Assembly (NCBI GenBank): GCA_034189865.1
Contig: JAXHTV010000011.1
Coordinates: 1 to 64,000, forward strand
Reading direction: 5' to 3'
From: Pseudomonadota bacterium
GTDB taxonomy: Bacteria > Pseudomonadota > Gammaproteobacteria > UBA5335
Length of the DNA stretch: 64,000 nucleotides
The notes under the pieces were generated by a model, which was not told the DNA's origin, did not search any database, and saw only the letters and a list, made by a program, of their open reading frames with translations. A program made the position numbers and the translations under genes. Positions 1 to 64,000 of the stretch are shown here, piece after piece (the first letter of the stretch is position 1; every line of letters begins with the position of its first letter).

Positions 1-15
1 CCCGCTATTTTGTGT

Positions 16-465
16 TTACTCGTCCTGGGATTCAGCGAGCAATGCCATGACCTTCCGCCAGCCTGCTTCGGATTCGGGCCCGGCCTTGGCGAATACCCGC
101 TCGAAGCGTGCCCGCTGATTGCCGCTTAGCTGATTTTCCAGCCTGCTCCCGGTCTTGCTCAGTTGCAGCCTTTTCACGCGCCGGTCGTTGGGGTCGGGGC
201 AAACGTGTATGTGGCCGTCCGCGATGAGTCGTTGTAACGGCCGGTGCAGGTATTGCTTGGAGACCTGCATGATGCCCAGCAACTCGTTGATGCTGCAGCC
301 GGAATTGCGGCCTGTAAAAAAAAGGATGCGGTGGTGGATTCGCGAGTAGCCCAGGCTGGCGAGTCGTGCGTCGGGCTGGGCGGTAAGGGCGCGAAAGCCA
401 AAATGAATTGCCTCCAGGGCGGCGTTGAGTTGTCGTTCGCGCTCGCTGCTATTTGAGTCAACCAT
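16..465 (-). CDS. MarR-family transcriptional regulator
   Basis: A 149-residue winged-helix regulator of the MarR family. The middle (about residues 40-110) carries the helix-turn-helix (ISNELLGIM-like segment reading INELLGIMQVSKQYLHRPLQ) and the wing motif DPNDRRVKRLQLSKTG, which matches the conserved D-x-R-D-R-x3-L-x-L-T-x2-G signature of MarR proteins. Such proteins bind short palindromes as dimers and usually repress a neighbouring gene until a ligand binds. It is divergent from the aminotransferase gene starting at 534, with only about 70 bases between, so that gene is the obvious candidate target. The ligand cannot be read from the sequence. Length is normal for the family; family call is firm, target is inference. 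Confidence 0.85.
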   Translation of the reverse strand: MVDSNSSERERQLNAALEAIHFGFRALTAQPDARLASLGYSRIHHRILFFTGRNSGCSINELLGIMQVSKQYLHRPLQRLIADGHIHVCPDPNDRRVKRLQLSKTGSRLENQLSGNQRARFERVFAKAGPESEAGWRKVMALLAESQDE

Positions 466-466
466 G

Positions 467-496
467 TTGACATACTATCACCGTGCCCCTGAGAAT
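467..496 (+). promoter_or_regulatory. Candidate sigma-70 promoter for the aminotransferase gene
   Basis: TTGACA at 467-472 is a perfect -35 hexamer. GAGAAT at 491-496, 18 bases downstream, is a 4/6 match to the -10 element. It lies between the divergent MarR gene and the aminotransferase start at 534. The -35 overlaps the MarR start region, so MarR binding here could affect both genes. Visual match only. Confidence 0.4.
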
Positions 497-533
497 CATA
501 AAGGTCAGTGATGTTGACTTAGTTGGAGGCGAT

Positions 534-1409
534 ATGTCGGCCCATGGTGTGTGTTGGCTCGGCGGCCAGGTGCTGCCGTTGGCGTCGGCCAAGGTTTCGG
601 TGATGGATCATGGTCTACTTTATGGCGATGGCGTTTTCGAGGGGATACGGTTCTATTCCGCTCGGCCGTTGCTTTTGGCGGCGCACCTTCGTCGGCTGGA
701 GAACTCGGCATCGGCAATCGCGCTGACGCTGCCGTGGTCTGAGCAGGAAATCACAAGCGTCGTTAGCGAGGTGATTGCGGCTTACGGGCAGCCGGACGGC
801 TATATCCGTTTGGTGGTGACACGCGGTGTCGGCGCGCTGGGCATTAACCCCGCAAGCTGCAGCAACCCGGAGCTCATTGTTATCGCCGACGGTCTGCGGA
901 TGATCAGTGCCGAGGCTCGCGAGCAGGGCGTTTGCGCCGTTATCGCCTCCACCCGCCGGTTGCCGCTGGATGGCCTGGACCCGCGCGTTAAGAGCCTGAA
1001 TTACCTGAATCAAATTCTCGCGCGGATCGAGGCTAACCGCGCCGGGGCGGAAGAAGCGCTGATGCTCAATGCTCAAGGCCGGGTGGCGGAAGGAACCGCC
1101 GACAATGTGTTTGTGGTGCGAGGCGGTGAGTTGCTCACGCCGCCGGTCACCGATGGCGCGCTGGAGGGAATCACCCGGGGTGTGGTGATGCAACTGGGGC
1201 GAGAGGCGGGCTTGGGGGTTCGCGAGGTGAGTCTGGCACCTTATGATCTGTATACCGCCGATGAGTGCTTTCTCACCGGAACCGGCGCTGAGCTGATTCC
1301 GGTGCGCGAAATTGACGGTCGTGGCATGAAGATCTGCCCTGGCCCGGTCTACGGGATGTTGTCCCGGGCCTTTGCCGATTTTATCGTTCAGCAAACCGGA
1401 GATTTCTGA
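534..1409 (+). CDS. Class IV PLP aminotransferase (branched-chain amino acid aminotransferase-like)
   Basis: A 291-residue fold-type IV PLP aminotransferase, most like branched-chain aminotransferase (IlvE), which interconverts Leu, Ile and Val with their 2-oxo acids using glutamate. Visible family features are the N-terminal DHGLLYGDGVFEGIR block (residues 25-39), the PLP lysine K153 in RVKSLNYLNQ, and the phosphate-binding EGTADNVFVV segment. The frame is open from a GTG at 483, but the ATG at 534 has a clear GGAGG five bases upstream and gives the normal N-terminus, so 534 is preferred. D-amino-acid aminotransferase and aminodeoxychorismate lyase share the fold and cannot be fully excluded. 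It is divergent from a MarR regulator, which is unusual for a housekeeping ilvE and hints at a dedicated role. Confidence 0.85.
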   Translation: MSAHGVCWLGGQVLPLASAKVSVMDHGLLYGDGVFEGIRFYSARPLLLAAHLRRLENSASAIALTLPWSEQEITSVVSEVIAAYGQPDGYIRLVVTRGVGALGINPASCSNPELIVIADGLRMISAEAREQGVCAVIASTRRLPLDGLDPRVKSLNYLNQILARIEANRAGAEEALMLNAQGRVAEGTADNVFVVRGGELLTPPVTDGALEGITRGVVMQLGREAGLGVREVSLAPYDLYTADECFLTGTGAELIPVREIDGRGMKICPGPVYGMLSRAFADFIVQQTGDF

Positions 1410-1520
1410 GCGAGCACGCGTTAGTGTCGGATCTCAGCCGCCGGGTTGAAGAACGGCGAGTTGCGGCTGCCGCGCTGGCCCGGGTCGATGGGAACACGAT
1501 CAATGCGTCAAAAGCCATCC

Positions 1521-1536
1521 GGCCCCACGTGGGGCC
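1521..1536. promoter_or_regulatory. 16-bp perfect palindrome upstream of the GNAT gene
   Basis: GGCCCCACGTGGGGCC is a perfect 16-base palindrome with no spacer and a CACGTG core, 21 bases before the GNAT start at 1558. It has no T-run after it, so it is not a normal intrinsic terminator. It could be an operator for the GNAT gene or a hairpin covering its leader. Confidence 0.35.
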
Positions 1537-1557
1537 TATCAGGAGATCGTTAGCATC

Positions 1558-2019
1558 ATGCACGCGGTGGACTATCTTCGCTTGAGTGACATCGACCCAG
1601 CGGATCTCCTGCCCTTTTTGAATAGCGAAAAGGTCCGCAAACACTTGATGCAGCACCCGCCGTTTACCGTGGATACCGTAACGGCGTGGGTGAACGCCAA
1701 GCTTGAGGTCGACGCCACCGCCGGTTGCCGGGTGAGAGCCATCGTGTGCGATGGGGCGTTGGCCGGGTGGTGCGGCATTCAATTAGAGAACGAAAGCTAC
1801 GAGTTGGCTATCGTCATCGACGAGCGATTTTGGGGCCTGGGCCACCAAGTGTTTAACGACATGATGCGCTGGGCGAAAGAGCTGGGGCACGCGGAAGTGT
1901 TGATCCACTTTCTGCACACCCGGCGGAATTACCGGTTTTTGAACAAAATCGCGAAAGAGGTGTACCAAACCGAGATGTTCGGAACCCGATTCACCACCTA
2001 CCGATTGCGCGTGGAGTAG
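1558..2019 (+). CDS. GNAT-family N-acetyltransferase
   Basis: A 153-residue protein with the RimJ/RimL-like GNAT layout. It has an N-terminal strand and helix region (YLRLSDIDPADLLPFLNSEKV), a central strand pair (GWCGIQLENESYELAIVI), then the acetyl-CoA-binding turn in DERFWGLGHQVFNDMMRWA in place of the usual Q/R-x2-G-x-G/A, followed by a strand ending HTRRNYRFLNKIA, where the conserved N-x2-S/A-x3-hydrophobic motif is expected. The acceptor cannot be predicted. It stands alone between the aminotransferase and a convergent membrane protein gene. Assignment to the superfamily is good; the weak pyrophosphate loop leaves activity uncertain. Confidence 0.75.
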   Translation: MHAVDYLRLSDIDPADLLPFLNSEKVRKHLMQHPPFTVDTVTAWVNAKLEVDATAGCRVRAIVCDGALAGWCGIQLENESYELAIVIDERFWGLGHQVFNDMMRWAKELGHAEVLIHFLHTRRNYRFLNKIAKEVYQTEMFGTRFTTYRLRVE

Positions 2020-2071
2020 GGCCTTAGCGTGCCCTACCCTTCTTGCCGGGCTGGAGAAAGGCGCTCCGGTG

Positions 2072-2518
2072 CTACGGGGTGGCCATTATCCGCAATGTGT
2101 TCGCTACCATGGACAAACAGCCCGTCGCGACAATCGATAACCGGACCAGCTTGCTTACGGCGAATACTTCTTCCCCTCGCTTTTGGTAAAGATCACCGGT
2201 GAGCCCGGCGATGATGACGATGGGGGGAAACAGCAGCAAAGAAGCTATCCCGGCCCATGTTTTTCGATACCAGGGGATCTGGTCGTAGGAAAGCTCGGTC
2301 GGCGTGGGTTCCGAGCGTGCTGCGATTTGTTCTCTTTTTTCGAAAACGAACGCGATCACAAAAGCGCTTGCAGCCCCGAAGAAGGTCAGTATCCCAATGA
2401 GTGATTGGGCCTTATCGGTCATTCGCCCATAGCGCGCGTGCGAGTCCAAACCGATGAAGTAATAAGAAAGACAAAAGGCGACGATTCCTACCAGAACCGC
2501 GATGATCAAAGACCGCAT
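2072..2518 (-). CDS. Integral membrane protein of unknown function
   Basis: A 148-residue protein with about four predicted membrane segments: residues 2-22 (SLIIAVLVGIVAFCLSYYF), one around 40-60 (LIGILTFFGAASAFVIAFVF), one around 90-110 (GIASLLLFPPIVIIAGLTG) and one near the C-terminus. Charged loops, including a KREQIAARSEPTPTELSYD stretch, separate them. The reading frame extends 29 codons further upstream, but the ATG at 2518 is preceded by GGAG at good spacing and starts directly with the first membrane helix. I recognise no family. It lies convergent to the GNAT gene and upstream of the EEP gene on the same strand, separated by about 100 bases. Confidence 0.65.
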   Translation of the reverse strand: MRSLIIAVLVGIVAFCLSYYFIGLDSHARYGRMTDKAQSLIGILTFFGAASAFVIAFVFEKREQIAARSEPTPTELSYDQIPWYRKTWAGIASLLLFPPIVIIAGLTGDLYQKRGEEVFAVSKLVRLSIVATGCLSMVANTLRIMATP

Positions 2519-2617
2519 TGTCAGCTCCGTTGTGATGCGAAAGCGCCGTATAGTAGCGATATACGATTCTTCTAGATAGGCCCTGCTTAAAAAGAGATCG
2601 ATCACTCCGTTCGTGGG

Positions 2618-3331
2618 TTAGGGTTGGTCGCCATAGTGGAGCTGGGCGATCAGCGGCAGGTGGTCGGATGCTTCACGGGCCATGCCACCGCGCTCCGCTC
2701 GGACGTCGCTCAACCGGGCAGGCGGGGAGACCCACATTTGATCCAACGAAAACAAAGGGAACCGGGATGGAAAGCTCCGTGGTACGGCACTGGGCACGCC
2801 AAAATGGGCCCGTAGCCATCGCAGTGGGCGGCCCCAGAGAAACCACTCGTTGAAATCGCCCATTAACAGGGTGATATCGGCGTGGAAATCCGACTCGCTC
2901 ATGGCTTGGATCAGGCGGCGGACCTGTTGTCGCCTTTCGTAAGGCTTTAGACCCAAGTGTGTGGCCAAAACTTCGATCACGGTGTCGTTATGCCTGAGCG
3001 CGGCGTGAATCGCGCTGCGGGCTTCTCTTTTCTCCACGCTCAAATCGATCAGGCGATAGTCTTGCACCGGCAGGCGGGTGATGAGCGCATTGCCATAGTG
3101 GCCTTGTTCCCGGCGCAGGGTGGGGCCAGAGATTACATACCATGCATCGGTGTCTTGATAAGGGGCCAAAACATCCCGGCCGTGGTGATAGGTTTCCACT
3201 TCCTGCAGGGCGATGAGATCGGCTTCGAGTCGGTCGATCACACGTCGAACGCGTGTGGGATCAAAACATCGGTCGGTGCCGACACAGCCATGGATGTTGT
3301 AGGTGGCCACCCGCAAAGACTGTGTCGGCAT
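2618..3331 (-). CDS. Endonuclease/exonuclease/phosphatase (EEP) family protein, YbhP-like
   Basis: A 237-residue metal-dependent phosphoesterase-fold protein. The EEP signature is clear: RVATYNIHGCVG near the N-terminus (metal-binding N), LIALQEVE (metal-binding E), the central GDFNEW motif (D and N) and the C-terminal SDHLPLIAQL motif (catalytic D-H). The substrate is unknown; the fold acts on DNA, nucleotides or lipid head groups. It starts 4 bases after the stop of the VTT membrane protein gene, making it the third gene of a PLD-VTT-EEP operon. In E. coli an EEP protein (YbhP) is likewise encoded beside the PLD-type cardiolipin synthase ClsB, which favours a phospholipid role here. An upstream in-frame extension overlaps the VTT gene and is rejected. 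Confidence 0.85.
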   Translation of the reverse strand: MPTQSLRVATYNIHGCVGTDRCFDPTRVRRVIDRLEADLIALQEVETYHHGRDVLAPYQDTDAWYVISGPTLRREQGHYGNALITRLPVQDYRLIDLSVEKREARSAIHAALRHNDTVIEVLATHLGLKPYERRQQVRRLIQAMSESDFHADITLLMGDFNEWFLWGRPLRWLRAHFGVPSAVPRSFPSRFPLFSLDQMWVSPPARLSDVRAERGGMAREASDHLPLIAQLHYGDQP

Positions 3332-3335
3332 GGGG

Positions 3336-4040
3336 TCAACTTTCGGTTTGTTCGGAGGCGTTGGCGCGATAACGCAAGACCAGACGGTTGAGCCCGAAAA
3401 CGAGCAGCAGAAAGCAGATGCCGGCAAACACCAGCGAGGCCACCGTTTGCCAGTTGGGGTCTTGCAGGCTGGCTCGCAGCCGGTCGGCAAAGAACGCCAG
3501 CGCGGCGATGCCCGGACCCATACCGAAGAGGGTGCCGAGGATATAGTCCCAAAGTCGGATACGATAGGAGCCGCCCACCAGATTGATCACGGCGAAAGGC
3601 GCGACCGGCACGATCCGAACGGTGGCGATCGCCAACAGCCCGTTGCGCTCGATCTGCTCGCCGATGGCCTTAAAGCGGTTGTTCAACCGGTCGGCGCCGA
3701 GTGTTTTTCCCAACCAGGCGCCGATCGTATAGCCGGCCAGGGCGGCACCCAGCGTACCGGTCATTGCGTAGGCAAATCCCAACCACGGTCCGAACACCAA
3801 GATCATGGCGATGTTCAAGGCGGTGACCGGCACCATCAACAAACACGCCACGATGAATATCACCAGCAACAGGACCGGGGCGAGGGGTTGCTGCCGTATG
3901 GATTCAATGCCTTGGCGTAAAGCCTCCAGTTCCAGCCACTGGCCCAGTGGCGTAAAACGCCAGGTCAGCGCGAGCAACAGCAGAAATAGCGCCACGCCCA
4001 GCGCGGCAAACAGCCGGGGTCGGATTCCATCAGTCGTCAT
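3336..4040 (-). CDS. TVP38/TMEM64 (VTT/SNARE-associated Golgi) family membrane protein
   Basis: A 234-residue inner-membrane protein with the VTT domain shared by DedA, TVP38 and VMP1 proteins; several of these are now linked to lipid scrambling or flipping. Visible features are an N-terminal membrane helix (LFLLLLALTWRF), a helix at about 50-75, the VTT core GPWLGFAYAMTGTLGAALAGYTIGAWLG with its G-rich re-entrant loop, and the conserved ATVRIVPVAPFAVINLVGG segment. The C-terminus has another helix (TVASLVFAGICFLLLVFGLN). Its start overlaps the end of the phospholipase D gene by 11 bases, indicating translational coupling, and the EEP gene follows at 4 bases. A second VTT gene lies at 22301 on the other strand. 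Family is firm; transported lipid is unknown. Confidence 0.9.
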   Translation of the reverse strand: MTTDGIRPRLFAALGVALFLLLLALTWRFTPLGQWLELEALRQGIESIRQQPLAPVLLLVIFIVACLLMVPVTALNIAMILVFGPWLGFAYAMTGTLGAALAGYTIGAWLGKTLGADRLNNRFKAIGEQIERNGLLAIATVRIVPVAPFAVINLVGGSYRIRLWDYILGTLFGMGPGIAALAFFADRLRASLQDPNWQTVASLVFAGICFLLLVFGLNRLVLRYRANASEQTES

Positions 4041-5493
4041 CGAGCAACAGCGCCTTGAGCAGTTCCGCCGGTTCGACGGGTTGTTCCGGATCGGTCAGCT
4101 GTTGTTGGGTCAATAAACCCTCCTGGTATTCGGGCAGCTCGGACATCAGTGGGCGCAGCGAGCGATTGTGGGTACGCAAGGCCTCGATGGCCGCCAAGAT
4201 GCTGCCATGCTCGCCGATGGCCCGGGCGACGGTCGTCGGGTCAGTGTCCAGATGCTCGGCCAACAGGCGGTCGCGAAAGTGCGCGATCCCGCGCTGCTCG
4301 ACGGCTTGTTCCGGTGTCAGTTCGATGGCCAGATCGCATTCGGTATCCAGCCCCATGGACCGGTTGTTGATATTGGCCGATCCAACCCGCACGAAGCGGT
4401 CATCGATGACCAGAGCCTTGGTGTGTACGCGGATGCTGTCTTCGCCGTTCAGGTCCGGAATATGGGGGTAGTAGACCCCCAATCGGTTGTGGCGGTCAGC
4501 GTCCTGAAGGTGATTGAGGATGCGCACGCGCATCATGTCCATGGTCTGTTGGGAGAGCCAGCCGTCGGTGCACAGTGGCAAGACGATAATCACTTCCGGC
4601 CCGTCCTGGGTTTGCAAGCGCTCAGCCAGCGCCCGGGCGACGGAGTCGGTGGTGAGGTATTGGTTTTCGATGTAAATACTCTTCCGCGCCGCGGGGATGC
4701 TATCCAGATAGAGTTGTTCGATTTCCCGAACCTCTGCTTGCTCTCCCAATTTCGGGCGAGTTCGGGCGATGGCGACTTCGACATCGCATAGATCCGGTTC
4801 GACGCCTTTCGGCCAAGGCGGTCGGGCGCCATCGGGGATTGCCGGCGGTGGTTCGGGCGGGGTGGTCTCACTGGCGGTGGCGTGTCGCCAGCGCTGCCGG
4901 GCCAACTCACCCACGGCGGCAGCCACCGGCCCTTGCACCAACACTTGCACATCGTGATGCGGCCGACCGCCGAGCCCATCCGCCGCGGTCCGGCGCGGGT
5001 CGGTTAATTGGTGTGACTGGGTGTCCCAGCGCCCCCGGGCCAAGTCCAAGCCGCCGACATAAGCCAGGTGGTCGTCCACGATCACGTTCTTTTCGTGGTG
5101 CGCGCCACCGAACGGGCAGTGGCTATCGAAGCGAAAATACAGCTGCTCGTGAGTCGTCCAACCCAATTTAAGCTCGGTCAGCCATTCCCGGCCTTGGGCC
5201 AATAGGGGGGAGTAGTCCCAGTTCAACATGAAAACCCGCAATTGCTCGTGGGCTCTCACCTGCTGATCCAGTAAATTCCGCAGCGTGGGGACCTCGGGTT
5301 CCGATTGTTCCGGGCGCAAGCGAAGCCCGCTGAAAAGATCCCAGGTGAGGATAAAAACGCACTCACGGGCGGCGAGGAGGCTGTCGTAGAGCGCGGAAAA
5401 GTAGTTTCGGCCGTCGATTAAAAAGGCGACCTTCTCGGCGCGTTCGATTCGCCAGCAATTCCGGCCCGGTTTGAGAATGGGTGTCGACGACAT
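4030..5493 (-). CDS. Phospholipase D-like protein with two HKD motifs
   Basis: A 487-residue member of the PLD superfamily, which includes phospholipases and cardiolipin synthases. Both catalytic HxK(x4)D motifs are present: HEKNVIVDDHLAYVGGLDL in the N-terminal half and HTKALVIDDRFVRVGSANI in the C-terminal half, so both halves of the active site look intact. The segment IYIENQYLT before the second motif is typical of bacterial PLDs. There is no signal peptide. The frame opens upstream at 5607, but the ATG at 5493 is the best start. It is the first gene of a tight operon with the VTT membrane protein and the EEP-fold protein, so phosphatidyl transfer coupled to lipid movement is a reasonable inference. 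The actual substrate is not shown. Confidence 0.88.
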   Translation of the reverse strand: MSSTPILKPGRNCWRIERAEKVAFLIDGRNYFSALYDSLLAARECVFILTWDLFSGLRLRPEQSEPEVPTLRNLLDQQVRAHEQLRVFMLNWDYSPLLAQGREWLTELKLGWTTHEQLYFRFDSHCPFGGAHHEKNVIVDDHLAYVGGLDLARGRWDTQSHQLTDPRRTAADGLGGRPHHDVQVLVQGPVAAAVGELARQRWRHATASETTPPEPPPAIPDGARPPWPKGVEPDLCDVEVAIARTRPKLGEQAEVREIEQLYLDSIPAARKSIYIENQYLTTDSVARALAERLQTQDGPEVIIVLPLCTDGWLSQQTMDMMRVRILNHLQDADRHNRLGVYYPHIPDLNGEDSIRVHTKALVIDDRFVRVGSANINNRSMGLDTECDLAIELTPEQAVEQRGIAHFRDRLLAEHLDTDPTTVARAIGEHGSILAAIEALRTHNRSLRPLMSELPEYQEGLLTQQQLTDPEQPVEPAELLKALLLDDD

Positions 5494-5792
5494 GCTGGGT
5501 GTGTCCCCGTGGATTCCGGGTGAGAGGTTATGTTCCAAGATTCCAAATTGCAGCGGTGATGTAAAGCGTTCATCGCAACGGCCAAAGGGTTTGGCACCTC
5601 GCTGCATTAAATCGCGAGCGTGGGCTTGCGGATTCGTTTCAGGCCATGGTGGAAACTGTTAGCTAAAATTTCATATTGTCCCTGCGCAGCCGACAAGGTC
5701 AGTGGTCGGCGTTTGTCGGCGTGAATCCGGGATATTCTGCAGCCTATCGGGTGGATGCAGGTCATTTCATTGCGGTGTTCGGGAGCAAAAAA

Positions 5793-7280
5793 ATGAAGCA
5801 GCACTTATACGTAACCGTGGCGCTCAGCGCCACACTCGGCCTAGGACCACTCACGGCCAACTCGGCGGATGAATCGCTCAGTGCCACGGCCTCCCGGTCC
5901 GAGACGGCCACTTTTCCAGCCGGATTCGACTGGCCCGCGAATCCAGAGCGGCTCCAGACCGACATCAGCCAAAAAAATACGCCCGCCCTGCGTGCCCATT
6001 CCTGGTGGTTGTGGGCCGGCATCAACAGCTTAGATGACGCTGGCCAGCCGATTTGGTGGGAATGGCCAACCGCCACCCAAACTTATCCTTATCAACCGCA
6101 TCCCGGCGAGATCAAAAAGCCGGGAAATGCCCATGCCGATCAAACCCAACACGGCCTGCGCGGCAAGAATGCGCTCAATACGCCGATTGATCTCGACGGC
6201 CCGATCTACCCTCCGCCAACCATCGTCGATGGCCAATGCCGTTCCACCGCGCTCCCAACCCCGGCGCTGCCGGATGGTCCGCGGTTCCAGTCCAATGGCG
6301 ACATCATGATTGCCGGGGTGATATACAACGGGAGCGCGTTCGACTGGATACAACAACGCCAACTGTACAACAGCGATGTGCTGACGAAGCGCTGGAACGG
6401 CGGGGCAGGCGATAAGGATATCGCGCCTTTTCCGGCAGATTCGATTGTGCTGAAGAATATGTATTGGCCGGTGAAGGGCGATGATTTCACGGCGTTGCCG
6501 GTATGGCGCGACAACTTCCCGCCGGGGTATGGGCAATACGCGGGCTACGAAACCTGGGATTCGGTGGTGATCGTCGATCCGCGGGCCAAGGGCCCCCGAT
6601 CCGGGCAGAGCGGCGTAACACGCTACCTCTACCATGTCCTCGATTCGCAAGGAAAACCCATCGAGCCCAAACTGGCGTCGGGGCCGATTTTTCCCGTCGA
6701 TGCGTTCTATCATCAAAAGGTCGATGCGGGTTTTCTAACGGCCATGGATCCGCGCGACCGGGCGATTTTGGATGCCTCGGCCTGTTGGTTGTACAACCGT
6801 CCGTTCAAGGCCGGAGATTATCTGGTGGCGGTGGCCATGCACATCATCACCAAGGAGATCCCGCAGTGGACTCTGCAAAGCCTTTGGTGGTCGGATCAAC
6901 CGAATGTTGGCCCGTTCGCGGCCGATCGGCCGGATATCCCCAAAGCGCAAGCGCCGGGCCCGTGGCGGCACTATTTGCTGACCGTGGAGTACGGCATCGA
7001 ATCCGCTCCCGGGATGTTGCCGGTTTCGTTCAACCCCTACATCGAACTCGCGGCCAGTCATCCCGTGTCCACCAATTGCCGCAACTGCCATATCCGTGCG
7101 GCCTGGCCCCGCAGCGGCGCCGTCCAGCCGGCCCCCCAGGCGGTCAGCTCTTATGAAGCGGCCGGTGGTCCCGGTCCTTTGGTGGATATCCAGTTCGACG
7201 ACCCCGTTTTCGATGAGCTGATGCGGTTGGATTTTCAATGGGCGGTGTCCGACCGCGCGGGCAAACCGCCACGGCCATAA
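5793..7280 (+). CDS. Exported protein with a single C-terminal c-type heme motif
   Basis: A 495-residue protein with a signal peptide (hydrophobic VTVALSATLGLGPL, cleavage likely after TANSA) and one heme c motif, C429-R-N-C432-H433, close to the C-terminus. The long part before it is rich in aromatic residues (HSWWLWAGINSL, PIWWEWPTA, QWTLQSLWWSD) and has no family I can name. Export plus one CxxCH suggests a periplasmic or outer-membrane-associated electron carrier or heme enzyme. The ATG at 5793 is chosen because it is followed directly by the signal sequence; the frame is open back to 5676. It is monocistronic and divergent from the PLD operon. Function unknown. Confidence 0.75.
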   Translation: MKQHLYVTVALSATLGLGPLTANSADESLSATASRSETATFPAGFDWPANPERLQTDISQKNTPALRAHSWWLWAGINSLDDAGQPIWWEWPTATQTYPYQPHPGEIKKPGNAHADQTQHGLRGKNALNTPIDLDGPIYPPPTIVDGQCRSTALPTPALPDGPRFQSNGDIMIAGVIYNGSAFDWIQQRQLYNSDVLTKRWNGGAGDKDIAPFPADSIVLKNMYWPVKGDDFTALPVWRDNFPPGYGQYAGYETWDSVVIVDPRAKGPRSGQSGVTRYLYHVLDSQGKPIEPKLASGPIFPVDAFYHQKVDAGFLTAMDPRDRAILDASACWLYNRPFKAGDYLVAVAMHIITKEIPQWTLQSLWWSDQPNVGPFAADRPDIPKAQAPGPWRHYLLTVEYGIESAPGMLPVSFNPYIELAASHPVSTNCRNCHIRAAWPRSGAVQPAPQAVSSYEAAGGPGPLVDIQFDDPVFDELMRLDFQWAVSDRAGKPPRP

Positions 7281-7303
7281 CGGGCCGGGTCCCGCTTGCG
7301 GGG

Positions 7304-7783
7304 TTAGCGAGGGGCGGTTTGTCCTGCACCGCTGAGCAGCCGGTGCAGGCCGTCGCCTTCAATGAGTTCGATACCCGCCTGCTCGGCGTACTTTTTGGCG
7401 TCCGTGGTGAAATGCCCGGTGGTCAGCGCGATGGCGCCGGCGGCGCCTTCGGCCTTGACCAGTGCGGACAACGACTGCAAGGGCTCCAGCCCCACGAACT
7501 GAGCGCGCCAGTACTTGCATTGCATGAGGTATCGCCGCCCTTCGCGCGCCAGGACCAGGTTGATGTCCGCTTCCGGGTTGGGCGGCTGTTCAATCACCCG
7601 GTAGCCTTGCCGACGCATACTTTCGGCCACCAGTTTTTGAAAATTCTGCCATTCCAGTTCCCGGAGCCCTTCGAGGCTCCAACCGTTTTGGCGTCGTATC
7701 CGCCAGACCACGAAGGCGAATAGGGCCGCCACCGCAAGCAAGGCGATGATGGCGGTTAAGTTGTCGGCGAGGGTGCTCGGCAT
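7304..7783 (-). CDS. Membrane-anchored Mrr-like restriction-endonuclease-fold protein
   Basis: A 159-residue protein with one N-terminal membrane helix (residues 8-28, NLTAIIALLAVAALFAFVVW) and a cytoplasmic Mrr_cat-type nuclease domain. The PD-(D/E)xK active site is visible: E45 in LEWQNFQKLVAE, D73 in NPEADINLVL, and Q88-C-K90 in LMQCKYW. Downstream, GAIALTTGHFTTDAKKYAEQAGIELIEG is the usual Mrr_cat C-terminal half. Similar small membrane-linked Mrr proteins occur as stand-alone genes in many Proteobacteria and are not classical restriction systems; no modification methylase is adjacent (the neighbour is a TIGR00027-type small-molecule methyltransferase). The role is unknown; DNA damage or foreign-DNA processing is possible. 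Confidence 0.82.
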   Translation of the reverse strand: MPSTLADNLTAIIALLAVAALFAFVVWRIRRQNGWSLEGLRELEWQNFQKLVAESMRRQGYRVIEQPPNPEADINLVLAREGRRYLMQCKYWRAQFVGLEPLQSLSALVKAEGAAGAIALTTGHFTTDAKKYAEQAGIELIEGDGLHRLLSGAGQTAPR

Positions 7784-7876
7784 GTTCGGGTCGGAACGCG
7801 ATGGTGGCAGGAAAGGGATGCTCCATTGTAGCAGTGCCGGTTCTCGGCAGGCTACGAAGCGATGCGATCTGTGGCC

Positions 7877-8815
7877 TTAGGTGGCGAGCGCGGTGCCGGA
7901 GGTGGTCGGTGGCGTGTGCGTCCGGTCGGGCGCCGCCTGCGGAGGGGCGTGGACGTGTGCCACGTGAATGTACCCCCGCGGTTGGAACGGACCGAGTTCC
8001 TCCGCCGGAACATAGTGACGTAAAGACGGCCCCACCAGATCTTCGACCACGATGTATCCCATATGATTGAAGTCGCACGCCAATTCTTCGGCATCGAAGG
8101 CGGTGCCGAGCGGTTCGCCGATGGAGCGGAGCAGTCGCATCAGCCATTGGCTGCTGCGAATGGCCGTGCGGTTGTGGTGGTAACGGGCGTCCAGATAATC
8201 GAACACCACATCGACGCCGCCTTCGCACAAATCGGCCAGCTCTTCGAACACGTCGGCCACGATATCGATGGGCAAGTAATAGGTGACGCCGAGCCAGTTC
8301 ACAAAGGTGGGCAGGCTGGGGTCGAAGCCGTTTTTGAGCAATTCCTCGCCAATGGATTGGCGTTGAAAATCGATGGGAATGAAGGTGACATTCTCCGGTA
8401 CGCAAAGGCTCCGCTTCGCCAGTCGGCGCCGCTTGGCGTTCTGGGTGGCCGGGTGATCCAACTCGAAGACTTTGAGCTCGGCCACCAAATCGGGGCGTCT
8501 GACCACGAACGAGTCCCAGCCGGCACCAAGAATCACATACTGGCGCACGCCTTCGTTCATCGCCTGGACCAGTTGGTCTTCGGTGTAGCGCGCGCGCACC
8601 AAAACCGACATCAGCGCCTGTAAGATCGGCCGGCGACCCACCGCCCGGGCGAAGTGCCGGTGAAAACGGGGCCGGTGTGTCAGGCGGCGCAAGGGGTATG
8701 GCAAAAACTGTTCCGCATACGGATCGTCGAACACTTGGGTGTCCGGCGAATTGGTGGCGGCGGCGCGTAGAAACGTCACGCCGATGGCAGTTAAGCTGCT
8801 GATTCCCTTCAGCAT
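7877..8815 (-). CDS. SAM-dependent methyltransferase, TIGR00027/leucine carboxyl methyltransferase-like
   Basis: A 312-residue class I methyltransferase of the LCM-like group (TIGR00027 type). It shows the family N-terminus (SLTAIGVTFLRA, then DDPYAEQFL), the SAM-binding loop GAGWDSF at residues 97-103, the acidic loop VFELDHPATQNAKRR and the late motif VDVVFDYLD. Substrates of bacterial members are mostly unknown. The ATG at 8815 has GGAGG nine bases upstream; the earlier ATG at 8824 leaves no spacing and the one at 8857 lacks a ribosome-binding site. It is followed on the same strand by the Mrr-like gene after about 90 bases. Confidence 0.85.
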   Translation of the reverse strand: MLKGISSLTAIGVTFLRAAATNSPDTQVFDDPYAEQFLPYPLRRLTHRPRFHRHFARAVGRRPILQALMSVLVRARYTEDQLVQAMNEGVRQYVILGAGWDSFVVRRPDLVAELKVFELDHPATQNAKRRRLAKRSLCVPENVTFIPIDFQRQSIGEELLKNGFDPSLPTFVNWLGVTYYLPIDIVADVFEELADLCEGGVDVVFDYLDARYHHNRTAIRSSQWLMRLLRSIGEPLGTAFDAEELACDFNHMGYIVVEDLVGPSLRHYVPAEELGPFQPRGYIHVAHVHAPPQAAPDRTHTPPTTSGTALAT

Positions 8816-9027
8816 ACTCGGCATCCTCCAGCGGTTCTTTCGGACCGTGGGCATCAATCCGGTCCGTCACTGAGAAATATAGCCGAGCCATTCCATCCTT
8901 GCCGTTTGACTCTGGCGTACCCGGCGGTAGCGGATAGCGGGCCGTATCGGTAGCATTTCCCCACCGGATCGCCCCTGATGACGGGCCGAGTGGCCGGGAT
9001 TGATTCGCGGACGGGGATGGTGAGCCG

Positions 9028-9705
9028 ATGCCGAAACATTCTTTTATGGCCCGCGCCCAGCGCTACCTGCTAACCGGAGTGGTCACCGTGGTGCCGCTGT
9101 GGATCACTTGGTGGGTCTTGCAACTGATTCTCTCGTGGCTGTCGTCGTTTAGTCTGCCGTGGATTCGCGCCTTGTCCAAACAGGTCAATGGCTCGTCGGC
9201 CGTGCCGGCGCTGGATTGGCTGGGTCACCCTTGGGTTCAGACCGGCGCGGCTGCCGGTCTGACTATCATCGCTTTGTACTTTCTCGGTTGGGTGGCCACG
9301 TTCGTGGTGGGACGCCGGTTGATCGCTCTGGTCGATGCCTTGTTTCACCGAATTCCGTTGGTGCAGACCGTCTACGGCGGGACCAAGAAGCTGCTCGCTG
9401 CCTTGGAACAACAGCACGGGGAGTTGCAACGGGTGGTCCTGATCGAGTTTCCCACGCCCCGGATGAAGGCGGTGGGCTTTGTGACCCGGGTGCTCAAAGA
9501 CCAGGCCACCGGCGCCGAGTTGGCGGCGGTTTATGTGCCGACCACACCGAATCCCACCTCCGGCTACGTGGAGATTGTGCCCGTGGGGCACTTGGTGTCA
9601 TTGGATTGGAGCATCGATGAAGCCATGAGCTTTATCATCTCCGGCGGGTCCATCGCACCCGACTATGTGCGGTACTCATTGCCCGAAGAGGACAAACCAG
9701 CCTAG
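9028..9705 (+). CDS. DUF502 family membrane protein
   Basis: A 225-residue DUF502 protein. It has two N-terminal membrane helices (YLLTGVVTVVPLWITWWVLQ at about 13-33 and TGAAAGLTIIALYFLGWVATF at about 72-92). Next come the family motif HRIPLVQTVYGGTKKLLAAL and a soluble C-terminal beta-rich part containing VYVPTTPNPTSGY and AMSFIISGG, both hallmarks of DUF502. The function of the family is not established; plant homologues (LCV/CLT-like) are membrane proteins. It ends 4 bases before the convergent YjbQ gene. Length is typical. Confidence 0.9.
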   Translation: MPKHSFMARAQRYLLTGVVTVVPLWITWWVLQLILSWLSSFSLPWIRALSKQVNGSSAVPALDWLGHPWVQTGAAAGLTIIALYFLGWVATFVVGRRLIALVDALFHRIPLVQTVYGGTKKLLAALEQQHGELQRVVLIEFPTPRMKAVGFVTRVLKDQATGAELAAVYVPTTPNPTSGYVEIVPVGHLVSLDWSIDEAMSFIISGGSIAPDYVRYSLPEEDKPA

Positions 9706-9709
9706 CGTT

Positions 9710-10132
9710 TCACGTCGATTCGCCGAGAATCGTCACCGTAATCCGCCGCCGGTGTCCGTGGTGACGGTGTTCCCACAGGAAAACCCCTTGCCAGGTGCCC
9801 AGGGCGCAGCGGCCGTCGGTGACCGGTAAGGTGAGATCCGGGTGCGTGAAGATGCTGCGGATATGGGCGGGCATGTCGTCCGGGCCTTCCAGGGAATGGG
9901 CGTAGCGCGGATCGCCATCGGGGGCGAAACGCGCCGCAAAGGCTTCCAGATCGTCGCGAACCGAGGGGTCGGCGTTCTCGCAAATAATCAGCGAGGCGCT
10001 GGTATGATGTTGAAACACATGGCACAAGCCGCTGCGGATGCCTGACTGGCAGACGATGGCTTGAATCTTGTCGGTGATTTCGTGGGTTCCCCGCCCCGGG
10101 GTCGTGATGGTCAGTTGCTCTTGCTTCACCAT
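9710..10132 (-). CDS. yjbQ: YjbQ / UPF0047 family protein
   Basis: A 140-residue UPF0047 protein. Diagnostic motifs are [22 protein letters not shown] near residue 35, then [15 protein letters not shown] and the C-terminal [13 protein letters not shown]. The conserved histidines form the proposed metal or phosphate-binding pocket. E. coli YjbQ has a weak thiamine-phosphate synthase activity, and the true role is unsettled. The frame extends upstream to 10276, overlapping the start of the divergent oxidoreductase gene; the ATG at 10132 gives the normal N-terminus (another candidate is 10147). It is convergent with DUF502. Confidence 0.88.
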
Positions 10133-10275
10133 ATCGCTCGTTCCCATTTGCGCGTTGCCATGCCGTACCCTGCCGTTCAATTGTATCTTGGGATCGGCCG
10201 GTTTCCTCAGCGCGGGGTCATTCAGCATTCTGCCGTTGGGAGAACGATCTCCCGCGCGAGCTCGGTGATAAACCA

Positions 10276-11370
10276 TTGGACAAGCTGGACTGTGTCGTTG
10301 TTGGCGCCGGTGTGGTGGGTTTAGCGGTAGCCCGCAGCCTCGCCCTGCGCGGACGGGAGGTGGTTGTCCTGGAGGCCGAGCCGGCTGTGGGCAGTCAGAT
10401 CAGCGCCCGAAACAGCGAGGTGATCCACGCCGGTCTTTACTACGCCACTGACAGTCTCAAGGCGCGGCTGTCTCTGGCCGGTCGTACCGCGCTCTATGCG
10501 TATTGCCAAAGCCGGTCCATACCCCACCGGCGCGTGGGTAAGTGGGTTGTGGCCACGGGCGAAGCACAACAGGCCGATTTGCGGGCCTTGCAGGCCAAGG
10601 CCGTGGCCAATGGCGTGACCGGGCTTCAGTACCTCGATGGCGGGCAAGTCCGCTCGCAATGCCCCGAGTTGGCTTGCGTGGCGGCGCTCTATTCGCCCGA
10701 TACGGGCATTGTCGACAGCCACGCCTTGATGCAGGCCCTGCAAGCCGAAGCCGAATCTCACGGCGCGGTGGTGGTGCTGCGCAGTCCTGTTGCCGGCGGG
10801 CGTGTGGGCAATGGCGAGTGCGTTGTTCAGTTGGCGGATGGCACCGCGTTCGGCTGCCGGAGCTTGATCAACAGTGCCGGACTGTCGGCCACGCAGCTCG
10901 CCCGCGCGCTGGCGGGGTTGCCGGCGCGGTGGGTGCCGCCTTTGTATTACGCCAAAGGCCGTTATTTCGCCTTCTCGGGGCGGTGTCCCTTTTCGCAGCT
11001 GGTGTATCCGTTGCCGCAATCCGGTGGTTTGGGCGTTCACTTGACGCTGAATCTGGCCGGGCAAGCGCGCTTCGGGCCGGATGTCCAGTGGGTGGACGCG
11101 CCAGATTACGGTGTGGATGCGGGCTGTCAAACAGCGTTCGAACAGGCCATTCGGGCCTATTGGCCGGGACTGCCATCCGATGCTTTACGGCCCGATTTCG
11201 CCGGGATTCGCCCCAAACTCGCCGGTCCCGGTGAGCCGGCGGCCGATTTTCGTATTGATGGTCCCGCCCAACATGGCGTGCCGGGATTGGTGAATCTGTT
11301 CGGTATCGAATCGCCCGGCTTGACCGCCAGCTTGGCCATTGGCGAGTACGTGGCCGATTTGCTGGCCTGA
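10276..11370 (+). CDS. FAD-dependent oxidoreductase, L-2-hydroxyglutarate oxidase-like
   Basis: A 364-residue D-amino-acid-oxidase-superfamily (DAO) flavoprotein. The dinucleotide fold is at residues 7-26 ([20 protein letters not shown]), followed by [24 protein letters not shown], which is characteristic of the L-2-hydroxyglutarate dehydrogenase/oxidase group (LhgO, L2HGDH). The C-terminal FAD contact reads [10 protein letters not shown]...[18 protein letters not shown]. Such enzymes oxidise L-2-hydroxyglutarate to 2-oxoglutarate and pass electrons to quinone or oxygen. The start codon is TTG, because the Rossmann fold begins immediately and no ATG lies upstream in frame. It ends one base before the convergent formylglutathione hydrolase gene. 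Substrate is inferred from motif resemblance. Confidence 0.82.
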
Positions 11371-11371
11371 A

Positions 11372-12223
11372 TCAGGTCGCCGCGTTTAAGGCTTTGGCGT
11401 GGTGGTTGATATGGTCTTCGATAAAGCTGGCGATGAAGTAGTAGCTGTGATCGTACCCCGGATGCTCCCGCAAGGTGAGTTCCACCCCCGCCGCTTTGCA
11501 CGCGGTCGCGAAGCGCTGGGGATGAAGCTGTTCGGATAGAAACTCATCGTCCAGGCCCTGGTCGATGAGAATCGGCAAGGTGCTGCCGTTTTCCCGCACC
11601 AGGTGGGTGGCGTCATATTCCTGCCAGCTTTGCTCGTCCGGCCCCAGATAGCCGGTAAAAGCATCGCGGCCCCAGGGGCAGCGAGTGGGATTGCATATCG
11701 GCGAGAAGGCCGAAACGGAGCGGTATCGCCCCGGATTGCGCAAGTGCGCCACCAATGCCCCGTGGCCACCCATGGAGTGCCCGAAGATGCCGCTGCGTTC
11801 GGTGTCGGCGGGAAAGTGGGCGGCGATCAGCTCGGGCAGTTCGCTGATCACGTAGTCGTACATGCGGTAGTTTTCCGACCACGGCGACTGGCGGGCGTTG
11901 AGGTAAAAGCCCGCGCCGCTGCCGAAGTCGTAGCGGTCGTCCTCACCGGGTAGTCCCAGCCCGCGCGGGCTGGTGTCCGGCGCAACCAGAATCAGGCCGT
12001 GTCGAGCGGCCGCGCGTTGGGCCCCGGCTTTGACCATGAAGTTCTGTTCCGTGCAGGTCAAACCGGAGAGGAAATACAACACCGGGCAGCGTTGCTGCGC
12101 CGCCTGGGGCGGCAGATAGACGGCGAAGCGCATCGGGCAGCCACACTGGCTGGAATCGTGGGAATAAAATCGGGTCCAACCGTCGAAGTGACGGTGCTGT
12201 TCGATGAGCTCTGGTGCGGACAT
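11372..12223 (-). CDS. fghA: S-formylglutathione hydrolase
   Basis: A 283-residue alpha/beta hydrolase of the esterase D family, which hydrolyses S-formylglutathione to formate and glutathione, the second step of glutathione-dependent formaldehyde oxidation. The nucleophile is S150 in GHSMGGHGAL. The acid lies in DQGLDDEFL and the histidine in HPGYDHSYYFIASFIEDH, both standard for the family. The family strand FLSGLTCTEQNF is present. Start chosen at ATG 12223 with GGGG six bases upstream; an ATG four codons earlier is less well placed. It lies about 160 bases downstream of the matching dehydrogenase gene on the same strand, so the two probably form an operon. Confidence 0.93.
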   Translation of the reverse strand: MSAPELIEQHRHFDGWTRFYSHDSSQCGCPMRFAVYLPPQAAQQRCPVLYFLSGLTCTEQNFMVKAGAQRAAARHGLILVAPDTSPRGLGLPGEDDRYDFGSGAGFYLNARQSPWSENYRMYDYVISELPELIAAHFPADTERSGIFGHSMGGHGALVAHLRNPGRYRSVSAFSPICNPTRCPWGRDAFTGYLGPDEQSWQEYDATHLVRENGSTLPILIDQGLDDEFLSEQLHPQRFATACKAAGVELTLREHPGYDHSYYFIASFIEDHINHHAKALNAAT

Positions 12224-12386
12224 TCTCAACCCCATGCGCAGTCGATCCGAGGGTTACGATTCATCAGGGTCATCCTAGTCGCTTTCACTTGAAGAAAAAC
12301 ATCGCCGCCTGGGCCGGGCGTGCTCGATTCCGGCGGGCGCCCTTGACGCCTGTTGGCTTCGGCCGCGATTCGCCTTCGTTGCTGTG

Positions 12387-13496
12387 TTAGAAATGGACCA
12401 CCGTGCGGATGCTTTTCCCGGCGTGCATCAGATCGAATGCCTCGTTGATACGATCCAATGGCAGGGTGTGGGTGACGAAACGATCGACTTCCAGTTTGCC
12501 GTCCAGATACATCGCGACGTAGTCCGGCAGTTGGCTGCGCCCCTTGACGCCGCCGAAGGCGCTGCCTTTCCAGACCCGTCCGGTGACCAGTTGAAACGGC
12601 CGCGTGCAGATTTCCTCGCCGGCAGCGGCCACACCGATGATGGTCGATACCCCCCAGCCTTTGTGACAGCACTCCAGGGCGATGCGCATCAGCTGGACCT
12701 GACCGACACACTCGAAAGAATAATCCACCCCGCCATCGGTGAGCTCGATGATCACCTCTTGCAGCGGCGCGGCGTGCTCGGTGGGGTTAATGCAGTCGGT
12801 GGCGCCCAGTTGGCGGGCGAACTCGAATTTATCTGCGTTGATGTCCACGACCACAATGCGTGCAGCGCCGGCCATTCGGGCCCCCTGCACCACGCTCAAG
12901 CCCACGGCGCCCAGACCGAAGACCGCCACGGTGGAACCGGCTTCCACCCGCGCGGTGTTGAGCACCGCACCCACACCGGTGGTGATGCCGCAGCCCAGCA
13001 GGCAGACTTTCTCAAGCGGCGCGGCCTCCGGGACCTTGGCCAGCGCGATTTCCGGCAGCACGGTGTACTCGGAAAAGGTGGAGGTGCCCATGTAGTGATG
13101 AACCATCCGGCCATCGATGCTGAAGCGGCTGGTGCCGTCGGGCATCAATCCCTGGCCTTGCGTGGCACGAATGGCCTGACACAGGTTGGTTTTGCCCGAA
13201 CGGCAGAACCGGCAGGTGCCGCACTCCGGTGTGTAGAGGGGAATCACGTGGTCGCCCGGTTTGACACTGCTCACGCCCGCGCCGACCTCCATGACGATGG
13301 CGCCGCCCTCATGACCCAATATCGCCGGAAACAGCCCTTCCGGGTCCGCGCCGGAGAGGGTGTACGCGTCGGTATGGCATACGCCGGTGGCGACATTGCG
13401 GACGAGCACCTCGCCTTCCTGGGGGGCTTGCACGTCGACTTCGACGATCTCCAGGGGTTGTGCAGCCTTCCAGGCGATCGCGGCGCGAGATTTCAT
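12387..13496 (-). CDS. frmA: S-(hydroxymethyl)glutathione dehydrogenase (class III alcohol dehydrogenase)
   Basis: A 369-residue zinc alcohol dehydrogenase of class III, which oxidises the formaldehyde-glutathione adduct to S-formylglutathione with NAD+. Catalytic zinc ligands are visible at C40 ([12 protein letters not shown]) and H62-E63 (GHEGG), with the third Cys in [13 protein letters not shown]. The four structural-zinc cysteines are C92, C95, C98 and C106. The NAD fold is [17 protein letters not shown]. The pattern [17 protein letters not shown] is diagnostic for the glutathione-dependent form. With the downstream hydrolase it forms a full formaldehyde-to-formate route, which fits C1 metabolism or general formaldehyde detoxification. 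No regulator gene (frmR type) is adjacent. Confidence 0.95.
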
Positions 13497-13631
13497 TCCG
13501 ATGGGTCCTTGTGTTCTTGGGTGTTGGTGGACCGGGACGGTTCCCGGCGTTGCCTAAAAGTAGGCTGGATCGACGCTGTGAACAAGCCTTGCCCCAAACA
13601 CCGGGAAAATCCCGCGATGGGATTGTGGGCG

Positions 13632-14192
13632 CTAGCCTGCTTCCGAAAGGAGCGTGGTGTGATAGCGCAACACTTCAACGGTCTCGGACCAATACTCGCC
13701 CGGCAAACCGGCTTTGCGCTTCAGTTCACGCAGGAACTGGTGAGGCTCGGGCAGAGTGGACCACACCACCGGGAGGAAGGTGGCGCTGCGTCCGCTTTCG
13801 CGCAGAATGAGGCCATCCCGCCCGGGGCGCAGTTGATTCAGTAAATCCTGTTCGGACTCGAAAACCATGGCCTGGGGGATGCTCAGTAGGGAAATTTCGA
13901 TCTGGGTGTCGGCCAGTTCCCCGCGTTCAAGCGCCGCAAAACGGGGGTCGCGAAATGCCGCGGCGCAGGCGTTGGCCGCCACGTCCACCGCCAGCGGGCA
14001 GTGGGCCGCCAAAGAACCAATGCAGCCGGTCAAGCGGCGGTCCATGTGGAGGCTGACAAAGCTGGCCGCAGGCTGCCGTAACGGCTCCGGGAGCGGGTTG
14101 AGGGGAACGGTTGGCGCCTGCCCGTGGTTGTCCAACCCGAATTCAATGGCCCGGCGGGCAAGCTGAAAAAGTGTGTCGGCATGGGGGTGCAT
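13632..14192 (-). CDS. amrA: AmmeMemoRadiSam system protein A (AMMECR1 domain)
   Basis: A 186-residue AMMECR1-domain protein. Conserved features are the PAASFVSLHMDRRLTGCIGSL segment, containing the family hexapeptide L-R-G-C-I-G in the form LTGCIG, followed by VAANACAAAFRDPRF and IEISLLSIPQ, and the late GRSATFLPVVW. AMMECR1 proteins are found from archaea to humans without a proven biochemical role. A GTG at 14210 would overlap the upstream MEMO-like gene by 4 bases, but the ATG at 14192 has GGAGAG about nine bases upstream and is preferred. The gene follows the MEMO-like gene, and the radical SAM partner is divergent from that pair. Confidence 0.9.
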   Translation of the reverse strand: MHPHADTLFQLARRAIEFGLDNHGQAPTVPLNPLPEPLRQPAASFVSLHMDRRLTGCIGSLAAHCPLAVDVAANACAAAFRDPRFAALERGELADTQIEISLLSIPQAMVFESEQDLLNQLRPGRDGLILRESGRSATFLPVVWSTLPEPHQFLRELKRKAGLPGEYWSETVEVLRYHTTLLSEAG

Positions 14193-14206
14193 GGACTGAT
14201 CTCTCC

Positions 14207-14992
14207 TCACGCGAGCTGCCAGGCGCCGTAGCCCACCACCCGGTCACGGCCACCGGCCGTGTCGCCGGAGTTGCGAAGATCCGCCGTGGAGACGGACAGT
14301 TTGCGTCCGCGCGCGGCGAGCAGCAGTCCGGCAACGGGCCGTTGGCCGCAGGCCTGATGTTCGGCGATGGTTTCGGGCGCGAGGTTTTCAATGGCTTGGC
14401 AGGTGAGCCGATCCAGCTTCTTGGCGGTGCGATAGTCGTGGTAGTGAGACAGATCGGAGCTGATCACCACCAGCGTATCGGGCCGTTGCCAAAGCGCCTC
14501 GATCACGCCCTGGACGTGCTCCGGTGAAGCCTGTCCCACCAGCAAGGGGACAATGGCGAACGTATCGAACAGTACTTGCAGAAACGGCAGTTCCACCTCC
14601 AAACAATGTTCACGCTCATGTGCGAGGTCGGAATAGACAACGCCGCAGCGCCGTCTCAGGGCCGCAATCGTCGTCTGGTCGACCGGGAGGGGACCCAGCG
14701 GGGTGGAAAACGCCGTGGCACGGGGGGCGGCAATTCCCCGAACCGGGTAGTGATGGGCCGGACCGATCAGCGCGATCCGGCGTGGTGGCGTGCTCAGGTT
14801 TTTAAGCGGTGCGAAGGCTGATGCCGCGATCGGGCCGGAATAGAGATAGCCGGCGTGGGGCGCGATGATCGCGGCGGGTTCCGTGTCACCCGCATCGGCC
14901 TCGCCGAGCAACCGGGCGATCGTCGCGCGCAGTTCCACGGGGTTTGACGGATAAAACACACCGGACACGGCCGCTGGGCGTATGGTTTCCAT
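14207..14992 (-). CDS. amrB: AmmeMemoRadiSam system protein B (MEMO1 family)
   Basis: A 261-residue MEMO-family protein, structurally related to class III non-heme iron dioxygenases. Visible family motifs are RPAAVSGVFYPSNP at the N-terminus, IIAPHAGYLYSGPIAASAF with the first histidine, LIGPAHHYPVRG with the next ones, EHCLEVELPFLQ, and VVISSDLSHYHDYRTAKK. Human MEMO1 has been reported to bind iron or copper; bacterial function is unknown. The gene is the first of a two-gene unit with the AMMECR1 gene, and faces the radical SAM gene across about 120 bases carrying a perfect palindrome at 15042-15057. Confidence 0.92.
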   Translation of the reverse strand: METIRPAAVSGVFYPSNPVELRATIARLLGEADAGDTEPAAIIAPHAGYLYSGPIAASAFAPLKNLSTPPRRIALIGPAHHYPVRGIAAPRATAFSTPLGPLPVDQTTIAALRRRCGVVYSDLAHEREHCLEVELPFLQVLFDTFAIVPLLVGQASPEHVQGVIEALWQRPDTLVVISSDLSHYHDYRTAKKLDRLTCQAIENLAPETIAEHQACGQRPVAGLLLAARGRKLSVSTADLRNSGDTAGGRDRVVGYGAWQLA

Positions 14993-15041
14993 GCAAGGTC
15001 TCCAAGCTTGATTTACCGGTTATGGGGTCGTTGTTGAGCGG

Positions 15042-15057
15042 TTTCAAGTGCTTGAAA
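15042..15057. promoter_or_regulatory. Palindromic candidate operator in the amrBA/amrS divergent region
   Basis: TTTCAAGTGCTTGAAA is two perfect 7-base inverted arms (15042-15048 and 15051-15057) separated by TG. It sits in the short region between the start of the MEMO-like gene (14992, minus) and the radical SAM gene (plus). The size and symmetry suit a dimeric repressor or activator that could control both arms of the system. No regulator gene is adjacent. Confidence 0.45.
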
Positions 15058-15111
15058 TAACGAAAATAACCCCCATTGATGAGTGAATTCGGCTTTTTGG
15101 TACGTACAACG

Positions 15112-16200
15112 ATGACCGACATTCACCATACCGTTCCGGGGCGCTACTGGCATCGGCTGGAGGACGGGCGCTTGCAGTGCGACCTGTGTCCACGTTTCTG
15201 CAAGCTCCGGGATGGCCAGCGCGGGCTGTGTTTCGTTCGCGCCCGGGAAGGCGAGCAGATGGTGCTCACCACCTACGGACGTTCCAGTGGATTTTGTATC
15301 GACCCCATTGAGAAAAAACCGCTCAATCATTTCTATCCCGGCAGCCCCGTGCTGTCGTTTGGCACCGCCGGCTGCAATTTGGCCTGCAAGTTCTGTCAAA
15401 ACTGGGATATCAGCAAATCGCGACAGATGCATACGCTGGCCGATCAGGCCATGCCCGAGCAGATCGCTCGAGCGGCCAAGGCTCATGGCTGTCAGAGTGT
15501 GGCTTACACCTACAACGATCCGGTGATATTTCTGGAGTACGCGGAGGACGTGGCGCAGGCCTGCCGGGCCCTCGGTGTGCACAATGTCGCCGTCACGGCC
15601 GGGTATATTTGCGACGCCCCCCGGGAGGCTTTTTTCAAGCACATGGACGCGGCCAATGTGGATTTGAAAGGCTTCGATGAGGACTTTTACTACCGCACGA
15701 CCGGCGCGCATCTGCAGCCGGTGCTGGAGACCCTGCAGTATCTCAAGCACGAGACCCACGTGTGGCTGGAGATCACCACGTTGATTATCCCGGGCGCCAA
15801 CGATTCGTCTGCGCAATTACACGCGATGAGCGAGTGGGTGGCGGCCCATCTCGGGCTGGACGTGCCGTGGCACTTCACGGCGTTTCATCCCGACTACCGG
15901 ATGCCGGATCACCCCCCGACCCCGGCGGCGACCTTGCGTCAGGCCCGGGAGATCGCCCGTTCCAAGGGGATCCGTTACGTCTATACCGGTAATGTCCATG
16001 ACCACGACGGCGGCTCGACGCATTGTCACGCGTGCGCAGAGCGCTTGATCGGTCGGGATTGGTACGTCCTGGATACGTGGAATTTGACGGCGGATGGCTG
16101 TTGTCGCCGGTGCGGCACGCGCTGTGCGGGGCATTTCGCTGAGCGCCCGGGTGACTGGGGCGCCGGGCGCTTGCCCTTGCGGATGGCCGAATTCGCTTGA
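15112..16200 (+). CDS. amrS: AmmeMemoRadiSam system radical SAM enzyme
   Basis: A 362-residue radical SAM protein of the AmmeMemoRadiSam group, related to pyruvate formate-lyase activating enzyme. From the chosen start: an N-terminal cysteine cluster C23, C26, C30 and C40 (CDLCPRFCKLRDGQRGLC), then the [4Fe-4S]/SAM motif C88-N-L-A-C92-K-F-C95, then the PFL-activase-like core (SVAYTYNDPVIFLEYAEDVA, DLKGFDEDFY, TTLIIPGAND). The C-terminus has more cysteine pairs (CHACAERL, CCRRCGTRC). The substrate is unknown. Possible starts are ATG 15079 or ATG 15112; neither has a strong ribosome-binding site. It is divergent from the MEMO and AMMECR1 genes. Confidence 0.92.
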   Translation: MTDIHHTVPGRYWHRLEDGRLQCDLCPRFCKLRDGQRGLCFVRAREGEQMVLTTYGRSSGFCIDPIEKKPLNHFYPGSPVLSFGTAGCNLACKFCQNWDISKSRQMHTLADQAMPEQIARAAKAHGCQSVAYTYNDPVIFLEYAEDVAQACRALGVHNVAVTAGYICDAPREAFFKHMDAANVDLKGFDEDFYYRTTGAHLQPVLETLQYLKHETHVWLEITTLIIPGANDSSAQLHAMSEWVAAHLGLDVPWHFTAFHPDYRMPDHPPTPAATLRQAREIARSKGIRYVYTGNVHDHDGGSTHCHACAERLIGRDWYVLDTWNLTADGCCRRCGTRCAGHFAERPGDWGAGRLPLRMAEFA

Positions 16201-16225
16201 TGCGAGTTCACCCCCTACACCGGAT

Positions 16226-16600
16226 TTACCAGGGCAGGGGGTTGTGGGCTCGGGCGACCGCGATGATATAGGCCACCGTGATCAGCGCACCGGCGAACGC
16301 CGCCAATCGGACGGTCAAGGTCTTACCGCGTTTCAAGGCAATGGTTCCCAGCACGATATAAACGACCAAACCCAAGACCTTCGCCGTCAGCCAGTGGTTG
16401 ACGAACGGATACTGACCGATCTGAAACAGCAAGCCGATGGCACTAACGAGTAGGATGGTGTCAACGACGTGGGGGACGATCTTCACGCAGCGTTGCTCCA
16501 GCCGCACCGGCTTTCGCACCATCCAATAGCCCCGGAGAATGAATAAGCCTACGCTAAGGGCGACCGTGGTTAGGTGGATATGGCGGAGCAAGATGTACAT
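16226..16600 (-). CDS. SirB2-family membrane protein
   Basis: A 124-residue protein with four membrane helices of the SirB2 type: YILLRHIHLTTVALSVGLFILRGYWM, VPHVVDTILLVSAIGLLFQI, TAKVLGLVVYIVLGTIALK and LAAFAGALITVAYIIAVA. SirB was named as an invasin regulator in Shigella, but the family is widespread and without an assigned function. The ATG at 16600 has GAGAGGAA just upstream and starts directly with the first helix; the open frame upstream is rejected. It is convergent with the radical SAM gene and divergent from the sirtuin gene. Confidence 0.85.
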   Translation of the reverse strand: MYILLRHIHLTTVALSVGLFILRGYWMVRKPVRLEQRCVKIVPHVVDTILLVSAIGLLFQIGQYPFVNHWLTAKVLGLVVYIVLGTIALKRGKTLTVRLAAFAGALITVAYIIAVARAHNPLPW

Positions 16601-16821
16601 CCGTTCCTCTCTTTGTTGTTTGCGTTGCCGGTGAGGGGTCGGGATGGATCGCCTGACCGGAATCATCGCCCGCCAGTTTACGGTAGTTGATGCGGTTCGT
16701 CTGTGTCACGCCAATCGAAATCCGCCGTGATACGTTAACCGTGCGGGGCGGTTGAGCCGTCAGGGCGCTCGCTGTGACACGTTGAAGTCCACACGCGGCC
16801 TGGGTTAGGGAGCAGGATCGA

Positions 16822-17604
16822 ATGGTTGCGAATGCGTTGTGGCATGAACCCTTGCGGCGGGCTGCAGAGTTGATTCGTCAGTCCCGGCGGGTGATCGCGC
16901 TGGTGGGAGCGGGGATGTCGGTGGACAGCGGAATTCCCACCTTCCGCGGGCCCGGTGGCTTGTGGCAGCGAGTGGGCGAGCCCAGCGATGACGATTTTCG
17001 GGATTTTCTCGAGGACCCCGAGGCTTGGTTACAGCGCCGGATGACCCCCGGCGGCGCCGAATCGGAAATGCTCCAGGGACTGCTAAACGCTCAACCCAAC
17101 GCGGGCCATCGCGCCCTGGCCAAGCTGGAAGCCGAAGGCATCGTTCAATTTTTGGTGACACAGAATGTGGACGATCTTCATGCTCGGGCGGGGAGCCGCC
17201 AGCTCGCCGAAATTCACGGCAATATCGCGAAAACGCGCTGCCTTGACTGCGGAAGTCGCCAGCCGTTCGACATCGCATCGGGCCAAGCGTGGCCGCTGGG
17301 GACTTGCCCTTCCTGTGGCGGCACGATGAAAACCGATGCGGTGCTGTTCGGTGAGCCGATTCCGGCCGATGTCATGACACGCTGTGAACAGGAAGTTGCC
17401 CGCAGCGATTGCATGTTGTTGCTTGGCACGTCCGCGGGCGTGTTTCCCGCTGCGGGATTACCGCTGGCGCTGCGAAAAAAAGGCGGCCGGTTAATCGAAA
17501 TCAACCCGTATGTGACGGACATTAGCTCGGATTGCGAGGTGGTGATCCGCGCCAGTACCACCGATGCACTGCCGGCGCTGGTGAGCATGCTGGTGGGAGA
17601 ATGA
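16822..17604 (+). CDS. cobB: Sir2-family NAD-dependent protein deacylase
   Basis: A 260-residue sirtuin, removing acyl groups from lysines using NAD+. Visible motifs are the NAD-binding GAGMS at 29-33 followed by GIPTFRGPGGLW, then TQNVDDLHARAG, the catalytic H132 in EIHGN, and the zinc-binding cysteines C140, C143, C162 and C165. The late segment LLLGTSAGVFPAAGLP and EINPYVTDIS complete the Rossmann fold. All catalytic residues are intact. It starts a possible two-gene unit with the EamA transporter, 50 bases downstream. The symbol follows the common bacterial name; deacetylase versus desuccinylase preference is unresolved. Confidence 0.92.
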   Translation: MVANALWHEPLRRAAELIRQSRRVIALVGAGMSVDSGIPTFRGPGGLWQRVGEPSDDDFRDFLEDPEAWLQRRMTPGGAESEMLQGLLNAQPNAGHRALAKLEAEGIVQFLVTQNVDDLHARAGSRQLAEIHGNIAKTRCLDCGSRQPFDIASGQAWPLGTCPSCGGTMKTDAVLFGEPIPADVMTRCEQEVARSDCMLLLGTSAGVFPAAGLPLALRKKGGRLIEINPYVTDISSDCEVVIRASTTDALPALVSMLVGE

Positions 17605-17653
17605 GTGCAATCGTCGGGTTTCCCGGCGTGCTTTACCCAGTAGGTGACTAAAC

Positions 17654-18526
17654 GTGTCCTGGTTGTGGCTGGCGCTCGCCAGCGCGTTCGCATTGGCCAC
17701 CGCCGACGCCTTGACCAAAGGACGGTTGGCGCATCGGCCGGCGGCCGAGCTGATGTTCGCGCGCTTTTTGTTTCAGGCGCTGTGGCTGGCACCGGTGTTG
17801 TGGCTGATGCCGCCGGATTGGCCTGCACCCCCTTTCTGGGGGTGGCTCGGCGCCATGGTTCCCCTCGAGCTGCTGGCCATGTACAGCTACATGCGCGCTA
17901 TCCAAAGCAGTCCGTTGGCGTTGACGCTGCCTTATCTGGCTTTCACACCGGTGTTTATTACCGTCACGGGCTGGGTGTTGCTGGGCGAGCGCTTATCGTC
18001 CACCGGCGTGGTGGGCACGTTTTCGGTTGCTGTGGGGGCTTATCTTCTCAACATTCGGCATTTGCGACGAAATGGTCGCTTGGCGTGGCTGGCGCCATTG
18101 GCGGCGATTTTTCGGGAGTTGGGCTCGAAATGGATGCTGTTGGCCGCAATCGTGTTCGCTTTTACGTCCGTGATGGGCAAGGGCGCGTTGCAGTACATGG
18201 CGCCGATATCCTTCGCGGCCTTGTATTACGTGATTCTGGGCGGCGTGGTGGCGTTGGGGTTCGTGCTGACCCAACCCCGTGTGTTCGTCGACGTGGGTCG
18301 AAATGTTGGGGCGCACAGTTGGGTGGGCGTTTTCATGGTGGCGATGATCGTGTGCCACTTTCTGGCCATCCAACATGTGGAAGTGGCCTATATGATCACC
18401 GCCAAACGCACCAGCTTGTTGTTCGGCATGATCTACGGCGCGGTGTTGTTCGGCGAGCCGGACATTCGACGGAACCTGCTGGCCGCGGCCTTCATGCTGC
18501 TGGGGGTGTTTCTGGTGGCCCTTTAG
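17654..18526 (+). CDS. EamA/DMT-superfamily transporter
   Basis: A 290-residue inner-membrane protein with about ten helices in two EamA repeats. The N-terminal one starts SWLWLALASAFALATADALTKG. Repeat features include the loop with ALTLPYLAFTPVFITVTGWVLLGERLS closing repeat 1 and AYMITAKRTSLLFGMIYGAVLFGEP closing repeat 2, the usual place of the conserved glutamate. The start is GTG at 17654; no upstream ATG fits. Members move amino acids, nucleotide precursors or other metabolites, generally outward; the substrate cannot be read here. It is convergent with the autotransporter gene. Confidence 0.85.
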   Translation: MSWLWLALASAFALATADALTKGRLAHRPAAELMFARFLFQALWLAPVLWLMPPDWPAPPFWGWLGAMVPLELLAMYSYMRAIQSSPLALTLPYLAFTPVFITVTGWVLLGERLSSTGVVGTFSVAVGAYLLNIRHLRRNGRLAWLAPLAAIFRELGSKWMLLAAIVFAFTSVMGKGALQYMAPISFAALYYVILGGVVALGFVLTQPRVFVDVGRNVGAHSWVGVFMVAMIVCHFLAIQHVEVAYMITAKRTSLLFGMIYGAVLFGEPDIRRNLLAAAFMLLGVFLVAL

Positions 18527-18542
18527 GTTTTGGCGCGGGCGG

Positions 18543-20420
18543 TCAGAACCGCCAGCGCAGCTGCACAGAACCGGTTCGTTCTTCCCAGTCGTCCCGCTCG
18601 AGCACGGTCTGATAACTCAGCCGAAGGCCGATGTGGCGGCCCAACTGCCAGTCCAGAGCCGTTGCGACGACGAATGCGTCGGGATCATCGAACACTGTCT
18701 CCACGACCACCACCTGCGCGGTGGGCAGGGTGACCGATGCTTCGTCTTCCTGGTTGAGGAATTCCCGTTGGTAGCCGACTTCCACCACGGGACGAAGCTG
18801 CGTGCGGCCGAGATTCAGGTCCGCGGCGAGCTGAATGCCGGCCATGGCGAGCAGCGAGCTGGCCTCGGCTTCTTGCACCTGCAAATTCAACGGTCCGCCG
18901 TCGCGTTCTTCGTAGGCGTCGATCTCGGTCCGGGCGAATGCCACGTCTACGACCGGTCCGAAGCGCAGCGGGCCCAACCCGAAGTTGTAGCCGGCGCGGC
19001 CTTCGGCCGAGAAGGTCATGCCGTCGGTTTCCCCGTGGGCGATGGGGTAGACCGACAAGCCGGTGTGGCGCTCAATCACGCCGAAGTCCTCAATCGCAAA
19101 GCCCAGCCGGGCGCCGGCATAGGCATGCTCACCGGTCATGGTTACGAAGCCGTTAACGGCGATTTCATCGAGTTCGATCCGGCCCAGTCCATCGCTTAAC
19201 GTCGCTTCGGACTGGCCGTAGCCCAGCGCGATGCCGAGGCTCGCCGTGTCGGTCACGGGAAAGCGAGTCCCGATGCCCGCCGCCCAGGCGTCGTGCTCGA
19301 AGCCGACCGTTGCGCTGTTCGGGTCCCGCTCACCCTGGATGCCGCTGCCGTAGAAAAACAGCGATCGCCGGCCGTGCCGTTGCTCGGGTTCCGGCGCCGG
19401 TACCGGCGCGCCGGCACTGGCCAGTTGGTATGGTTGGGTCAAAGCAACTTGTTCGCCCCCCGTTGCTGGCCGCGCCGAGCCGTTGGCCAGTTCACTGTTC
19501 AGCAGTGCGCCATGGGCGCGTGTCATCAACAAGGCCGATTGGGCCGCAATGGCGGGAAACGACGGGCCCGCATCCACGGCGTGAATCGTACCGGTAACCA
19601 TCTCGGCGATGGTTTGCTGCGTCTGGGGGAGTGACCCCAGATCATCTTCGAACAAGCTGCCGATCACCGGCAGACGCGAGGCCAGATTCAAATTTTCCGA
19701 CTGAGGTGTGATGCCATAGCGCTCCGGGTTCGCGGCAATGTCTGCGCCCAAGCCTTCCAGGTCCACCAGGTAGACTTTTAGGCCCGCCTCCCGGCTCAGT
19801 TCGTCGAGTTGTTCGGCCAGCGCCATGTTGTCGGCATTGCGGCTTTCGGTCTCTTCACCCGATACCGCGGTGTTGAAAATCACAAACCGGTTGCCACCGG
19901 CTTCCGACAGGTCGCGAATTCGTTGTTCCAGTTCGCCCGAGTTCACCGAGTTGCCAAGATTGAAAGCACCGCCGGTCAGCCGACCGAGTTGCTCAATGAG
20001 CTGGGACTGAGGCGGGTTGAGAATAATCAGATCGGTCTCGGAAAAACCGAGTTCGCTCGATGGCTCGTCCGCTCCCAACGCCGAGTCCATCAGATTTCCC
20101 AATAACCGCTGGCCAAGACCGCGAGTGTCCGGTTCGGGTTGATCGAACGTGGGAGAGATAAAGCTCACTTGATCAGCGGGGATATCGAGCGACTCACCCA
20201 GCTGGGTGAGCCAGTCCCTGGTTTCCACCTCCGGTCCCGTGATGCCGCTCACCCGCGATGAGAGCCGAACCAAGGGGCCCGAACCGGAGATGGTGTCTGC
20301 GCCGGGGGTGGAGGGGGAGCCAATTACGTAGATCGAAGGGCGCTCTTCAGCCGCCCAACTTCCGGGTAGTACTGCCAGACTCAAACAAAGTGCCACGGCA
20401 GTTCGGATTTGCTCCGCCAT
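18543..20420 (-). CDS. Autotransporter with degenerate GDSL-esterase-like passenger
   Basis: A 625-residue type V secretion protein. A signal peptide (AVALCLSLAVLPGSWA, cleaved near residue 24) is followed by a passenger of about 310 residues and a C-terminal beta-barrel (about 345-625) ending in the outer-membrane signature RWRF with terminal Phe. The passenger follows the layout of GDSL esterase autotransporters such as EstA (an ELEQRIRDLSEAGGNRFVIFN block and a NPERYGITPQ block). However, the nucleophile block GDSxSD is replaced by GSPST (34-38), the GxND block reads ILNPPQSQ, and no DxxH block is seen. It is therefore probably a non-enzymatic surface protein derived from an esterase. Start has AGAGGT upstream. 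Confidence 0.8.
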   Translation of the reverse strand: MAEQIRTAVALCLSLAVLPGSWAAEERPSIYVIGSPSTPGADTISGSGPLVRLSSRVSGITGPEVETRDWLTQLGESLDIPADQVSFISPTFDQPEPDTRGLGQRLLGNLMDSALGADEPSSELGFSETDLIILNPPQSQLIEQLGRLTGGAFNLGNSVNSGELEQRIRDLSEAGGNRFVIFNTAVSGEETESRNADNMALAEQLDELSREAGLKVYLVDLEGLGADIAANPERYGITPQSENLNLASRLPVIGSLFEDDLGSLPQTQQTIAEMVTGTIHAVDAGPSFPAIAAQSALLMTRAHGALLNSELANGSARPATGGEQVALTQPYQLASAGAPVPAPEPEQRHGRRSLFFYGSGIQGERDPNSATVGFEHDAWAAGIGTRFPVTDTASLGIALGYGQSEATLSDGLGRIELDEIAVNGFVTMTGEHAYAGARLGFAIEDFGVIERHTGLSVYPIAHGETDGMTFSAEGRAGYNFGLGPLRFGPVVDVAFARTEIDAYEERDGGPLNLQVQEAEASSLLAMAGIQLAADLNLGRTQLRPVVEVGYQREFLNQEDEASVTLPTAQVVVVETVFDDPDAFVVATALDWQLGRHIGLRLSYQTVLERDDWEERTGSVQLRWRF

Positions 20421-20881
20421 CTTGATACCTCTCAGCGCGCGTCAACAATCGCGAGCGGTTTTGCAAAATTCCTAGATCAATCGGCGAGTTGGGCAAATCA
20501 TTGAGTGTTCTGTTTGGGCAGCGAGCCTAAATTCTGTGTCTCACTGAAAGTTCTAGCAGACTTGTGGCGCTTGTGGGCGCAAGGTGGAGAACCGATCGCC
20601 AAAAGATTTACGGCGGGCGCTATCAGCGAGGAGACAATTAACCGAACGGCGGTTCTGCTGGCGGACACCACAAACTGTAGCCGTTGGATTGATTCGGTTC
20701 CCAATCCGAGTGATGTTCTAATGCCGGCAAAAAACGTACAAAAATGGGCCTTGCGGATCGTTCGAAACGCCGGTAAACCGTTTCTGACGGAAAACGTCGA
20801 GGTCAGTCATGCATGCAGGGTATTTTCGGCAGCGAAATATAAGCCAGGTCTTATCCAATCACTCAGATACTAAGGCGTGAG
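20421..20881. other. Intergenic region with no convincing gene
   Basis: About 460 bases, somewhat richer in A and T than its surroundings. A GTG-started frame at 20505-20873 (122 codons) is open, but it has no recognisable domain, no good ribosome-binding site and an atypical composition, so I do not call it. No clear terminator or tRNA is seen. The region probably carries the promoters of the autotransporter and the lipoprotein genes. Confidence 0.4.
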
Positions 20882-21289
20882 ATGAATAGATTTAGAATTT
20901 TCCTCCTGGTATTGGCGCTATTGACTACCGGCTGTTCCGGCACGCAGGTAATGATCGTGCCTGCGATCGAGATCAAAGGGTATATCGGCTCTGATCACTA
21001 TGATTCGATCGAACTTCTCGAGAATGAGATTTGGCTGAAAAAAGGTGGGACACTTGTGGCCACTAGAGATGGCTTTGAAAGTTCTATTGACGATCTTAAA
21101 GACGGTTTTGCTGTTGCCTCAGAAAATGGTGCGAAAGAACTCACGTTGTCCGACAGCAAGTACGGGTTTGTAGTCAGGCTTCCTGACTACAGCACGATAT
21201 ATATCGCAGATAAAAACAATATGACTCATTGGGCATTGATCAGTATTCAATCGGAGTTGCTCGATGAATACTTGTCGTCTTTGGAGTAA
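20882..21289 (+). CDS. Small putative lipoprotein, unknown function
   Basis: A 135-residue protein with a lipoprotein signal: basic start MNRFR, hydrophobic IFLLVLALL and lipobox LTTGC with the acylated cysteine at C18. The mature part is acidic, beta-rich in pattern (KGYIGSDHYDSIELLENEIWLKKGGTLVATRDG) and unrecognised. Its coding sequence is clearly lower in GC than neighbouring genes and uses AT-rich codons (ATA, AAA, GAT), which suggests recent acquisition. It stands alone between the autotransporter (divergent) and the MBL hydrolase (convergent). Export to the envelope is well supported; function is not. Confidence 0.7.
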   Translation: MNRFRIFLLVLALLTTGCSGTQVMIVPAIEIKGYIGSDHYDSIELLENEIWLKKGGTLVATRDGFESSIDDLKDGFAVASENGAKELTLSDSKYGFVVRLPDYSTIYIADKNNMTHWALISIQSELLDEYLSSLE

Positions 21290-21408
21290 TGACTCTACCT
21301 GTACAGTGACAGTATTCACTTGGCATATGCCCCTCCAAGTTTCGTAATGCCCCGGCACGTGGTGGCCGACGATTCCGGCTGATTTTCCGGGTGGCGAAGC
21401 TCGCCGCT

Positions 21409-22047
21409 TTAACCGAACTGGCCGGACACGAACGGATTGGTGCGTCGTTCGTGGCCGAAGGTGGATTCGGGGCCGTGTCCGGGCACGAACACCACGTCGT
21501 CCCCCAAGGGGAACAGCTTGTCCTTGATTGATCGGACCAGCTGCTGGTGATCTCCGCCGGGAAAATCCGTTCGCCCGACCGAACCGTTAAAGAGCACATC
21601 GCCCACTTGGGCGAACCGGCTTTGCGGCTCGAAGAACACCACATGACCCGGCGTGTGCCCTGGGCAGTGGAGTACTTGTAGGGTCAGGCCTCCGAGGGTG
21701 ACTTCATCGCCATCCTCCAGCCACCGATTGGGGGAAAACGTGCGGCCGGGGAAGCCGAACATTTGGCTCTGCTGCGGGATCATGGTGATCCAAAATTGAT
21801 CCGCGCGATGAGGACCTTCCACCGGCACCTGCAGCCGTTCGACCAACTCGGCAACGCCACCGACATGATCCATATGCCCGTGGGTGGCGAGAATTTTCTC
21901 CACCGTGAGTTGCTCGCGTTCAATCACCGCCATCACGCGATTGAGATCGCCGCCCGGATCGATGATCGCGGCCTGGCGCGTTTGTTCGCACCACACGACG
22001 GTGCAATTCTGCGCGAAAGGGGTAACGGGAACGACTTCGTATTTCAT
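21409..22047 (-). CDS. MBL-fold hydrolase, YcbL/glyoxalase II-like
   Basis: A 212-residue metallo-beta-lactamase-fold hydrolase resembling YcbL and the short glyoxalase II group. The dinuclear metal site is complete: H56-x-H58-x-D60-H61 (THGHMDHVGG), the third histidine in HCPGHTPGH, the bridging Asp in GDVLFNGSVGRTD and the last histidine in FVPGHGPEST. Such enzymes hydrolyse thioesters such as S-lactoylglutathione or persulfide-type substrates. It lacks the C-terminal substrate-binding domain of classic GloB. Start at ATG 22047 chosen because it gives the canonical N-terminus (MKYEVVPVTPFAQNC); the upstream open frame is spurious. A role beside the glutathione-dependent formaldehyde route is plausible but unproven. 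Confidence 0.9.
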   Translation of the reverse strand: MKYEVVPVTPFAQNCTVVWCEQTRQAAIIDPGGDLNRVMAVIEREQLTVEKILATHGHMDHVGGVAELVERLQVPVEGPHRADQFWITMIPQQSQMFGFPGRTFSPNRWLEDGDEVTLGGLTLQVLHCPGHTPGHVVFFEPQSRFAQVGDVLFNGSVGRTDFPGGDHQQLVRSIKDKLFPLGDDVVFVPGHGPESTFGHERRTNPFVSGQFG

Positions 22048-22300
22048 GTGGTGTTGGTCGCGGCGAGCCTTAAGACAACAGATGTGGTCGGGGACAAGGT
22101 TAAAGCCGATCGATAAAGAAAGAAAGCGATTCAAAATAACTAACTGGGTCGGTCGCACCGGGTTAGACGGTGGGCAGGCTTGGCTGCTTCGTGGGACAAT
22201 GGCGATTCGCGACAGGCCACCTTCAGCGTTCACGGAATTTGTCGTCGCTTCGAAGGTCTCATCACCTGCCTGTTTGGGTTATCACACGCAAATTTTCTCC

Positions 22301-22966
22301 ATGTCACCAAATCGAAAATTCATCTGGGTGGTCGGTACCGCCGTTTTGGCATTTGTGTTGTTGAACCTGACTCCGCTCAGTGCGTTGCTGGAAAGCCACC
22401 AAAGCTTGAAAGCCGCATTGGCACAATCCGGTGTCTGGGCGCCGGCGGTGTTTACCGGGGTCGGGGCGTTATTGGTGGCACTGGGAATGCCCCGTTTGAC
22501 GCTTTACCTTCTGGGTGGCGCGGCCTTCGGATTCTTGGAAGGCTTGGTTTGGGCCCAGATCGGCAGTTTGTTGGGTTCGTTGTTGTTGTTCGAGGTCGCT
22601 CGCTGGGGCAGCCGCGAATGGATGGCTCAGCAGCGTGAGCGCATCGACGGGCGCTTTTTGGCGTTGCTGGATCACCCGACGGTGATGTCCGTTTTTATGT
22701 TACGTCAGCTCCCCATCACTGCCGGTGTGATCAACATGATTCTGGCTCTGAGTCCGGTGAGCAGGGCAACCTTTCTGCTGGGCAGCTTTCTGGGGATGTT
22801 ACCGCAGGGCGTGATCATCTCCCTGATCGGCAGTGGCTTGGGCAAAGATTCGCCCCAGCTCGCGGCGCTGCAGTTGGTGAGTGGGTTGCTTTTGATGTTG
22901 GCTTGGGGGTTTTGGGGATGGCGAGCTTGGAGTTCGATACGAACCCCTGGAATCAAAGGCGGGTGA
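22301..22966 (+). CDS. TVP38/TMEM64 (VTT) family membrane protein, second copy
   Basis: A 221-residue VTT-domain membrane protein, paralogous to the one at 3336-4040. Layout: N-terminal helix (FIWVVGTAVLAFVLLNL), a helix at about 45-60, the VTT core LGGAAFGFLEGLVWAQIGSLLGSLLLFEVARWG, the conserved LRQLPITAGVINMILALSPVS motif and GSFLGMLPQGVIISLIGSGLG, with a final helix. Family members are linked to lipid scrambling and membrane homeostasis. The true start is ATG 22301; the longer frame from 21884 runs antisense through the MBL hydrolase gene. It is divergent from that gene and convergent with the PmoC-like gene. Confidence 0.88.
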   Translation: MSPNRKFIWVVGTAVLAFVLLNLTPLSALLESHQSLKAALAQSGVWAPAVFTGVGALLVALGMPRLTLYLLGGAAFGFLEGLVWAQIGSLLGSLLLFEVARWGSREWMAQQRERIDGRFLALLDHPTVMSVFMLRQLPITAGVINMILALSPVSRATFLLGSFLGMLPQGVIISLIGSGLGKDSPQLAALQLVSGLLLMLAWGFWGWRAWSSIRTPGIKGG

Positions 22967-22990
22967 CGGGCGTCCACACCCATCACCCGC
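22959..22990. terminator. Possible shared terminator stem between VTT and PmoC-like genes
   Basis: GCGGGTGA (22959-22966) and TCACCCGC (22983-22990) form an 8-bp stem with a 16-base loop at the meeting point of the convergent genes. On the plus strand it is followed by TTGGTTTATTT, a weak T-tract. The first arm includes the VTT stop codon. Confidence 0.4.
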
Positions 22991-23004
22991 TTGGTTTATT
23001 TGGG

Positions 23005-23775
23005 TTAATCGGATTGCAGGCGCGTTAAGGTCGCCATCTTGGCCAGGCATTGGACAGTAAAGCCTGTGAGCCCGAAAAATCCCCACCCCAATACGACAAA
23101 TCCCCAATGGATGGGGGCGGCGAACAGTTCTTCCGCATAAAAGAATGTATGTCCCCACTCATTGAATCCGAGATTCGGCATGATCAGAATGGGCGCCGCC
23201 ACCACCAGGGCCAAGGGAATGGAAATCCGGTGGCGGAAGTCCGGTAGCCGGGTATGGACCCACACAAAGCCCATGGTCATGGCGCAAGCGGCTGCGGGAA
23301 TACCGAAATAAAATAAACCGATATGGGTCGGGGTAAAGTCAGTATCCCGGATGGTGACCTGATGCCATGCGGCATCCGATTCCACCCAAATGCCTACCGC
23401 AGCCAGAATGATCAGGCTGCCCAGCGCGGTTGCCCCCAGGGTGGCCTGGTAGCGTGCCAACTCCGTTTGAGGACTGATCGGATCGGCGTCCGACTCTCGC
23501 GTGAACCATAGATACGTGACGCCCACTAACCCCACCAAGGGAATGGCGATGATCTGGGTCCAGAACAAAGGCATCCAGTAAGTTTGAAACTCGGGCGAGA
23601 AGTAATCGAGTCCGGTAGTGAAGGCGTAGTTGTGCTGATACCAGCGGTAGATGCCCAGCGTGATCAGGGCCATTCCCACCGGTATTCCCAGTGTTTTCCA
23701 GGGAAATTTCAGTGACGGGTTGGCGAGACGGGCCGCTCTGGCACTGGCGGCAGAGAGTTGATCGGTGTGCGACAT
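23005..23775 (-). CDS. Particulate methane/ammonia monooxygenase subunit C homologue (PmoC/AmoC), stand-alone
   Basis: A 256-residue integral membrane protein of the copper membrane monooxygenase subunit C family. Family blocks are all visible: GLDYFSPEFQTYWMPLFW (55-72), VESDAAWHQVTIRDTDFTPT then H151, LPDF, and NLGFNEWGHTFFYAEELF with PIHWGFVVLGW. The residues matching the metal ligands of Methylococcus PmoC are present with identical spacing: D134, H138, H151 (CuC site, D156/H160/H173) and N205, H209, H223 (CuD site, N227/H231/H245). Even the distance between the two groups (71 residues) is the same. No subunit A or B gene is in the window. A histidine kinase gene lies 145 bases upstream on the same strand. 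Start ATG has GAGGGGG upstream, after a leader hairpin. Family is firm; substrate unknown. Confidence 0.92.
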   Translation of the reverse strand: MSHTDQLSAASARAARLANPSLKFPWKTLGIPVGMALITLGIYRWYQHNYAFTTGLDYFSPEFQTYWMPLFWTQIIAIPLVGLVGVTYLWFTRESDADPISPQTELARYQATLGATALGSLIILAAVGIWVESDAAWHQVTIRDTDFTPTHIGLFYFGIPAAACAMTMGFVWVHTRLPDFRHRISIPLALVVAAPILIMPNLGFNEWGHTFFYAEELFAAPIHWGFVVLGWGFFGLTGFTVQCLAKMATLTRLQSD

Positions 23776-23787
23776 ATAAGCCCCCTC

Positions 23788-23808
23788 GGAGCAGTACCCC
23801 CCTGCTCC
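23788..23808 (-). promoter_or_regulatory. Leader hairpin immediately upstream of the PmoC-like gene
   Basis: Arms GGAGCAG (23788-23794) and CTGCTCC (23802-23808) pair perfectly with a 7-base loop. In the PmoC-like transcript the stem lies directly before the GAGGGGG ribosome-binding site and 13 bases before the ATG at 23775, so it could affect translation or transcript stability. On the plus strand it is followed by TTTTATTATT and would look like a terminator, but nothing is transcribed into it in that direction. Confidence 0.5.
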
Positions 23809-23920
23809 TTTTATTATTGTGTTTCGCTCGTAGCGGATGGCCGGTACCGACCCCCGTCGTCGGCTGATCCAGCTTCGCTTGTTGGGTTATCGGCTGCGCT
23901 CAAAAAGTCTTGAGTGCGTT

Positions 23921-25693
23921 TCACGAAGCCATGTCGCTGGCCTCGCCGGGATTCGCCGGCGGTCCCGGCAACGTGAAGTAAAATGTGCTCCCCTGGTCAA
24001 TCACCGATTCAGCCCATACCCGGCCGCCGTGCTTGGAGATTACGCGCTTGACGGTCGCCAGCCCGATGCCGGTCCCTTCGAATTCCGAGGCCGGGTGGAG
24101 TCGTTGAAACGGCGTGAACAGTTTGTCGGCATATGCCATGTTGAAACCGGCCCCGTTATCCCGCACGAAAAAGGCCGGTTCACCTTGGATGGTCGTGTGT
24201 CCGACCTCAATGTGCGCACGGCCAGTCCGCAGTGAAAATTTCCAGGCGTTGCCGAGCAGATTTTCCAAGGCGATTCGTAACAGTTTCGGGTCTGCCCAGG
24301 CTCGCAGATTGGGTTCTACCTGGGTGGTGACGCTATGCGTGCGATCGTTATGCGCCAACTTGGTGATTTCGGCTTGAGCCATTGAAGACAAATCGATGTC
24401 GCGCTGGCGCAGGGTTGCCCGCGTGACGCGGGACAGCAGCAGGATGTCGTCGATCAGCTGATCCATCTCGGCGGCGCCCTTGCTGATCAGCTGCATGTGA
24501 TTCCGGCCGCGAGAGTCCAATTGTTGCGCATAATCGGCTTTGAGGTTGTGGATGAGGCCGCTGATTGCCCTTAACGGTGCCCGCAGGTCGTGGGAGACCG
24601 AGTAAGAGAACGATTCCAGCTCCCGGTAGGCGTCCTCCAACTCGGCCGTGCGTTGGGCGACACGGGATTCGAGTTCTCGATTGAGTTCGCGAATTTCCTG
24701 TTCGGCGCGTTTGCGTTCGGTGATGTCCTGATAAGTCCCCATCACGCCGATTATTTCCCCGGCTGCGTTGCGAAGCGGTACCTTGGTGGTCTCCAGCCAA
24801 ATGGTGTCGCCTCGCGGGGTGGTTTGCGGTTCTTCATAGTGGAGTTTGGCTTCGCCGCTGGCGATTACCGCGGCATCATCTGCGCGATACAGTTCGGCTT
24901 GTTCGGACCAGACCAAGTTCCGGTCGTCTTGTCCAAGGATCTGCTTTGTCTCGTCGAGCCCCGCATCCTGCGCGAACAGTTTGTTGAAGCCCAAGTAGCA
25001 TAAATTGCGGTCTTTCCAAAAGACCCGGACGGGAATCGCGTCGAGCACGGTTTGCAGCATCACGGCTGCGTCCAGCATGTCCAGTTGGGCCTTTTTGCGA
25101 TCGGTGACGTCGAGCCGGGTTCCGATCATCCGGCGGGGTTGGCCGGTATCGCTGGTTTCCACGATCCGGCCTCGGTCTAGCACCCAGCGCCATTCGCCCC
25201 CGTCATGGCGGATTCGGTAAACGGCTTCAAAGTGATGGTGGCCGGCTTTGAGATGATCGTTCAGCGCTTGACGGACCGCGTCGGCGTCATCCGGGTGAAT
25301 GCCGGTAAACCAGTCGCTCATCGAAATGTGCGCATTTTGCTGGCCATCTGTGTCGCCACTGGACCGTGAGGGCGTGAGGTGAATCTCGTCGGCGACAACG
25401 TTCCAGTCCCACAGGATTCCCTGAGCGTTCTCCAAAGCAAGCTGGAGCAAAGTTTCCAATTCGTGTTTGGACGCGACCACCGCGCCAGCGGGCGTGCGGG
25501 CGCTCCAGTCGCTCGAGGTGGCGGCTACAGTAGCGCCAGGCGCACTTGGACGTCGCCAGCGACTGATGGGGATGTAGGCGAGTGGATCTCGGGTCCGGCC
25601 AATCCACAGCGCGGCGGCGAAAAGGCCCGGAAGAACGATGAGTATCAATGCCCACGCTACGCCGGGTTGTTCAGCAAACCAGCTGGAAATCAT
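23921..25693 (-). CDS. Membrane-anchored PAS-domain sensor histidine kinase
   Basis: A 590-residue sensor kinase. Order: one N-terminal membrane helix (about 12-32), PAS/PAC domain 1 (about 85-200, with the WRWVLDRGRIVE and GTRLDVTDRKKAQ features), PAS/PAC domain 2 (about 210-328, ending GVMGTYQDITERKRAEQEI), a coiled linker, the HisKA dimerisation helix with phospho-acceptor H368 in SYSVSHDLRAPLRAI, and an HATPase_c domain (about 470-580) with N-box ALENLLGNAWKF, G1 VRDNGAGF and G2 GTGIGLATVKR. It resembles the phytochrome-type bacteriophytochrome-like kinases with cytoplasmic PAS sensors. No response regulator is adjacent. It precedes the PmoC-like gene on the same strand. Confidence 0.92.
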   Translation of the reverse strand: MISSWFAEQPGVAWALILIVLPGLFAAALWIGRTRDPLAYIPISRWRRPSAPGATVAATSSDWSARTPAGAVVASKHELETLLQLALENAQGILWDWNVVADEIHLTPSRSSGDTDGQQNAHISMSDWFTGIHPDDADAVRQALNDHLKAGHHHFEAVYRIRHDGGEWRWVLDRGRIVETSDTGQPRRMIGTRLDVTDRKKAQLDMLDAAVMLQTVLDAIPVRVFWKDRNLCYLGFNKLFAQDAGLDETKQILGQDDRNLVWSEQAELYRADDAAVIASGEAKLHYEEPQTTPRGDTIWLETTKVPLRNAAGEIIGVMGTYQDITERKRAEQEIRELNRELESRVAQRTAELEDAYRELESFSYSVSHDLRAPLRAISGLIHNLKADYAQQLDSRGRNHMQLISKGAAEMDQLIDDILLLSRVTRATLRQRDIDLSSMAQAEITKLAHNDRTHSVTTQVEPNLRAWADPKLLRIALENLLGNAWKFSLRTGRAHIEVGHTTIQGEPAFFVRDNGAGFNMAYADKLFTPFQRLHPASEFEGTGIGLATVKRVISKHGGRVWAESVIDQGSTFYFTLPGPPANPGEASDMAS

Positions 25694-25722
25694 CGACGTT
25701 CTCTATTTTCCGCTGCTTGTAG

Positions 25723-25753
25723 AGTCGTAATAACTATATAAGTCGTTATGACG
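25723..25753. promoter_or_regulatory. Repeated/dyad motif upstream of the histidine kinase gene
   Basis: AGTCGTAATAAC (25723-25734) and AGTCGTTATGAC (25741-25752) are direct repeats matching at 10 of 12 positions, 18 bases apart. The same stretch can be read as a near-perfect inverted repeat, CGTAATAAC / GTTATGACG (25726-25734, 25745-25753). It lies 30 bases upstream of the kinase start in an AT-rich segment. It is a candidate binding site for a response regulator or other dimeric factor. Confidence 0.4.
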
Positions 25754-25842
25754 TTAAGTTTCTTAAGAATAGTTCAGAGAAACTTTCGTAGCAGATGGGC
25801 AAACGTCGGTTCTAGTGAGACAGGGAATTGACTCGATGCCGC

Positions 25843-27039
25843 TCAGGCGCGGGCGATGAGAAGCGGAACGTACATCTCCGCAGGGCTGGTTCCTCCGTGA
25901 ACGCCCAGTTGATCGTGTGGGCGTTCCCCCGGCACGTGGTCGTGAACGATCCAGTTGTCTTTCATGATCAGGCAATAGTCGCCCACACGTTCCCTCAGAC
26001 GGGGGTGGGGTGTGCCCGTGCCATACCAGCCGGCGTCTATCAGGTCGGCGCTCGAGTGAACGGTGAGATAGGGTTGCAGTTCGTCGGCGATATAGTCTTT
26101 GAAGCTTCGTCTTTGGTGCGGCTTCACATAGCAGTAAGCCACGCGACGTTCGCCGCACAAAGGACGGGCGAGCGTGTCGGTCAGTTGGGGGTGATCGGCC
26201 AGATCGATATGCCGCTCCGGTGGGGAGTCGATAAAACCGTGGTCGGCGGTGACGACGACTGTGGCGTTTGAGCCCTCGATACGTTCCAAAAACTCACCAA
26301 AGGCTTGGTCCAATTCCCCCAGACGCTGAGCGACTTGCTCACTGGCAATGCCGTGATCGTGGGCCAACGCGTCGATTTCGGAGAAATACGCGTAGGTATA
26401 GCTTTGGCCCTTCGCCTGCTTGATGACGGTTTCCAGGGCGGCGAACAATTCATCGACGCCTTCGTATCCGATCCGTTTGGCCCGGCCCGAATGATATTGA
26501 TTAAAGGGCGACTCGACGATTTTTCGCGGCGAGACCACATAGGCGTGTCGATGGATTCGGTCGAACACCGGGGCATGGATGAACAGTTTGGCCGGCAGTT
26601 GGGCCGGTGCGGTGCCCAAGGGCCCACGACCACGGCGGTATAGCGGCAAGGTGGCGATGACCCGGTCGATTTCCGAGAAATACATATGCCACCCCGTCAA
26701 TCCGTGTTGTTGAGGCGGTACGCCTGTGAGAAACGTCGGTATGGCGCTGGCCGTGGTGGAAGGAAAGACCGAGGTTAGCCGGCCGCCATACTGTTTTTGC
26801 AGGCATGGTGCGCGATCGGTGCCTTTCAAGTGCTCGTCGCCCAAACCATCGACGACGAGCAGAACGAGATGGTCGTTTTGGTCCAATGCCGGTTGAGGCG
26901 TGCTCAATGGTGGTAGGTCCGGTACTGGATTGGCCCCGCAGGCCTGGGCGATGGACTGGATCAGATTGGCGATGCCAGCGCCTTGATAATCGGGCCGCAC
27001 TTGGGCGGCATGTGGGTCATCATTCATTGGGCCAACCAT
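25843..27039 (-). CDS. Alkaline phosphatase superfamily protein (nucleotide pyrophosphatase/phosphodiesterase type)
   Basis: A 398-residue metal-dependent phosphodiesterase/phosphatase. Family signatures are LLVVDGLGDEHL (first metal Asp), FPSTTASAIPTFLTGVPPQQHG (nucleophile Thr/Ser region), FSEIDALAHDHG (metal D and H) and VVVTADHGFIDSP (metal D-H). There is no signal peptide, so it probably acts in the cytoplasm. Members include NPP-type enzymes, phosphoglycerate mutase-like and phosphonoacetate hydrolase-like proteins, and the substrate cannot be fixed here. Two starts, 27039 and 27027, are possible; neither has a strong ribosome-binding site. It is divergent from the hotdog-fold gene and followed by the kinase gene on the same strand after about 150 bases. 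Confidence 0.85.
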   Translation of the reverse strand: MVGPMNDDPHAAQVRPDYQGAGIANLIQSIAQACGANPVPDLPPLSTPQPALDQNDHLVLLVVDGLGDEHLKGTDRAPCLQKQYGGRLTSVFPSTTASAIPTFLTGVPPQQHGLTGWHMYFSEIDRVIATLPLYRRGRGPLGTAPAQLPAKLFIHAPVFDRIHRHAYVVSPRKIVESPFNQYHSGRAKRIGYEGVDELFAALETVIKQAKGQSYTYAYFSEIDALAHDHGIASEQVAQRLGELDQAFGEFLERIEGSNATVVVTADHGFIDSPPERHIDLADHPQLTDTLARPLCGERRVAYCYVKPHQRRSFKDYIADELQPYLTVHSSADLIDAGWYGTGTPHPRLRERVGDYCLIMKDNWIVHDHVPGERPHDQLGVHGGTSPAEMYVPLLIARA

Positions 27040-27363
27040 GGGTTCGAAATAGCAAGCGGGCGCGGCATCGCATCGGAATTGCCTTTGGCGCTTGGGGGGA
27101 GGTTGTCTTGGGCCGTTACGGTTTTGACAAACAAGATCAACATCCCGCGCCGGGTCTTCTATTATGCCGCAGCTCTGGCCTCAGGTGGGTTTAGTGTGTT
27201 GCACTTGAACTTGGGTGTGCGCGGTTCCGGGGAACGGCTCTACCGATAGACTGCGAGTCTTCGTGGGTTGACCGCGTGTGTAAGGCGGAGACACCCAACG
27301 GACGTCTATGTGATCCAGGATGGATCCTAAGGACCCGGTCGATGACAAAACAAGGAGAGATTC
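27040..27363. other. Intergenic region between divergent genes, no gene seen
   Basis: About 324 bases between the phosphodiesterase-like gene (minus) and the DUF4442 gene (plus). A short frame at 26983-27249 overlaps the phosphodiesterase start and has no recognisable content. I see no tRNA, strong hairpin or repeat. The AGGAGA ribosome-binding site of the DUF4442 gene is at its right end. Confidence 0.5.
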
Positions 27364-27828
27364 ATGGAAGAAACGACCGCGATTCGCTGGTTCAGGCGAA
27401 TTCAGAGAATTCCGTTTCATAACGCGCTGATCGTTTTCGGACTTAAGCTGGCCGCGCCCTATTCGGCGAACATTCGGCCACGGATTTTGAAGGCCGAGCC
27501 GTGCAGTATGGAAATCGCCATGAAAAAGCGGCGGGCTGTCACGAACCATATGCGTACGGTTCATGCGGTGGCCATGGCAAATCTGGTGGAACTCACAGCA
27601 TCGGCGTGCGTGCAGATGAGCATTCCCCGCAGCGCCCGTTGGATACCCAGTGGACTGAATATCCGCTACTTGAAAAAAGCCCGTTCTGACCTGCGCGCGG
27701 TATGTCGGTTCGATCCCCCGGACTGGCAGACCAAACAAGACATCGAGATACCCGTGGACGTTTTTGATACCGAGGGCGACAAGGTGGTGGCCGCGACCTT
27801 GTTGATGCGGATCGGTCCTAAGCTCTGA
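27364..27828 (+). CDS. DUF4442 hotdog-fold protein (thioesterase-like)
   Basis: A 154-residue protein resembling the DUF4442 family, which has the hotdog fold of acyl-CoA thioesterases. Supporting segments are the N-terminal amphipathic helix with NALIVFGLKLAAPYSANIRPRI, then MKKRRAVTNHMRTVHAVAMANLVELTASACVQMSIP (the central hotdog helix with its N-H residues) and the strand pair GLNIRYLKKARSDLRAVCRF. The ATG at 27364 follows AGGAGA. It could act on acyl thioesters in lipid or polyketide-like metabolism; none is shown. It precedes a metallophosphatase gene in the same direction after about 125 bases. Family recognition is by pattern only. Confidence 0.75.
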   Translation: MEETTAIRWFRRIQRIPFHNALIVFGLKLAAPYSANIRPRILKAEPCSMEIAMKKRRAVTNHMRTVHAVAMANLVELTASACVQMSIPRSARWIPSGLNIRYLKKARSDLRAVCRFDPPDWQTKQDIEIPVDVFDTEGDKVVAATLLMRIGPKL

Positions 27829-27954
27829 CGGCGATCGTCCCCCGCCGGACCATCAGGTCCTGCAACAGTCCGCCGATATGCTGAGCATGGTTTGCTGTGC
27901 TGGTAAGACGCGCAGTCAGCGATGGACGTTTTTCGTGATGAAAAGGGGGGGCTT

Positions 27955-29226
27955 ATGAGTTCACGAATCGAATCCGCGGGTCCGGCGGGCTACGCCAAGC
28001 ACACAGGGGCGCTGATTTGCGCGTTGTGTTGGATGTGCTGGAGTGTTACTGGGGCGGCGGCTCCTCGCGGAGTCCACTTGAGTTTCTCTGAAGACCCCAT
28101 GTCCAGCCTGACGGCGGTTTGGTTCACCGACTCGCGGGTCGATCCGGGCTCGCAGGTCCAATACGGCACACCGGCGGGCACCGAATGCACCGTGGGTGAT
28201 TTGATGCTCAGCGCCCTGGGTCGCAGCAAGCGAACTCCCGGGGTTGAGTCATTGACCCATGAGGTGGTGATCCGAGATCTGCCGTCGGGAACGGACCTGT
28301 GCTACCGCGTCGGTACGCCAGGGGATTGGTCGCCTGTGTGGCGAACACATACGGCACCGGCCGCTCCGCAAGGTTTTCGTTTCGTGGCATTCGGCGATCA
28401 CGGCACTTCCGAGCTGAGTGAAAGCACCTCAGCCCAGGTGGCGGCGGTGGAGCCGGATTTGGTGCTGTTGGCAGGCGATGTGTCCTATGCCAATGGCGAT
28501 CAGCCGATTTGGGACGAATATTTTGATGACCACCAATCGCTCTATGCCACCGTTCCGTTGATGACCGCCCTGGGCAACCACGAACACGAGGACTTCAGAG
28601 GTATTCGGGCGTACCGAAACCGATTGGCTTTGCCCGGCAACGAGGTGTTTTACAGTTTCGACTATTCCAACGTCCACTTTTTGGTGCTGGACGGCGGGGT
28701 GAAAGCATTCGATCCCCTGGGGCTGATCAGTCAGATCCCGATTAGGGAGTGGCTGTTTGCGGTTCGCGATTTGCGGGGTGCGAAACAGCGAAAAGAGCTT
28801 GGCGAGATCGACTTTATCGTTGTGATGCAACACTTCCCGCTTTATTCGAATCACGCCACGCGTGGCAACGAGCTGGGTTTGGCGGCCATTTTGGAGCCCC
28901 TATTCGCCGCCTTTGATGTGGATATGTTGATCACCGGGCACAATCATCACTACGAGCGTTCCAAGCCCATGCAATTCGGCCAGCCCACCACTGATGAATT
29001 GACGGACTACCTAAACCCTCAAGGTTACATCCAGGTGATCACCGGGGCCGCCGGACGCTCGTTGTATGACTTCAAGCCGGAGGACCAGTTCGCTCTTTGG
29101 TCTGCCGCCTGGGCACGCCGTTATCACTTCGTTCAGTTCGATGTGGACGGTCCCGTCATGCAGGTCGAGGCGATCGCCACCGACGAGATCGGCGGCGTGA
29201 TCGACCAGTGGTCGCTGACCCGCTGA
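27955..29226 (+). CDS. Exported purple acid phosphatase-like metallophosphoesterase
   Basis: A 423-residue protein with a signal peptide (GALICALCWMCWSVTGAAA), an N-terminal fibronectin-like domain of purple acid phosphatases (about 40-135, with SLTAVWFTDS, YRVGTPGDWSPVWRTHT), and a calcineurin-type metallophosphoesterase domain. Metal motifs are FVAFGDHG, LLAGDVSYANGD, ALGNHEHE, VVMQHFPLYS and ITGHNHHYERS, which is a full set. It probably hydrolyses phosphoesters in the periplasm. A frame opening at 27922 exists, but the ATG at 27955 has a run of seven Gs four bases upstream and leads straight into the signal peptide. Confidence 0.9.
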   Translation: MSSRIESAGPAGYAKHTGALICALCWMCWSVTGAAAPRGVHLSFSEDPMSSLTAVWFTDSRVDPGSQVQYGTPAGTECTVGDLMLSALGRSKRTPGVESLTHEVVIRDLPSGTDLCYRVGTPGDWSPVWRTHTAPAAPQGFRFVAFGDHGTSELSESTSAQVAAVEPDLVLLAGDVSYANGDQPIWDEYFDDHQSLYATVPLMTALGNHEHEDFRGIRAYRNRLALPGNEVFYSFDYSNVHFLVLDGGVKAFDPLGLISQIPIREWLFAVRDLRGAKQRKELGEIDFIVVMQHFPLYSNHATRGNELGLAAILEPLFAAFDVDMLITGHNHHYERSKPMQFGQPTTDELTDYLNPQGYIQVITGAAGRSLYDFKPEDQFALWSAAWARRYHFVQFDVDGPVMQVEAIATDEIGGVIDQWSLTR

Positions 29227-29361
29227 GCGTGCTCCATTCGTCGGATCCGTTCGTTAACCCCTCCGTCCTCCTTCGTCTCTGGCCTTGCCTATAGTTATTT
29301 CGAGGGCATGGCGTTGTGCGGTCATGCCCTGAGCGGAGACGGTAAATAGGAGGGAAGAACC

Positions 29362-30285
29362 ATGTCCGAGATTCGATATGACGGCCAAGTGGCCGTCGTC
29401 ACCGGTGCGGGTAACGGGATTGGTCGCGCCCACGCCAAATTGCTGGCAGCCCGGGGTGCCAAAGTCATCGTCAATGACCTTGGCGGTGGTGTGGATGGTA
29501 CAGGAAGCTCGCGGTCGCCCGCGCAACAGGTCGTGGATGAAATTCGTGGCGATGGTGGTGAGGCCGTGCCGGATTTCAATACCGTGGCCACGGTCGATGG
29601 TGCCGAAGCGGTGGTACAGACTGCACTGGATGCCTACGGACGTCTGGATATCCTGGTCAACAACGCGGGTATCTTGCGCGACAAGTCCTTTAAGAACATG
29701 TCACCGGAGATGTTCCAGGCGGTGATTGACGTGCACTTGTACGGTACGGTCTGGATCTGCCGAGCGGCTTGGCCGGTGATGTATGACACCCAGCAATACG
29801 GCCGCATCATCAACACCAGCTCTTCGTCCAGTCTGGGCAACTTTGGTCAGACGAACTACAGTGCGGCCAAAGCCGGGATCATCGGTTTTTCCCGATCGCT
29901 GTCCGTGGAAGGCGCAAAACGAAACGTCAAAGTGAATGTTCTGTGTCCCGGCGGTGTGACCCGAATGACAGAAGATTTAATCGGCGGCTTCTTGCAAAGC
30001 CAGAACATCAGCATGGACCCCGAGATGGTCAGTCCAATGGTGGCTTACCTGGCCCATCGCGATTGCGCTTATACCGGCGAAATATTTGCCGCTGCCGCGG
30101 GGCGGTACGGTCGCCTGTTCTTCGGCGCGACACCCGGTTATTTCAATCCCCAGGCGGCGCCGGAGGATGTTCGGGATCACATCAAACAGGTCATGGACCC
30201 GGCAGACTACGTTTTGTGCCGCAGCGCGGCCGACGAAATGCAGCTCATGAGCAAGACGAAAACCGGTGAACCCCAACCGGCATAA
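29362..30285 (+). CDS. SDR-family dehydrogenase, (3R)-hydroxyacyl-CoA dehydrogenase-like
   Basis: A 307-residue classical short-chain dehydrogenase. Cofactor motif GAGNGIGRAHAKLLAARG lies near residues 14-31, followed by VIVNDLGGGVDGTGSS, which is typical of the dehydrogenase domain of peroxisomal multifunctional enzyme 2 and its bacterial relatives. The catalytic set is NNAGILRDKSF (N), INTSSSSSLGNFGQTNYSAAKAGIIG (S and Y-x3-K). Enzymes of this group oxidise (3R)-hydroxyacyl-CoA or related substrates with NAD+. No hydratase domain is fused. AGGGAGGAAG precedes the ATG. A 10-bp stem-loop follows the stop. Confidence 0.9.
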   Translation: MSEIRYDGQVAVVTGAGNGIGRAHAKLLAARGAKVIVNDLGGGVDGTGSSRSPAQQVVDEIRGDGGEAVPDFNTVATVDGAEAVVQTALDAYGRLDILVNNAGILRDKSFKNMSPEMFQAVIDVHLYGTVWICRAAWPVMYDTQQYGRIINTSSSSSLGNFGQTNYSAAKAGIIGFSRSLSVEGAKRNVKVNVLCPGGVTRMTEDLIGGFLQSQNISMDPEMVSPMVAYLAHRDCAYTGEIFAAAAGRYGRLFFGATPGYFNPQAAPEDVRDHIKQVMDPADYVLCRSAADEMQLMSKTKTGEPQPA

Positions 30286-30292
30286 AATCGGC

Positions 30293-30326
30293 GGGCCCGG
30301 AGTGCTCACCCAGAGGCTCCGGGCCC
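30293..30326. terminator. Stem-loop between convergent SDR and YcnI-like genes
   Basis: GGGCCCGGAG (30293-30302) and CTCCGGGCCC (30317-30326) are perfect 10-base arms with a 14-base loop. They sit between the SDR stop (30285) and the end of the YcnI-like gene (30334). There is no strong T-tract, so it may act as a bidirectional terminator or 3' stabilising hairpin. Confidence 0.6.
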
Positions 30327-30333
30327 ATGGTTC

Positions 30334-30876
30334 CTACCTCAGGGTATCCACCTCTGAGATTTCCGGGGCGGTGATGGTCAGGTTGGGGACTGTTTCGTTG
30401 TCCCAGATGTTTTGGCCGCGAATGCACTGCTGAACGGTGGGGAACTCCAGCGTGATCTGGTCAGTTCCTTGCGGAAGCTCGGGCAGGGTCAGTCGGAATT
30501 GGAACACCTCGTACTGGGCGTCGGGGAGCAACCCCAGAGACCACTGGATGGCGGTTACATCTTCAAAATAGAGCGTGCCGTGGCTTTCGAAGGGCTCCAC
30601 CGGGCCGCGCTGCGCTCTGACCAGCCACTGCCGCGTGTAACGGGGTTTGATTCGCATGGCGGCCGGTGTCACGCCCGGTCCGTTGGGCATTTGTACCTGT
30701 ACGCTCCGGGTGGCGCTGCCCTCACAACCATGGGCGATCCGCAGCCCCACTTCCACCGTCTGGCCGGCGACGAACGTGTCTTCCACGAATACCGCGTGGC
30801 CGTGAGCCGTACCGCTAACAAACGCCAGCAATGCGCCGGCGAGAATTGCGCCGCTCATGGGCGAATGATGGTGCAC
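30334..30876 (-). CDS. YcnI-type (DUF1775) exported copper-binding protein
   Basis: A 180-residue exported protein of the DUF1775/YcnI family. From the GTG start (GGAGG eight bases upstream) there is a short signal peptide ending TAHG, giving a mature N-terminus beginning HAVFVEDTF; in characterised YcnI the N-terminal histidine of the mature protein binds Cu(II). The family motif appears as VGLRIAHGCEGSATRSVQVQMP, and the C-terminal domain ends with QQCIRGQNIWDN. Role is probably periplasmic copper handling. No CopC/CopD gene is adjacent, though copper-linked candidates occur elsewhere in the window (PmoC-like gene; CopD-like partial gene at the right end). Confidence 0.85.
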   Translation of the reverse strand: MHHHSPMSGAILAGALLAFVSGTAHGHAVFVEDTFVAGQTVEVGLRIAHGCEGSATRSVQVQMPNGPGVTPAAMRIKPRYTRQWLVRAQRGPVEPFESHGTLYFEDVTAIQWSLGLLPDAQYEVFQFRLTLPELPQGTDQITLEFPTVQQCIRGQNIWDNETVPNLTITAPEISEVDTLR

Positions 30877-31081
30877 GTTTAAGACCTCCGTGTGAATTTC
30901 GCTAATGGCGCTGTTCCTGTTTTGGCTCAGGGGCATTGTAGGTACGACTGTTGGTTCAACAGGATGCGGCATGTTGTCGCGGCGCCCCGGGTTGTGTGTC
31001 GTTCCCATCGGGTGGGATGGACTTGAACGGCTGTTTAGGGCTTACTGTAGCGAACGAAATATCGAGTCATTTGGAGGGGGG

Positions 31082-31777
31082 ATGGACGCATATTTGGCTT
31101 CCACAGAATTCTTAGACTGGGATACGCCGGCGGTGCGCGATTATGCCCAGGCGGCAGTCGGCGACGCCGACTCGGCCCGCGAGCGTGCGGTTCGGCTTTA
31201 CTACAAGGTTCGGGACGGCATTCGCTACGATCCGTATCGTTTCCGTCTGCATCGCGGCTATTTCAAGGCCAGTGAAATCGCCCAGCGTGACCGGGACTAT
31301 TGCGTTCCCAAAGCGGTTTTGTTGGCGGCCGCAGCGCGAGCGGTGGGGGTGCCCTCACGCGTCGGCTTCGCCGATGTGCGCAATCACCTGGCGACGGAGA
31401 AAATGCGCGCGATGATGCAAACCGATGTGTTCGGCTGGCACGGATATGCGGAGCTATGTATTGATGGTCAGTGGTTCAAGGTGACCCCGGCGTTCAATCT
31501 GAGCCTGTGCGAAAAGGCGGGGGTGCGTCCGTTGGAGTTTGATGGCCTCGCGGATGCGATTTTCCACGAGTTCGATTGGGAAGGTCGCCGCCATATGGAA
31601 TATTTGAAAGATCACGGCACCTTTGCGGAATTCCCCTACGAGGCGATGCTGAAGGGCATGGCGGACGTTTATCCCGAGCTGATGGGCCCGATGGCGAGCA
31701 AGCTGCTGGCGGAATTCGGCGGCGAAGATTTTGAGCAGGCTATCGCACAAGAGGCGCAGCACCCGGCGGGCCGCTGA
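31082..31777 (+). CDS. Transglutaminase-like domain protein
   Basis: A 231-residue cysteine-protease-fold protein of the transglutaminase-like superfamily. The catalytic triad is visible: the cysteine in QRDRDYCVPKAVLLAAAARAVGVPSRVGFADVRNH, the histidine in FGWHGYAELCIDGQWFKVTPAFN and the following aspartate/asparagine position reading PAFN. Proteins of this kind are amidases or peptidases rather than cross-linking enzymes. It has no signal peptide. Start ATG 31082 follows GGAGGGGGG directly; the upstream frame to 30905 is rejected. It is convergent with pqqE, and its C-terminus ends about 55 bases before that gene's stop. Confidence 0.85.
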   Translation: MDAYLASTEFLDWDTPAVRDYAQAAVGDADSARERAVRLYYKVRDGIRYDPYRFRLHRGYFKASEIAQRDRDYCVPKAVLLAAAARAVGVPSRVGFADVRNHLATEKMRAMMQTDVFGWHGYAELCIDGQWFKVTPAFNLSLCEKAGVRPLEFDGLADAIFHEFDWEGRRHMEYLKDHGTFAEFPYEAMLKGMADVYPELMGPMASKLLAEFGGEDFEQAIAQEAQHPAGR

Positions 31778-31832
31778 GGTGGCGATGACGGATTTCAATC
31801 ACCGCCAACGGGTCGGAACTACCGAAGCGGGT

Positions 31833-32939
31833 TTAGCGTTCGCTGAGCTTTTTAGAGTTTTTCGGGGTGCGGAAAACCAACGGTGCGTTTGGTTCGGACG
31901 CCGCCTCGGCCGTGATGTTTTGAATGAGCCCGTGATGGGGTGATTTATCGCAAACCGGATCGGCGTTGGCGGCATCACCGGTCAACAGATACGCTTGGCA
32001 GCGACAGCCGCCGAGATCTTTGGATTTTTCCGGGCAGGTGCGGCAGGGAGTTTTCATCCACGCGTCGCCGCGATACTGATTGAAGGCGGCGGACTCGTAC
32101 CAGATGGTGCGCAGAGCATGGTCCTTGACGTTGGGAAATTCCAAACCCGGAATCACTTGCGCCGCGTGGCAGGGGAGTGCGGTGCCATCGGGGGTGATAT
32201 TCAAAGCCAGCTTTCCCCAACCATTCATACAAGCCTTTGGCCGCTTTTCGTAATAATCGGGCACGACATAATAAATTTTCATCGCGCCCTGGTAGTCGGC
32301 CCGAAACACCTCAACGTCTTTCTCCGCTTGTTCCAGTTGGGTCCGCGTGGGTAACAGCGCGGACCGGTTTATAAGCGCCCAACCGTAGTATTGCGTGGTT
32401 GCCAGCTCCACATAATCGGCGTCCAGACTCTGCGCCAGGCGCAGCATGTCGGGGATCTGGTGCAGATTGTGGCGGTTCAACACAAAGCATAAGACCATGG
32501 GGTAACCGACGGATTTAACCGCCCGGGCGATATCCAGCTTGTGCTCGAATGCGCGCGTTCCCGCCAGGTGATCGTTGAGCTCCCGTGTTGCTGCCTGGAA
32601 GCTGACTTGGATGTGATCCAGCCCCGCGGATTTGAGCGCTGCGATGCGCTCACGGTCGAGGCCGACTCCAGAGGTGATGAGGTTGGTGTAAAAACCCAGT
32701 TCCCGCGCGTGTTCAACCAGGGTTTCCAAGTCGCGCCGGGTGGCTGGTTCGCCGCCGGATAATCCCAGTTGCGCGGCACCCAACGCCCGTGCCTGCTGGA
32801 ACACGTCAATCCATTGCGCCGTGGTGAGTTCCGCTTTGGTCCGAGAGAAATTGACCGGGTTGCTGCAGTAAGGGCATTGCAGCGGGCAGGCGTAGCTCAG
32901 CTCGGCCAACAGCCACAGCGGCGGATTTGAGTCAGCCAT
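31833..32939 (-). CDS. pqqE: PqqA peptide cyclase (radical SAM) PqqE
   Basis: A 368-residue radical SAM enzyme that makes the Glu-Tyr carbon bond in PqqA, the first step of PQQ synthesis. The SAM cluster motif [18 protein letters not shown] is near residue 20, and the C-terminal SPASM-type cysteines are in [22 protein letters not shown] and [19 protein letters not shown]. All look intact. It overlaps the pqqD stop by 8 bases (start ATG 32939; two ATGs a few codons upstream are alternatives), so the two are translationally coupled. It is the last gene of the pqqABCDE unit and is convergent with the transglutaminase-like gene. Confidence 0.96.
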
Positions 32940-33207
32940 CTTCATGGATCCAGCCATTGGCCTTCGCGGTACTCAGAAATTCAATCACGTCGGCCTGCAG
33001 GTCGACATCCGGAAAGGCGTGTTGCAAATTCGAGATGATTTCCGCTTCGGTCAGGCTGCCGTCGCAACGTTTGAGAATTTCGGCTGCGCTCGGGTTCAAG
33101 CGCACCATGCCTTCGGGATAAAGCAATACATGGCTGTCCTGCGCCGGTTCCCACTGTAAGCGGTAGCCGGGCCGAAGGCCGATTCGATGGTCAGGGCTTG
33201 CGGGCAT
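32932..33207 (-). CDS. pqqD: PQQ biosynthesis peptide chaperone PqqD
   Basis: A 91-residue winged-helix RRE-type chaperone that binds PqqA and presents it to PqqE. Family features are [36 protein letters not shown] and the C-terminal helix pair [21 protein letters not shown], which match known PqqD. Start is ATG 33207, 17 bases after the pqqC stop; the upstream frame extension covers pqqC and is spurious. Overlap with pqqE indicates coupled translation. Length is normal for the family. Confidence 0.95.
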
Positions 33208-33224
33208 AGGCGTCCGGACGGTTT

Positions 33225-33959
33225 CTAGTCGTCCACATTGAAGTAGGGCGGCATATTCAAGCAGTAGGCCATGTACATGGCATCTAGCATGGTCCAAAGG
33301 ACATCCAGCTTGAACTGCAAAATCTGTAGGGCCCGTTCCTGGTGTTCGCGGGTGTGGAAGTACTCCAACGTAAAGGTCAGACCATGGTCCACGTCGCGAC
33401 GCGCTTCCTTTAGGCGGTTGCGGAAGTACTGCAGACCTTCCTGATCGATCCACGGGTAGTGTTCGGGCCAGGTATTCAGCCGCTCCTGGTGGATCTTCGG
33501 CGCGAACAGTTCGGTCAGTGAAGAGCAGATGCCTTCCTGCCAACGGGCTCGGCGGACGAAATTCACATAGGCATCGACGGCAAAGCGAACGCCCGGCAAC
33601 ACGTGCGTTTGGGATTCCAGTTCTTCCCTGCTCAAGCCAACCGCTTCGCCCAGGCGGATCCAGGCCTCAATGCCGCCTTCATCGCCTGTGCGTCCGTCAT
33701 GATCGAGTATGCGTTGAATCCATTCCCGCCGAATCTCGCGATCGGGGCATTTCGCTAGCAATGCGGCATCTTTCAGCGGGATATTGATCTGATAGTAAAA
33801 GCGGTTGGCGACCCAGCCTTGTATCTGCTCCCGGTTGAGCTGGCCCGTGGCCATTTGGCTTTGAAACGGATGGTAGATGTGATAACGCCGCTCCAGCGCG
33901 CGCAAGTGTGCTTCGAATTCTTCCCGCGTCCAGGGTTGGGTTTCGCTGGCCAGTGTCAT
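33225..33959 (-). CDS. pqqC: Pyrroloquinoline-quinone synthase PqqC
   Basis: A 244-residue cofactor-independent oxidase that carries out the final ring closure and eight-electron oxidation yielding PQQ. Family motifs are [55 protein letters not shown] and the late [29 protein letters not shown]. It begins 8 bases after the pqqB stop and is followed 17 bases later by pqqD. Length and motifs are typical, with nothing missing. Confidence 0.96.
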
Positions 33960-33967
33960 GGGTGCCC

Positions 33968-34882
33968 TTACAGTGTGAAATCCATGCCGTCGTAGGCGAC
34001 TTCAATGCCTTCGCGTGCCAGTTCGGCGCGCTCGTTGGAATTCTCGTCTAATATTGGATTGGTGTTATTGATGTGTATCAATACCTTACGCGGCTTTTTC
34101 AAGGGTCGGAGCAATTCAATCATGCCGTTCGGTCCGCTCTGTGCGAGGTGACCCATCTCCGATGCCCGTTTCATTCCCACGCCGCGACGTTGCATTTCAT
34201 CGTCCGTCCAGGTGGTGCCGTCGACCAAGAGTAGGTCGGCGTTTTCCATATAGGGTAAAAGATGCGGCTCGAAGTTCCCGAGCCCAGGTGCGTAGAACGC
34301 AGATTGTCCCGTTTTTTTGTCCTCGATTTTCACGCCGATGTTGTCCCCCCAGTGGGCATCTTCCCGGTGCGGTGAATAAGGGGGGGCTTTGCTGGACAAG
34401 GGCACGGGTACGAAACGTAAACCGGCCACCTGAGGAATCTCGAATTGCGGTTGCTCCAGGTCGATCCGTTGCCAGTTGACGCCGCAGTAGTGGTTGAGCA
34501 TGCTCAAGACCGGAAAGCCGCTGGTAAGATCCTGATAGACCTGATCGGTGCAATACAGCGCTAGCGGCTGACTTGATTCCCGGAGCGTCAGAAGGCCGGC
34601 GGTATGGTCGATCTGGCTGTCCATGAGCACAACCGCCACGATGCCGGAATCCCGTTTGGCGCGGGCCGGTTGCAGTTCCGGAGTGGCGATGATCTGCTGG
34701 CGGATGTCGGGTGAGGCGTTGATCAGAACCCACTGGATTCCATCGCCGCTGACGGCAATGGAGGATTGGGTGCGGGGCGATGCCTGGATTTCCCCACGCC
34801 GATATCCGGCGCAGTTGTCGCAATTGCAGTTCCATTGTGGGAAACCGCCGCCTGCCCCTGATCCAAGGACGTGAATTCGCAT
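33968..34882 (-). CDS. pqqB: PqqB, metallo-beta-lactamase-fold hydroxylase
   Basis: A 304-residue MBL-fold protein reported to hydroxylate the cross-linked peptide-derived tyrosine in PQQ synthesis. It begins [24 protein letters not shown] and shows the conserved [17 protein letters not shown] metal motif, the acidic [11 protein letters not shown] segment and the C-terminal [12 protein letters not shown] motif, in which H-x-N-N-T-N-P is a PqqB signature. A perfect 11-bp hairpin lies between pqqA and this gene, about 45 bases upstream of its start, as often seen where pqqA is expressed in excess. Confidence 0.96.
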
Positions 34883-34926
34883 GGCTTGCTCGGCCCGAGT
34901 GGGCTCATTGAGGGTCCGTTAAACGG

Positions 34927-34969
34927 CGACGGCCCGGAACATGCAGTTTTAGCGTGCGCCGGGCCGTCG
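34927..34969 (-). terminator. Attenuator-like hairpin between pqqA and pqqB
   Basis: CGACGGCCCGG (34927-34937 plus strand) and CCGGGCCGTCG (34959-34969) are perfect 11-base arms with a 21-base loop. In the pqq transcript the stem lies 24 bases after the pqqA stop and 44 bases before pqqB. There is no T-run, so it more likely limits read-through or stabilises a short pqqA transcript, giving more precursor peptide than enzyme. Confidence 0.6.
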
Positions 34970-34992
34970 GTAGGGTTTGTCGATCAGCCGGC

Positions 34993-35067
34993 TTAGCGGT
35001 TGAAGATGTACATGGTGACTTCGAAACCCAGTCGTATGTCCTGATAGGCGGGTTTGGTCCAGTTCAT
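34993..35067 (-). CDS. pqqA: PQQ precursor peptide PqqA
   Basis: A 24-residue peptide starting [20 protein letters not shown] and ending IFNR. The E16-V-T-M-Y20 core is invariant in PqqA: Glu and Tyr are joined by PqqE to form the PQQ skeleton. It is preceded by AAGGAAAGGA about eight bases before the ATG and followed by the TAA stop. Too short for ordinary gene callers but unmistakable in its position ahead of pqqB, pqqC, pqqD and pqqE. Its promoter should lie in the 160 bases shared with divergent argB. Confidence 0.97.
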
Positions 35068-35200
35068 CGGTTTTATCCTTTCCTTTTAGGTGTCCGTATC
35101 GTGGACACTCGGGTAAAAAGTTTGTTCCTCCGAACGCCCCATGTTACTGCCGGACGCTTCCGGTGCCAAGGTCGTCGGATGCCATTCCCGCCTATAATAG

Positions 35201-36115
<915 letters not shown>

Positions 36116-36760
36116 TTACGGCTCTGAAGAGACCATCGCCCCAGGTGCGCGAGCACCGCTTTGCAGTTCGCGAAAGCGCTGCAGGTCGGCGCCGAAGCGT
36201 TCGGAGTTGGTTTTCATTTCCGCTTTGCGAGTGGCAATGTAGCGCTCGGTGGCCTCCAGTTCGGATCGGTTCTTGCCCATGCTGGCTTCGAGGTAAGCTG
36301 GTATGTCACGATCCTTTTGGGAGTACTGCACAGCTTGAGCTTTCTGGTCAGCCAGTTTTTGCAAGATTTGGGCTCGCTGCTGTTGGGCGTAGTCGACCAG
36401 GACTTGCAGGTCGCGCAAACGGGTCTGGCGGGCATCGACAATTTCGGCTTCGCTGGCGTAGGTGCGCAGTAAGATAGCGTCTTTGCGAGCGCGCTCGGCG
36501 GCGGCCGCCTCCACTCTTTCTTGCTCGGCGAGTTCGGCCTCTGATTGCTGCGTCTTGGCTTCGAAGACTTGGACGGTGCGGCCGTGTTTGTTGATTTCAG
36601 AGCGGCGATGCTCGGCGTTCTCGGGCGGCACTCGGTCGCCATAATGAACATTGCCGTTGGCATCGACCCATTTGTACATCTTGCCGGCAGCAAATACGGG
36701 CCCGTTGCCTGAGGCAAGCAGGAAAGCGCCGATGAAGGCGATTGTTAGACGAGTGATCAT
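36116..36760 (-). CDS. DUF4124-domain exported protein
   Basis: A 214-residue exported protein. A signal peptide (ITRLTIAFIGAFLLASGNGPVFA) is followed by the DUF4124 motif GKMYKWVDANGNVHYGDRVPPENAE, a common small domain at the start of envelope proteins in Gamma- and Betaproteobacteria. The rest is a long charged helical region (QQSEAELAEQERVEAAAAERARKDA and following) that should form a coiled coil. Start ATG 36760 has AAAGGGGAA upstream; an ATG six codons earlier is less likely. Function unknown. It is convergent with argB by direct abutment. Confidence 0.85.
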   Translation of the reverse strand: MITRLTIAFIGAFLLASGNGPVFAAGKMYKWVDANGNVHYGDRVPPENAEHRRSEINKHGRTVQVFEAKTQQSEAELAEQERVEAAAAERARKDAILLRTYASEAEIVDARQTRLRDLQVLVDYAQQQRAQILQKLADQKAQAVQYSQKDRDIPAYLEASMGKNRSELEATERYIATRKAEMKTNSERFGADLQRFRELQSGARAPGAMVSSEP

Positions 36761-37013
36761 GTCGCGTTCCCCTTTCATTATCGTTATAAGGGTCGCTAGC
36801 CATTATTCTTTCGAGGCGACAAGCTCAAAGCTCACGATCGACACTGAAATAAAGTGTCCCCGTCAGAGGGCTGTCGCGTTGGGCTCTGGGGGAGCGGCGG
36901 CAACCGCTTGGCGCCTCGTTTTTTCGTACACGCCTAGGTGTTAGCGGCAGCTTCTTGAGAAAGCTTTAGCCGGACTTTCCGGATCGGTGGAATATCCGTC
37001 AAATCGGCGGGTT

Positions 37014-37655
37014 CTAAGCGCCGTATTTTCGCCGGTAGTCCTCGACGGACGCCAACATGCCGCTGTTGTCGGCCGTTTGACGCAAGTGGCTGAGTATGTC
37101 GTCCAAGTTGGCGATGCTGATCACGCCCAGGCCCAGGTTCTGTTGGACCTCCTGCACCGCCGATAACTGGTTTGGACCGCGTTCCTGGCGGTCCAGGCAG
37201 ACCACGACCCCCACGGGATCGGCACCGGCCGCTTGAATGATGTCGATGGATTCCCGCACGGCGGTACCGGCTGTCATGACATCGTCGATGATGACGACCC
37301 GGCCTTGTAAGGGGGCACCGACCAGTTGTCCGCCTTCGCCATGGTCTTTGATTTCCTTGCGGTTGAAGCACCAAGGTACGTTGCGTTGATGCCGATCCGC
37401 CAACGCGACAGCGGTGGCTGAAACCAACGGGATGCCCTTGTATGCCGGTCCGAACACCATATCGAATTCCAGGTCCGACGCCATCAGGGCATCGGCGTAA
37501 AAACGGCCCAGACGCGCGAGAGCGGCGCCGGTATTGAACTCACCCGCATTGAAGAAGTAGGGGCTGATGCGGCCGGATTTTAGGGTGAACTGACCGAAAC
37601 GCAGGGCATTGCCTTCGATGGCGAAGCGAATGAATTCTTGGCGGTTGTGGGGCAT
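37014..37655 (-). CDS. pyrE: Orotate phosphoribosyltransferase
   Basis: A 213-residue PRTase forming orotidine 5'-phosphate in pyrimidine synthesis. Motifs: [20 protein letters not shown] at the N-terminus, [29 protein letters not shown] (flexible loop) and the PRPP-binding [17 protein letters not shown]. The start ATG 37655 gives the usual N-terminus ([13 protein letters not shown]); the open frame upstream to 37691 is ignored. It is divergent from the exodeoxyribonuclease III gene with about 80 bases between, the same neighbourhood seen for pyrE in many Gammaproteobacteria. Confidence 0.95.
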
Positions 37656-37734
37656 GGTCGCTCGGCTTTGCGGTTGTGTGATCATGGGCACGCGTTATGA
37701 TACACGGCGACACTCGTTTTCGCTCAGGAAGCCA

Positions 37735-38502
37735 ATGCGCATCATCACTGTCAACGTCAACGGTATACGAGCCGCCGCACGCAAGGGTTTTTTCGACTGG
37801 CTGGAGCAACAACAAGCCGATGTGGTTTGCGTTCAGGAAACCAAAGCCCAGATTCATCAGCTCAAAGATCCGGTATTTCATCCGCCGGGCTATTTCGTGC
37901 ACTACCACGATGCCGTGAAACCAGGGTATAGCGGGGTGGCGTTGTACAGCCGCCGGGAGCCCGATGATCTACAGGTGGGATTGGGTTGGCCGGATGTGGA
38001 CGCGGAAGGACGTTATTTGGAAGCGCGGTTCGGCGATCTTGCAGTGGTCTCTTTATATATGCCGTCCGGTTCCTCCAGCGACACTCGGCAACAAGTGAAG
38101 TTCGGCGTGATGGATCGGTTCATGCCCTTCTTGAGGTCCCTACACGAAACGTCTCGCGACTATGTCATTTGCGGTGATTGGAATATCGCCCACAAAGCCA
38201 TCGATTTGAAGAACTGGCGTTCGAACCAAAAGAACTCGGGTTTCCTGCCGGAGGAGCGGGCGTGGATGGACGAGTTGTTCGGCCCGGCCGGATTCGTCGA
38301 TGCCTTTCGGGTCGTGAATCAAGAGTCGGATCAGTACACTTGGTGGTCGAACCGGGGGCGGGCGTGGGACAACAATGTGGGGTGGCGTATTGACTATCAT
38401 GTGGTGACCCCCGGCATGAAGGAGCGAATTCAGCACGCTGCGATCTACAAAGATCAACGCTTTTCCGACCACGCACCTTTGACTATCGACTATGCCGATT
38501 AG
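37735..38502 (+). CDS. xthA: Exodeoxyribonuclease III (AP endonuclease, EEP family)
   Basis: A 255-residue AP endonuclease/3'-5' exonuclease for base-excision repair. Catalytic segments are MRIITVNVNGIRAA (N), VVCVQETKAQ (E), YSGVALYSR, ICGDWNIAH (D and N), WWSNRGRAWDNNVGWRIDYHVV and the final FSDHAPLTIDY (catalytic D-H). The ATG 37735 follows AGGAAG. It resembles the RNase-type short ExoA group. It is followed after about 60 bases by the AmpG-like gene and may share its transcript. Confidence 0.93.
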   Translation: MRIITVNVNGIRAAARKGFFDWLEQQQADVVCVQETKAQIHQLKDPVFHPPGYFVHYHDAVKPGYSGVALYSRREPDDLQVGLGWPDVDAEGRYLEARFGDLAVVSLYMPSGSSSDTRQQVKFGVMDRFMPFLRSLHETSRDYVICGDWNIAHKAIDLKNWRSNQKNSGFLPEERAWMDELFGPAGFVDAFRVVNQESDQYTWWSNRGRAWDNNVGWRIDYHVVTPGMKERIQHAAIYKDQRFSDHAPLTIDYAD

Positions 38503-38564
38503 CCCGGCCCCGTGGCATTGTCGGCGAACCGGCTCAGTGCACGTGCCGTACATCAATAAAATCA

Positions 38565-39857
38565 ATGGCGTGCGCCGTGCGGCATGATTACCGTGAGATT
38601 CTGACCAACCCCCGCGTTGCTGCGATGTTGGCGTTGGGGTTTGCCTCGGGTCTGCCGTTGGCGTTAAGCGGTGGCACCCTGCAGGCGTGGTTGGCGACGG
38701 CGGATGTCGATATCAAGACCATCGGCGTGTTCTCCCTGGTAGGACTGCCCTACACAATCAAGTTTCTTTGGGCACCGATCATGGATCGCTATGTGCCGCC
38801 GTGGTTCGGGCGCCGGCGTGGCTGGTTGCTCTTAACGCAGTTTGCTGTGCTGACGGGCCTGGCGTTCATGGCCACGCTCTCTCCCGGTGATGCGGTGATG
38901 GCACTTGGTGCCGCGGCGTTGTGGATCGCATTTTTTTCCGCATCGCAGGACATTGTTTTTGATGCCTATCGCACGGATGTTCTGCGTCCGCCAGAGCGTG
39001 GTCTGGGGGCCGCTGTTTCGGTATTGGGCTACCGTGTCGCCATGCTGGTATCGGGTGCGCTGGCTTTGATTCTGGCCGACCAGGTCGGGTGGCAGTTGAC
39101 CTATCGTCTGATGGCGGCGGTGATGGCGTTGATGATGCTTGTCACCCTGATTTCTCCGGAGCCGGAAGGCGACAACGTGGGGCCTCGATCCCTCAAGGAG
39201 GCGGTTGTTGCGCCCCTGAGCGAATTTCTGTCACGTCCGGGGGCGTTGGCGTTGTTGGCGTTGATTGTTCTATACAAGTTTGGAGACGCTTTCGCCGGGA
39301 CACTGACCACGGCGTTCTTGATAAAAGGCGCGGGTTTTACGCCCACCGATGTGGGTGCGATCAACAAGGGTATGGGCGTATTGGCCACTTTGGCCGGCGC
39401 CCTGGTCGGTGGCAGCCTGATGGTGCGAATGGGATTGGTGCGGGCGTTGCTGCTGTTCGGCGTGCTGCAGGCGGTGACCAATTTGCTATTCGTGGGTTTG
39501 GCCGTTACGGGTAAAAACTATCCGCTGATGGTAGCGGCCATTGCGGGAGAAAACCTGGCCGGTGGCATGGGAACGGTGGCGTTCGTGGCGCTGCTGATGG
39601 CCTTATGTGACCATCGCTACACGGCCACCCAATACGCGCTGTTTACGGCGTTCGCTTCCATGGCCCGCGTGTTTATCGGCCCCCCCTCGGGTCTGGTAGT
39701 GGATGCGGTGGGTTGGGCCAACTTCTTTTCAATGACATTTTTGCTCGCTTGGCCCGGCATTTGGTTGGTTTGGCGCATGCGGGCCGTGGTCATTCGGGCG
39801 GAAGCGCGTCCCCAAGCGATGCCATCTCAAAAGGCATCGACGGTGAGCACCGACTGA
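38565..39857 (+). CDS. ampG: AmpG-like MFS permease (muropeptide transporter family)
   Basis: A 430-residue major facilitator protein with 12 predicted helices. The N-terminal GFASGLPLALSGGTLQAWLATADVDIKTIGVFSLVGLPYTIKFLWAPIMDRY is the hallmark of the AmpG group, as is FGRRRGWLLLTQ and FSASQDIVFDAYRTDVL. AmpG imports GlcNAc-anhydro-muropeptides for cell wall recycling, and in some species feeds AmpR-controlled beta-lactamase induction. None of the latter genes is nearby. It ends just 11 bases before the start of the Rieske protein gene in the same direction, so the two are probably co-transcribed. Confidence 0.9.
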   Translation: MACAVRHDYREILTNPRVAAMLALGFASGLPLALSGGTLQAWLATADVDIKTIGVFSLVGLPYTIKFLWAPIMDRYVPPWFGRRRGWLLLTQFAVLTGLAFMATLSPGDAVMALGAAALWIAFFSASQDIVFDAYRTDVLRPPERGLGAAVSVLGYRVAMLVSGALALILADQVGWQLTYRLMAAVMALMMLVTLISPEPEGDNVGPRSLKEAVVAPLSEFLSRPGALALLALIVLYKFGDAFAGTLTTAFLIKGAGFTPTDVGAINKGMGVLATLAGALVGGSLMVRMGLVRALLLFGVLQAVTNLLFVGLAVTGKNYPLMVAAIAGENLAGGMGTVAFVALLMALCDHRYTATQYALFTAFASMARVFIGPPSGLVVDAVGWANFFSMTFLLAWPGIWLVWRMRAVVIRAEARPQAMPSQKASTVSTD

Positions 39858-39868
39858 CCGAGGGACGC

Positions 39869-40234
39869 ATGTTAGAGCCGCTGCGATTATGCCGTTACGA
39901 TGAGATTGAAGACCCCGGCAGCCGAGGGTTTCATTTCGGTGATCCGTACCAGGGCGCCAAATTTTTTATCGTTCGGCGGGACAAGGAGATCTGGGCTTAC
40001 GAGAACAGTTGTCCGCACACCGGCGCCCCCATGGATTGGCAGCCTGGTCAGGTGTTGAGCCTGGACAAGTCTCTGATCCAATGTGCGTTGCACTTCGCCC
40101 AGTTTCGATTTGAAGACGGTTTGTGTCTTCACGGGCCCTGTCGGGGGCAGAATCTGGTGCCCGTTGCGATCGAGCGGCGCGGCGATGAAATTTGGCTGAC
40201 AGATGCCGTCATGCTAGAGCGTGCTGCAAACTAG
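39869..40234 (+). CDS. Rieske [2Fe-2S] domain protein
   Basis: A 121-residue single-domain Rieske protein. The cluster ligands are C48-P-H50 and C72-A-L-H75, giving the C-x-H...C-x2-H pattern; the sequences read NSCPHTGAPMDW and LIQCALHFAQFRFEDGLCLHGPC. The downstream VPVAIERRGDEIWL matches the edge strands seen in ferredoxin components of ring-hydroxylating dioxygenases and NirD-like proteins. The ATG 39869 follows AGGGA. No oxygenase or reductase gene is adjacent, so its redox partner is unknown. It follows the AmpG-like gene closely. Confidence 0.9.
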   Translation: MLEPLRLCRYDEIEDPGSRGFHFGDPYQGAKFFIVRRDKEIWAYENSCPHTGAPMDWQPGQVLSLDKSLIQCALHFAQFRFEDGLCLHGPCRGQNLVPVAIERRGDEIWLTDAVMLERAAN

Positions 40235-40385
40235 TTTGTCGGTGATGGAACTGCGGTGAAGATCGGCAGCCGATAATCGGCAAAGTGAATTTTGTGATTG
40301 TGGAGAATTACCCAGCAGCCATGATTGGATTAGCGGTACGCTACCGAGCAAGAATAGTAAAAAACCCCATGGAGCGACATCAGTA

Positions 40386-41117
40386 ATGCAGCCGGTGGTC
40401 TTGGCGCAGGGATTGTGCAAGCGGTTCGGCAGCATACGTGCAGTTTCGGATGTTAGTTTTCAGGTGGCGTCCGGGTCCATCACGGCCTTGTTGGGGGGCA
40501 ATGGCGCGGGAAAGACCACCACCATTGCCATGCTGTTGGGTTTGTTGGTTCCAACGGCCGGCCAGATCCAGATTCTTGGGGAGAATATGTTGCGCCATCG
40601 GCATCGTGTGCTGCCGCGTATGAATTTTTCCTCCCCTTATGTCGATTTGCCGCAGCGACTTACAGTGTGGGAAAACCTTTCTGTTTACTCGCGCCTGTAT
40701 GGCGTTCGTCACCGCAAAGAGCGCATTTTGGAATTGGCCGAAGAGCTCGATCTCAAGCAATTTTTGGATCGGCCGTACCGTTCTCTGTCTGCCGGTCAGC
40801 GAACGCGGGTGGCACTGGCGAAATCGATGTTGAATCAACCGGAATTGCTGTTACTCGATGAACCGACGGCGTCTTTGGACCCGGATACCGCCGACCGGTT
40901 GCGTCGCTACTTAATGGATTATCGGGATCGAACGGGTGGGAGTATGTTGCTGGCCTCGCACAATATGCGCGAAGTCGAGCAGCTGTGCGATCACGCCGTG
41001 GTGATGCGGGCCGGGGAAGTCGTCGTCGAAGGCAGCCCGGATGCGCTCATGCAGCGCTTCGGTCGCGGCGATATGGAGGCGGTTTTTTTGGACATCGCGC
41101 GAGAGGGCGCAGATTGA
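40386..41117 (+). CDS. ABC transporter ATP-binding protein (ABC-2 type exporter)
   Basis: A 243-residue ABC ATPase. Walker A is GGNGAGKTTT near residue 38, the Q-loop lies in LRVLPRMNFSSPYVDLPQRLTV-like text after it, the signature is LSAGQRTRVALAKSM, Walker B LLLLDEPTASLDPD and the H-loop LLASHNM. The N-terminal order and the C-terminal EGSPDALMQRFGRGDMEAVFL resemble exporters of the ABC-2 group (NodI/DrrA/CcmA-like). Its stop overlaps the permease start by one base, so they form a functional pair. No substrate-binding protein is present, as expected for an exporter. Confidence 0.92.
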   Translation: MQPVVLAQGLCKRFGSIRAVSDVSFQVASGSITALLGGNGAGKTTTIAMLLGLLVPTAGQIQILGENMLRHRHRVLPRMNFSSPYVDLPQRLTVWENLSVYSRLYGVRHRKERILELAEELDLKQFLDRPYRSLSAGQRTRVALAKSMLNQPELLLLDEPTASLDPDTADRLRRYLMDYRDRTGGSMLLASHNMREVEQLCDHAVVMRAGEVVVEGSPDALMQRFGRGDMEAVFLDIAREGAD

Positions 41118-41932
41118 TGGCCGTCGCATCAACGATTCTGGGATCACTCAACCGCGTCTACGCGATGCTACTGCGCTATTTGTATTTGCTTCGCGGTTCG
41201 TGGCCGCGCGTGCTGGAACAGGCCTATTGGCCGACCGTCCAGATGATCATCTGGGGCTTTATCACCCAGTTCATGGCGGGGCAGGTGACTTGGGTGGCGC
41301 AGGCGGCCGGCGTGTTCATCGCCGCCGTTTTACTGTGGGATGTGGTGTTTCGCAGTCAACTCGGCGTGTTTGTGGTGTTTTTGGAGGAGATCTACGCCCG
41401 CAATCTGGCTCAACTGTTCGTCAGTCCGCTGCGTCCTTGGGAAATGGTGGCTGGCCTGTTGTTGATCAGCATGTTGAGAACGCTTATTGGCATCGGCGCG
41501 GCCGCGCTGTTGGCCATTCCGTTTTTTGGCTATTCCATTTTCGGTTTGGGATTGCCGCTGGTGGGTTTTTTCGCCAACTTGTTGGCCTTTGGCTGGAGTA
41601 TGGGTTTGATCGTTTCCGCTTTGCTGCTGCGCTACGGCTTGGGCGCAGAGAGCATCGCCTGGGCGTCGATTTTCGCGCTGGCGCCGATCAGCGGTATCTA
41701 TTATCCCATCGAAACCTTACCGGCCTGGTTGCAACCGGTGGCCTGGTTGTTACCCACCGCCCATGTGTTTGAAGGCATGCGCAGTGTGATGTTCACGCAA
41801 ACCTTTCACTTGGCCCACATGCTTTGGGCGGTGGGTTTGAACTTGGCGTTTCTGGGTATCGGTGTGGGCGTCTTTTTATGGACCTTTCGCATCGCGCGGG
41901 AGCGGGGGCTATTGCTTCAACAAGGGGAATAA
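41117..41932 (+). CDS. ABC-2 type transporter permease
   Basis: A 271-residue membrane protein with about six helices. The ABC-2 layout shows in the first cytoplasmic-side segment RVYAMLLRYLYLLRGSWPRVLEQAYWPTVQMIIWGFI, the coupling region VFLEEIYARNLAQLFVSPLRPWEMVAGLL, and the C-terminal GIYYPIETLPAWLQPVAWLLPTAHVFEGMRSV, which is the usual ABC-2 signature before the last helix. The start ATG is coupled to the end of the ATPase gene. Lipid, polysaccharide or drug export is typical; the substrate is unknown. Confidence 0.9.
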   Translation: MAVASTILGSLNRVYAMLLRYLYLLRGSWPRVLEQAYWPTVQMIIWGFITQFMAGQVTWVAQAAGVFIAAVLLWDVVFRSQLGVFVVFLEEIYARNLAQLFVSPLRPWEMVAGLLLISMLRTLIGIGAAALLAIPFFGYSIFGLGLPLVGFFANLLAFGWSMGLIVSALLLRYGLGAESIAWASIFALAPISGIYYPIETLPAWLQPVAWLLPTAHVFEGMRSVMFTQTFHLAHMLWAVGLNLAFLGIGVGVFLWTFRIARERGLLLQQGE

Positions 41933-42045
41933 AGGTTGGCCCGAGTTGAGTTGGCGCCGGCGGTTTTGGGTTATTGGGTCACCGGTATGGCGCCGAATCG
42001 CCTTTCTCGCTTCAAGGATGCATGCGCCGAGGTTTCAGTGTCCTA

Positions 42046-43086
42046 CTAAGGCGCGGGGTTGGGGTGTTCCTTATGAATGGCTTCAATGGACTTGAGCACT
42101 TCATCGGATAGGGTCAGTTCCATGCTTTTAACGTTCGCCCGTAATTGCTCCATGCTCGTCGCACCGATGATGTTAGCCCCCAAAAATGGGCGCGAGTTGA
42201 CGTACGCCAAGGCCATTTGCGCCGGATTCAGGCCGTGCTCGCGCGCCAGTTCCACGTATGCCACGGTGGCTTTTTCGGCTTCGGCATTGGTGTAACGGCT
42301 GAAGCGTTCGAATAGCGTTAAGCGGGCTCCGGCTGGGCGCTGCCCCGCTAGATATTTTCCCGAAAGCACGCCGAAAGCCATGGGGGAGTAAGCCAATAAG
42401 GGGACGTCTTCGCGATGTACGACTTCGGCCAAGCCGATTTCAAAGGTTCGGTTGAGCAGATTGTAAGGGTTCTGAATACTGACCACCCGGGGTAAACCGA
42501 GGCGTTCGCTGACTTCCAAAAACCGCATCGTGCCCCAAGGCGTTTCGTTGGAAAGGCCGATGTGGCGGATTTTCCCCTCAGCGACCAGTTCGCCCAGCGC
42601 GGCGAGGGTTTCAGCAATGGGAACGTTGGTTTCTTCATCTCTGTGGGTGTAGCCGAGTTTGCCGAAAAAGTTGGTGCTGCGGTCCGGCCAATGGAGTTGA
42701 TAAAGGTCGATATAGTCGGTTTGCAGCCGTTTCAGACTGGTTTCGACTGCTGCTTTGATGTTTGGGCGATCAAGGCGGGGCTGGCCATCACGAATCCAGG
42801 GCAGCCAATTGGCCCGGCCTGCGACTTTGCTGGCGATAATCAATTGGTCCCGGCCGCCCCGTCGGCTGAGCCAGTTGCCAATGTAGGTCTCGGTTCGGCC
42901 CTGGGTTTCGCCTTTGGGCGGCACGGGATACATTTCCGCGGTATCGATGAAGTTGATGCCCGCCTCGAGGGCGTAATCCAGTTGCTGATGGGCCTGTTCT
43001 TCGGTGTTCTGTTCGCCGAAGGTCATCGTGCCCAGGCAAATCTCACTGACCTTCAGATCTGATCGTCCAAGTCGTCGATATTGCAT
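42046..43086 (-). CDS. tas: NADP-dependent aldo-keto reductase, Tas-like
   Basis: A 346-residue aldo-keto reductase closely matching E. coli Tas in its N-terminus (LGTMTFGEQNTEEQAHQQLDYALEAGINFIDTAEMYPVPPKGETQGRTETYIGNWL). Catalytic residues are the tyrosine in DTAEMY, the lysine in IIASKVAGR and the histidine in LYQLHWPDRS. The TIM-barrel ends with ANIIGATSMEQLRANVKS, the NADPH-binding loop. It is convergent with the ABC permease gene and follows the phosphoribulokinase gene on the same strand with a 39-base gap. Physiological substrate is unknown. Confidence 0.92.
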   Translation of the reverse strand: MQYRRLGRSDLKVSEICLGTMTFGEQNTEEQAHQQLDYALEAGINFIDTAEMYPVPPKGETQGRTETYIGNWLSRRGGRDQLIIASKVAGRANWLPWIRDGQPRLDRPNIKAAVETSLKRLQTDYIDLYQLHWPDRSTNFFGKLGYTHRDEETNVPIAETLAALGELVAEGKIRHIGLSNETPWGTMRFLEVSERLGLPRVVSIQNPYNLLNRTFEIGLAEVVHREDVPLLAYSPMAFGVLSGKYLAGQRPAGARLTLFERFSRYTNAEAEKATVAYVELAREHGLNPAQMALAYVNSRPFLGANIIGATSMEQLRANVKSMELTLSDEVLKSIEAIHKEHPNPAP

Positions 43087-43125
43087 GGCCGGTGCTCCTT
43101 GCTCGCGCGGGTTTATCGTGCGCTG

Positions 43126-44040
43126 TTAATGCTCGAGTGAACCGTTGTTCTCGGGGTCCCGTCGGCGGGCCGATTTTTTCTTCGCGATCATTTCCTCAAT
43201 GATGGGCATCAATACCACCTCCATGGCGAAACCCAGTTTTCCACCGGGCACGACGATGGTATTTCTTCGCGACATGAACGAGCCATTCAGCATGCTCAAA
43301 AGATACGGGAAATCCACCGGGAGCTTGCGAGGGTCCTTAAAGCGAATGACCACAAAGCTCTCATCAGCGGTCGGGATGTCTTTGGCGATAAACGGGTTGG
43401 AGGTGTCGACGGTGGGGACGCGTTGGAAGTTGATATCCGAGTGAGAAAATTGGGGGACGATGTAGTGCACGTAGTCGTGCATACGTCGCAGAATCGTGTC
43501 CGTGACGCGTTCGTGGCTGTAGCCTCGGTCTTGGGTGTCCCGATGGATTTTCTGGATCCACTCCAGATTGATGATGGGTACGACCCCGATGAGCAAATCG
43601 ACGTGTTGCTCGATATTGATGCTGTCGGTGATGACGCCGCCGTGCAGGCCTTCATAGAGCATCAAATCAGTATCCGAAGGAATATTTTCCCAGGGTGTGA
43701 AGGTACCGGCCTTCTGACCGTAGGCGCTGGCTTCGGCGTCGGTGTGCAAATAACGGCGGAATTCGCCTTGGCCGTGGGTGCCGTAGTCGCGAAACAGCGT
43801 TTCCAGTTTATCGAGCCGGTTAGCGGCCGGTCCGAAGTGACTGAATTTTTCGCCCCGAATGGTCGCCCGGTGGATCTGCTGTTCCATGCTTTCACGATCA
43901 TGGGCGTGAAAACTGTCGCCTTCGATCACGACCGCTTTCAACTCCATGCGTTTGAAAATGTGTTCAAACGCGCCGCGCGTGGTACTGGTGCCGGCTCCGG
44001 AAGAACCGGTCACGGCGATAATCGGGTGTTCACTCGACAT
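43126..44040 (-). CDS. prk: Phosphoribulokinase
   Basis: A 304-residue P-loop kinase that phosphorylates ribulose 5-phosphate to ribulose 1,5-bisphosphate. The P-loop is GSSGAGTST (12-20). Other family signatures are VIEGDSFHAHDR, FSHFGPAANRLD, GTFTPWENIPSDTDLMLYEGLHGG, HVDLLIGVVPIINLEWIQKIHRDT, RRMHDYVHYIVPQFSHSDINFQRVPTVDTSNPF and VVPGGKLGFAMEV. The RRMHDYVHY / DINFQRVPT wording follows the autotrophic octameric type of Gammaproteobacteria more than E. coli PrkB. No RuBisCO or other Calvin-cycle gene is within the window. It precedes tas on the same strand. Confidence 0.93.
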   Translation of the reverse strand: MSSEHPIIAVTGSSGAGTSTTRGAFEHIFKRMELKAVVIEGDSFHAHDRESMEQQIHRATIRGEKFSHFGPAANRLDKLETLFRDYGTHGQGEFRRYLHTDAEASAYGQKAGTFTPWENIPSDTDLMLYEGLHGGVITDSINIEQHVDLLIGVVPIINLEWIQKIHRDTQDRGYSHERVTDTILRRMHDYVHYIVPQFSHSDINFQRVPTVDTSNPFIAKDIPTADESFVVIRFKDPRKLPVDFPYLLSMLNGSFMSRRNTIVVPGGKLGFAMEVVLMPIIEEMIAKKKSARRRDPENNGSLEH

Positions 44041-44229
44041 ACGTTACAACCTGGTGGCGACTCGGGAAACTGAGTCAGTCGGCTTCGGTTCGCTGGGTAC
44101 GAACCTGTTTCCGCGGACAATTCCGCTAAGGCGTCGAATCGGCGCCAACCTGCTTTTTTATCATAGTTTGAAGGATGCGTGGTGGGCCCGTTCTGCAAGG
44201 CGGGGTTCAATGAAAGGATCGTCAGCGCG

Positions 44230-44928
44230 TCAACAGCGCGTGAACATCAGGTCTCGCACGCAGTGGCCTAGGCGCAATCCGCGCTGTTCAAAACGAGTCA
44301 GTGGCCGTTCGGCGGGCCGTTCGGCATAGCGTCCGTGTGAGGCCAGATTCTGGAACGCTTTCGATCGTTCCAATGTGGCCAGCATGTGTTCCGCGTAGTC
44401 TTCCCAGTCGGTGGCAAGATGCAGCAGGCCGCCCACAAGCAGTCGGTCCGCCAACAGGGTTAGGAACTCGTCCTGGATGATCCGACGTTTATGATGGCGC
44501 TTTTTGGGCCAGGGGTCGGGGAAGTAGACGTTGAATCGCGAAACGCTGGCCGTGGCGATGTGACGCTTTAGGAATTCGACGGCATCACCCATGACGATGC
44601 GGACATTGTTCAATTCCTGCTCATCCAATTGGTTCAGCAGACGACCGACGCCCGGGCGATGAACCTCGATGCCGATGAAATCGTGCTCGGGTTGGTTGGC
44701 TGCCATGGCCGAGAGTGCCTCGCCGTTGCCGAATCCGATCTCGATGGTCAACGGCGCATGGCGAGCGAAGTTCGCCATGGGGTCGATCGGCCCTTCTGTC
44801 GTTGCCAGGGAGAAGCGCTCAAGCAGGGTCTCCAGTGCGCGCTGTTGGGCGTCCGTGAGGCGACCTTCGCGGCGGACGAAACTGCGCACGCGGCGCTGTT
44901 GTACGGGCTGGGTTGAGGTATCCGACAT
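44230..44928 (-). CDS. trmB: tRNA (guanine-N7-)-methyltransferase
   Basis: A 232-residue class I methyltransferase that makes m7G46 in tRNA. Motifs: the SAM loop EIGFGNGEALSAMA, FIGIEVHRPGVGRLL, the catalytic-region FNVYFPDPWPKKRHHKRRIIQDEFL, and LHLATDWEDYAEHML. The N-terminus (RSFVRREGRLTDAQQRALE) is the standard lead-in. It lies 20 bases downstream of thiG on the same strand, a thiS-thiG-trmB order common in Gammaproteobacteria. The 189-base gap to prk shows no gene. Confidence 0.95.
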   Translation of the reverse strand: MSDTSTQPVQQRRVRSFVRREGRLTDAQQRALETLLERFSLATTEGPIDPMANFARHAPLTIEIGFGNGEALSAMAANQPEHDFIGIEVHRPGVGRLLNQLDEQELNNVRIVMGDAVEFLKRHIATASVSRFNVYFPDPWPKKRHHKRRIIQDEFLTLLADRLLVGGLLHLATDWEDYAEHMLATLERSKAFQNLASHGRYAERPAERPLTRFEQRGLRLGHCVRDLMFTRC

Positions 44929-44948
44929 GGTGGGTTTCAGATGATTGA

Positions 44949-45749
44949 TCAGGAAATGGTGCCTTCCACCGGTGATGAGGCGCTGGCGTAGCGCTTGCGT
45001 GGAATCCGGCCGGCCAGAAAGGCTTCGCGACCACTTTCCACTGCTTTTTTCATGGCCGAGGCCATCAATACCGGGTGTTTGGCGCTGGCAATGGCCGTGT
45101 TCATGAGCACTCCGTCACAACCCAATTCCATCGCGATGGCGGCGTCCGATGCGGTCCCCACGCCGGCATCGACAATGATGGGGACATTGGCGTTTTCGAC
45201 GATGGTCAGAATGTTCCATGGATTGGTCACACCCAAACCCGAACCAATGGGGGAGGCCAGCGGCATCACCGCCACGCAGCCCATCTGCTCCAGTTGCTTG
45301 GCGATGATGGGATCGTCGCTGGTGTAGACCATGACCTGGAAATCGTCGGCGATCAGTTCCTCGGCGGCTTTCAGGGTATCCACGACATTGGGGTATAGGG
45401 TTTTCTCATCCCCCAAAACTTCCAGCTTGACCAGGTTGTGTCCGTTAAGCAGTTCGCGCGCCAGCTTGCAGGTTCGAACCGCGGCCCGGGCACTGTAGCA
45501 GCCTGCCGTGTTGGGCAAGATGGTGTAGGTCTCGGGCGAGATGACGTCCAATAGATTCGGCGCATCCGGGTTTTGACCGATGTTGGTTCGCCGCAGTGCC
45601 ACGGTGACAATTTCAGCCCCACTGGCTTCGATCGCGTCCCGGGTTTGCTCCAGATCGCGATATTTTCCCGTGCCTACCAACAGCCGTGATGCGTAGTTCT
45701 GCCCCGCGATGGTGAGCGGCTCGGACGGATTCGGTGCAGTTTCAGTCAT
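44949..45749 (-). CDS. thiG: Thiazole synthase
   Basis: A 266-residue TIM-barrel enzyme that builds the thiazole phosphate of thiamine from deoxyxylulose phosphate, dehydroglycine or iminoglycine and ThiS thiocarboxylate. The Schiff-base lysine is K108 in [10 protein letters not shown]. Other motifs are [31 protein letters not shown] and [34 protein letters not shown] 45749 is chosen; the open frame extends to 45902 through thiS. thiS ends 22 bases upstream. No thiH/thiO, thiF or thiC is in the window. Confidence 0.96.
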
Positions 45750-45771
45750 GAGTTTTGGGTTCCAATAGCGC

Positions 45772-45972
45772 TCAGCCGCCACCGACGGCGTGGACGACTT
45801 CGATGCGATCGCCGGTATGAAGTCTGTAGGATCCGTGCTCGCTGCGCGGCACGATCTCACCATTGATCTCCACTGCGATGCGGCTTTCGGTGAGATCCTC
45901 ACTGTCCAGCAACTGCGAGAGCGTGTATCGATCCGGGACGTGTTTGGGTTCGCCGTTAAATGAAATGTTCAT
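45772..45972 (-). CDS. thiS: Sulfur carrier protein ThiS
   Basis: A 66-residue ubiquitin-like sulfur carrier. It reads [12 protein letters not shown] at the start, has the [35 protein letters not shown] core and ends GGG, where the C-terminal glycine is adenylated and converted to a thiocarboxylate by ThiF. Length is exactly that of the family. The start is ATG 45972; the upstream in-frame codons are ignored. It is the first gene of the thiS-thiG-trmB unit. I saw no TPP riboswitch pattern in the leader. Confidence 0.93.
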
Positions 45973-46125
45973 CGTTGAGACCTGTTCGCATCCAGTGCCA
46001 AGGGCGGTGCGAATGTTTTCGGTAAACACCTATTCTATTAGAACGAAGCCGCTGACGGGAGAGCGGCGATCATCTTAGGATCTTTACACAAGCCGATCTT
46101 AAGGTTTAATTTGATGGCCCCGGAC

Positions 46126-46199
46126 GCGGGTGTAGTTCAATGGTAGAACCTCAGCTTCCCAAGCTGATGACGTGGGTTCGATTCCCATCACCCGCTCCA
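46126..46199 (+). tRNA. tRNA-Gly (CCC)
   Basis: A 74-nucleotide tRNA with encoded CCA. The acceptor stem pairs GCGGGTG with CACCCGC, the D-arm has GTTCAATGGTAGAAC, the anticodon loop is TTCCCAA giving anticodon CCC, and the T-arm is TGGGTTCGATTCCCA. This matches the E. coli glyU type. It lies alone between the thiS leader and the AsmA gene. Confidence 0.96.
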
Positions 46200-46417
46200 A
46201 ATCCGTTGCCCGATCCATCCGAACTTGCCTACGCTTTGTCTGCCTAACGGATGCAAAGCCACTTGCGTTTGCTCGCTACGTGTCGGCCAGAGTACAACTC
46301 GGGTGGTGATCGGGTTGCCCATTCACGCGTTATGGCGTGTCTCCACTCCTCGGGCAGCATGTCACGAACGTATTGTTGGGTAGCGCTTCAGCCACGATCA
46401 ATTCGCGGGAGTTCGCA

Positions 46418-48886
46418 ATGAGAAGTCTGATGAAGTTTCTGGGTATCGCGATCGGCATCGTCCTTTTGCTCATCGTGGTGACTTTTGCTGCTGTCGCGCT
46501 GCTCGTCGATCCCAACGACTATCGTGATCGAATCGAAACGTTGGTGGCTGAACAAACCGGCCGCGAGTTGCGAATTGACGGGGATATCAAGCTGGCGTTC
46601 TTCCCCTGGATCGGCTTGGAGATCGGCGCGGTACGTCTCAGCAACGCGCCCGGTTTTGGCGACGAACCCTTTGCGGCCGTGAACGAACTCACTGCGCGGT
46701 TGCGGTTGCTGCCACTGCTCGAGCGGAATATCGAGTTCGGAACGCTCGTTTTGGATGGGTTGCGTCTGAATCTGGCGGTGGATAAGACAGGCCGAACCAA
46801 CTGGGACGATCTCCTGACCGCCAGCGAGTCGGCCGAGCCTGCGCCCAAACCGGAGCCGGAAGGCGAAGTGACAACTGAACCCGACGGCGAGGTGGCGGGC
46901 GGTTTTTCCATGGAGTCTTTGACGGTTGCCCGGGTGCGAATATCCGATGCCGCTTTCAGTTGGGATGATCGCCGCGCGGGCAGTCTGTATCGGGTCACGA
47001 ATCTCAGTGCCGAGACGGGCCTGGTTCATTTGGGGGAAAGTTTTCCCGTCAGCATTGCCTTCGATTTTGACAGTTCTGAGCCAAAGTTGAGTTTGCACGC
47101 CGAGCTTAAAGCTGAAGTGGGTTTGGATCTGGCGGCGCAAACCTACGCGATCAACGACTTGCGCATCACTACCGAGGCTCGGGGTGATGTGATTCCCGGC
47201 GGCCAGATCGATGCCGCCCTGGCGGCGAATGTGCTCGCAGATTTGGCCAATGGGCGCTTGGCGGTGGGCGACCTTCGTTTAACCAGCCCGGCCGTCGCCA
47301 TCGACCCCTCGATGGTCTTTAGCGACATTGAGCTTGGCGGTGAGGTATCCGGCGACCTGAACGCCATGCAATTTACCATTCCGGCGCTGCAGTTGTCCGC
47401 TAGGGCCGAAGGCGAAGCCATTCCCGGTGGGCCTCACGATCTCAACGTGGCGCTCAACGGTGCAGTCGATTTGGAAGCCGACACCGCTCGCGTCGATAAG
47501 CTGAGCATCCAAGGCGCAGGGCTCCGCGTGGAGGGCGATGCCAAAGTCCGAAATTTAACCGGGGCGTTGGCGTACACCGGTACGGTGCGTTTGGTTGAGT
47601 CGTCCCCGCGGGATGTCCTGGCCACGCTGGCCATTGAAATCCCTGAGACCAGTGATCCCGAGGTCTTGCGACGCGCGGCGTTGACGTCCGGATTCTCGGG
47701 AAACCTTGATGCCGCGAAGTTACAGTCGCTGCTTCTGACGCTGGACGAGACCACGATCAAGGGCGATCTCGGCATCGGTTGGTCCGGCAAGCTGGCCGTG
47801 ACCGGAGATCTCGCCGCGGATCGGCTCAACGTCGATCGCTACCTGCCACCAAGCGCGGAAGAGCCGGCGCCTGATGTGCCAGCGGAACCGGTGCCCGACG
47901 ATGGCGAAGCCACCGAGGATGTTGAGTTGCCGCTGGAGGTGTTACAGCAGTTCGATGCCAACGTCCGCGTGAGATTCGCCGAATTGACCGCCATGGATGT
48001 TGTTATGAAAGACGTCGAAGTGGCGGTTCGTCTGAACAACGGTTTGCTCGAAGCCTCACCGTTTCGCGCGGCGTTGTACGACGGCACGTTTGATGCTGAT
48101 ATTCGAGTCGACGCCCGGCCGGGTAAAGAACCCACGATGGTGGCTGCGCCTCGGGTCAAGGGTGTGCAGATTGGCCGTTTGCTGGAGGATTTTGCAGGGG
48201 GTGAATATCTCACCGGATTGGGGAATCTGGATATTTCCCTGCAGGGACGGGGTGCGACCCTCAACAGTCTCCTCGATTCCGCCGCAGGCAAACTGAACTT
48301 CGAGTTTCGAAACGGTGAAATCGTGGGTATCGATCTGCTTAACCAGATACGCCGCGCCTATCTCAAATTGCAGAATCTCGACCCCGGCCCTGAGGAAGTG
48401 GAAGGCACGACGCCTTACACGGAGTTGACTGGTAGCGCCGAATTGGGCAACGGAGTCCTTAACAATCGGGCGCTGACGCTCTCCTCGCCGCTGCTCAGTG
48501 TCAGTGGGCAGGGCCAACTGGATGTTCGCTCTCTCGACTTGAATTACGTCGTGACCACCACCGTACTCACGACCGGAATCGGTACGGCGGATAAAATACT
48601 CGGCCAGCTTAAGGGGCAACCGATACCCGTTAACATTACCGGTCCGGTCACCAGCCCAAAAGTCAGGCCGGATTTGCGCGGAATGCTGGAAGCCCGAGCC
48701 CGTAAAGAGCTGGCTGGCGAGCAAGAAAAGCTACAACAGAAGCTGGATGAGGAGTCGGCGAAGCTCCAAGAGAAACTCGAGAAAGAGCAGCAAGAGTTGG
48801 ATGAGAAGCTTCAAAAAGAGCAGGAAAAGCTCAAGAAAAAAGCCCAAGAGAAGATCGACGAAGGCTTACGCAAACTGTTCGACTGA
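46418..48886 (+). CDS. AsmA-family protein with charged coiled-coil tail
   Basis: An 822-residue membrane-anchored protein of the AsmA family, in the wider bridge-like lipid transfer group of the Gram-negative envelope. One N-terminal helix (FLGIAIGIVLLLIVVTFAAVALLV) is followed by the AsmA start motif DPNDYRDRIETLVAEQTGRELRIDGDIKLAFFPWIGLEIG and then long repetitive beta-strand regions. A Pro/Glu-rich linker lies near residues 155-180 and another near 485-510. The C-terminal AsmA domain ends with a roughly 60-residue charged coil rich in QEKL and KLQEKLEKEQQELDEK repeats. The frame upstream to 46337 lacks a ribosome-binding site, while the ATG at 46418 follows GGGAG. It overlaps mutY by one base, a common pairing. 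Confidence 0.92.
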   Translation: MRSLMKFLGIAIGIVLLLIVVTFAAVALLVDPNDYRDRIETLVAEQTGRELRIDGDIKLAFFPWIGLEIGAVRLSNAPGFGDEPFAAVNELTARLRLLPLLERNIEFGTLVLDGLRLNLAVDKTGRTNWDDLLTASESAEPAPKPEPEGEVTTEPDGEVAGGFSMESLTVARVRISDAAFSWDDRRAGSLYRVTNLSAETGLVHLGESFPVSIAFDFDSSEPKLSLHAELKAEVGLDLAAQTYAINDLRITTEARGDVIPGGQIDAALAANVLADLANGRLAVGDLRLTSPAVAIDPSMVFSDIELGGEVSGDLNAMQFTIPALQLSARAEGEAIPGGPHDLNVALNGAVDLEADTARVDKLSIQGAGLRVEGDAKVRNLTGALAYTGTVRLVESSPRDVLATLAIEIPETSDPEVLRRAALTSGFSGNLDAAKLQSLLLTLDETTIKGDLGIGWSGKLAVTGDLAADRLNVDRYLPPSAEEPAPDVPAEPVPDDGEATEDVELPLEVLQQFDANVRVRFAELTAMDVVMKDVEVAVRLNNGLLEASPFRAALYDGTFDADIRVDARPGKEPTMVAAPRVKGVQIGRLLEDFAGGEYLTGLGNLDISLQGRGATLNSLLDSAAGKLNFEFRNGEIVGIDLLNQIRRAYLKLQNLDPGPEEVEGTTPYTELTGSAELGNGVLNNRALTLSSPLLSVSGQGQLDVRSLDLNYVVTTTVLTTGIGTADKILGQLKGQPIPVNITGPVTSPKVRPDLRGMLEARARKELAGEQEKLQQKLDEESAKLQEKLEKEQQELDEKLQKEQEKLKKKAQEKIDEGLRKLFD

Positions 48887-49959
48887 TGGACTGGGAGGGC
48901 GGGGCTGACCCGTCGGTATTCGCCGATCGGTTGCTGAGGTGGTTTGACCATGCCGGGCGACACGATTTGCCCTGGCAGGGAACCGGTGATGCCTACCGGG
49001 TCTGGGTCAGTGAGATCATGTTGCAGCAAACCCAGGTTAACACGGTGATCCCGTACTACCAGCGGTTCATGGCGCGGTTTCCTGACGTGACGGCTCTGGC
49101 CGCCGCGTCGGAAGACGTCGTCTTGGGAGCGTGGTCGGGCCTGGGCTATTACGCCCGGGCCCGAAATTTGCACCGTGCGGCCCGACAGGTGGTCGCTCTC
49201 TACGATGGCCGTTTCCCGGTCGAGTTCGACCAGCTGATCAACTTACCCGGTGTGGGTCGTTCCACTGCCGGCGCCATTGCGGCCTTAGCCGCCGGGCGAC
49301 GTCATCCCATTCTCGATGGCAACGTCAAACGCGTGCTCAGTCGCCTGTTCGCGATCGGTGGCGATCCGTCGTCGGCAAGGGTTCAGCGCGCACTGTGGGA
49401 TATGGCCGATACGCTGACGCCACGGGTTAGGGTGGCTGATTACACCCAGGCGGTCATGGATCTAGGTGCCACCGTGTGCACGCGGGCTCGGCCCGACTGT
49501 GCGCAGTGTCCCGTGTCGGATCTTTGCTCGGCTTACCGTCAGGGCGAGCAGCACGCGTTTCCTGCACCCCGTCGGCGGGTGCGGATCAAAACCCGGCAAC
49601 TGTGTTTCGTCATCGTCGGGCGGGCGCGTGATGAGGTTTTACTGGAGCGCCGAGCGGCAGATGGAATTTGGGGCGGGCTCTGGTGTTTTCCTGAGGTTGC
49701 TGATTCCCGAGGCGTCGATGAATGGTGCCGTGTTCATCTGGGCGTTCCGGTTCAGGCGCGGGAAGTGTGGGACCCCATAGAGCATGTTCTTACTCACCTA
49801 CGCTTGAAGATCACGCCGGTCAGGGTCTTGATGCCTCCCGGTTCAGTCGATGCACCACAAGCTGCCTATCGACGCGGGGTTTGGTATACAATTGGCCAGC
49901 CGGCGCCAGGGGGGCTTGCCGCGCCTGTCCGAGCACTCATCAATCAGCTGTCGTTGTGA
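48886..49959 (+). CDS. mutY: Adenine DNA glycosylase
   Basis: A 357-residue HhH-GPD glycosylase that removes adenine opposite 8-oxoguanine. Catalytic E43 lies in VSEIMLQQTQ and the catalytic Asp is D144 in HPILDGNVKRVLSR. The helix-hairpin-helix is LINLPGVGRSTAGAI. The [4Fe-4S] cysteines are C198, C205, C208 and C214, in the canonical C-x6-C-x2-C-x5-C pattern. A C-terminal NUDIX-like 8-oxoG recognition domain follows (LCFVIVGRARDEVLLERRAADGIWGGLWCFPE). The start ATG overlaps the AsmA stop, so translation is likely coupled. Confidence 0.96.
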   Translation: MDWEGGADPSVFADRLLRWFDHAGRHDLPWQGTGDAYRVWVSEIMLQQTQVNTVIPYYQRFMARFPDVTALAAASEDVVLGAWSGLGYYARARNLHRAARQVVALYDGRFPVEFDQLINLPGVGRSTAGAIAALAAGRRHPILDGNVKRVLSRLFAIGGDPSSARVQRALWDMADTLTPRVRVADYTQAVMDLGATVCTRARPDCAQCPVSDLCSAYRQGEQHAFPAPRRRVRIKTRQLCFVIVGRARDEVLLERRAADGIWGGLWCFPEVADSRGVDEWCRVHLGVPVQAREVWDPIEHVLTHLRLKITPVRVLMPPGSVDAPQAAYRRGVWYTIGQPAPGGLAAPVRALINQLSL

Positions 49960-50125
49960 TTTAGCCTTGAGTTTTGGAGAGGGCAAACTCAGGGGGGCTA
50001 TGGTCACGGGATCAGGAATTCGGCGTGATTAGATGGTTGCAAGTCGCGATGCGGTCTTTCCTGGATGACGCGATTTGGCTGATTTTCGTCAGTCCGACAC
50101 CCAGAAACTGGTGGAGACGAATACG

Positions 50126-50401
50126 ATGACAAGGAAGGTTCAGTGCGTGAAGCTCAATAAGGAAGCGGAGGGGTTGGAGTTTCCCCCCTACCCCGGGGAA
50201 CTGGGGCGGCGCATCTTTGATTGTGTGTCCAAGGAAGCGTGGCAGCAGTGGTTGCAACACCAAACTATGCTGATCAACGAGTATCGTTTGACCCCCATTG
50301 ATCCCAAAGCACGGAAGTTTCTCGAGGAGGAAATGACGCGCTTCTTTTTCGGCGAAGGGGGTGTCCCACCCAGCGGATACGTGCCACCGGAAAAGGCTTA
50401 G
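50126..50401 (+). CDS. yggX: Probable Fe(2+)-trafficking protein YggX
   Basis: A 91-residue YggX-family protein, implicated in protecting iron-sulfur clusters from oxidation. It starts [30 protein letters not shown], with the conserved cysteine, and ends with the [12 protein letters not shown] motif. GGAGA lies about ten bases upstream of the ATG. The mutY-yggX order is the same as in E. coli and other Gammaproteobacteria, which supports both calls. The upstream frame back to 50075 is ignored. Confidence 0.95.
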
Positions 50402-50555
50402 GCATCGCGGCGGTAGGGCAAACGGCGGTGCGTGGAGTGTGGTGTTTTGGCACCCCTTGAATCGTGTGATGCTTGACGAAGGCTTGGCGGGCCGCTTTAA
50501 TACCGCCCTCACGCTTCGGGAATCGCCCGCGAGCGTATTGACAGATATCGTTTGA

Positions 50556-50631
<76 letters not shown>

Positions 50632-50723
50632 TTCATTGCCCCCTCTTTTCGGTGCTGATCGAATCCACCGGCCATGGCTTTCAGCTGCGGCGGATTCGGA
50701 GACGATGCCGTATCATTATTGCT

Positions 50724-51554
50724 ATGCATCCAGGTGACCGCGGGAAATTTGGATTGGGCCGACGGTTCCGTTGGGCCGCGATGGGTTTCGTCTTTCTGGT
50801 CTGTTGCGTGGGGGGTGGCATCCATTGGTGGTGGTTTCCCGCTTGGTCAGCCCAATATCGCCCAGACCGTTCCGGCGAATGCGTGATTTTCCTCCATGGG
50901 TACGGTCGAAGCGCCTTTTCCATGAGCAAACTCGCGCGCGCGCTGGATGATTTGGGCTATCTCATCGTCAATGAAGGTTATTCTTCTTTCGTTACTGCTA
51001 TCGAAGAGTTGGCGGACGCCGTGGTGGCTCGAGATGTGGCGAGCTGCCGGGCGCAAGGTGCTAAGACCATTCACTTCGTCAGCCACTCCTTGGGCGGGAT
51101 ACTGGTCCGTACGTATCTCGCGCGCCACGATCTGAAAGAGTTGGGACGGGTGGTGATGCTCAGCCCTCCCAATCAGGGCTCCGAGATTGCCGATGAATTG
51201 GGCGAGATTCCGTGGCTCAGCGCTTGGCTCGGGCCGGCATCTCGGCAATTGGGTACGGGTGCGGACGATTTGCCTCGTCGCTTGGGGCCGGTCGATTATC
51301 CCGTGGGTGTCATTATGGGGAACCGTTCGGTTAACCCTTTTTTCTCCTGGATTATTCCGGGTGAGGATGACGGTACCGTATCCGTGGCATCCGCCCGCCT
51401 CCGGGGAATGACGGACTTTCTGCTGGTCTCTCACAGTCACACGTTTATTATGTTCGCGAACGATGTTGCGGAGCAGGTTGCGCACTTTCTGCGATACGGT
51501 CGCTTCGACAGTCCAGTCGAGGCAGATTCTTCAGAAAATGCGACTGCCTTTTGA
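50724..51554 (+). CDS. Alpha/beta hydrolase, lipase-like, membrane-anchored
   Basis: A 276-residue alpha/beta hydrolase with an N-terminal membrane anchor (AAMGFVFLVCCVGGGIHWWW, about 18-38). The oxyanion region is VIFLHGYGRS, the nucleophile S122 is in the GHSLGG-like box reading SHSLGG, the acid is in EDDGTVSVASA and the histidine in VSHSHTFIM, so the triad is complete. The FLHGYGRSAFSM and LSPPNQGSEIADEL segments are typical of class 2 or PGAP1-like lipases. A frame from 50652 exists but the ATG at 50724 is best. Substrate unknown; probably acts on lipids or esters in the envelope. Confidence 0.85.
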   Translation: MHPGDRGKFGLGRRFRWAAMGFVFLVCCVGGGIHWWWFPAWSAQYRPDRSGECVIFLHGYGRSAFSMSKLARALDDLGYLIVNEGYSSFVTAIEELADAVVARDVASCRAQGAKTIHFVSHSLGGILVRTYLARHDLKELGRVVMLSPPNQGSEIADELGEIPWLSAWLGPASRQLGTGADDLPRRLGPVDYPVGVIMGNRSVNPFFSWIIPGEDDGTVSVASARLRGMTDFLLVSHSHTFIMFANDVAEQVAHFLRYGRFDSPVEADSSENATAF

Positions 51555-51645
51555 TTATCGTCAAGTCCATCCGATGTCCTTACGATAATTTGATCCGACG
51601 AGTGCGAAGGGAATCCCCGAAAATTTTCTGCAAGAGGAGCGGGCC

Positions 51646-52293
51646 ATGTCGTTAATACACGAGCTACGAGAATCGGTCGAAGCACGACTTGATCGTTGGG
51701 AGTCGCTGGCAGAGGCGCTTGAGCTCCAGCTGCAGCTGGGTCGTAAGGAGGCCTTGGATCGCTTCGAAGATGAGAAGCAGCGATTGACCGAACGATTAGA
51801 AGCGATGGAAAAGCGATTCGAAGAGACGACCGGGATCGCGGACGATATGCGTGATTCCGTGCGCGGCCAAGTTGAGCATCTCCGAGTCCAGTTGGCGCTT
51901 GGCAGGGCTGAGACGCGTGACGCCTACCAGGAACAGAGAAAAAATATTCTCGCGGGTATCCGGAGTTTGGAAGAGCGTTTGGACTCGGCAGGTCATCAGT
52001 TGGGTCAGGAAAATGCCGAACGACTCGAAGCTGTTACCAAGGACTTGATCCGGGCCGCTGACCGGTTGGTGGCGGAACTGGAGGCGCTGGAATACCAGTT
52101 CGAGGTGGGTGCGACCACGGCTCGTCAACAGTTGGACGATCTCCGCAAGGATGTGGTTACGCGCGCTCAAAGCATCCGCAAACGATTGCGTGAACAGGGC
52201 AGTAAAGCGGAAGACAAAATGGAAGCGTTCGAAAAGGATATCTCCCAAGCTGCATCGCAGGCGAAACAGGCATTCAAAAAGCTGTTCTCGTAA
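51646..52293 (+). CDS. Three-repeat coiled-coil protein of unknown function
   Basis: A 215-residue, almost entirely helical, highly charged protein with no signal peptide or membrane helix. It contains three related units built on the pattern L-x2-Q-h-x-h-G followed by charged heptads: LELQLQLGRKEALDRFEDEK (G32), LRVQLALGRAETRDAYQEQR (G86) and LEYQFEVGATTARQQLDDLR (G155). The glycines are 54 and 69 residues apart. The C-terminal tail is lysine-rich (KAEDKMEAFEKDISQAASQAKQAFKKLF). This suggests a rod-like scaffold or envelope or nucleoid-linked protein. AGGAGCGGGCC precedes the ATG. I recognise no named family. Confidence 0.7.
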   Translation: MSLIHELRESVEARLDRWESLAEALELQLQLGRKEALDRFEDEKQRLTERLEAMEKRFEETTGIADDMRDSVRGQVEHLRVQLALGRAETRDAYQEQRKNILAGIRSLEERLDSAGHQLGQENAERLEAVTKDLIRAADRLVAELEALEYQFEVGATTARQQLDDLRKDVVTRAQSIRKRLREQGSKAEDKMEAFEKDISQAASQAKQAFKKLFS

Positions 52294-52394
52294 GGTATTT
52301 TCAAACCAGACTTCGATCCATGCATACACAAACGGGGGGTCCTCGGTAGCCGGCGATGCCCCTGCCCTTCGGGCGATTGCGAGGTCTGTCTTTT

Positions 52395-52452
52395 CATTGA
52401 CATCTGATCGACCCGGATCGTCAATGTATTGTCACCCTCATCATTGACAATG
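52395..52452 (+). promoter_or_regulatory. Repeated CATTGAC half-sites upstream of the sigma-54 promoter
   Basis: CATTGAC occurs at 52395-52401, its reverse complement GTCAATG at 52420-52426, and CATTGACAATG, an odd-length palindrome, at 52442-52452. They lie about 85-145 bases before the -24/-12 element at 52536, the distance at which sigma-54 enhancer-binding proteins usually sit. Interpretation as activator sites is inference. Confidence 0.45.
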
Positions 52453-52535
52453 AGAAAGCGCGAATTTGATTGCCTGTTGGCAACCTTTTTTGCGCCCATT
52501 CCGGCTCGGATACGGCCAGTTTCAAGCTTTTTCGC

Positions 52536-52553
52536 TTGGCATCTTTTTTGCTT
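52536..52553 (+). promoter_or_regulatory. Near-consensus sigma-54 (-24/-12) promoter
   Basis: TTGGCATCTTTTTTGCTT matches the sigma-54 consensus TTGGCACG-N4-TTGCW at the core positions. GG (52538-52539) and GC (52550-52551) are separated by exactly 10 bases. It points into the 82-residue gene starting at 52653, about 90 bases downstream. No sigma-70-like promoter is apparent in the same stretch. Confidence 0.7.
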
Positions 52554-52652
52554 AAAGCTTATTCGCTGGTTAGTCATGCTTGCGAAATGGCGGTGCGAAA
52601 GAGCCGCTGCTTTCGTTAAGCGCATCGAAGAGACTTTGAGGAGGATCTTGCC

Positions 52653-52901
52653 GTGGAGAAGCTTGAGGTGCCGACGAATGACGGTATCACCCTGGAAGAG
52701 TTGGGCATTGCCATGGAAGGGCGGCGGCCGTTGACGCATGATGAAGAAGCGAGGGCCCATGCCATTCGCATTCTGGCACAAGAAATTCAGCGCAACCTGA
52801 AAAATGCGCTAATGGACGGGGCCGAAGACCGTTACATATCCGAGGCTCAAATGCGTTTGGAAGAGTCCGTGATGTGGGCGGTTCGGGCGATCGGTGTATA
52901 G
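52653..52901 (+). CDS. Small helical protein behind a sigma-54 promoter, unknown function
   Basis: An 82-residue protein starting with GTG at 52653, preceded by GAGGAGGA at good spacing. It has a short N-terminal part (VPTNDGITLEELGIAMEG), then RRPLTHDEEARAHAIRILAQ and a C-terminal helix RYISEAQMRLEESVMWAVRA. The two-helix layout with an acidic turn and an LEESVMWAVRAI end recalls the small phage-type Acb2/Tad1 helical-hairpin proteins, but this is a weak pattern resemblance. There is no transmembrane or signal sequence. The gene is monocistronic, and a consensus -24/-12 promoter lies about 100 bases upstream. Coding is supported by the ribosome-binding site and codon use. Confidence 0.75.
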   Translation: MEKLEVPTNDGITLEELGIAMEGRRPLTHDEEARAHAIRILAQEIQRNLKNALMDGAEDRYISEAQMRLEESVMWAVRAIGV

Positions 52902-53028
52902 CTCTTCGGGCGTGCGCATAGACGCAAGACCGGCCGTCACTTGCTCTCCCAGGCGGGCGTGATGGGTCTCAGGTTTGCGGATGACCCGGCGATGCGTGCC
53001 CGGAACGATCAGGTTTGTCACCGCTCGC

Positions 53029-54195
53029 TCAGTTCATGCTGTTCTGTGCAATTGCTGGCTGTGCCGTTTCATCGCCCTCGAATTCAGCCCGAGAGAAGCC
53101 GTCGGGTATAGGCGCCGCGCAGCCCCAGCGATCGGTTTGCGCGGTCCCGAGCAGGCTGTCGTCCTCACTAAAGAACTTCACCGTCTTTTGAGGCACCCCC
53201 AAGCCGTTGTTCGCGTTGACCAGGCAAGCGGAGGGCGCGTCGTCTATGGTATCCAGTTGCACGACCGTCGGTATGGGGTTTTTCATGGCGGCGCGGATGA
53301 CATCGACTTGATTGACCTGTGCACCGTCGGCACCCATTGACCTTCCGAGTTCGAACTGCTCTGCCTCACGGTTCGGTCCCTGATCGTAGCTGTGGGGGAT
53401 GATCCAACCGCATCCATCGTGAACCGCGGCGATTTTTTCAGCTGTGAAGCGTGTTAATCGCGAACCGAAGACGCTGGATGTGAACGTCTCGAAGAACAAC
53501 CGCCCGGATCGCTCTTTTCCGCTGAGGTTGAATATGAAGCGCGCACGGGGGTTCAGGCCATGGATTCGCTGTGCGATCACGCTTTGGGCGTTAAAGTACG
53601 ATCGATCGATCAGGCCTTCATGCCGCCCGACCAAGTTCATCAGTTTTCGATAGTTCCGAACACTTTTCAGGTCAAACTCGATTCCGCCTCCCGCTTCCTG
53701 GGCCAAGGCCAGAATCTCGTCCAGAAACGGCACAGGGGACGGATCGTACTCACTCCCGGACCAGGGCGCGTAGTCGGCGGCGTTGAGCTGCCTGATCTGG
53801 TCCGAGTTCATGAGGTCAACCCGGCCTGTGCCGTCGGTGGTTCGATCTGCCGTGGCATCGTGCATCGCGAAAAAATGCCCGTCCACCGTTTGGCGCACGT
53901 CGATCTCGATCACGTCGGCCCCGTACGCAAACGCATGCCGATAGGCCCACAGTGTGTTCTCCGGCGCCAAGTTCACACCGCCTCGATGGGCAGAGATGAA
54001 CGGTGTCTTAAGGCCTTCGTCGGGTGTTTTCGCATTGACCCAACGGATGGGCTGCAAGGTTTCCTCGCAACCGGGATTCGCTGCGGGCAGCTCTCGTGCT
54101 GCCGCGGCTTGGGGCAGGACCATCAGCGCTAACGCAACGAAGATGAGCGCCATCAGTTCTGGATGAGATGGGTTCGTGTTGGACCGCAAGCGCAT
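53029..54195 (-). CDS. Exported glycerophosphodiester phosphodiesterase-like protein
   Basis: A 388-residue GDPD-family protein with a signal peptide (ALIFVALALMVLPQAAAA) and a catalytic domain. Motifs are PFISAHRGGVNLAPENTLWAYRHAFAYGADVIEIDVRQTVDGHFFAMHDATADRTTDG, which contains the HR and E-x-D metal residues and the second catalytic H. The later GGGIEFDLKSV gives the third acidic residue. The C-terminal part from about residue 300 (QLDTIDDAPSACLVNAN...DRWGCAAPIPDGFS) is an added segment I do not recognise. ATG 54195 is preceded by AGGAGGGGA. It is divergent from nothing close and stands alone on the minus strand. Confidence 0.88.
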   Translation of the reverse strand: MRLRSNTNPSHPELMALIFVALALMVLPQAAAARELPAANPGCEETLQPIRWVNAKTPDEGLKTPFISAHRGGVNLAPENTLWAYRHAFAYGADVIEIDVRQTVDGHFFAMHDATADRTTDGTGRVDLMNSDQIRQLNAADYAPWSGSEYDPSPVPFLDEILALAQEAGGGIEFDLKSVRNYRKLMNLVGRHEGLIDRSYFNAQSVIAQRIHGLNPRARFIFNLSGKERSGRLFFETFTSSVFGSRLTRFTAEKIAAVHDGCGWIIPHSYDQGPNREAEQFELGRSMGADGAQVNQVDVIRAAMKNPIPTVVQLDTIDDAPSACLVNANNGLGVPQKTVKFFSEDDSLLGTAQTDRWGCAAPIPDGFSRAEFEGDETAQPAIAQNSMN

Positions 54196-54426
54196 CGATG
54201 TCCCCTCCTGACGTTCGCTGGTCAATGCTGTTGGGCATAACCAAGATGTCGGCCGGAGAGGTCGTCGTCATGAGGGGGCCGTGACCGTTTCGTGTCGTCG
54301 GCTGAAGGAAGGGGTTGGCGGCCTCATGGTGCCGATGTGATCGGGGTGAGGCCGATTTTGGGGGATCGATCGCGAGTTACGAGAGCCGTATCCGGCGTTG
54401 GCTCGAAATGAACGCTAGCCGGCTGC

Positions 54427-54939
54427 TCAAGGGAACGTCGGCAAATGGGACTCCACGCCGGCTATCTCGGCTTCCGGATGGTGGCTCTTAACGAGTGTTT
54501 CGACCTCGTCAATTTGCGAGCGCGGAATGTCGACCAGCATTAAAATTTCACCGCTCTCAATCGCGTCACTGAATTGTTTTAGGCGCGAGTTCGGCAAGCC
54601 GGCTCCCACCATGGAGGAGAGGAGTCCACCCATGGTGGCTCCGTAGGCACCAACGCCCAATACCGCGCCGCCAGCGACGACCACGCCCGCAGGCGGAAAG
54701 GTCATGGCCGCCAAGCCCACCAATAGACCCGCCGTCCAACCGAGGCCGATGCCCCGTTTCAATGCGGGCACGAAATCGGTTTTTTGCAAAAAGCCGGCTT
54801 CCGGTAGATCTTCCAATGAGGTATCGGCGTTGGCAATGAGGTGAATGTCTTTTTCCGGTACGTGGTTGACGAGCAGATCCTTGACGACTTCGGCTGCCGT
54901 ATCGACATGGGGAACGAGAAAATAGACGCGATGGGACAT
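54427..54939 (-). CDS. Small protein with central hydrophobic glycine-rich segment, unknown function
   Basis: A 170-residue protein. The N-terminal half (RVYFLVPHVDTAAEVVKDLLVNHVPEKDIHLIAN) and the C-terminal half (MLVDIPRSQIDEVETLVKSHHPEAEIAGVE) look like a split ferredoxin-like fold. Between them is a glycine-rich hydrophobic hairpin (about 58-105: GIGLGWTAGLLVGLAAMTFPPAGVVVAGGAVLGVGAYGATMGG). This layout resembles the DUF1269/general-stress YdjP-like membrane-associated proteins seen in several Proteobacteria. The ATG at 54939 has GGAGA upstream. It is divergent from the esterase gene. Function unknown. Confidence 0.7.
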   Translation of the reverse strand: MSHRVYFLVPHVDTAAEVVKDLLVNHVPEKDIHLIANADTSLEDLPEAGFLQKTDFVPALKRGIGLGWTAGLLVGLAAMTFPPAGVVVAGGAVLGVGAYGATMGGLLSSMVGAGLPNSRLKQFSDAIESGEILMLVDIPRSQIDEVETLVKSHHPEAEIAGVESHLPTFP

Positions 54940-55168
54940 GGGTGATCTCCTTGGGCCGGCTGCGATGGCAGGGTAGCGATGTGCGTTAAAAAGGAATCGC
55001 TCGGTCGGAGCGGCGTCGCAACTCACGGATGCATTACAAACCAGCCTCCATTCTATCCAACATTGAGTTTTTGCGAAGGGGTATTAAGCGATCGGTCTGA
55101 TGGTTTCCGGTGGAGTTCTTGGGTATTGTTTCTGCACGGAATGACCCCGCTTGATTGGGGTAAACAAC

Positions 55169-56038
55169 ATGGACGGTTTGATGAAGACTTTCGCATGGAT
55201 CGTGGTTTTTTTTGCATGCAGCTCGTTCGTTCCGGCCTTCGCCGGTTACACGTTGTATGGCGATCTTCCCTACGTCACGGACGCCGATTCGAAGCAGCAA
55301 ACCCTGGATGTTTACGTTCCGCGAAACGACGCTAGCGTTCCGATGCCGGTTCATATCTTCGTCCACGGTGGTGGGTGGGTGATCGGCGACAAAGGGCATC
55401 GGGCCCGTCGCCGCGCCGCTTTTTACACCGACCGCGGGGTGGTGTTGGTGTCCATCAATTATCGGCTCTCGCCGGACTACACCCATCCTGCCCACGTCGA
55501 AGATTGTGCTGCGGCGGTCAAGTGGGTGGTAGACAATATCAGCCAATACGGCGGCGATCCGGCGCACATCGTATTGTCGGGTCATTCGGCGGGTGCCCAT
55601 CTGGTCGCGTTGTTGGCCATCCATCCCGACTACCTTTTTGCCCAGGGCTTGTCGCGTGACCTTTTCAAGGCGGTGGTTCCGGTGGACACGGGACAGTTCG
55701 ATTTAACGCAGCCTCTTGCCGGCCGCGGTGCCAACATGCTCGAGCGGATGAAGGAAAAGGCCTACGGGACGTCTATCGAAATATTGACGGATGCCTCGCC
55801 TGCATTGCAGGTTACCCCGAACGCATCGTTGTCGCCGTTCCGGCTGTTTGTCACTGCGGACCGGTCAGAGGCCGCGGAAAGGACCCGGCAGTTTGCCGAG
55901 GTGCTTGAACGCAATGGTCATGATGCTCACTATGTGGTCATAGATGGCGGTTATTCCCATGGGGACATGAATCGGGCCATTTACGAGAACGACTCGCCGG
56001 TCTCGCAGACAATTCTTGATTTCCTTTTCTCAGATTAG
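55169..56038 (+). CDS. Exported alpha/beta hydrolase (BD-FAE/HSL-like esterase)
   Basis: A 289-residue protein with a signal peptide (WIVVFFACSSFVPAFA) and an alpha/beta hydrolase domain of the BD-FAE/HSL type. The oxyanion motif is HIFVHGGGWVIGDKG, the nucleophile box is GHSAGAH, and the histidine is in DGGYSHGDMNRAI. The aspartate is likely in LFVTADRSEAAE. GGGG upstream supports ATG 55169; 55181 is an alternative. It probably hydrolyses esters or isoprenylcysteine-like substrates in the periplasm. It is followed by the ParA-like ATPase gene in the same direction after about 110 bases. Confidence 0.87.
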   Translation: MDGLMKTFAWIVVFFACSSFVPAFAGYTLYGDLPYVTDADSKQQTLDVYVPRNDASVPMPVHIFVHGGGWVIGDKGHRARRRAAFYTDRGVVLVSINYRLSPDYTHPAHVEDCAAAVKWVVDNISQYGGDPAHIVLSGHSAGAHLVALLAIHPDYLFAQGLSRDLFKAVVPVDTGQFDLTQPLAGRGANMLERMKEKAYGTSIEILTDASPALQVTPNASLSPFRLFVTADRSEAAERTRQFAEVLERNGHDAHYVVIDGGYSHGDMNRAIYENDSPVSQTILDFLFSD

Positions 56039-56151
56039 CGCTGCGCATTGCGGTTTCAGCCGACTGGATCGGCTGCGATGCCATCCCGGCGGCAGCGTGA
56101 CGGACGTTTTTGTATGACCTCTCAAATTCGGATCGTGGAGGCAATGTCGAG

Positions 56152-56850
56152 ATGAGCATGATTCACTTTATCGGCGGAGAGAAAGGCGGGGTTGGCAAAT
56201 CCGTGATGGCCAGGCTCCTGTCTCAGTACTTTTTAGATCGATCATGGGTTTATGCTGGCCTGGATGCAGATCAGTCTCATCCCACATTGACCCGGTATTA
56301 CCGCGACTTTACCCAGCCGATCAATCTGGATTTGTTCGAAAGCACGGATGAAATTATGGAGGTGGCACTCGAAGGCGATCGCAACGTCTTGATCGACTTG
56401 CCGGCCCAGAGTCAGCGATTTCTCGATCGATGGATCGAGGCCAATGATGTCATTGGCCTGTGTGCAGAGATGGGTATTCCGCTGGTGTATTGGTATCTGG
56501 TCGACGCCGGTCCGGATTCCGCCCAGTTGCTGGACGGCTTCCTGCAAAAGTATGGTCGCTCCCTCCACTGTGCGGTGGTGAAGAACGAAGGATGTGGCAG
56601 TGATTTTTCAGCGGTCGAGGCGATTAGCGCAAACGATGTTTCGGTCTCCCCTCAGCAGATCACCCTGCCAGCGCTACACGGGTCGACGATGCGTAAGATC
56701 GATCGGTTAAATCTCAGTTTTTGGGCGGCAATTCATGCTAAGGATCGGGATGCGCCCCACTTGAGTGTCATGGAGCGGCAGCGAACCAAGGTTTGGATTA
56801 AGAAGGCTTACGCCGGCATTGATGAGGTGATATCCAAGCTGGTGGACTGA
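56152..56850 (+). CDS. Orphan ParA/MinD-like P-loop ATPase
   Basis: A 232-residue SIMIBI-class ATPase with a deviant Walker A, GEKGGVGKSVMARLLSQY (K11-G-G-V-G-K-S17), followed by LDADQSHPTLTRYYRD and the DLPAQSQRFLDRWIEAND block in the Walker B/switch position. The C-terminal half is unlike chromosome-partitioning ParA and more like conjugal TraL-type or plasmid-mobilisation P-loop proteins. No parB, relaxase, or parS-like repeats are adjacent. AGGAGG-like GTGGAGG lies about 15 bases before the ATG. It may position a cargo protein or be a remnant of a mobile element. Family is firm; role is unknown. Confidence 0.82.
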   Translation: MSMIHFIGGEKGGVGKSVMARLLSQYFLDRSWVYAGLDADQSHPTLTRYYRDFTQPINLDLFESTDEIMEVALEGDRNVLIDLPAQSQRFLDRWIEANDVIGLCAEMGIPLVYWYLVDAGPDSAQLLDGFLQKYGRSLHCAVVKNEGCGSDFSAVEAISANDVSVSPQQITLPALHGSTMRKIDRLNLSFWAAIHAKDRDAPHLSVMERQRTKVWIKKAYAGIDEVISKLVD

Positions 56851-56917
56851 AAATTCGGTGAGGCGTTGTTCCGCAACGCGCAATGCCCATTGGCGGTTCG
56901 GCCTGTGGGCCGGTTTG

Positions 56918-58708
56918 TCAGTCTTTTGTAGCAGCTGGGGTCGCTGAGTTTGATTCAGGCCTGTGTGATGTCGCCGCGCTTGTGGAGTCCAGGTGTCGCG
57001 CTTTGCAGGTGGCCTCGTCCAGATTTGCTGCGAATATCAGGTGATCGTGTTCACGGATACCAGCACGTCGAAGTTTGAGCGAAAGTCGAGGTAGCAAGCC
57101 GCTCAAGATCACGGACAAGTGCTGGCGGCGAGCGTTTTCCAATAGGGTTTCGAGTGCGACGAGTCCGCTCATGTCCATCACGGTGACCTGAGAGAGGTCC
57201 AGGATCAGGATCCGCTTGCGCCGATCAATGGTTCTCAGCGTTGCCAACGCTTTCTGAGCTGCACCGAAGAAAAGCGAACCGTTGATCTGGTAAATGGCGA
57301 TGGTCGGTTGCAGCTTGAGGTGGCTCCCATCGAGAGGACGTTCCAGAAACCGGCCTTCCGTTAAGTCAATCACCCGCTTGATAAAAAGCACAGCGGCGAG
57401 GCCCATGCCCACCGTCACGGCCACCACCATGTCGAACAAAACCGTGAGACCGAAACAGGTCAGCAGGACAATCACGTCGCTGGCCGGCGCGATGCGGACC
57501 ACGCGCACGAAATGGCGGGCTTCGCTCATATTCCATGCCACCACCAGCAGCAGCGCTGCCAAAGACGCCATGGGCACGTAGGCCAGCAGTTTCGCCAAGG
57601 CGAGCATCGCGATCAGAACCGTGATGGCATGGATGGCCGACGCGAGCGGAGAGACAGCCCCCGCCCGGACGTTGGTCGCCGTCCGGGCAATGGCACCGGT
57701 CGCAGGGATACCGCCAAAAAACGGGGCGGCAATGTTACCGAGTCCCTGACCGATGAGTTCGGCGTTGGCGTCATGCCGGTTTCCGGTCATTCCGTCCGCC
57801 ACCACTGCGCAGAGCAAGGACTCGATTGCGCCGAGCATGGCGATTGCAAATGCCGGGCCGATGAGTGAACCGACCAACTCCACCGATAAAACCAAGGGTT
57901 GGCCATCGGCGCCGGGAAACTGCCATGGCCATTGTACCCCCGGCAATACGGGCGGGATACCAGGGCTGGAGATCCCATCCAGCGTCCAGCTGAAGCGCGA
58001 ACCGATGGTGGCCACGTGGAAGTCTGCCAGCCAAAGGGGTGCGAGTGCAGCAAGCAGTGTTCCGGTCGTCAGAGCGACCAGATGGCCCGGTATCGCGCGG
58101 GATAACTTCGGCCAGAAAAGCAAGACGCCGAGTGTGGTCATGCCGATCATGACGTCGGACCAGCTCAACGTGGGCAGGGCCGATCCCAAGAGGACGACCT
58201 TATGGAGGTAATGCCCTTCCAGGACGTCGATATGCAAGCCCAGAAAGTCCCTGACTTGCAGGGTCGCGATCACGACGCCGATGCCGGCGGTGAATCCAAT
58301 GACCACGGGGTAAGGGACCAGCTCGATAAAACGGCCCAGGCGGGCAACACCCATGGCGATGAGGAGGCACCCGGCCATTAGGGTCGCCAATAACAGTCCG
58401 CCCAGCCCGTATTGATGGGTGATAGGTAGGAGCACGACCACGAAGGCCGCCGTTGGACCTGAAACATTGACCCGTGATCCGCCGGTGACCGCAATGATGA
58501 AGCCCGCTACGATGGCGGTGTAGAGGCCATGCTGCGGAGCGACCCCGCTGGCGATGGCCAATGCCATGGCCAAAGGAAGGGCGACCACGCCCACGGTGAT
58601 GCCGGCCAGTAGATCCGACTTCAGGTGCCGCCAGGTGTATCCCTCGCGCAAGTTGCCTCTGAGCGCGCTGGCTATTGGTAAAGAAAACCGTTTGAATCCC
58701 TTGTGCAA
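56918..58708 (-). CDS. SulP-family inorganic anion transporter with STAS domain
   Basis: A 596-residue transporter of the SLC26/SulP family (sulfate or bicarbonate). It begins with the family signature HLKSDLLAGITVGVVALPLAMALAIASGVAPQHGLYTAIVAGFIIAVTGGSRVNVSGPTAAFVV, has about 12-14 helices, and includes GGIPATGAIARTATNVRAGAVSPLASAIHAI. The C-terminal STAS domain is about 440-560 (RKRILILDLSQVTVMDMSGLVALETLLENARR). Some relatives carry bicarbonate for carbon fixation, interesting next to a Calvin-type prk in this window, but the substrate cannot be told from sequence alone. It is convergent with the ParA-like gene. Confidence 0.92.
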   Translation of the reverse strand: MHKGFKRFSLPIASALRGNLREGYTWRHLKSDLLAGITVGVVALPLAMALAIASGVAPQHGLYTAIVAGFIIAVTGGSRVNVSGPTAAFVVVLLPITHQYGLGGLLLATLMAGCLLIAMGVARLGRFIELVPYPVVIGFTAGIGVVIATLQVRDFLGLHIDVLEGHYLHKVVLLGSALPTLSWSDVMIGMTTLGVLLFWPKLSRAIPGHLVALTTGTLLAALAPLWLADFHVATIGSRFSWTLDGISSPGIPPVLPGVQWPWQFPGADGQPLVLSVELVGSLIGPAFAIAMLGAIESLLCAVVADGMTGNRHDANAELIGQGLGNIAAPFFGGIPATGAIARTATNVRAGAVSPLASAIHAITVLIAMLALAKLLAYVPMASLAALLLVVAWNMSEARHFVRVVRIAPASDVIVLLTCFGLTVLFDMVVAVTVGMGLAAVLFIKRVIDLTEGRFLERPLDGSHLKLQPTIAIYQINGSLFFGAAQKALATLRTIDRRKRILILDLSQVTVMDMSGLVALETLLENARRQHLSVILSGLLPRLSLKLRRAGIREHDHLIFAANLDEATCKARHLDSTSAATSHRPESNSATPAATKD

Positions 58709-59030
58709 TTCGTATTGTCCTGGCCGAAGGCGACGATGCGGTAGGTTGAAGGTGACGGGTGCTTCCGCAGCTGGAGTGCTACCCGCCGGTCCGGTTGTGG
58801 ATTATAAGTTGATGGCCTGATGCCGGTAAATCGGGGACCTAGGTGTTCCCTGAGACCAGGAACAGGGCGTTGACGGCATCGGTATGGCGGTCCGTCCTCT
58901 TGTTCTTGATGTGTCATGCAGGTCCGCTTGACCGTATCGGGTGCACCCCAGACGGCGTGCGAAGTGCCGGCTTTGATGCGCTACTAAGGATTGGTCCCCA
59001 TTCGGACGCCGATCCGCCGGGCGCCGAGGA
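58709..59030. other. Non-coding stretch upstream of SulP
   Basis: About 320 bases with no convincing gene. Short frames exist on both strands but none has a ribosome-binding site or a recognisable domain. The left end must hold the SulP promoter. The right end runs into the long palindrome and the VOC gene remnant, which suggests that a gene once here has decayed. Confidence 0.4.
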
Positions 59031-59072
59031 GACCGTGAGGTCGCCGAGCCTTGAATCGGCGACCTCACGGTC
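59031..59072. repeat. 17-bp perfect inverted repeat with 8-base spacer
   Basis: GACCGTGAGGTCGCCGA (59031-59047) and TCGGCGACCTCACGGTC (59056-59072) are perfect reverse complements separated by GCCTTGAA. It is followed by TTGG rather than a T-run. It adjoins the left edge of the truncated VOC gene. It may be a strong hairpin terminator, a small repeat element or the trace of an insertion. I did not find another copy by eye. Confidence 0.65.
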
Positions 59073-59264
59073 TTGGCATCGGATGGTCTTTGCGAAGGCG
59101 CCTTGAATTTCAGTGGATTTTCGTTGTCCATCGCCGTGGATACGCGAGAAGACGCCGGGCGGTTCTTTTCGGCGCTGGCGACCGCGGAACCAGTGGAAAT
59201 GCCGCTGGCCGAGACGTTTTGGGCACCGCTGTCGGGGGCGTTGTTGTGGAAACGGTTTCCTTAA
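59073..59264 (+). pseudogene. Remnant of a PhnB-like VOC protein
   Basis: A short frame whose product reads FSGFSLSIAVDTREDAGRFF, SALATAEPVEMPLAETFWAP and then an unrelated tail SGALLWKRFP. The first part matches the C-terminal half of PhnB-like VOC (3-demethylubiquinone methyltransferase-like) proteins, where GFSLS-x2-VD-x2-EA-x2-F-x-ALA-x4-V-MPL-x-x-TFWA and a following FG-x4-DRFG are expected. The N-terminal half and the final FG/DRFG block are missing, and a 17-bp palindrome ends directly before it. It is best read as a truncated, frameshifted pseudogene. Confidence 0.65.
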
Positions 59265-59422
59265 TTAGCGATACGGAACGGCGCCATCATTGACTCGACA
59301 GCTAGGCGGTACGCTTGAATCGCCCGCCCGGGTTGGTGTTTAACAGCCGTTCTAGACCCTGAAAGTTAACGTTTGGCGATGGTGTTTGAGGGCGATCTCG
59401 CCCATTCGCCAGAGGTGGAGTC

Positions 59423-60088
59423 ATGTTCGAGTTGGATCACCTGTTAGTCTTGACAGATTTCGGCGCACCGGCAGCGGATGCCTTGCGTTCATTTGGTTTG
59501 GCTGAAGGCTCCTCGAATCGTCACCCCGGCCAGGGGACGGCGAATCGTCGCTTTTATTTCGCCAACACCATGCTGGAATTGCTGTGGGTTGTTGATGCCG
59601 AAGAAGCCGCGGCTGCGCCCGTATCGCGTACCGGGCTACTTTCGCGCTGGCGGGGGCGGGGGGCAGGTGCGTGTCCGTTTGGCGTGAGTTTACGACCCTG
59701 TAAAGGTGCGGCTACCCAGACCCCACCTTTTGATTATTGGCCGTATCGGCCGGCCTATCTGCCGCCTGGCGGTGAGATCGAAATGGCCGAAGGTTCTGAA
59801 AATCCGCGATTGCCTTTGCTATTCAACCTGCCATTTCGACGTCGGGTCGATGCCGGCCAGCATCCCGAGCCGATTGATCATCCGGCAGGGCTCGGAGAGA
59901 TCACATCGGTTGAACTTAGCATCGCGCAGGGTGTGGATTTGTCCCCCGCCCTGCGGATGGTAGGTGATTGGGGGATTGTGCGGTTCAAAGCCGGAAATGA
60001 GCCGCTGATGGTGTTGGGATTCGATGGCGTACCATCTGGAGAATCGTTCGATTTTCGGCCGGGATTACCTTTGGCGTTTCGTTGGTGA
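59423..60088 (+). CDS. Glyoxalase-like/VOC-superfamily protein
   Basis: A 221-residue protein with a VOC-like start (FELDHLLVLTDFGAPAADALRSFGLAEGSSNRHPGQGTANRRFYFANTMLELLWVVDAEE). This is the glyoxalase-like domain pattern with H at the first strand and E at the fourth, where metal ligands sit. The second half (PFRRRVDAGQHPEPIDHPAGLGEITSVELSI...WGIVRFKAGNEPLMVLGFDG) is the second module. A proline/tyrosine-rich loop lies between. GGTGGAG precedes the ATG. The substrate is unknown. It is convergent with the DUF2461 gene and follows the decayed VOC gene at 59073. Confidence 0.75.
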   Translation: MFELDHLLVLTDFGAPAADALRSFGLAEGSSNRHPGQGTANRRFYFANTMLELLWVVDAEEAAAAPVSRTGLLSRWRGRGAGACPFGVSLRPCKGAATQTPPFDYWPYRPAYLPPGGEIEMAEGSENPRLPLLFNLPFRRRVDAGQHPEPIDHPAGLGEITSVELSIAQGVDLSPALRMVGDWGIVRFKAGNEPLMVLGFDGVPSGESFDFRPGLPLAFRW

Positions 60089-60120
60089 CGCGCCGCCTCC
60101 GGGGGCGGTTGTCGATACGA

Positions 60121-60843
60121 TCAGAAGGGGAGATCCAGCGCTTCAGTCAAAAAGCGCATCAAGGGTGTGGCAGAGCGGAAAGTGTCGGCCACCTCGTCAA
60201 CGAATTCGGCCGACCCTGCGGCTTCGATGTCCGTTTCTTTGATGACGAAAAAACTCTTCCGCTTGATATCTTCGATATGGGGCGTGTCGGTGGTAAAGCC
60301 GCGAGGCGGTCGTTTGAGTGCATCACCGGTGAGCCCGCCGAACGCGCCACCGAGCGCATCGGCGGATACCACCGCCTGCCAACGTTCCGGCGCTTGGGCA
60401 ATGGCCGTTCTGATGCGGAACAACGCCTCGCCCGGCGGTTGCCAAATACCCCCACCGTAGGAAAGCCCGGTATGATCGATGTGGACATAAAATCCGGGTG
60501 CGTGAGCGTCCCGGCCGGCTTCATGGCGAAAGTGACAAGCGGCATGCTCTTTGTAGGGGCGCTTGTCTTTACTGAAGCGTACGTCGCGATAGATTCGGAA
60601 CATGGAACCGCCGTGGGTGCGCGGGTCGGCGACGAATCGGGGCGCGATCTGTTCCAAGCGCGGCGCCATGGCGACGATAAAACTGACGATGGGATCCACC
60701 ACGGTCTCGTGGTAGCGTGCCTTGTTGGCGATAAACCAGTCCCGGTTGTTGTTGGCCGAAAGTTCTTGAAAAAACGCGAAAAAGTCCGGGCGGAAGCCGC
60801 GGAACGGGCCAAGCTTTGATGCAGTTTTGGTTTGTCGGGTCAC
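60121..60843 (-). CDS. DUF2461/TIGR02453 family protein
   Basis: A 240-residue protein of the TIGR02453 (DUF2461) family. Signature segments are GFRPDFFAFFQELSANNNRDWFIANKARYHETVVDPI at the start, RIYRDVRFSKDKRPYKEHAACHF, GFYVHIDHTGLSYGGGIWQPPG and RPPRGFTTDTPHIEDIKRKSFFV. The family is widespread and has no proven function. Length and motif order are normal. It is convergent with the glyoxalase-like gene, and about 115 bases separate it from the MerT-like gene upstream on the same strand. Confidence 0.92.
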   Translation of the reverse strand: MTRQTKTASKLGPFRGFRPDFFAFFQELSANNNRDWFIANKARYHETVVDPIVSFIVAMAPRLEQIAPRFVADPRTHGGSMFRIYRDVRFSKDKRPYKEHAACHFRHEAGRDAHAPGFYVHIDHTGLSYGGGIWQPPGEALFRIRTAIAQAPERWQAVVSADALGGAFGGLTGDALKRPPRGFTTDTPHIEDIKRKSFFVIKETDIEAAGSAEFVDEVADTFRSATPLMRFLTEALDLPF

Positions 60844-60960
60844 GGCGTGTTCCTTTCCTGCGCGCGGTCGACCGTAGTGGCTGTCGGGGCGGTTGAAATT
60901 GCCCGCGACGCCTAAAACCGGACCGGCTCGGTTCGCGGAATCTTGCAGCCAAAGGCTATG

Positions 60961-61311
60961 CTAAATGGCGAGCGCCGGTATCCAGTGCGGACTGCTGATG
61001 GCAATCAGGGTGATGGACGAAAACGTCCAAAACAATTTGCGATATCTGGCTCGGAAATAAGGATTGCCGCAGACGCAATCGGGTTTGCAACGCTCCATTG
61101 GGCGAAAAAGTTGGGTGGCGAGCAGCAAAAAACTCAAGCCGGCAACGAGCATGAAGATCGGTCGGTACGCTTCCAGCGCGGTGAGTCGATTCACCCAAAC
61201 GCCCGCGGGGTCGACGATAAGCAAGACAAGCGCGCCCGCGCAGCACGCCGACGCGGCGACACCGGCGGTCAATCCTGTGGCCAAGCCTATCCATGCGCCT
61301 TGGTGGTTCAT
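60961..61311 (-). CDS. MerT-like mercuric ion transport protein, orphan
   Basis: A 116-residue inner-membrane protein matching MerT in length and pattern. It has three helices, the vicinal cysteine pair C23-C24 in helix 1 (GVAASACCAGALVLLIV), the conserved NRLTALEAYRPIF loop and the cytoplasmic cysteines C75, C79 and C81 (RCKPDCVCGNPYFRARYRKLFW). MerT imports Hg(II) passed from periplasmic MerP. No merP, merA or merR gene is nearby, so it may handle another soft metal. Start ATG 61311 follows AAGGGGAA; the longer upstream frame is rejected. It is divergent from the sterol desaturase-like gene. Confidence 0.88.
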   Translation of the reverse strand: MNHQGAWIGLATGLTAGVAASACCAGALVLLIVDPAGVWVNRLTALEAYRPIFMLVAGLSFLLLATQLFRPMERCKPDCVCGNPYFRARYRKLFWTFSSITLIAISSPHWIPALAI

Positions 61312-61337
61312 GAATTCCCCTTGCTTATCGGCGGCGT

Positions 61338-61368
61338 ATTCTACGTCAGATAGACTTTCCCGATCCAA
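61338..61368 (-). promoter_or_regulatory. Candidate MerR-type promoter for the MerT-like gene
   Basis: Read on the minus strand, TTGGAT (61363-61368) and TAGAAT (61338-61343) are separated by 19 bases. That overlong spacing is characteristic of promoters activated by MerR-family regulators. The spacer holds only a weak dyad (GTCTATCTGAC). No merR gene lies within the window, so this is a weak call. Confidence 0.3.
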
Positions 61369-61470
61369 TGCTGAAGCATCGATCGTGAAATTCTGCGGGC
61401 CGGTTTGCGATCCCCACGAGAACAGGCCTTTCATTATCCTGTTACGCTCGGAAAAGTCACCGGGATGGTG

Positions 61471-62358
61471 ATGCCGGCTATGGAAACCATCACAATGAAC
61501 GAGCTCAGCATTCGGCTGATTGCCTTCGTAACCGTTTTTGGTGTGATGGCAGCGTGGGAGACGTGGCATCCCCGGCGCCGGCACCGGGCCATCAGCCGCC
61601 CACGGCGTTGGATACACAATTTGGCCTTGTTTGGGCTGAACAGTCTATTGCTTCGCTTGATATTTCCGGCCGCTGCGGTGGGTTTTGCCGCCTTTTCTCA
61701 GCGACAAGGGTGGGGGCTGTTCAACTATCTTTCCTGGCCTATGATGGTTGAGGTGGTGATCGCTGTTGTCGTGCTGGATTTTTTCATCTGGTTGCAGCAT
61801 GTGATGTTTCACGCCGTCCCCTTTTTCTGGCGTTTCCATCGGGTCCATCACGCCGATTTAGATTTTGACGTCACCACGGGTCTCCGGTTTCATCCTGCCG
61901 AAATCGTGATTTCGATGCTGATCAAGTGGGTGGCCATGGCAGCTTTGGGGCCGGCGGTGGTTGCGGTGGTTGTGTTCGAGGTGGTGCTCAACGCGGCCTC
62001 GATATTCAACCATTCCAACGCGCGACTGCCGTCTCTGGCAGACTGCCTGATTCGGCTCGTTGTGGTGACCCCCGACATGCATCGGGTTCACCATTCGATC
62101 GAGCAACACGAGACCAACAGTAATTTCGGGTTTTGCCTGCCGTGGTGGGATCGCCTGCTCGGTACCTACCGGGCAACACCCGCCCGCGGGCATGAGCGGA
62201 TGGTTCTCGGGCTCGACGCCATCCGTGATGAGCGACAATGCGTCACGCTCCCTGGTGTACTGCTGCTGCCGTTCAAAGCGGGGGCCGACAGCTATGCGCT
62301 GGGTCGGCGAAATTGGACGGGTTCTTCGGCCGGCGGGGACCCCCATCAAGATCGCTAA
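61471..62358 (+). CDS. Sterol desaturase/fatty acid hydroxylase family membrane protein
   Basis: A 295-residue integral membrane di-iron protein. The histidine clusters of the family are LQHVMFH, WRFHRVHHADLDFDVTTGLRFHP, NHSNARLP and MHRVHHSIEQHETNSNFG, together providing the eight or nine histidine ligands. Helices flank these clusters (LSIRLIAFVTVFGVMAAWE, MVEVVIAVVVLDFFIW, AAVVAVVVFEVVLNA-like). Such enzymes hydroxylate or desaturate lipids, sterols or carotenoids. The substrate is unknown. Start could be 61471 or 61495. It is divergent from the MerT-like gene and ends about 150 bases before the cytochrome c gene. Confidence 0.88.
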   Translation: MPAMETITMNELSIRLIAFVTVFGVMAAWETWHPRRRHRAISRPRRWIHNLALFGLNSLLLRLIFPAAAVGFAAFSQRQGWGLFNYLSWPMMVEVVIAVVVLDFFIWLQHVMFHAVPFFWRFHRVHHADLDFDVTTGLRFHPAEIVISMLIKWVAMAALGPAVVAVVVFEVVLNAASIFNHSNARLPSLADCLIRLVVVTPDMHRVHHSIEQHETNSNFGFCLPWWDRLLGTYRATPARGHERMVLGLDAIRDERQCVTLPGVLLLPFKAGADSYALGRRNWTGSSAGGDPHQDR

Positions 62359-62507
62359 CTGGCTGGCCCGCATGGCATTGTTTTTCCGCCGGGCCGATGC
62401 CATTATGTGGCCGCGCCGGGCATGACGGCCCTGCGATAATGGGGATTTATCCGGAACCCATTTTGTATTTCACGCCGAATTTTCGGCGACAGCCTAGGCA
62501 ATGAAAG

Positions 62508-62822
62508 ATGAAGAAAATGTTGATCCAGGGAACAATCGGTGTCTTGATGATGGCGGCTGCCGGAGCCACGATGGCCGCAGATGTCGAGGCGGGTAAAGCC
62601 AAAGCCGCTGCATGCGCCGGTTGCCATGGCGCCAATTTCCAAGGTATGCCTCCGACTTTCCCCTCCTTGGTCGGTAAGGATGCCGAATATCTGACGGCGC
62701 AACTGAAAGCCTTTAAGAGCGGTGAAAGGGACAACGCAATCATGAAAAACATGGTTGTCGGTCTTTCGGACCAGGATATGGTCAACATTTCCGCGTACCT
62801 GAGTTCCTTGCCGGCGGAGTAA
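62508..62822 (+). CDS. Small class I cytochrome c
   Basis: A 104-residue periplasmic cytochrome. The signal peptide is MLIQGTIGVLMMAAAGATMAA, the heme motif C36-A-G-C39-H40 follows immediately, and the axial methionine is probably in IMKNMVVGLSDQDM. The segment FPSLVGKDAEYLTAQLKAFKSGERDNAIM and the final MVNISAYLSSLPAE match cytochrome c553/c4-half-like proteins. It carries electrons between membrane complexes and terminal oxidases or peroxidases. A GC-rich stem-loop follows the stop. No oxidase gene is adjacent. Confidence 0.93.
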   Translation: MKKMLIQGTIGVLMMAAAGATMAADVEAGKAKAAACAGCHGANFQGMPPTFPSLVGKDAEYLTAQLKAFKSGERDNAIMKNMVVGLSDQDMVNISAYLSSLPAE

Positions 62823-62834
62823 GTCAGAATTTAG

Positions 62835-62863
62835 CCCGGAGGTGATGGGTTCATCTCCGGGCC
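62835..62863 (+). terminator. Stem-loop after the cytochrome c gene
   Basis: GCCCGGAG (62835-62842) and CTCCGGGC (62856-62863) form a perfect 8-bp stem with a 13-base loop, 13 bases after the cytochrome stop codon. No long T-tract follows, so it could be a weak terminator or a stabilising 3' hairpin. The DjlA-like gene starts 41 bases further on. Confidence 0.55.
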
Positions 62864-62903
62864 TGACGACTCTCATTCAAACTTCTCAGAGACGAAACCT
62901 GGC

Positions 62904-63692
62904 ATGCCAAGTCCTTGGGGAAAAGTGATCGGCGGAATGTTCGGCTTTTTGGTTGGCCGCTATTTGGGCATGCTATCCGGAGTGGCCGTCGGTCATGTGC
63001 TTGATCTCACTTTGGACCAGCATCGGGTCCGTTTGAGGAAGCCTGTCAGCGGTGACATCGATCCGGTCTATTTCGATGTGGCCTATGGGCTTTTGGGGTA
63101 TTTGGCCAAAGCCGATGGCCGCGTATCGCGCGCCGAGATTCAATTTGCCGAGTCTGTGATGGCGCAAATGCGGCTCGATTCCCGGGCGCGCAGCGAAGCC
63201 ATCGAACGATTCGCCGTCGGCAAAAGTGCGGATTTCGATATCCAAAGTGCACTTTCGGCATTCGCTTCCCGTTATCGGCAGGAGCTTGACGTGGCCAGGA
63301 CGTTGCTCGAGATGCTCGTCCAAATGGCCTATGCCGATGGTCCGCCAAGTTCGCGCCAGTCGAGTTTGCTGCGACACATTCAGCGGGCGATCCATCTGTC
63401 CGACTTCGAACTCAAACGACTGGAGGCATTGGTTGGCGCACGGTACGAAAAACGGAACCGCCCCGCGTCGCGGCCGGTGGGCGATTTGGTGTCCGCCTAT
63501 GAGCTTTTGGGCGTCTCCCCCGGGGCATCGGAAAGCGAGGTGAAGCGATCGTATCGTCGAATGATCAGCCAGCATCATCCCGATAAGCTCATTTCCAAAG
63601 GGTTCTCGGAGGAACGGCTAAAAAAGGCGGCAGAGAAGACCCGGGAAATTCGCCATGCGTACGAAACCATTCGACTGCGCCGCGGGTTCTGA
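62904..63692 (+). CDS. djlA: TerB/J-domain co-chaperone, DjlA-like
   Basis: A 262-residue protein with an N-terminal hydrophobic glycine-rich helix (VIGGMFGFLVGRYLGMLSGVAVG), a TerB-like helical domain (about 50-170, YGLLGYLAKADGRVSRAEIQFAESVM) and a C-terminal J domain (SAYELLGVSPGASESEVKRSYRRMISQHHPDKL, with the HPD triad). This is the architecture of DjlA, a membrane-anchored DnaK partner. The HPD motif is intact, so it should stimulate DnaK ATPase. It lies downstream of the cytochrome gene and is convergent with the CopD-like gene. Confidence 0.92.
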   Translation: MPSPWGKVIGGMFGFLVGRYLGMLSGVAVGHVLDLTLDQHRVRLRKPVSGDIDPVYFDVAYGLLGYLAKADGRVSRAEIQFAESVMAQMRLDSRARSEAIERFAVGKSADFDIQSALSAFASRYRQELDVARTLLEMLVQMAYADGPPSSRQSSLLRHIQRAIHLSDFELKRLEALVGARYEKRNRPASRPVGDLVSAYELLGVSPGASESEVKRSYRRMISQHHPDKLISKGFSEERLKKAAEKTREIRHAYETIRLRRGF

Positions 63693-63720
63693 AACGGGGC
63701 GGTTGCGGCTTGCCGGCGGA

Positions 63721-64000
63721 TTATCCTCGCAAGCCGGCTACGATGATCACCAAAATCACACCGAGTATGAGGTTGATCTCCACGCCCATTCGGATCTGCG
63801 CCAGATATTGCCCTGCGGCGGCGAAGTCCTCTTTTTCCACGCTGTTGCGTAAGCCCCGAAGCGGGCCGAAATACAGGCGCATAAAAAGGAGAATCATCAC
63901 CAAGCCCATGCCTTGCATGATGTGTATGGCGTTGTCGACATATTCCATGCCGCCCCATTGGATAAAAATAATCCAGTAGCCTGACAGGGGCAGGAGAATG
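63721..64000 (-). CDS. CopD-like small membrane protein, 5' end beyond the window
   Basis: A minus-strand frame that is open from the window edge down to 63721. Its visible part (92 codons) starts ILLPLSGYWIIFIQWGGMEY, where the LP-x-S/T-G-Y/F-W motif is typical of CopD/DUF2269-like four-helix proteins, and contains two membrane helices (HIMQGMGLVMILLFMRLYFG and EINLILGVILVIIVAGLRG) joined by a charged loop. The start codon lies outside. An internal ATG at 63948 would give a 75-residue protein but would cut the motif, so I read it as partial. Possible copper-related role, uncertain. Confidence 0.6.
   Translation of the reverse strand, partial: ILLPLSGYWIIFIQWGGMEYVDNAIHIMQGMGLVMILLFMRLYFGPLRGLRNSVEKEDFAAAGQYLAQIRMGVEINLILGVILVIIVAGLRG

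Follow-up and report, generated by a model that had tools for sequence, protein, structure and literature searches.

A lone subunit C gene, probably of a hydrocarbon-type copper monooxygenase, in a gammaproteobacterial genome with more C than A and B genes

Of what use is a gene for subunit C of a copper membrane monooxygenase (CuMMO) when no gene for subunit A or B lies near it? The question is raised by the window, a stretch of 64,000 nucleotides of contig C11 of a gammaproteobacterial draft genome, in which one PmoC/AmoC-type gene stands on its own; the original prediction, that A and B are missing for tens of kilobases around it, is true over the whole 92.6-kb contig. A 2018 survey described bacterial xmoAB as "always clustered" with xmoC (PMC6215863), and singleton amoC/pmoC genes are known from ammonia oxidizers and methanotrophs, for example AmoC3 of Nitrosomonas europaea (PMC6215863, PMC7674155). 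We consider it rather likely that the window gene encodes a working spare subunit for a hydrocarbon-type CuMMO, that C has become uncoupled from the operon, and that an A-B pair lacking its own C takes a lone one.

Residues 21-251 of the window C match the Pfam family PF04896 with an E value of 5.5e-63 (213 bits; cut-off 26.7), and solved PmoC and AmoC chains match it in a PDB sequence search with E values down to 3.5e-53. An AlphaFold2 model built on 53 sequences (mean pLDDT 82) gives 20 PDB matches at E<=0.001, all of them C chains of pMMO or AMO and mostly at TM scores of 0.7-0.8, so that the predicted PmoC/AmoC family call stands. The protein stays below the NCBI equivalog cut-offs for the methane and ammonia C (201.5 against 280.6 bits for TIGR03078; 235.9 against 319 for NF041641) and shares 39% identity with the C of G036, whose family score far exceeds that of any other relative from the class; a C of a methane or ammonia oxidizer is thus unsupported.

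D134/H138/H151 and N205/H209/H223 of the window C correspond to the known ligands of PmoC, D156/H160/H173 and N227/H231/H245 in Methylococcus (Table 1). Once aligned, all six are intact at the spacing claimed for them, 4/13 and 4/14 with 71 residues between the two sets; they are invariant in 25 of 25 relatives, and 52 of the 53 sequences of a wider set keep every one. The sole departure is an operonic C of NORP220 (L178:4668-5450), which has D at the position of N205. Residues 201-211 of the model, which overlap part of the N205/H209 site, are of low confidence.

Table 1. Positions in the window of the lone C gene, the codons of its presumed metal ligands and nearby features
Feature	Position	Strand	Basis or remark
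Lone pmoC/amoC-type gene, hydrocarbon-type CuMMO subunit C	23005..23775	minus	256 aa; Pfam, PDB and fold matches
D134 codon, first metal site	23374..23376	minus	alignments A1/A2, invariant
H138 codon, first metal site	23362..23364	minus	invariant in alignments
H151 codon, first metal site	23323..23325	minus	invariant in alignments
N205 codon, second, CuD-type site	23161..23163	minus	52 of 53 sequences
H209 codon, second metal site	23149..23151	minus	invariant in alignments
H223 codon, second metal site	23107..23109	minus	invariant in alignments
Terminator-like hairpin, 14 pairs, just 3' of the C gene	22959..22990	minus	scan, consensus match only
7-bp hairpin in the C gene leader, perhaps without a role	23788..23808	no strand	scan, sequence
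PAS-PAS-HisKA-HATPase sensor kinase, upstream, codirectional	23921..25693	minus	Pfam; 145-bp gap to the C gene

Partners for the window C are present in its own genome (G000), a draft of 2.91 Mb in 72 contigs, gammaproteobacterial to judge by its named relatives, that is 99.4% complete and holds six C, two A and two B genes. One complete C-A-B operon lies on contig C4, and contig C28 carries A and B together with another conserved gene, where 6.8 kb read upstream contain no C. The remaining five C genes are lone (C2:155950, C4:40147, the window C on C11, C51:5472 and C54:608); contig C51 ends at its C gene, and that copy must also be lone because all A and B genes found in the genome are accounted for elsewhere. 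The original prediction had offered a "swap-in subunit of a monooxygenase encoded elsewhere" as one possibility, and such A-B sets do exist elsewhere in this genome, one of them without an adjacent C. With six Cs against two A-B sets, one of which is C-less, the various Cs probably serve as exchangeable components of a single enzyme.

The same arrangement recurs in related genomes. A C-less A-B operon is present in four of the five other genomes of the family (G002-G005), while in G001, which is 82% complete, only the complete operon was seen. In G000 and G002-G005 the C-free stretch read upstream of A spans 6.7-8.5 kb, and an assembly artefact is unlikely, given the recurrence in five genomes of the family with at least 6.7 kb free of C in each. 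The ratio C:A:B is 6:2:2 in both G002 and G005; G018, which belongs to a different family, has 9:1:1. Further genomes give about 9:3:3 (NORP120, G037), 10:2:2 (NORP74, G038), 6:2:2 (UBA3067, G039) and 7:1:1 (NORP332, G040), with split B genes counted once and one NORP332 C itself in pieces; these named genomes are metagenome-assembled drafts, in which copies may be collapsed or split. C genes thus number up to ten per genome against one to three A-B sets. C-less A-B pairs also occur in UBA3067 (L198, 8.3 kb read upstream) and NORP332 (L199, 1.7 kb upstream); a pair in DC_out226 (G041) is cut at a contig end and was left out of the C-less count.

Genomes of Solimonas, Panacagrimonas, Polycyclovorans, Nevskia and Polaromonas, as far as counted, have one or two Cs, with C-A-B operons where these were read. 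Solimonas, Panacagrimonas, Polycyclovorans and Polaromonas, the nearest named isolates or genera with a hydrocarbon-type CuMMO (about 47-54% identity to the window C), have as many Cs as As and Bs where counted, whereas the window's genome has an excess of C. The singleton amoC/pmoC genes of ammonia oxidizers and methanotrophs resemble the window C in being intact and distant from the operon, but in those organisms xmoAB keep an operonic C, whereas one A-B set of the window's genome lacks it and the ratio of Cs to A-B sets reaches nine to one. The genomes with C-less A-B sets therefore do not fit the published statement that xmoC always accompanies xmoAB in bacteria (PMC6215863), and pmoC counts from metagenomes can put the number of enzymes too high. 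A literature search, with most subscription journals outside its reach, returned no paper describing such an excess. Other arrangements were seen in these drafts: three C genes stand in tandem without adjoining A or B in UBA3067 (L145:5300-8780), and B genes in two pieces occur in NORP74 and NORP332 (L139:3816-4986, L199:7753-9013, L142:9781-11035), by frameshift, assembly error or real split.

These C-less sets also bear on whether a lone C might act independently of A and B, binding or sensing copper in the membrane. The intact metal ligands and the PAS sensor kinase gene adjoining the window C would suit such a role, which we nevertheless regard as improbable: the C-less A-B sets need a C, lone and operonic Cs have many invariant residues in common besides the ligands, and the annotated neighbours of the lone Cs in G000 share no family and include no copper-handling system.

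Phylogenetic trees suggest which C goes with which A-B set. In the C tree (83 rows; supports as bootstrap/SH-aLRT), many of the lone Cs from the window's family, from G018 and from UBA3067 and NORP332 share one clade (94/96) with three operonic Cs, L094 (G018), L137 (NORP120) and L142 (NORP74). The B tree puts the C-less operon of the window's family beside the G018 operon (90), and a second C-less group together with L137, L142 and UBA3067's own operon (97). The A tree joins both C-less groups to L094, L137 and the complete operon of the window's family (99). The complete operon of the window's family has a distinct C of its own (100/100 in the C tree). Most lone Cs hence look like partners of the C-less A-B sets, as they cluster with operonic Cs whose A and B are close kin of those sets. 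The single separate clade of lone Cs that the original prediction had named as possible support did not appear: lone and operonic states alternate in the C tree, where well-supported branches force at least four changes. The window C itself has a long branch, the longest among the Cs of its genome. No sister of it has support, and none of four positions, with the L082 group, with the L078 group, in a 48-row clade or among the family's operonic Cs, was rejected (AU p 0.30-0.64); the five related genomes hold no clear ortholog of it.

Such a branch might mark a duplicate of little function, a leftover drifting towards loss, and some lone C copies in relatives do decay: one is split in NORP332 (L163:2595-3415) and one has a stop in DC_out226 (G041:C209:1325-1798). 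For the window C we give this fate very little credence, the least of the alternatives weighed here, since its six ligands and whole fold are intact, its dN/dS against its paralogs is 0.09-0.12 (a rough pairwise value, as synonymous sites are saturated), and orthologous lone Cs persist across species, as in NORP74 and NORP120. Pairwise dN/dS between orthologous lone Cs is 0.025-0.085; the A and B genes that form the C-less operon give 0.016-0.061, the complete operon falls in the same range, and the CuB histidines are conserved in the B proteins of C-less operons. These low values show constraint: purifying selection acts on the C-less A and B genes and, strongly, on the orthologous lone Cs, so that all of them are most likely in use.

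How the window C may be controlled can be read from its surroundings. Beyond the terminator-like hairpin at its 3' side lies a convergent VTT gene, and the two together suggest that no other gene follows C in its transcript. Matches to this VTT gene in G001-G005 are weak at best, so that no orthologous place for the window C was found there. Upstream regions of G000, G002 and G005 suggested a palindrome, TTGAMCGNNCGKTCAA, which recurs with at most two mismatches in 10 of 12 upstream regions of G001, G003 and G004, where 0.06 would be expected from the genome-wide rate; these three genomes were not used in finding it, but two of them, G003 and G004, are closely related to G002 and G005, which makes the counts non-independent. 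A weight matrix, built partly from the scored sites themselves, exceeds a score of 14 at 22 of 32 C or A-B starts of the family and in 13 of 2234 background stretches. The C-less A-B pair of G000 has a weak match only (10.4), and the C group of L082, L087, L101 and L109 lacks an operator of this type. So does the window C within 320 bp upstream, where the best score is -5.7 against a background median of -2.0. Without the operator common to many Cs, the window C is probably made under a different signal, as a separately controlled spare C.

Separate control would also be expected of a stress form, a C that replaces the regular one under heat, starvation or copper stress with the substrate unchanged, like AmoC3 of N. 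europaea. The absence of the common operator and the terminator-like hairpin of its own are in keeping with this idea, and condition-dependent extra amoC/pmoC copies have been reported (PMC10030591, PMC7674155). We still think it unlikely, because no stress-type promoter was identified for the window C, and because the excess of C over A and B, together with a C-less A-B operon, goes beyond a single stress copy.

The operator also bears on the substrate. At two mismatches TTGAMCGNNCGKTCAA is no commoner genome-wide than a reversed control, and what makes it informative is solely that it stands before C and alkane genes. Its sites in G000 stand before an aldehyde dehydrogenase and before acyl-CoA ligases, and adjoin FA_desaturase-family (alkB-like) proteins and a quinohemoprotein alcohol dehydrogenase (1yiq, E 3e-230); one FA_desaturase-family protein at another site matches the alkane 1-monooxygenase 8f6t (E 1.6e-39). 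The operator-linked genes would form a route from alkane through alcohol, aldehyde and acid to acyl-CoA, which makes a hydrocarbon the best guess for the substrate, ahead of methane or ammonia. As the TetR-like operator is shared by many Cs, most C-less A-B operons and alkane-degradation genes, the enzyme is probably a hydrocarbon monooxygenase; the window gene, itself intact, would encode a spare C of this copper enzyme. A TetR gene on contig C17 of G000 has the operator 25-40 bp before its own start, but was set aside as regulator of the whole regulon, its only clear ortholog being in G001; a second TetR, on contig C1, is better conserved and has no good operator upstream.

Taken as a spare C, the window gene may be one of several from which a monooxygenase is completed. 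A and B from the C-less operon would probably take C from a lone gene, some of the dispersed Cs being co-regulated with the C-less A-B pair and others, such as the window C, not; different A-B-C enzymes could then be built by switching which C is produced. The sequences show the gene content, the intact ligands, the constraint on orthologous lone Cs and C-less A-B genes, and the agreement of the trees for most lone Cs; that the window C assembles with A and B, which A-B set it would join, what switching would bring and what the enzyme oxidizes are inferred. The active site of pMMO-type enzymes is still debated between PmoA, PmoB and PmoC, the second PmoC metal site being one proposal (PMC10030591); with that site as a leading candidate, a swap of C could alter substrate range, affinity, or the demand for copper or oxygen. 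We suggest, more tentatively, a modular monooxygenase in which one A-B scaffold from the C-less operon would combine with several alternative, possibly catalytic Cs into a set of related hydrocarbon-oxidizing enzymes that differ in their properties. With A and B constant and C varying, these bacteria would offer a natural system for testing directly the part of C in substrate choice and copper chemistry.

The nearest parallel is the archaeal AMO of Nitrososphaera viennensis, with a single amoA, a single amoB and six amoC genes, for which the authors suggested that alternative Cs might yield different activity profiles (PMC10030591). Both systems have many dispersed Cs and few A and B genes; N. 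viennensis, however, is an archaeal ammonia oxidizer, whereas the genes described here are bacterial and of hydrocarbon-type sequence, include C-less A-B sets, and have an operator in common with alkane genes.

Genes for C without A and B are also carried by phages of freshwater methanotrophs (PMC7674155), though those are phage-borne and of methanotroph type, whereas the window C lies on a bacterial contig. A phage origin of the window C was rejected, as it has no match in 50,697 phage records and two phage Cs from IMG/VR branch elsewhere. These two lone Cs (L205:1933-2682 and L206:419-1207), which are 64% alike and possess all six ligands, lie beside terminase, portal and, in L205 only, PhoH genes; they branch near operonic Cs of NORP220 and DC_out160, outside the group of the window C, and represent a hydrocarbon-type C in phages.

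Other genes of the window deserve mention. A pqqABCDE-like cluster on the minus strand (31833-35067) encodes a PqqE-like radical SAM protein, a PqqD-like C-terminal stretch, PqqC, PqqB and a PqqA-like peptide of 24 aa (34993-35067), the names PqqA and PqqD being our presumption. The product of such clusters is the cofactor of the quinohemoprotein alcohol dehydrogenase class. A DUF1775 gene (30337-31038), of a family with copper-binding members, has an operator-like site, TTGAACGGCTGTTTAG, at 31023-31038 (score 16.5). Finally, a 625-aa open reading frame at 18543-20420 looks secreted, with a barrel-like C-terminal part, and by its sequence gives the impression of an autotransporter, perhaps.
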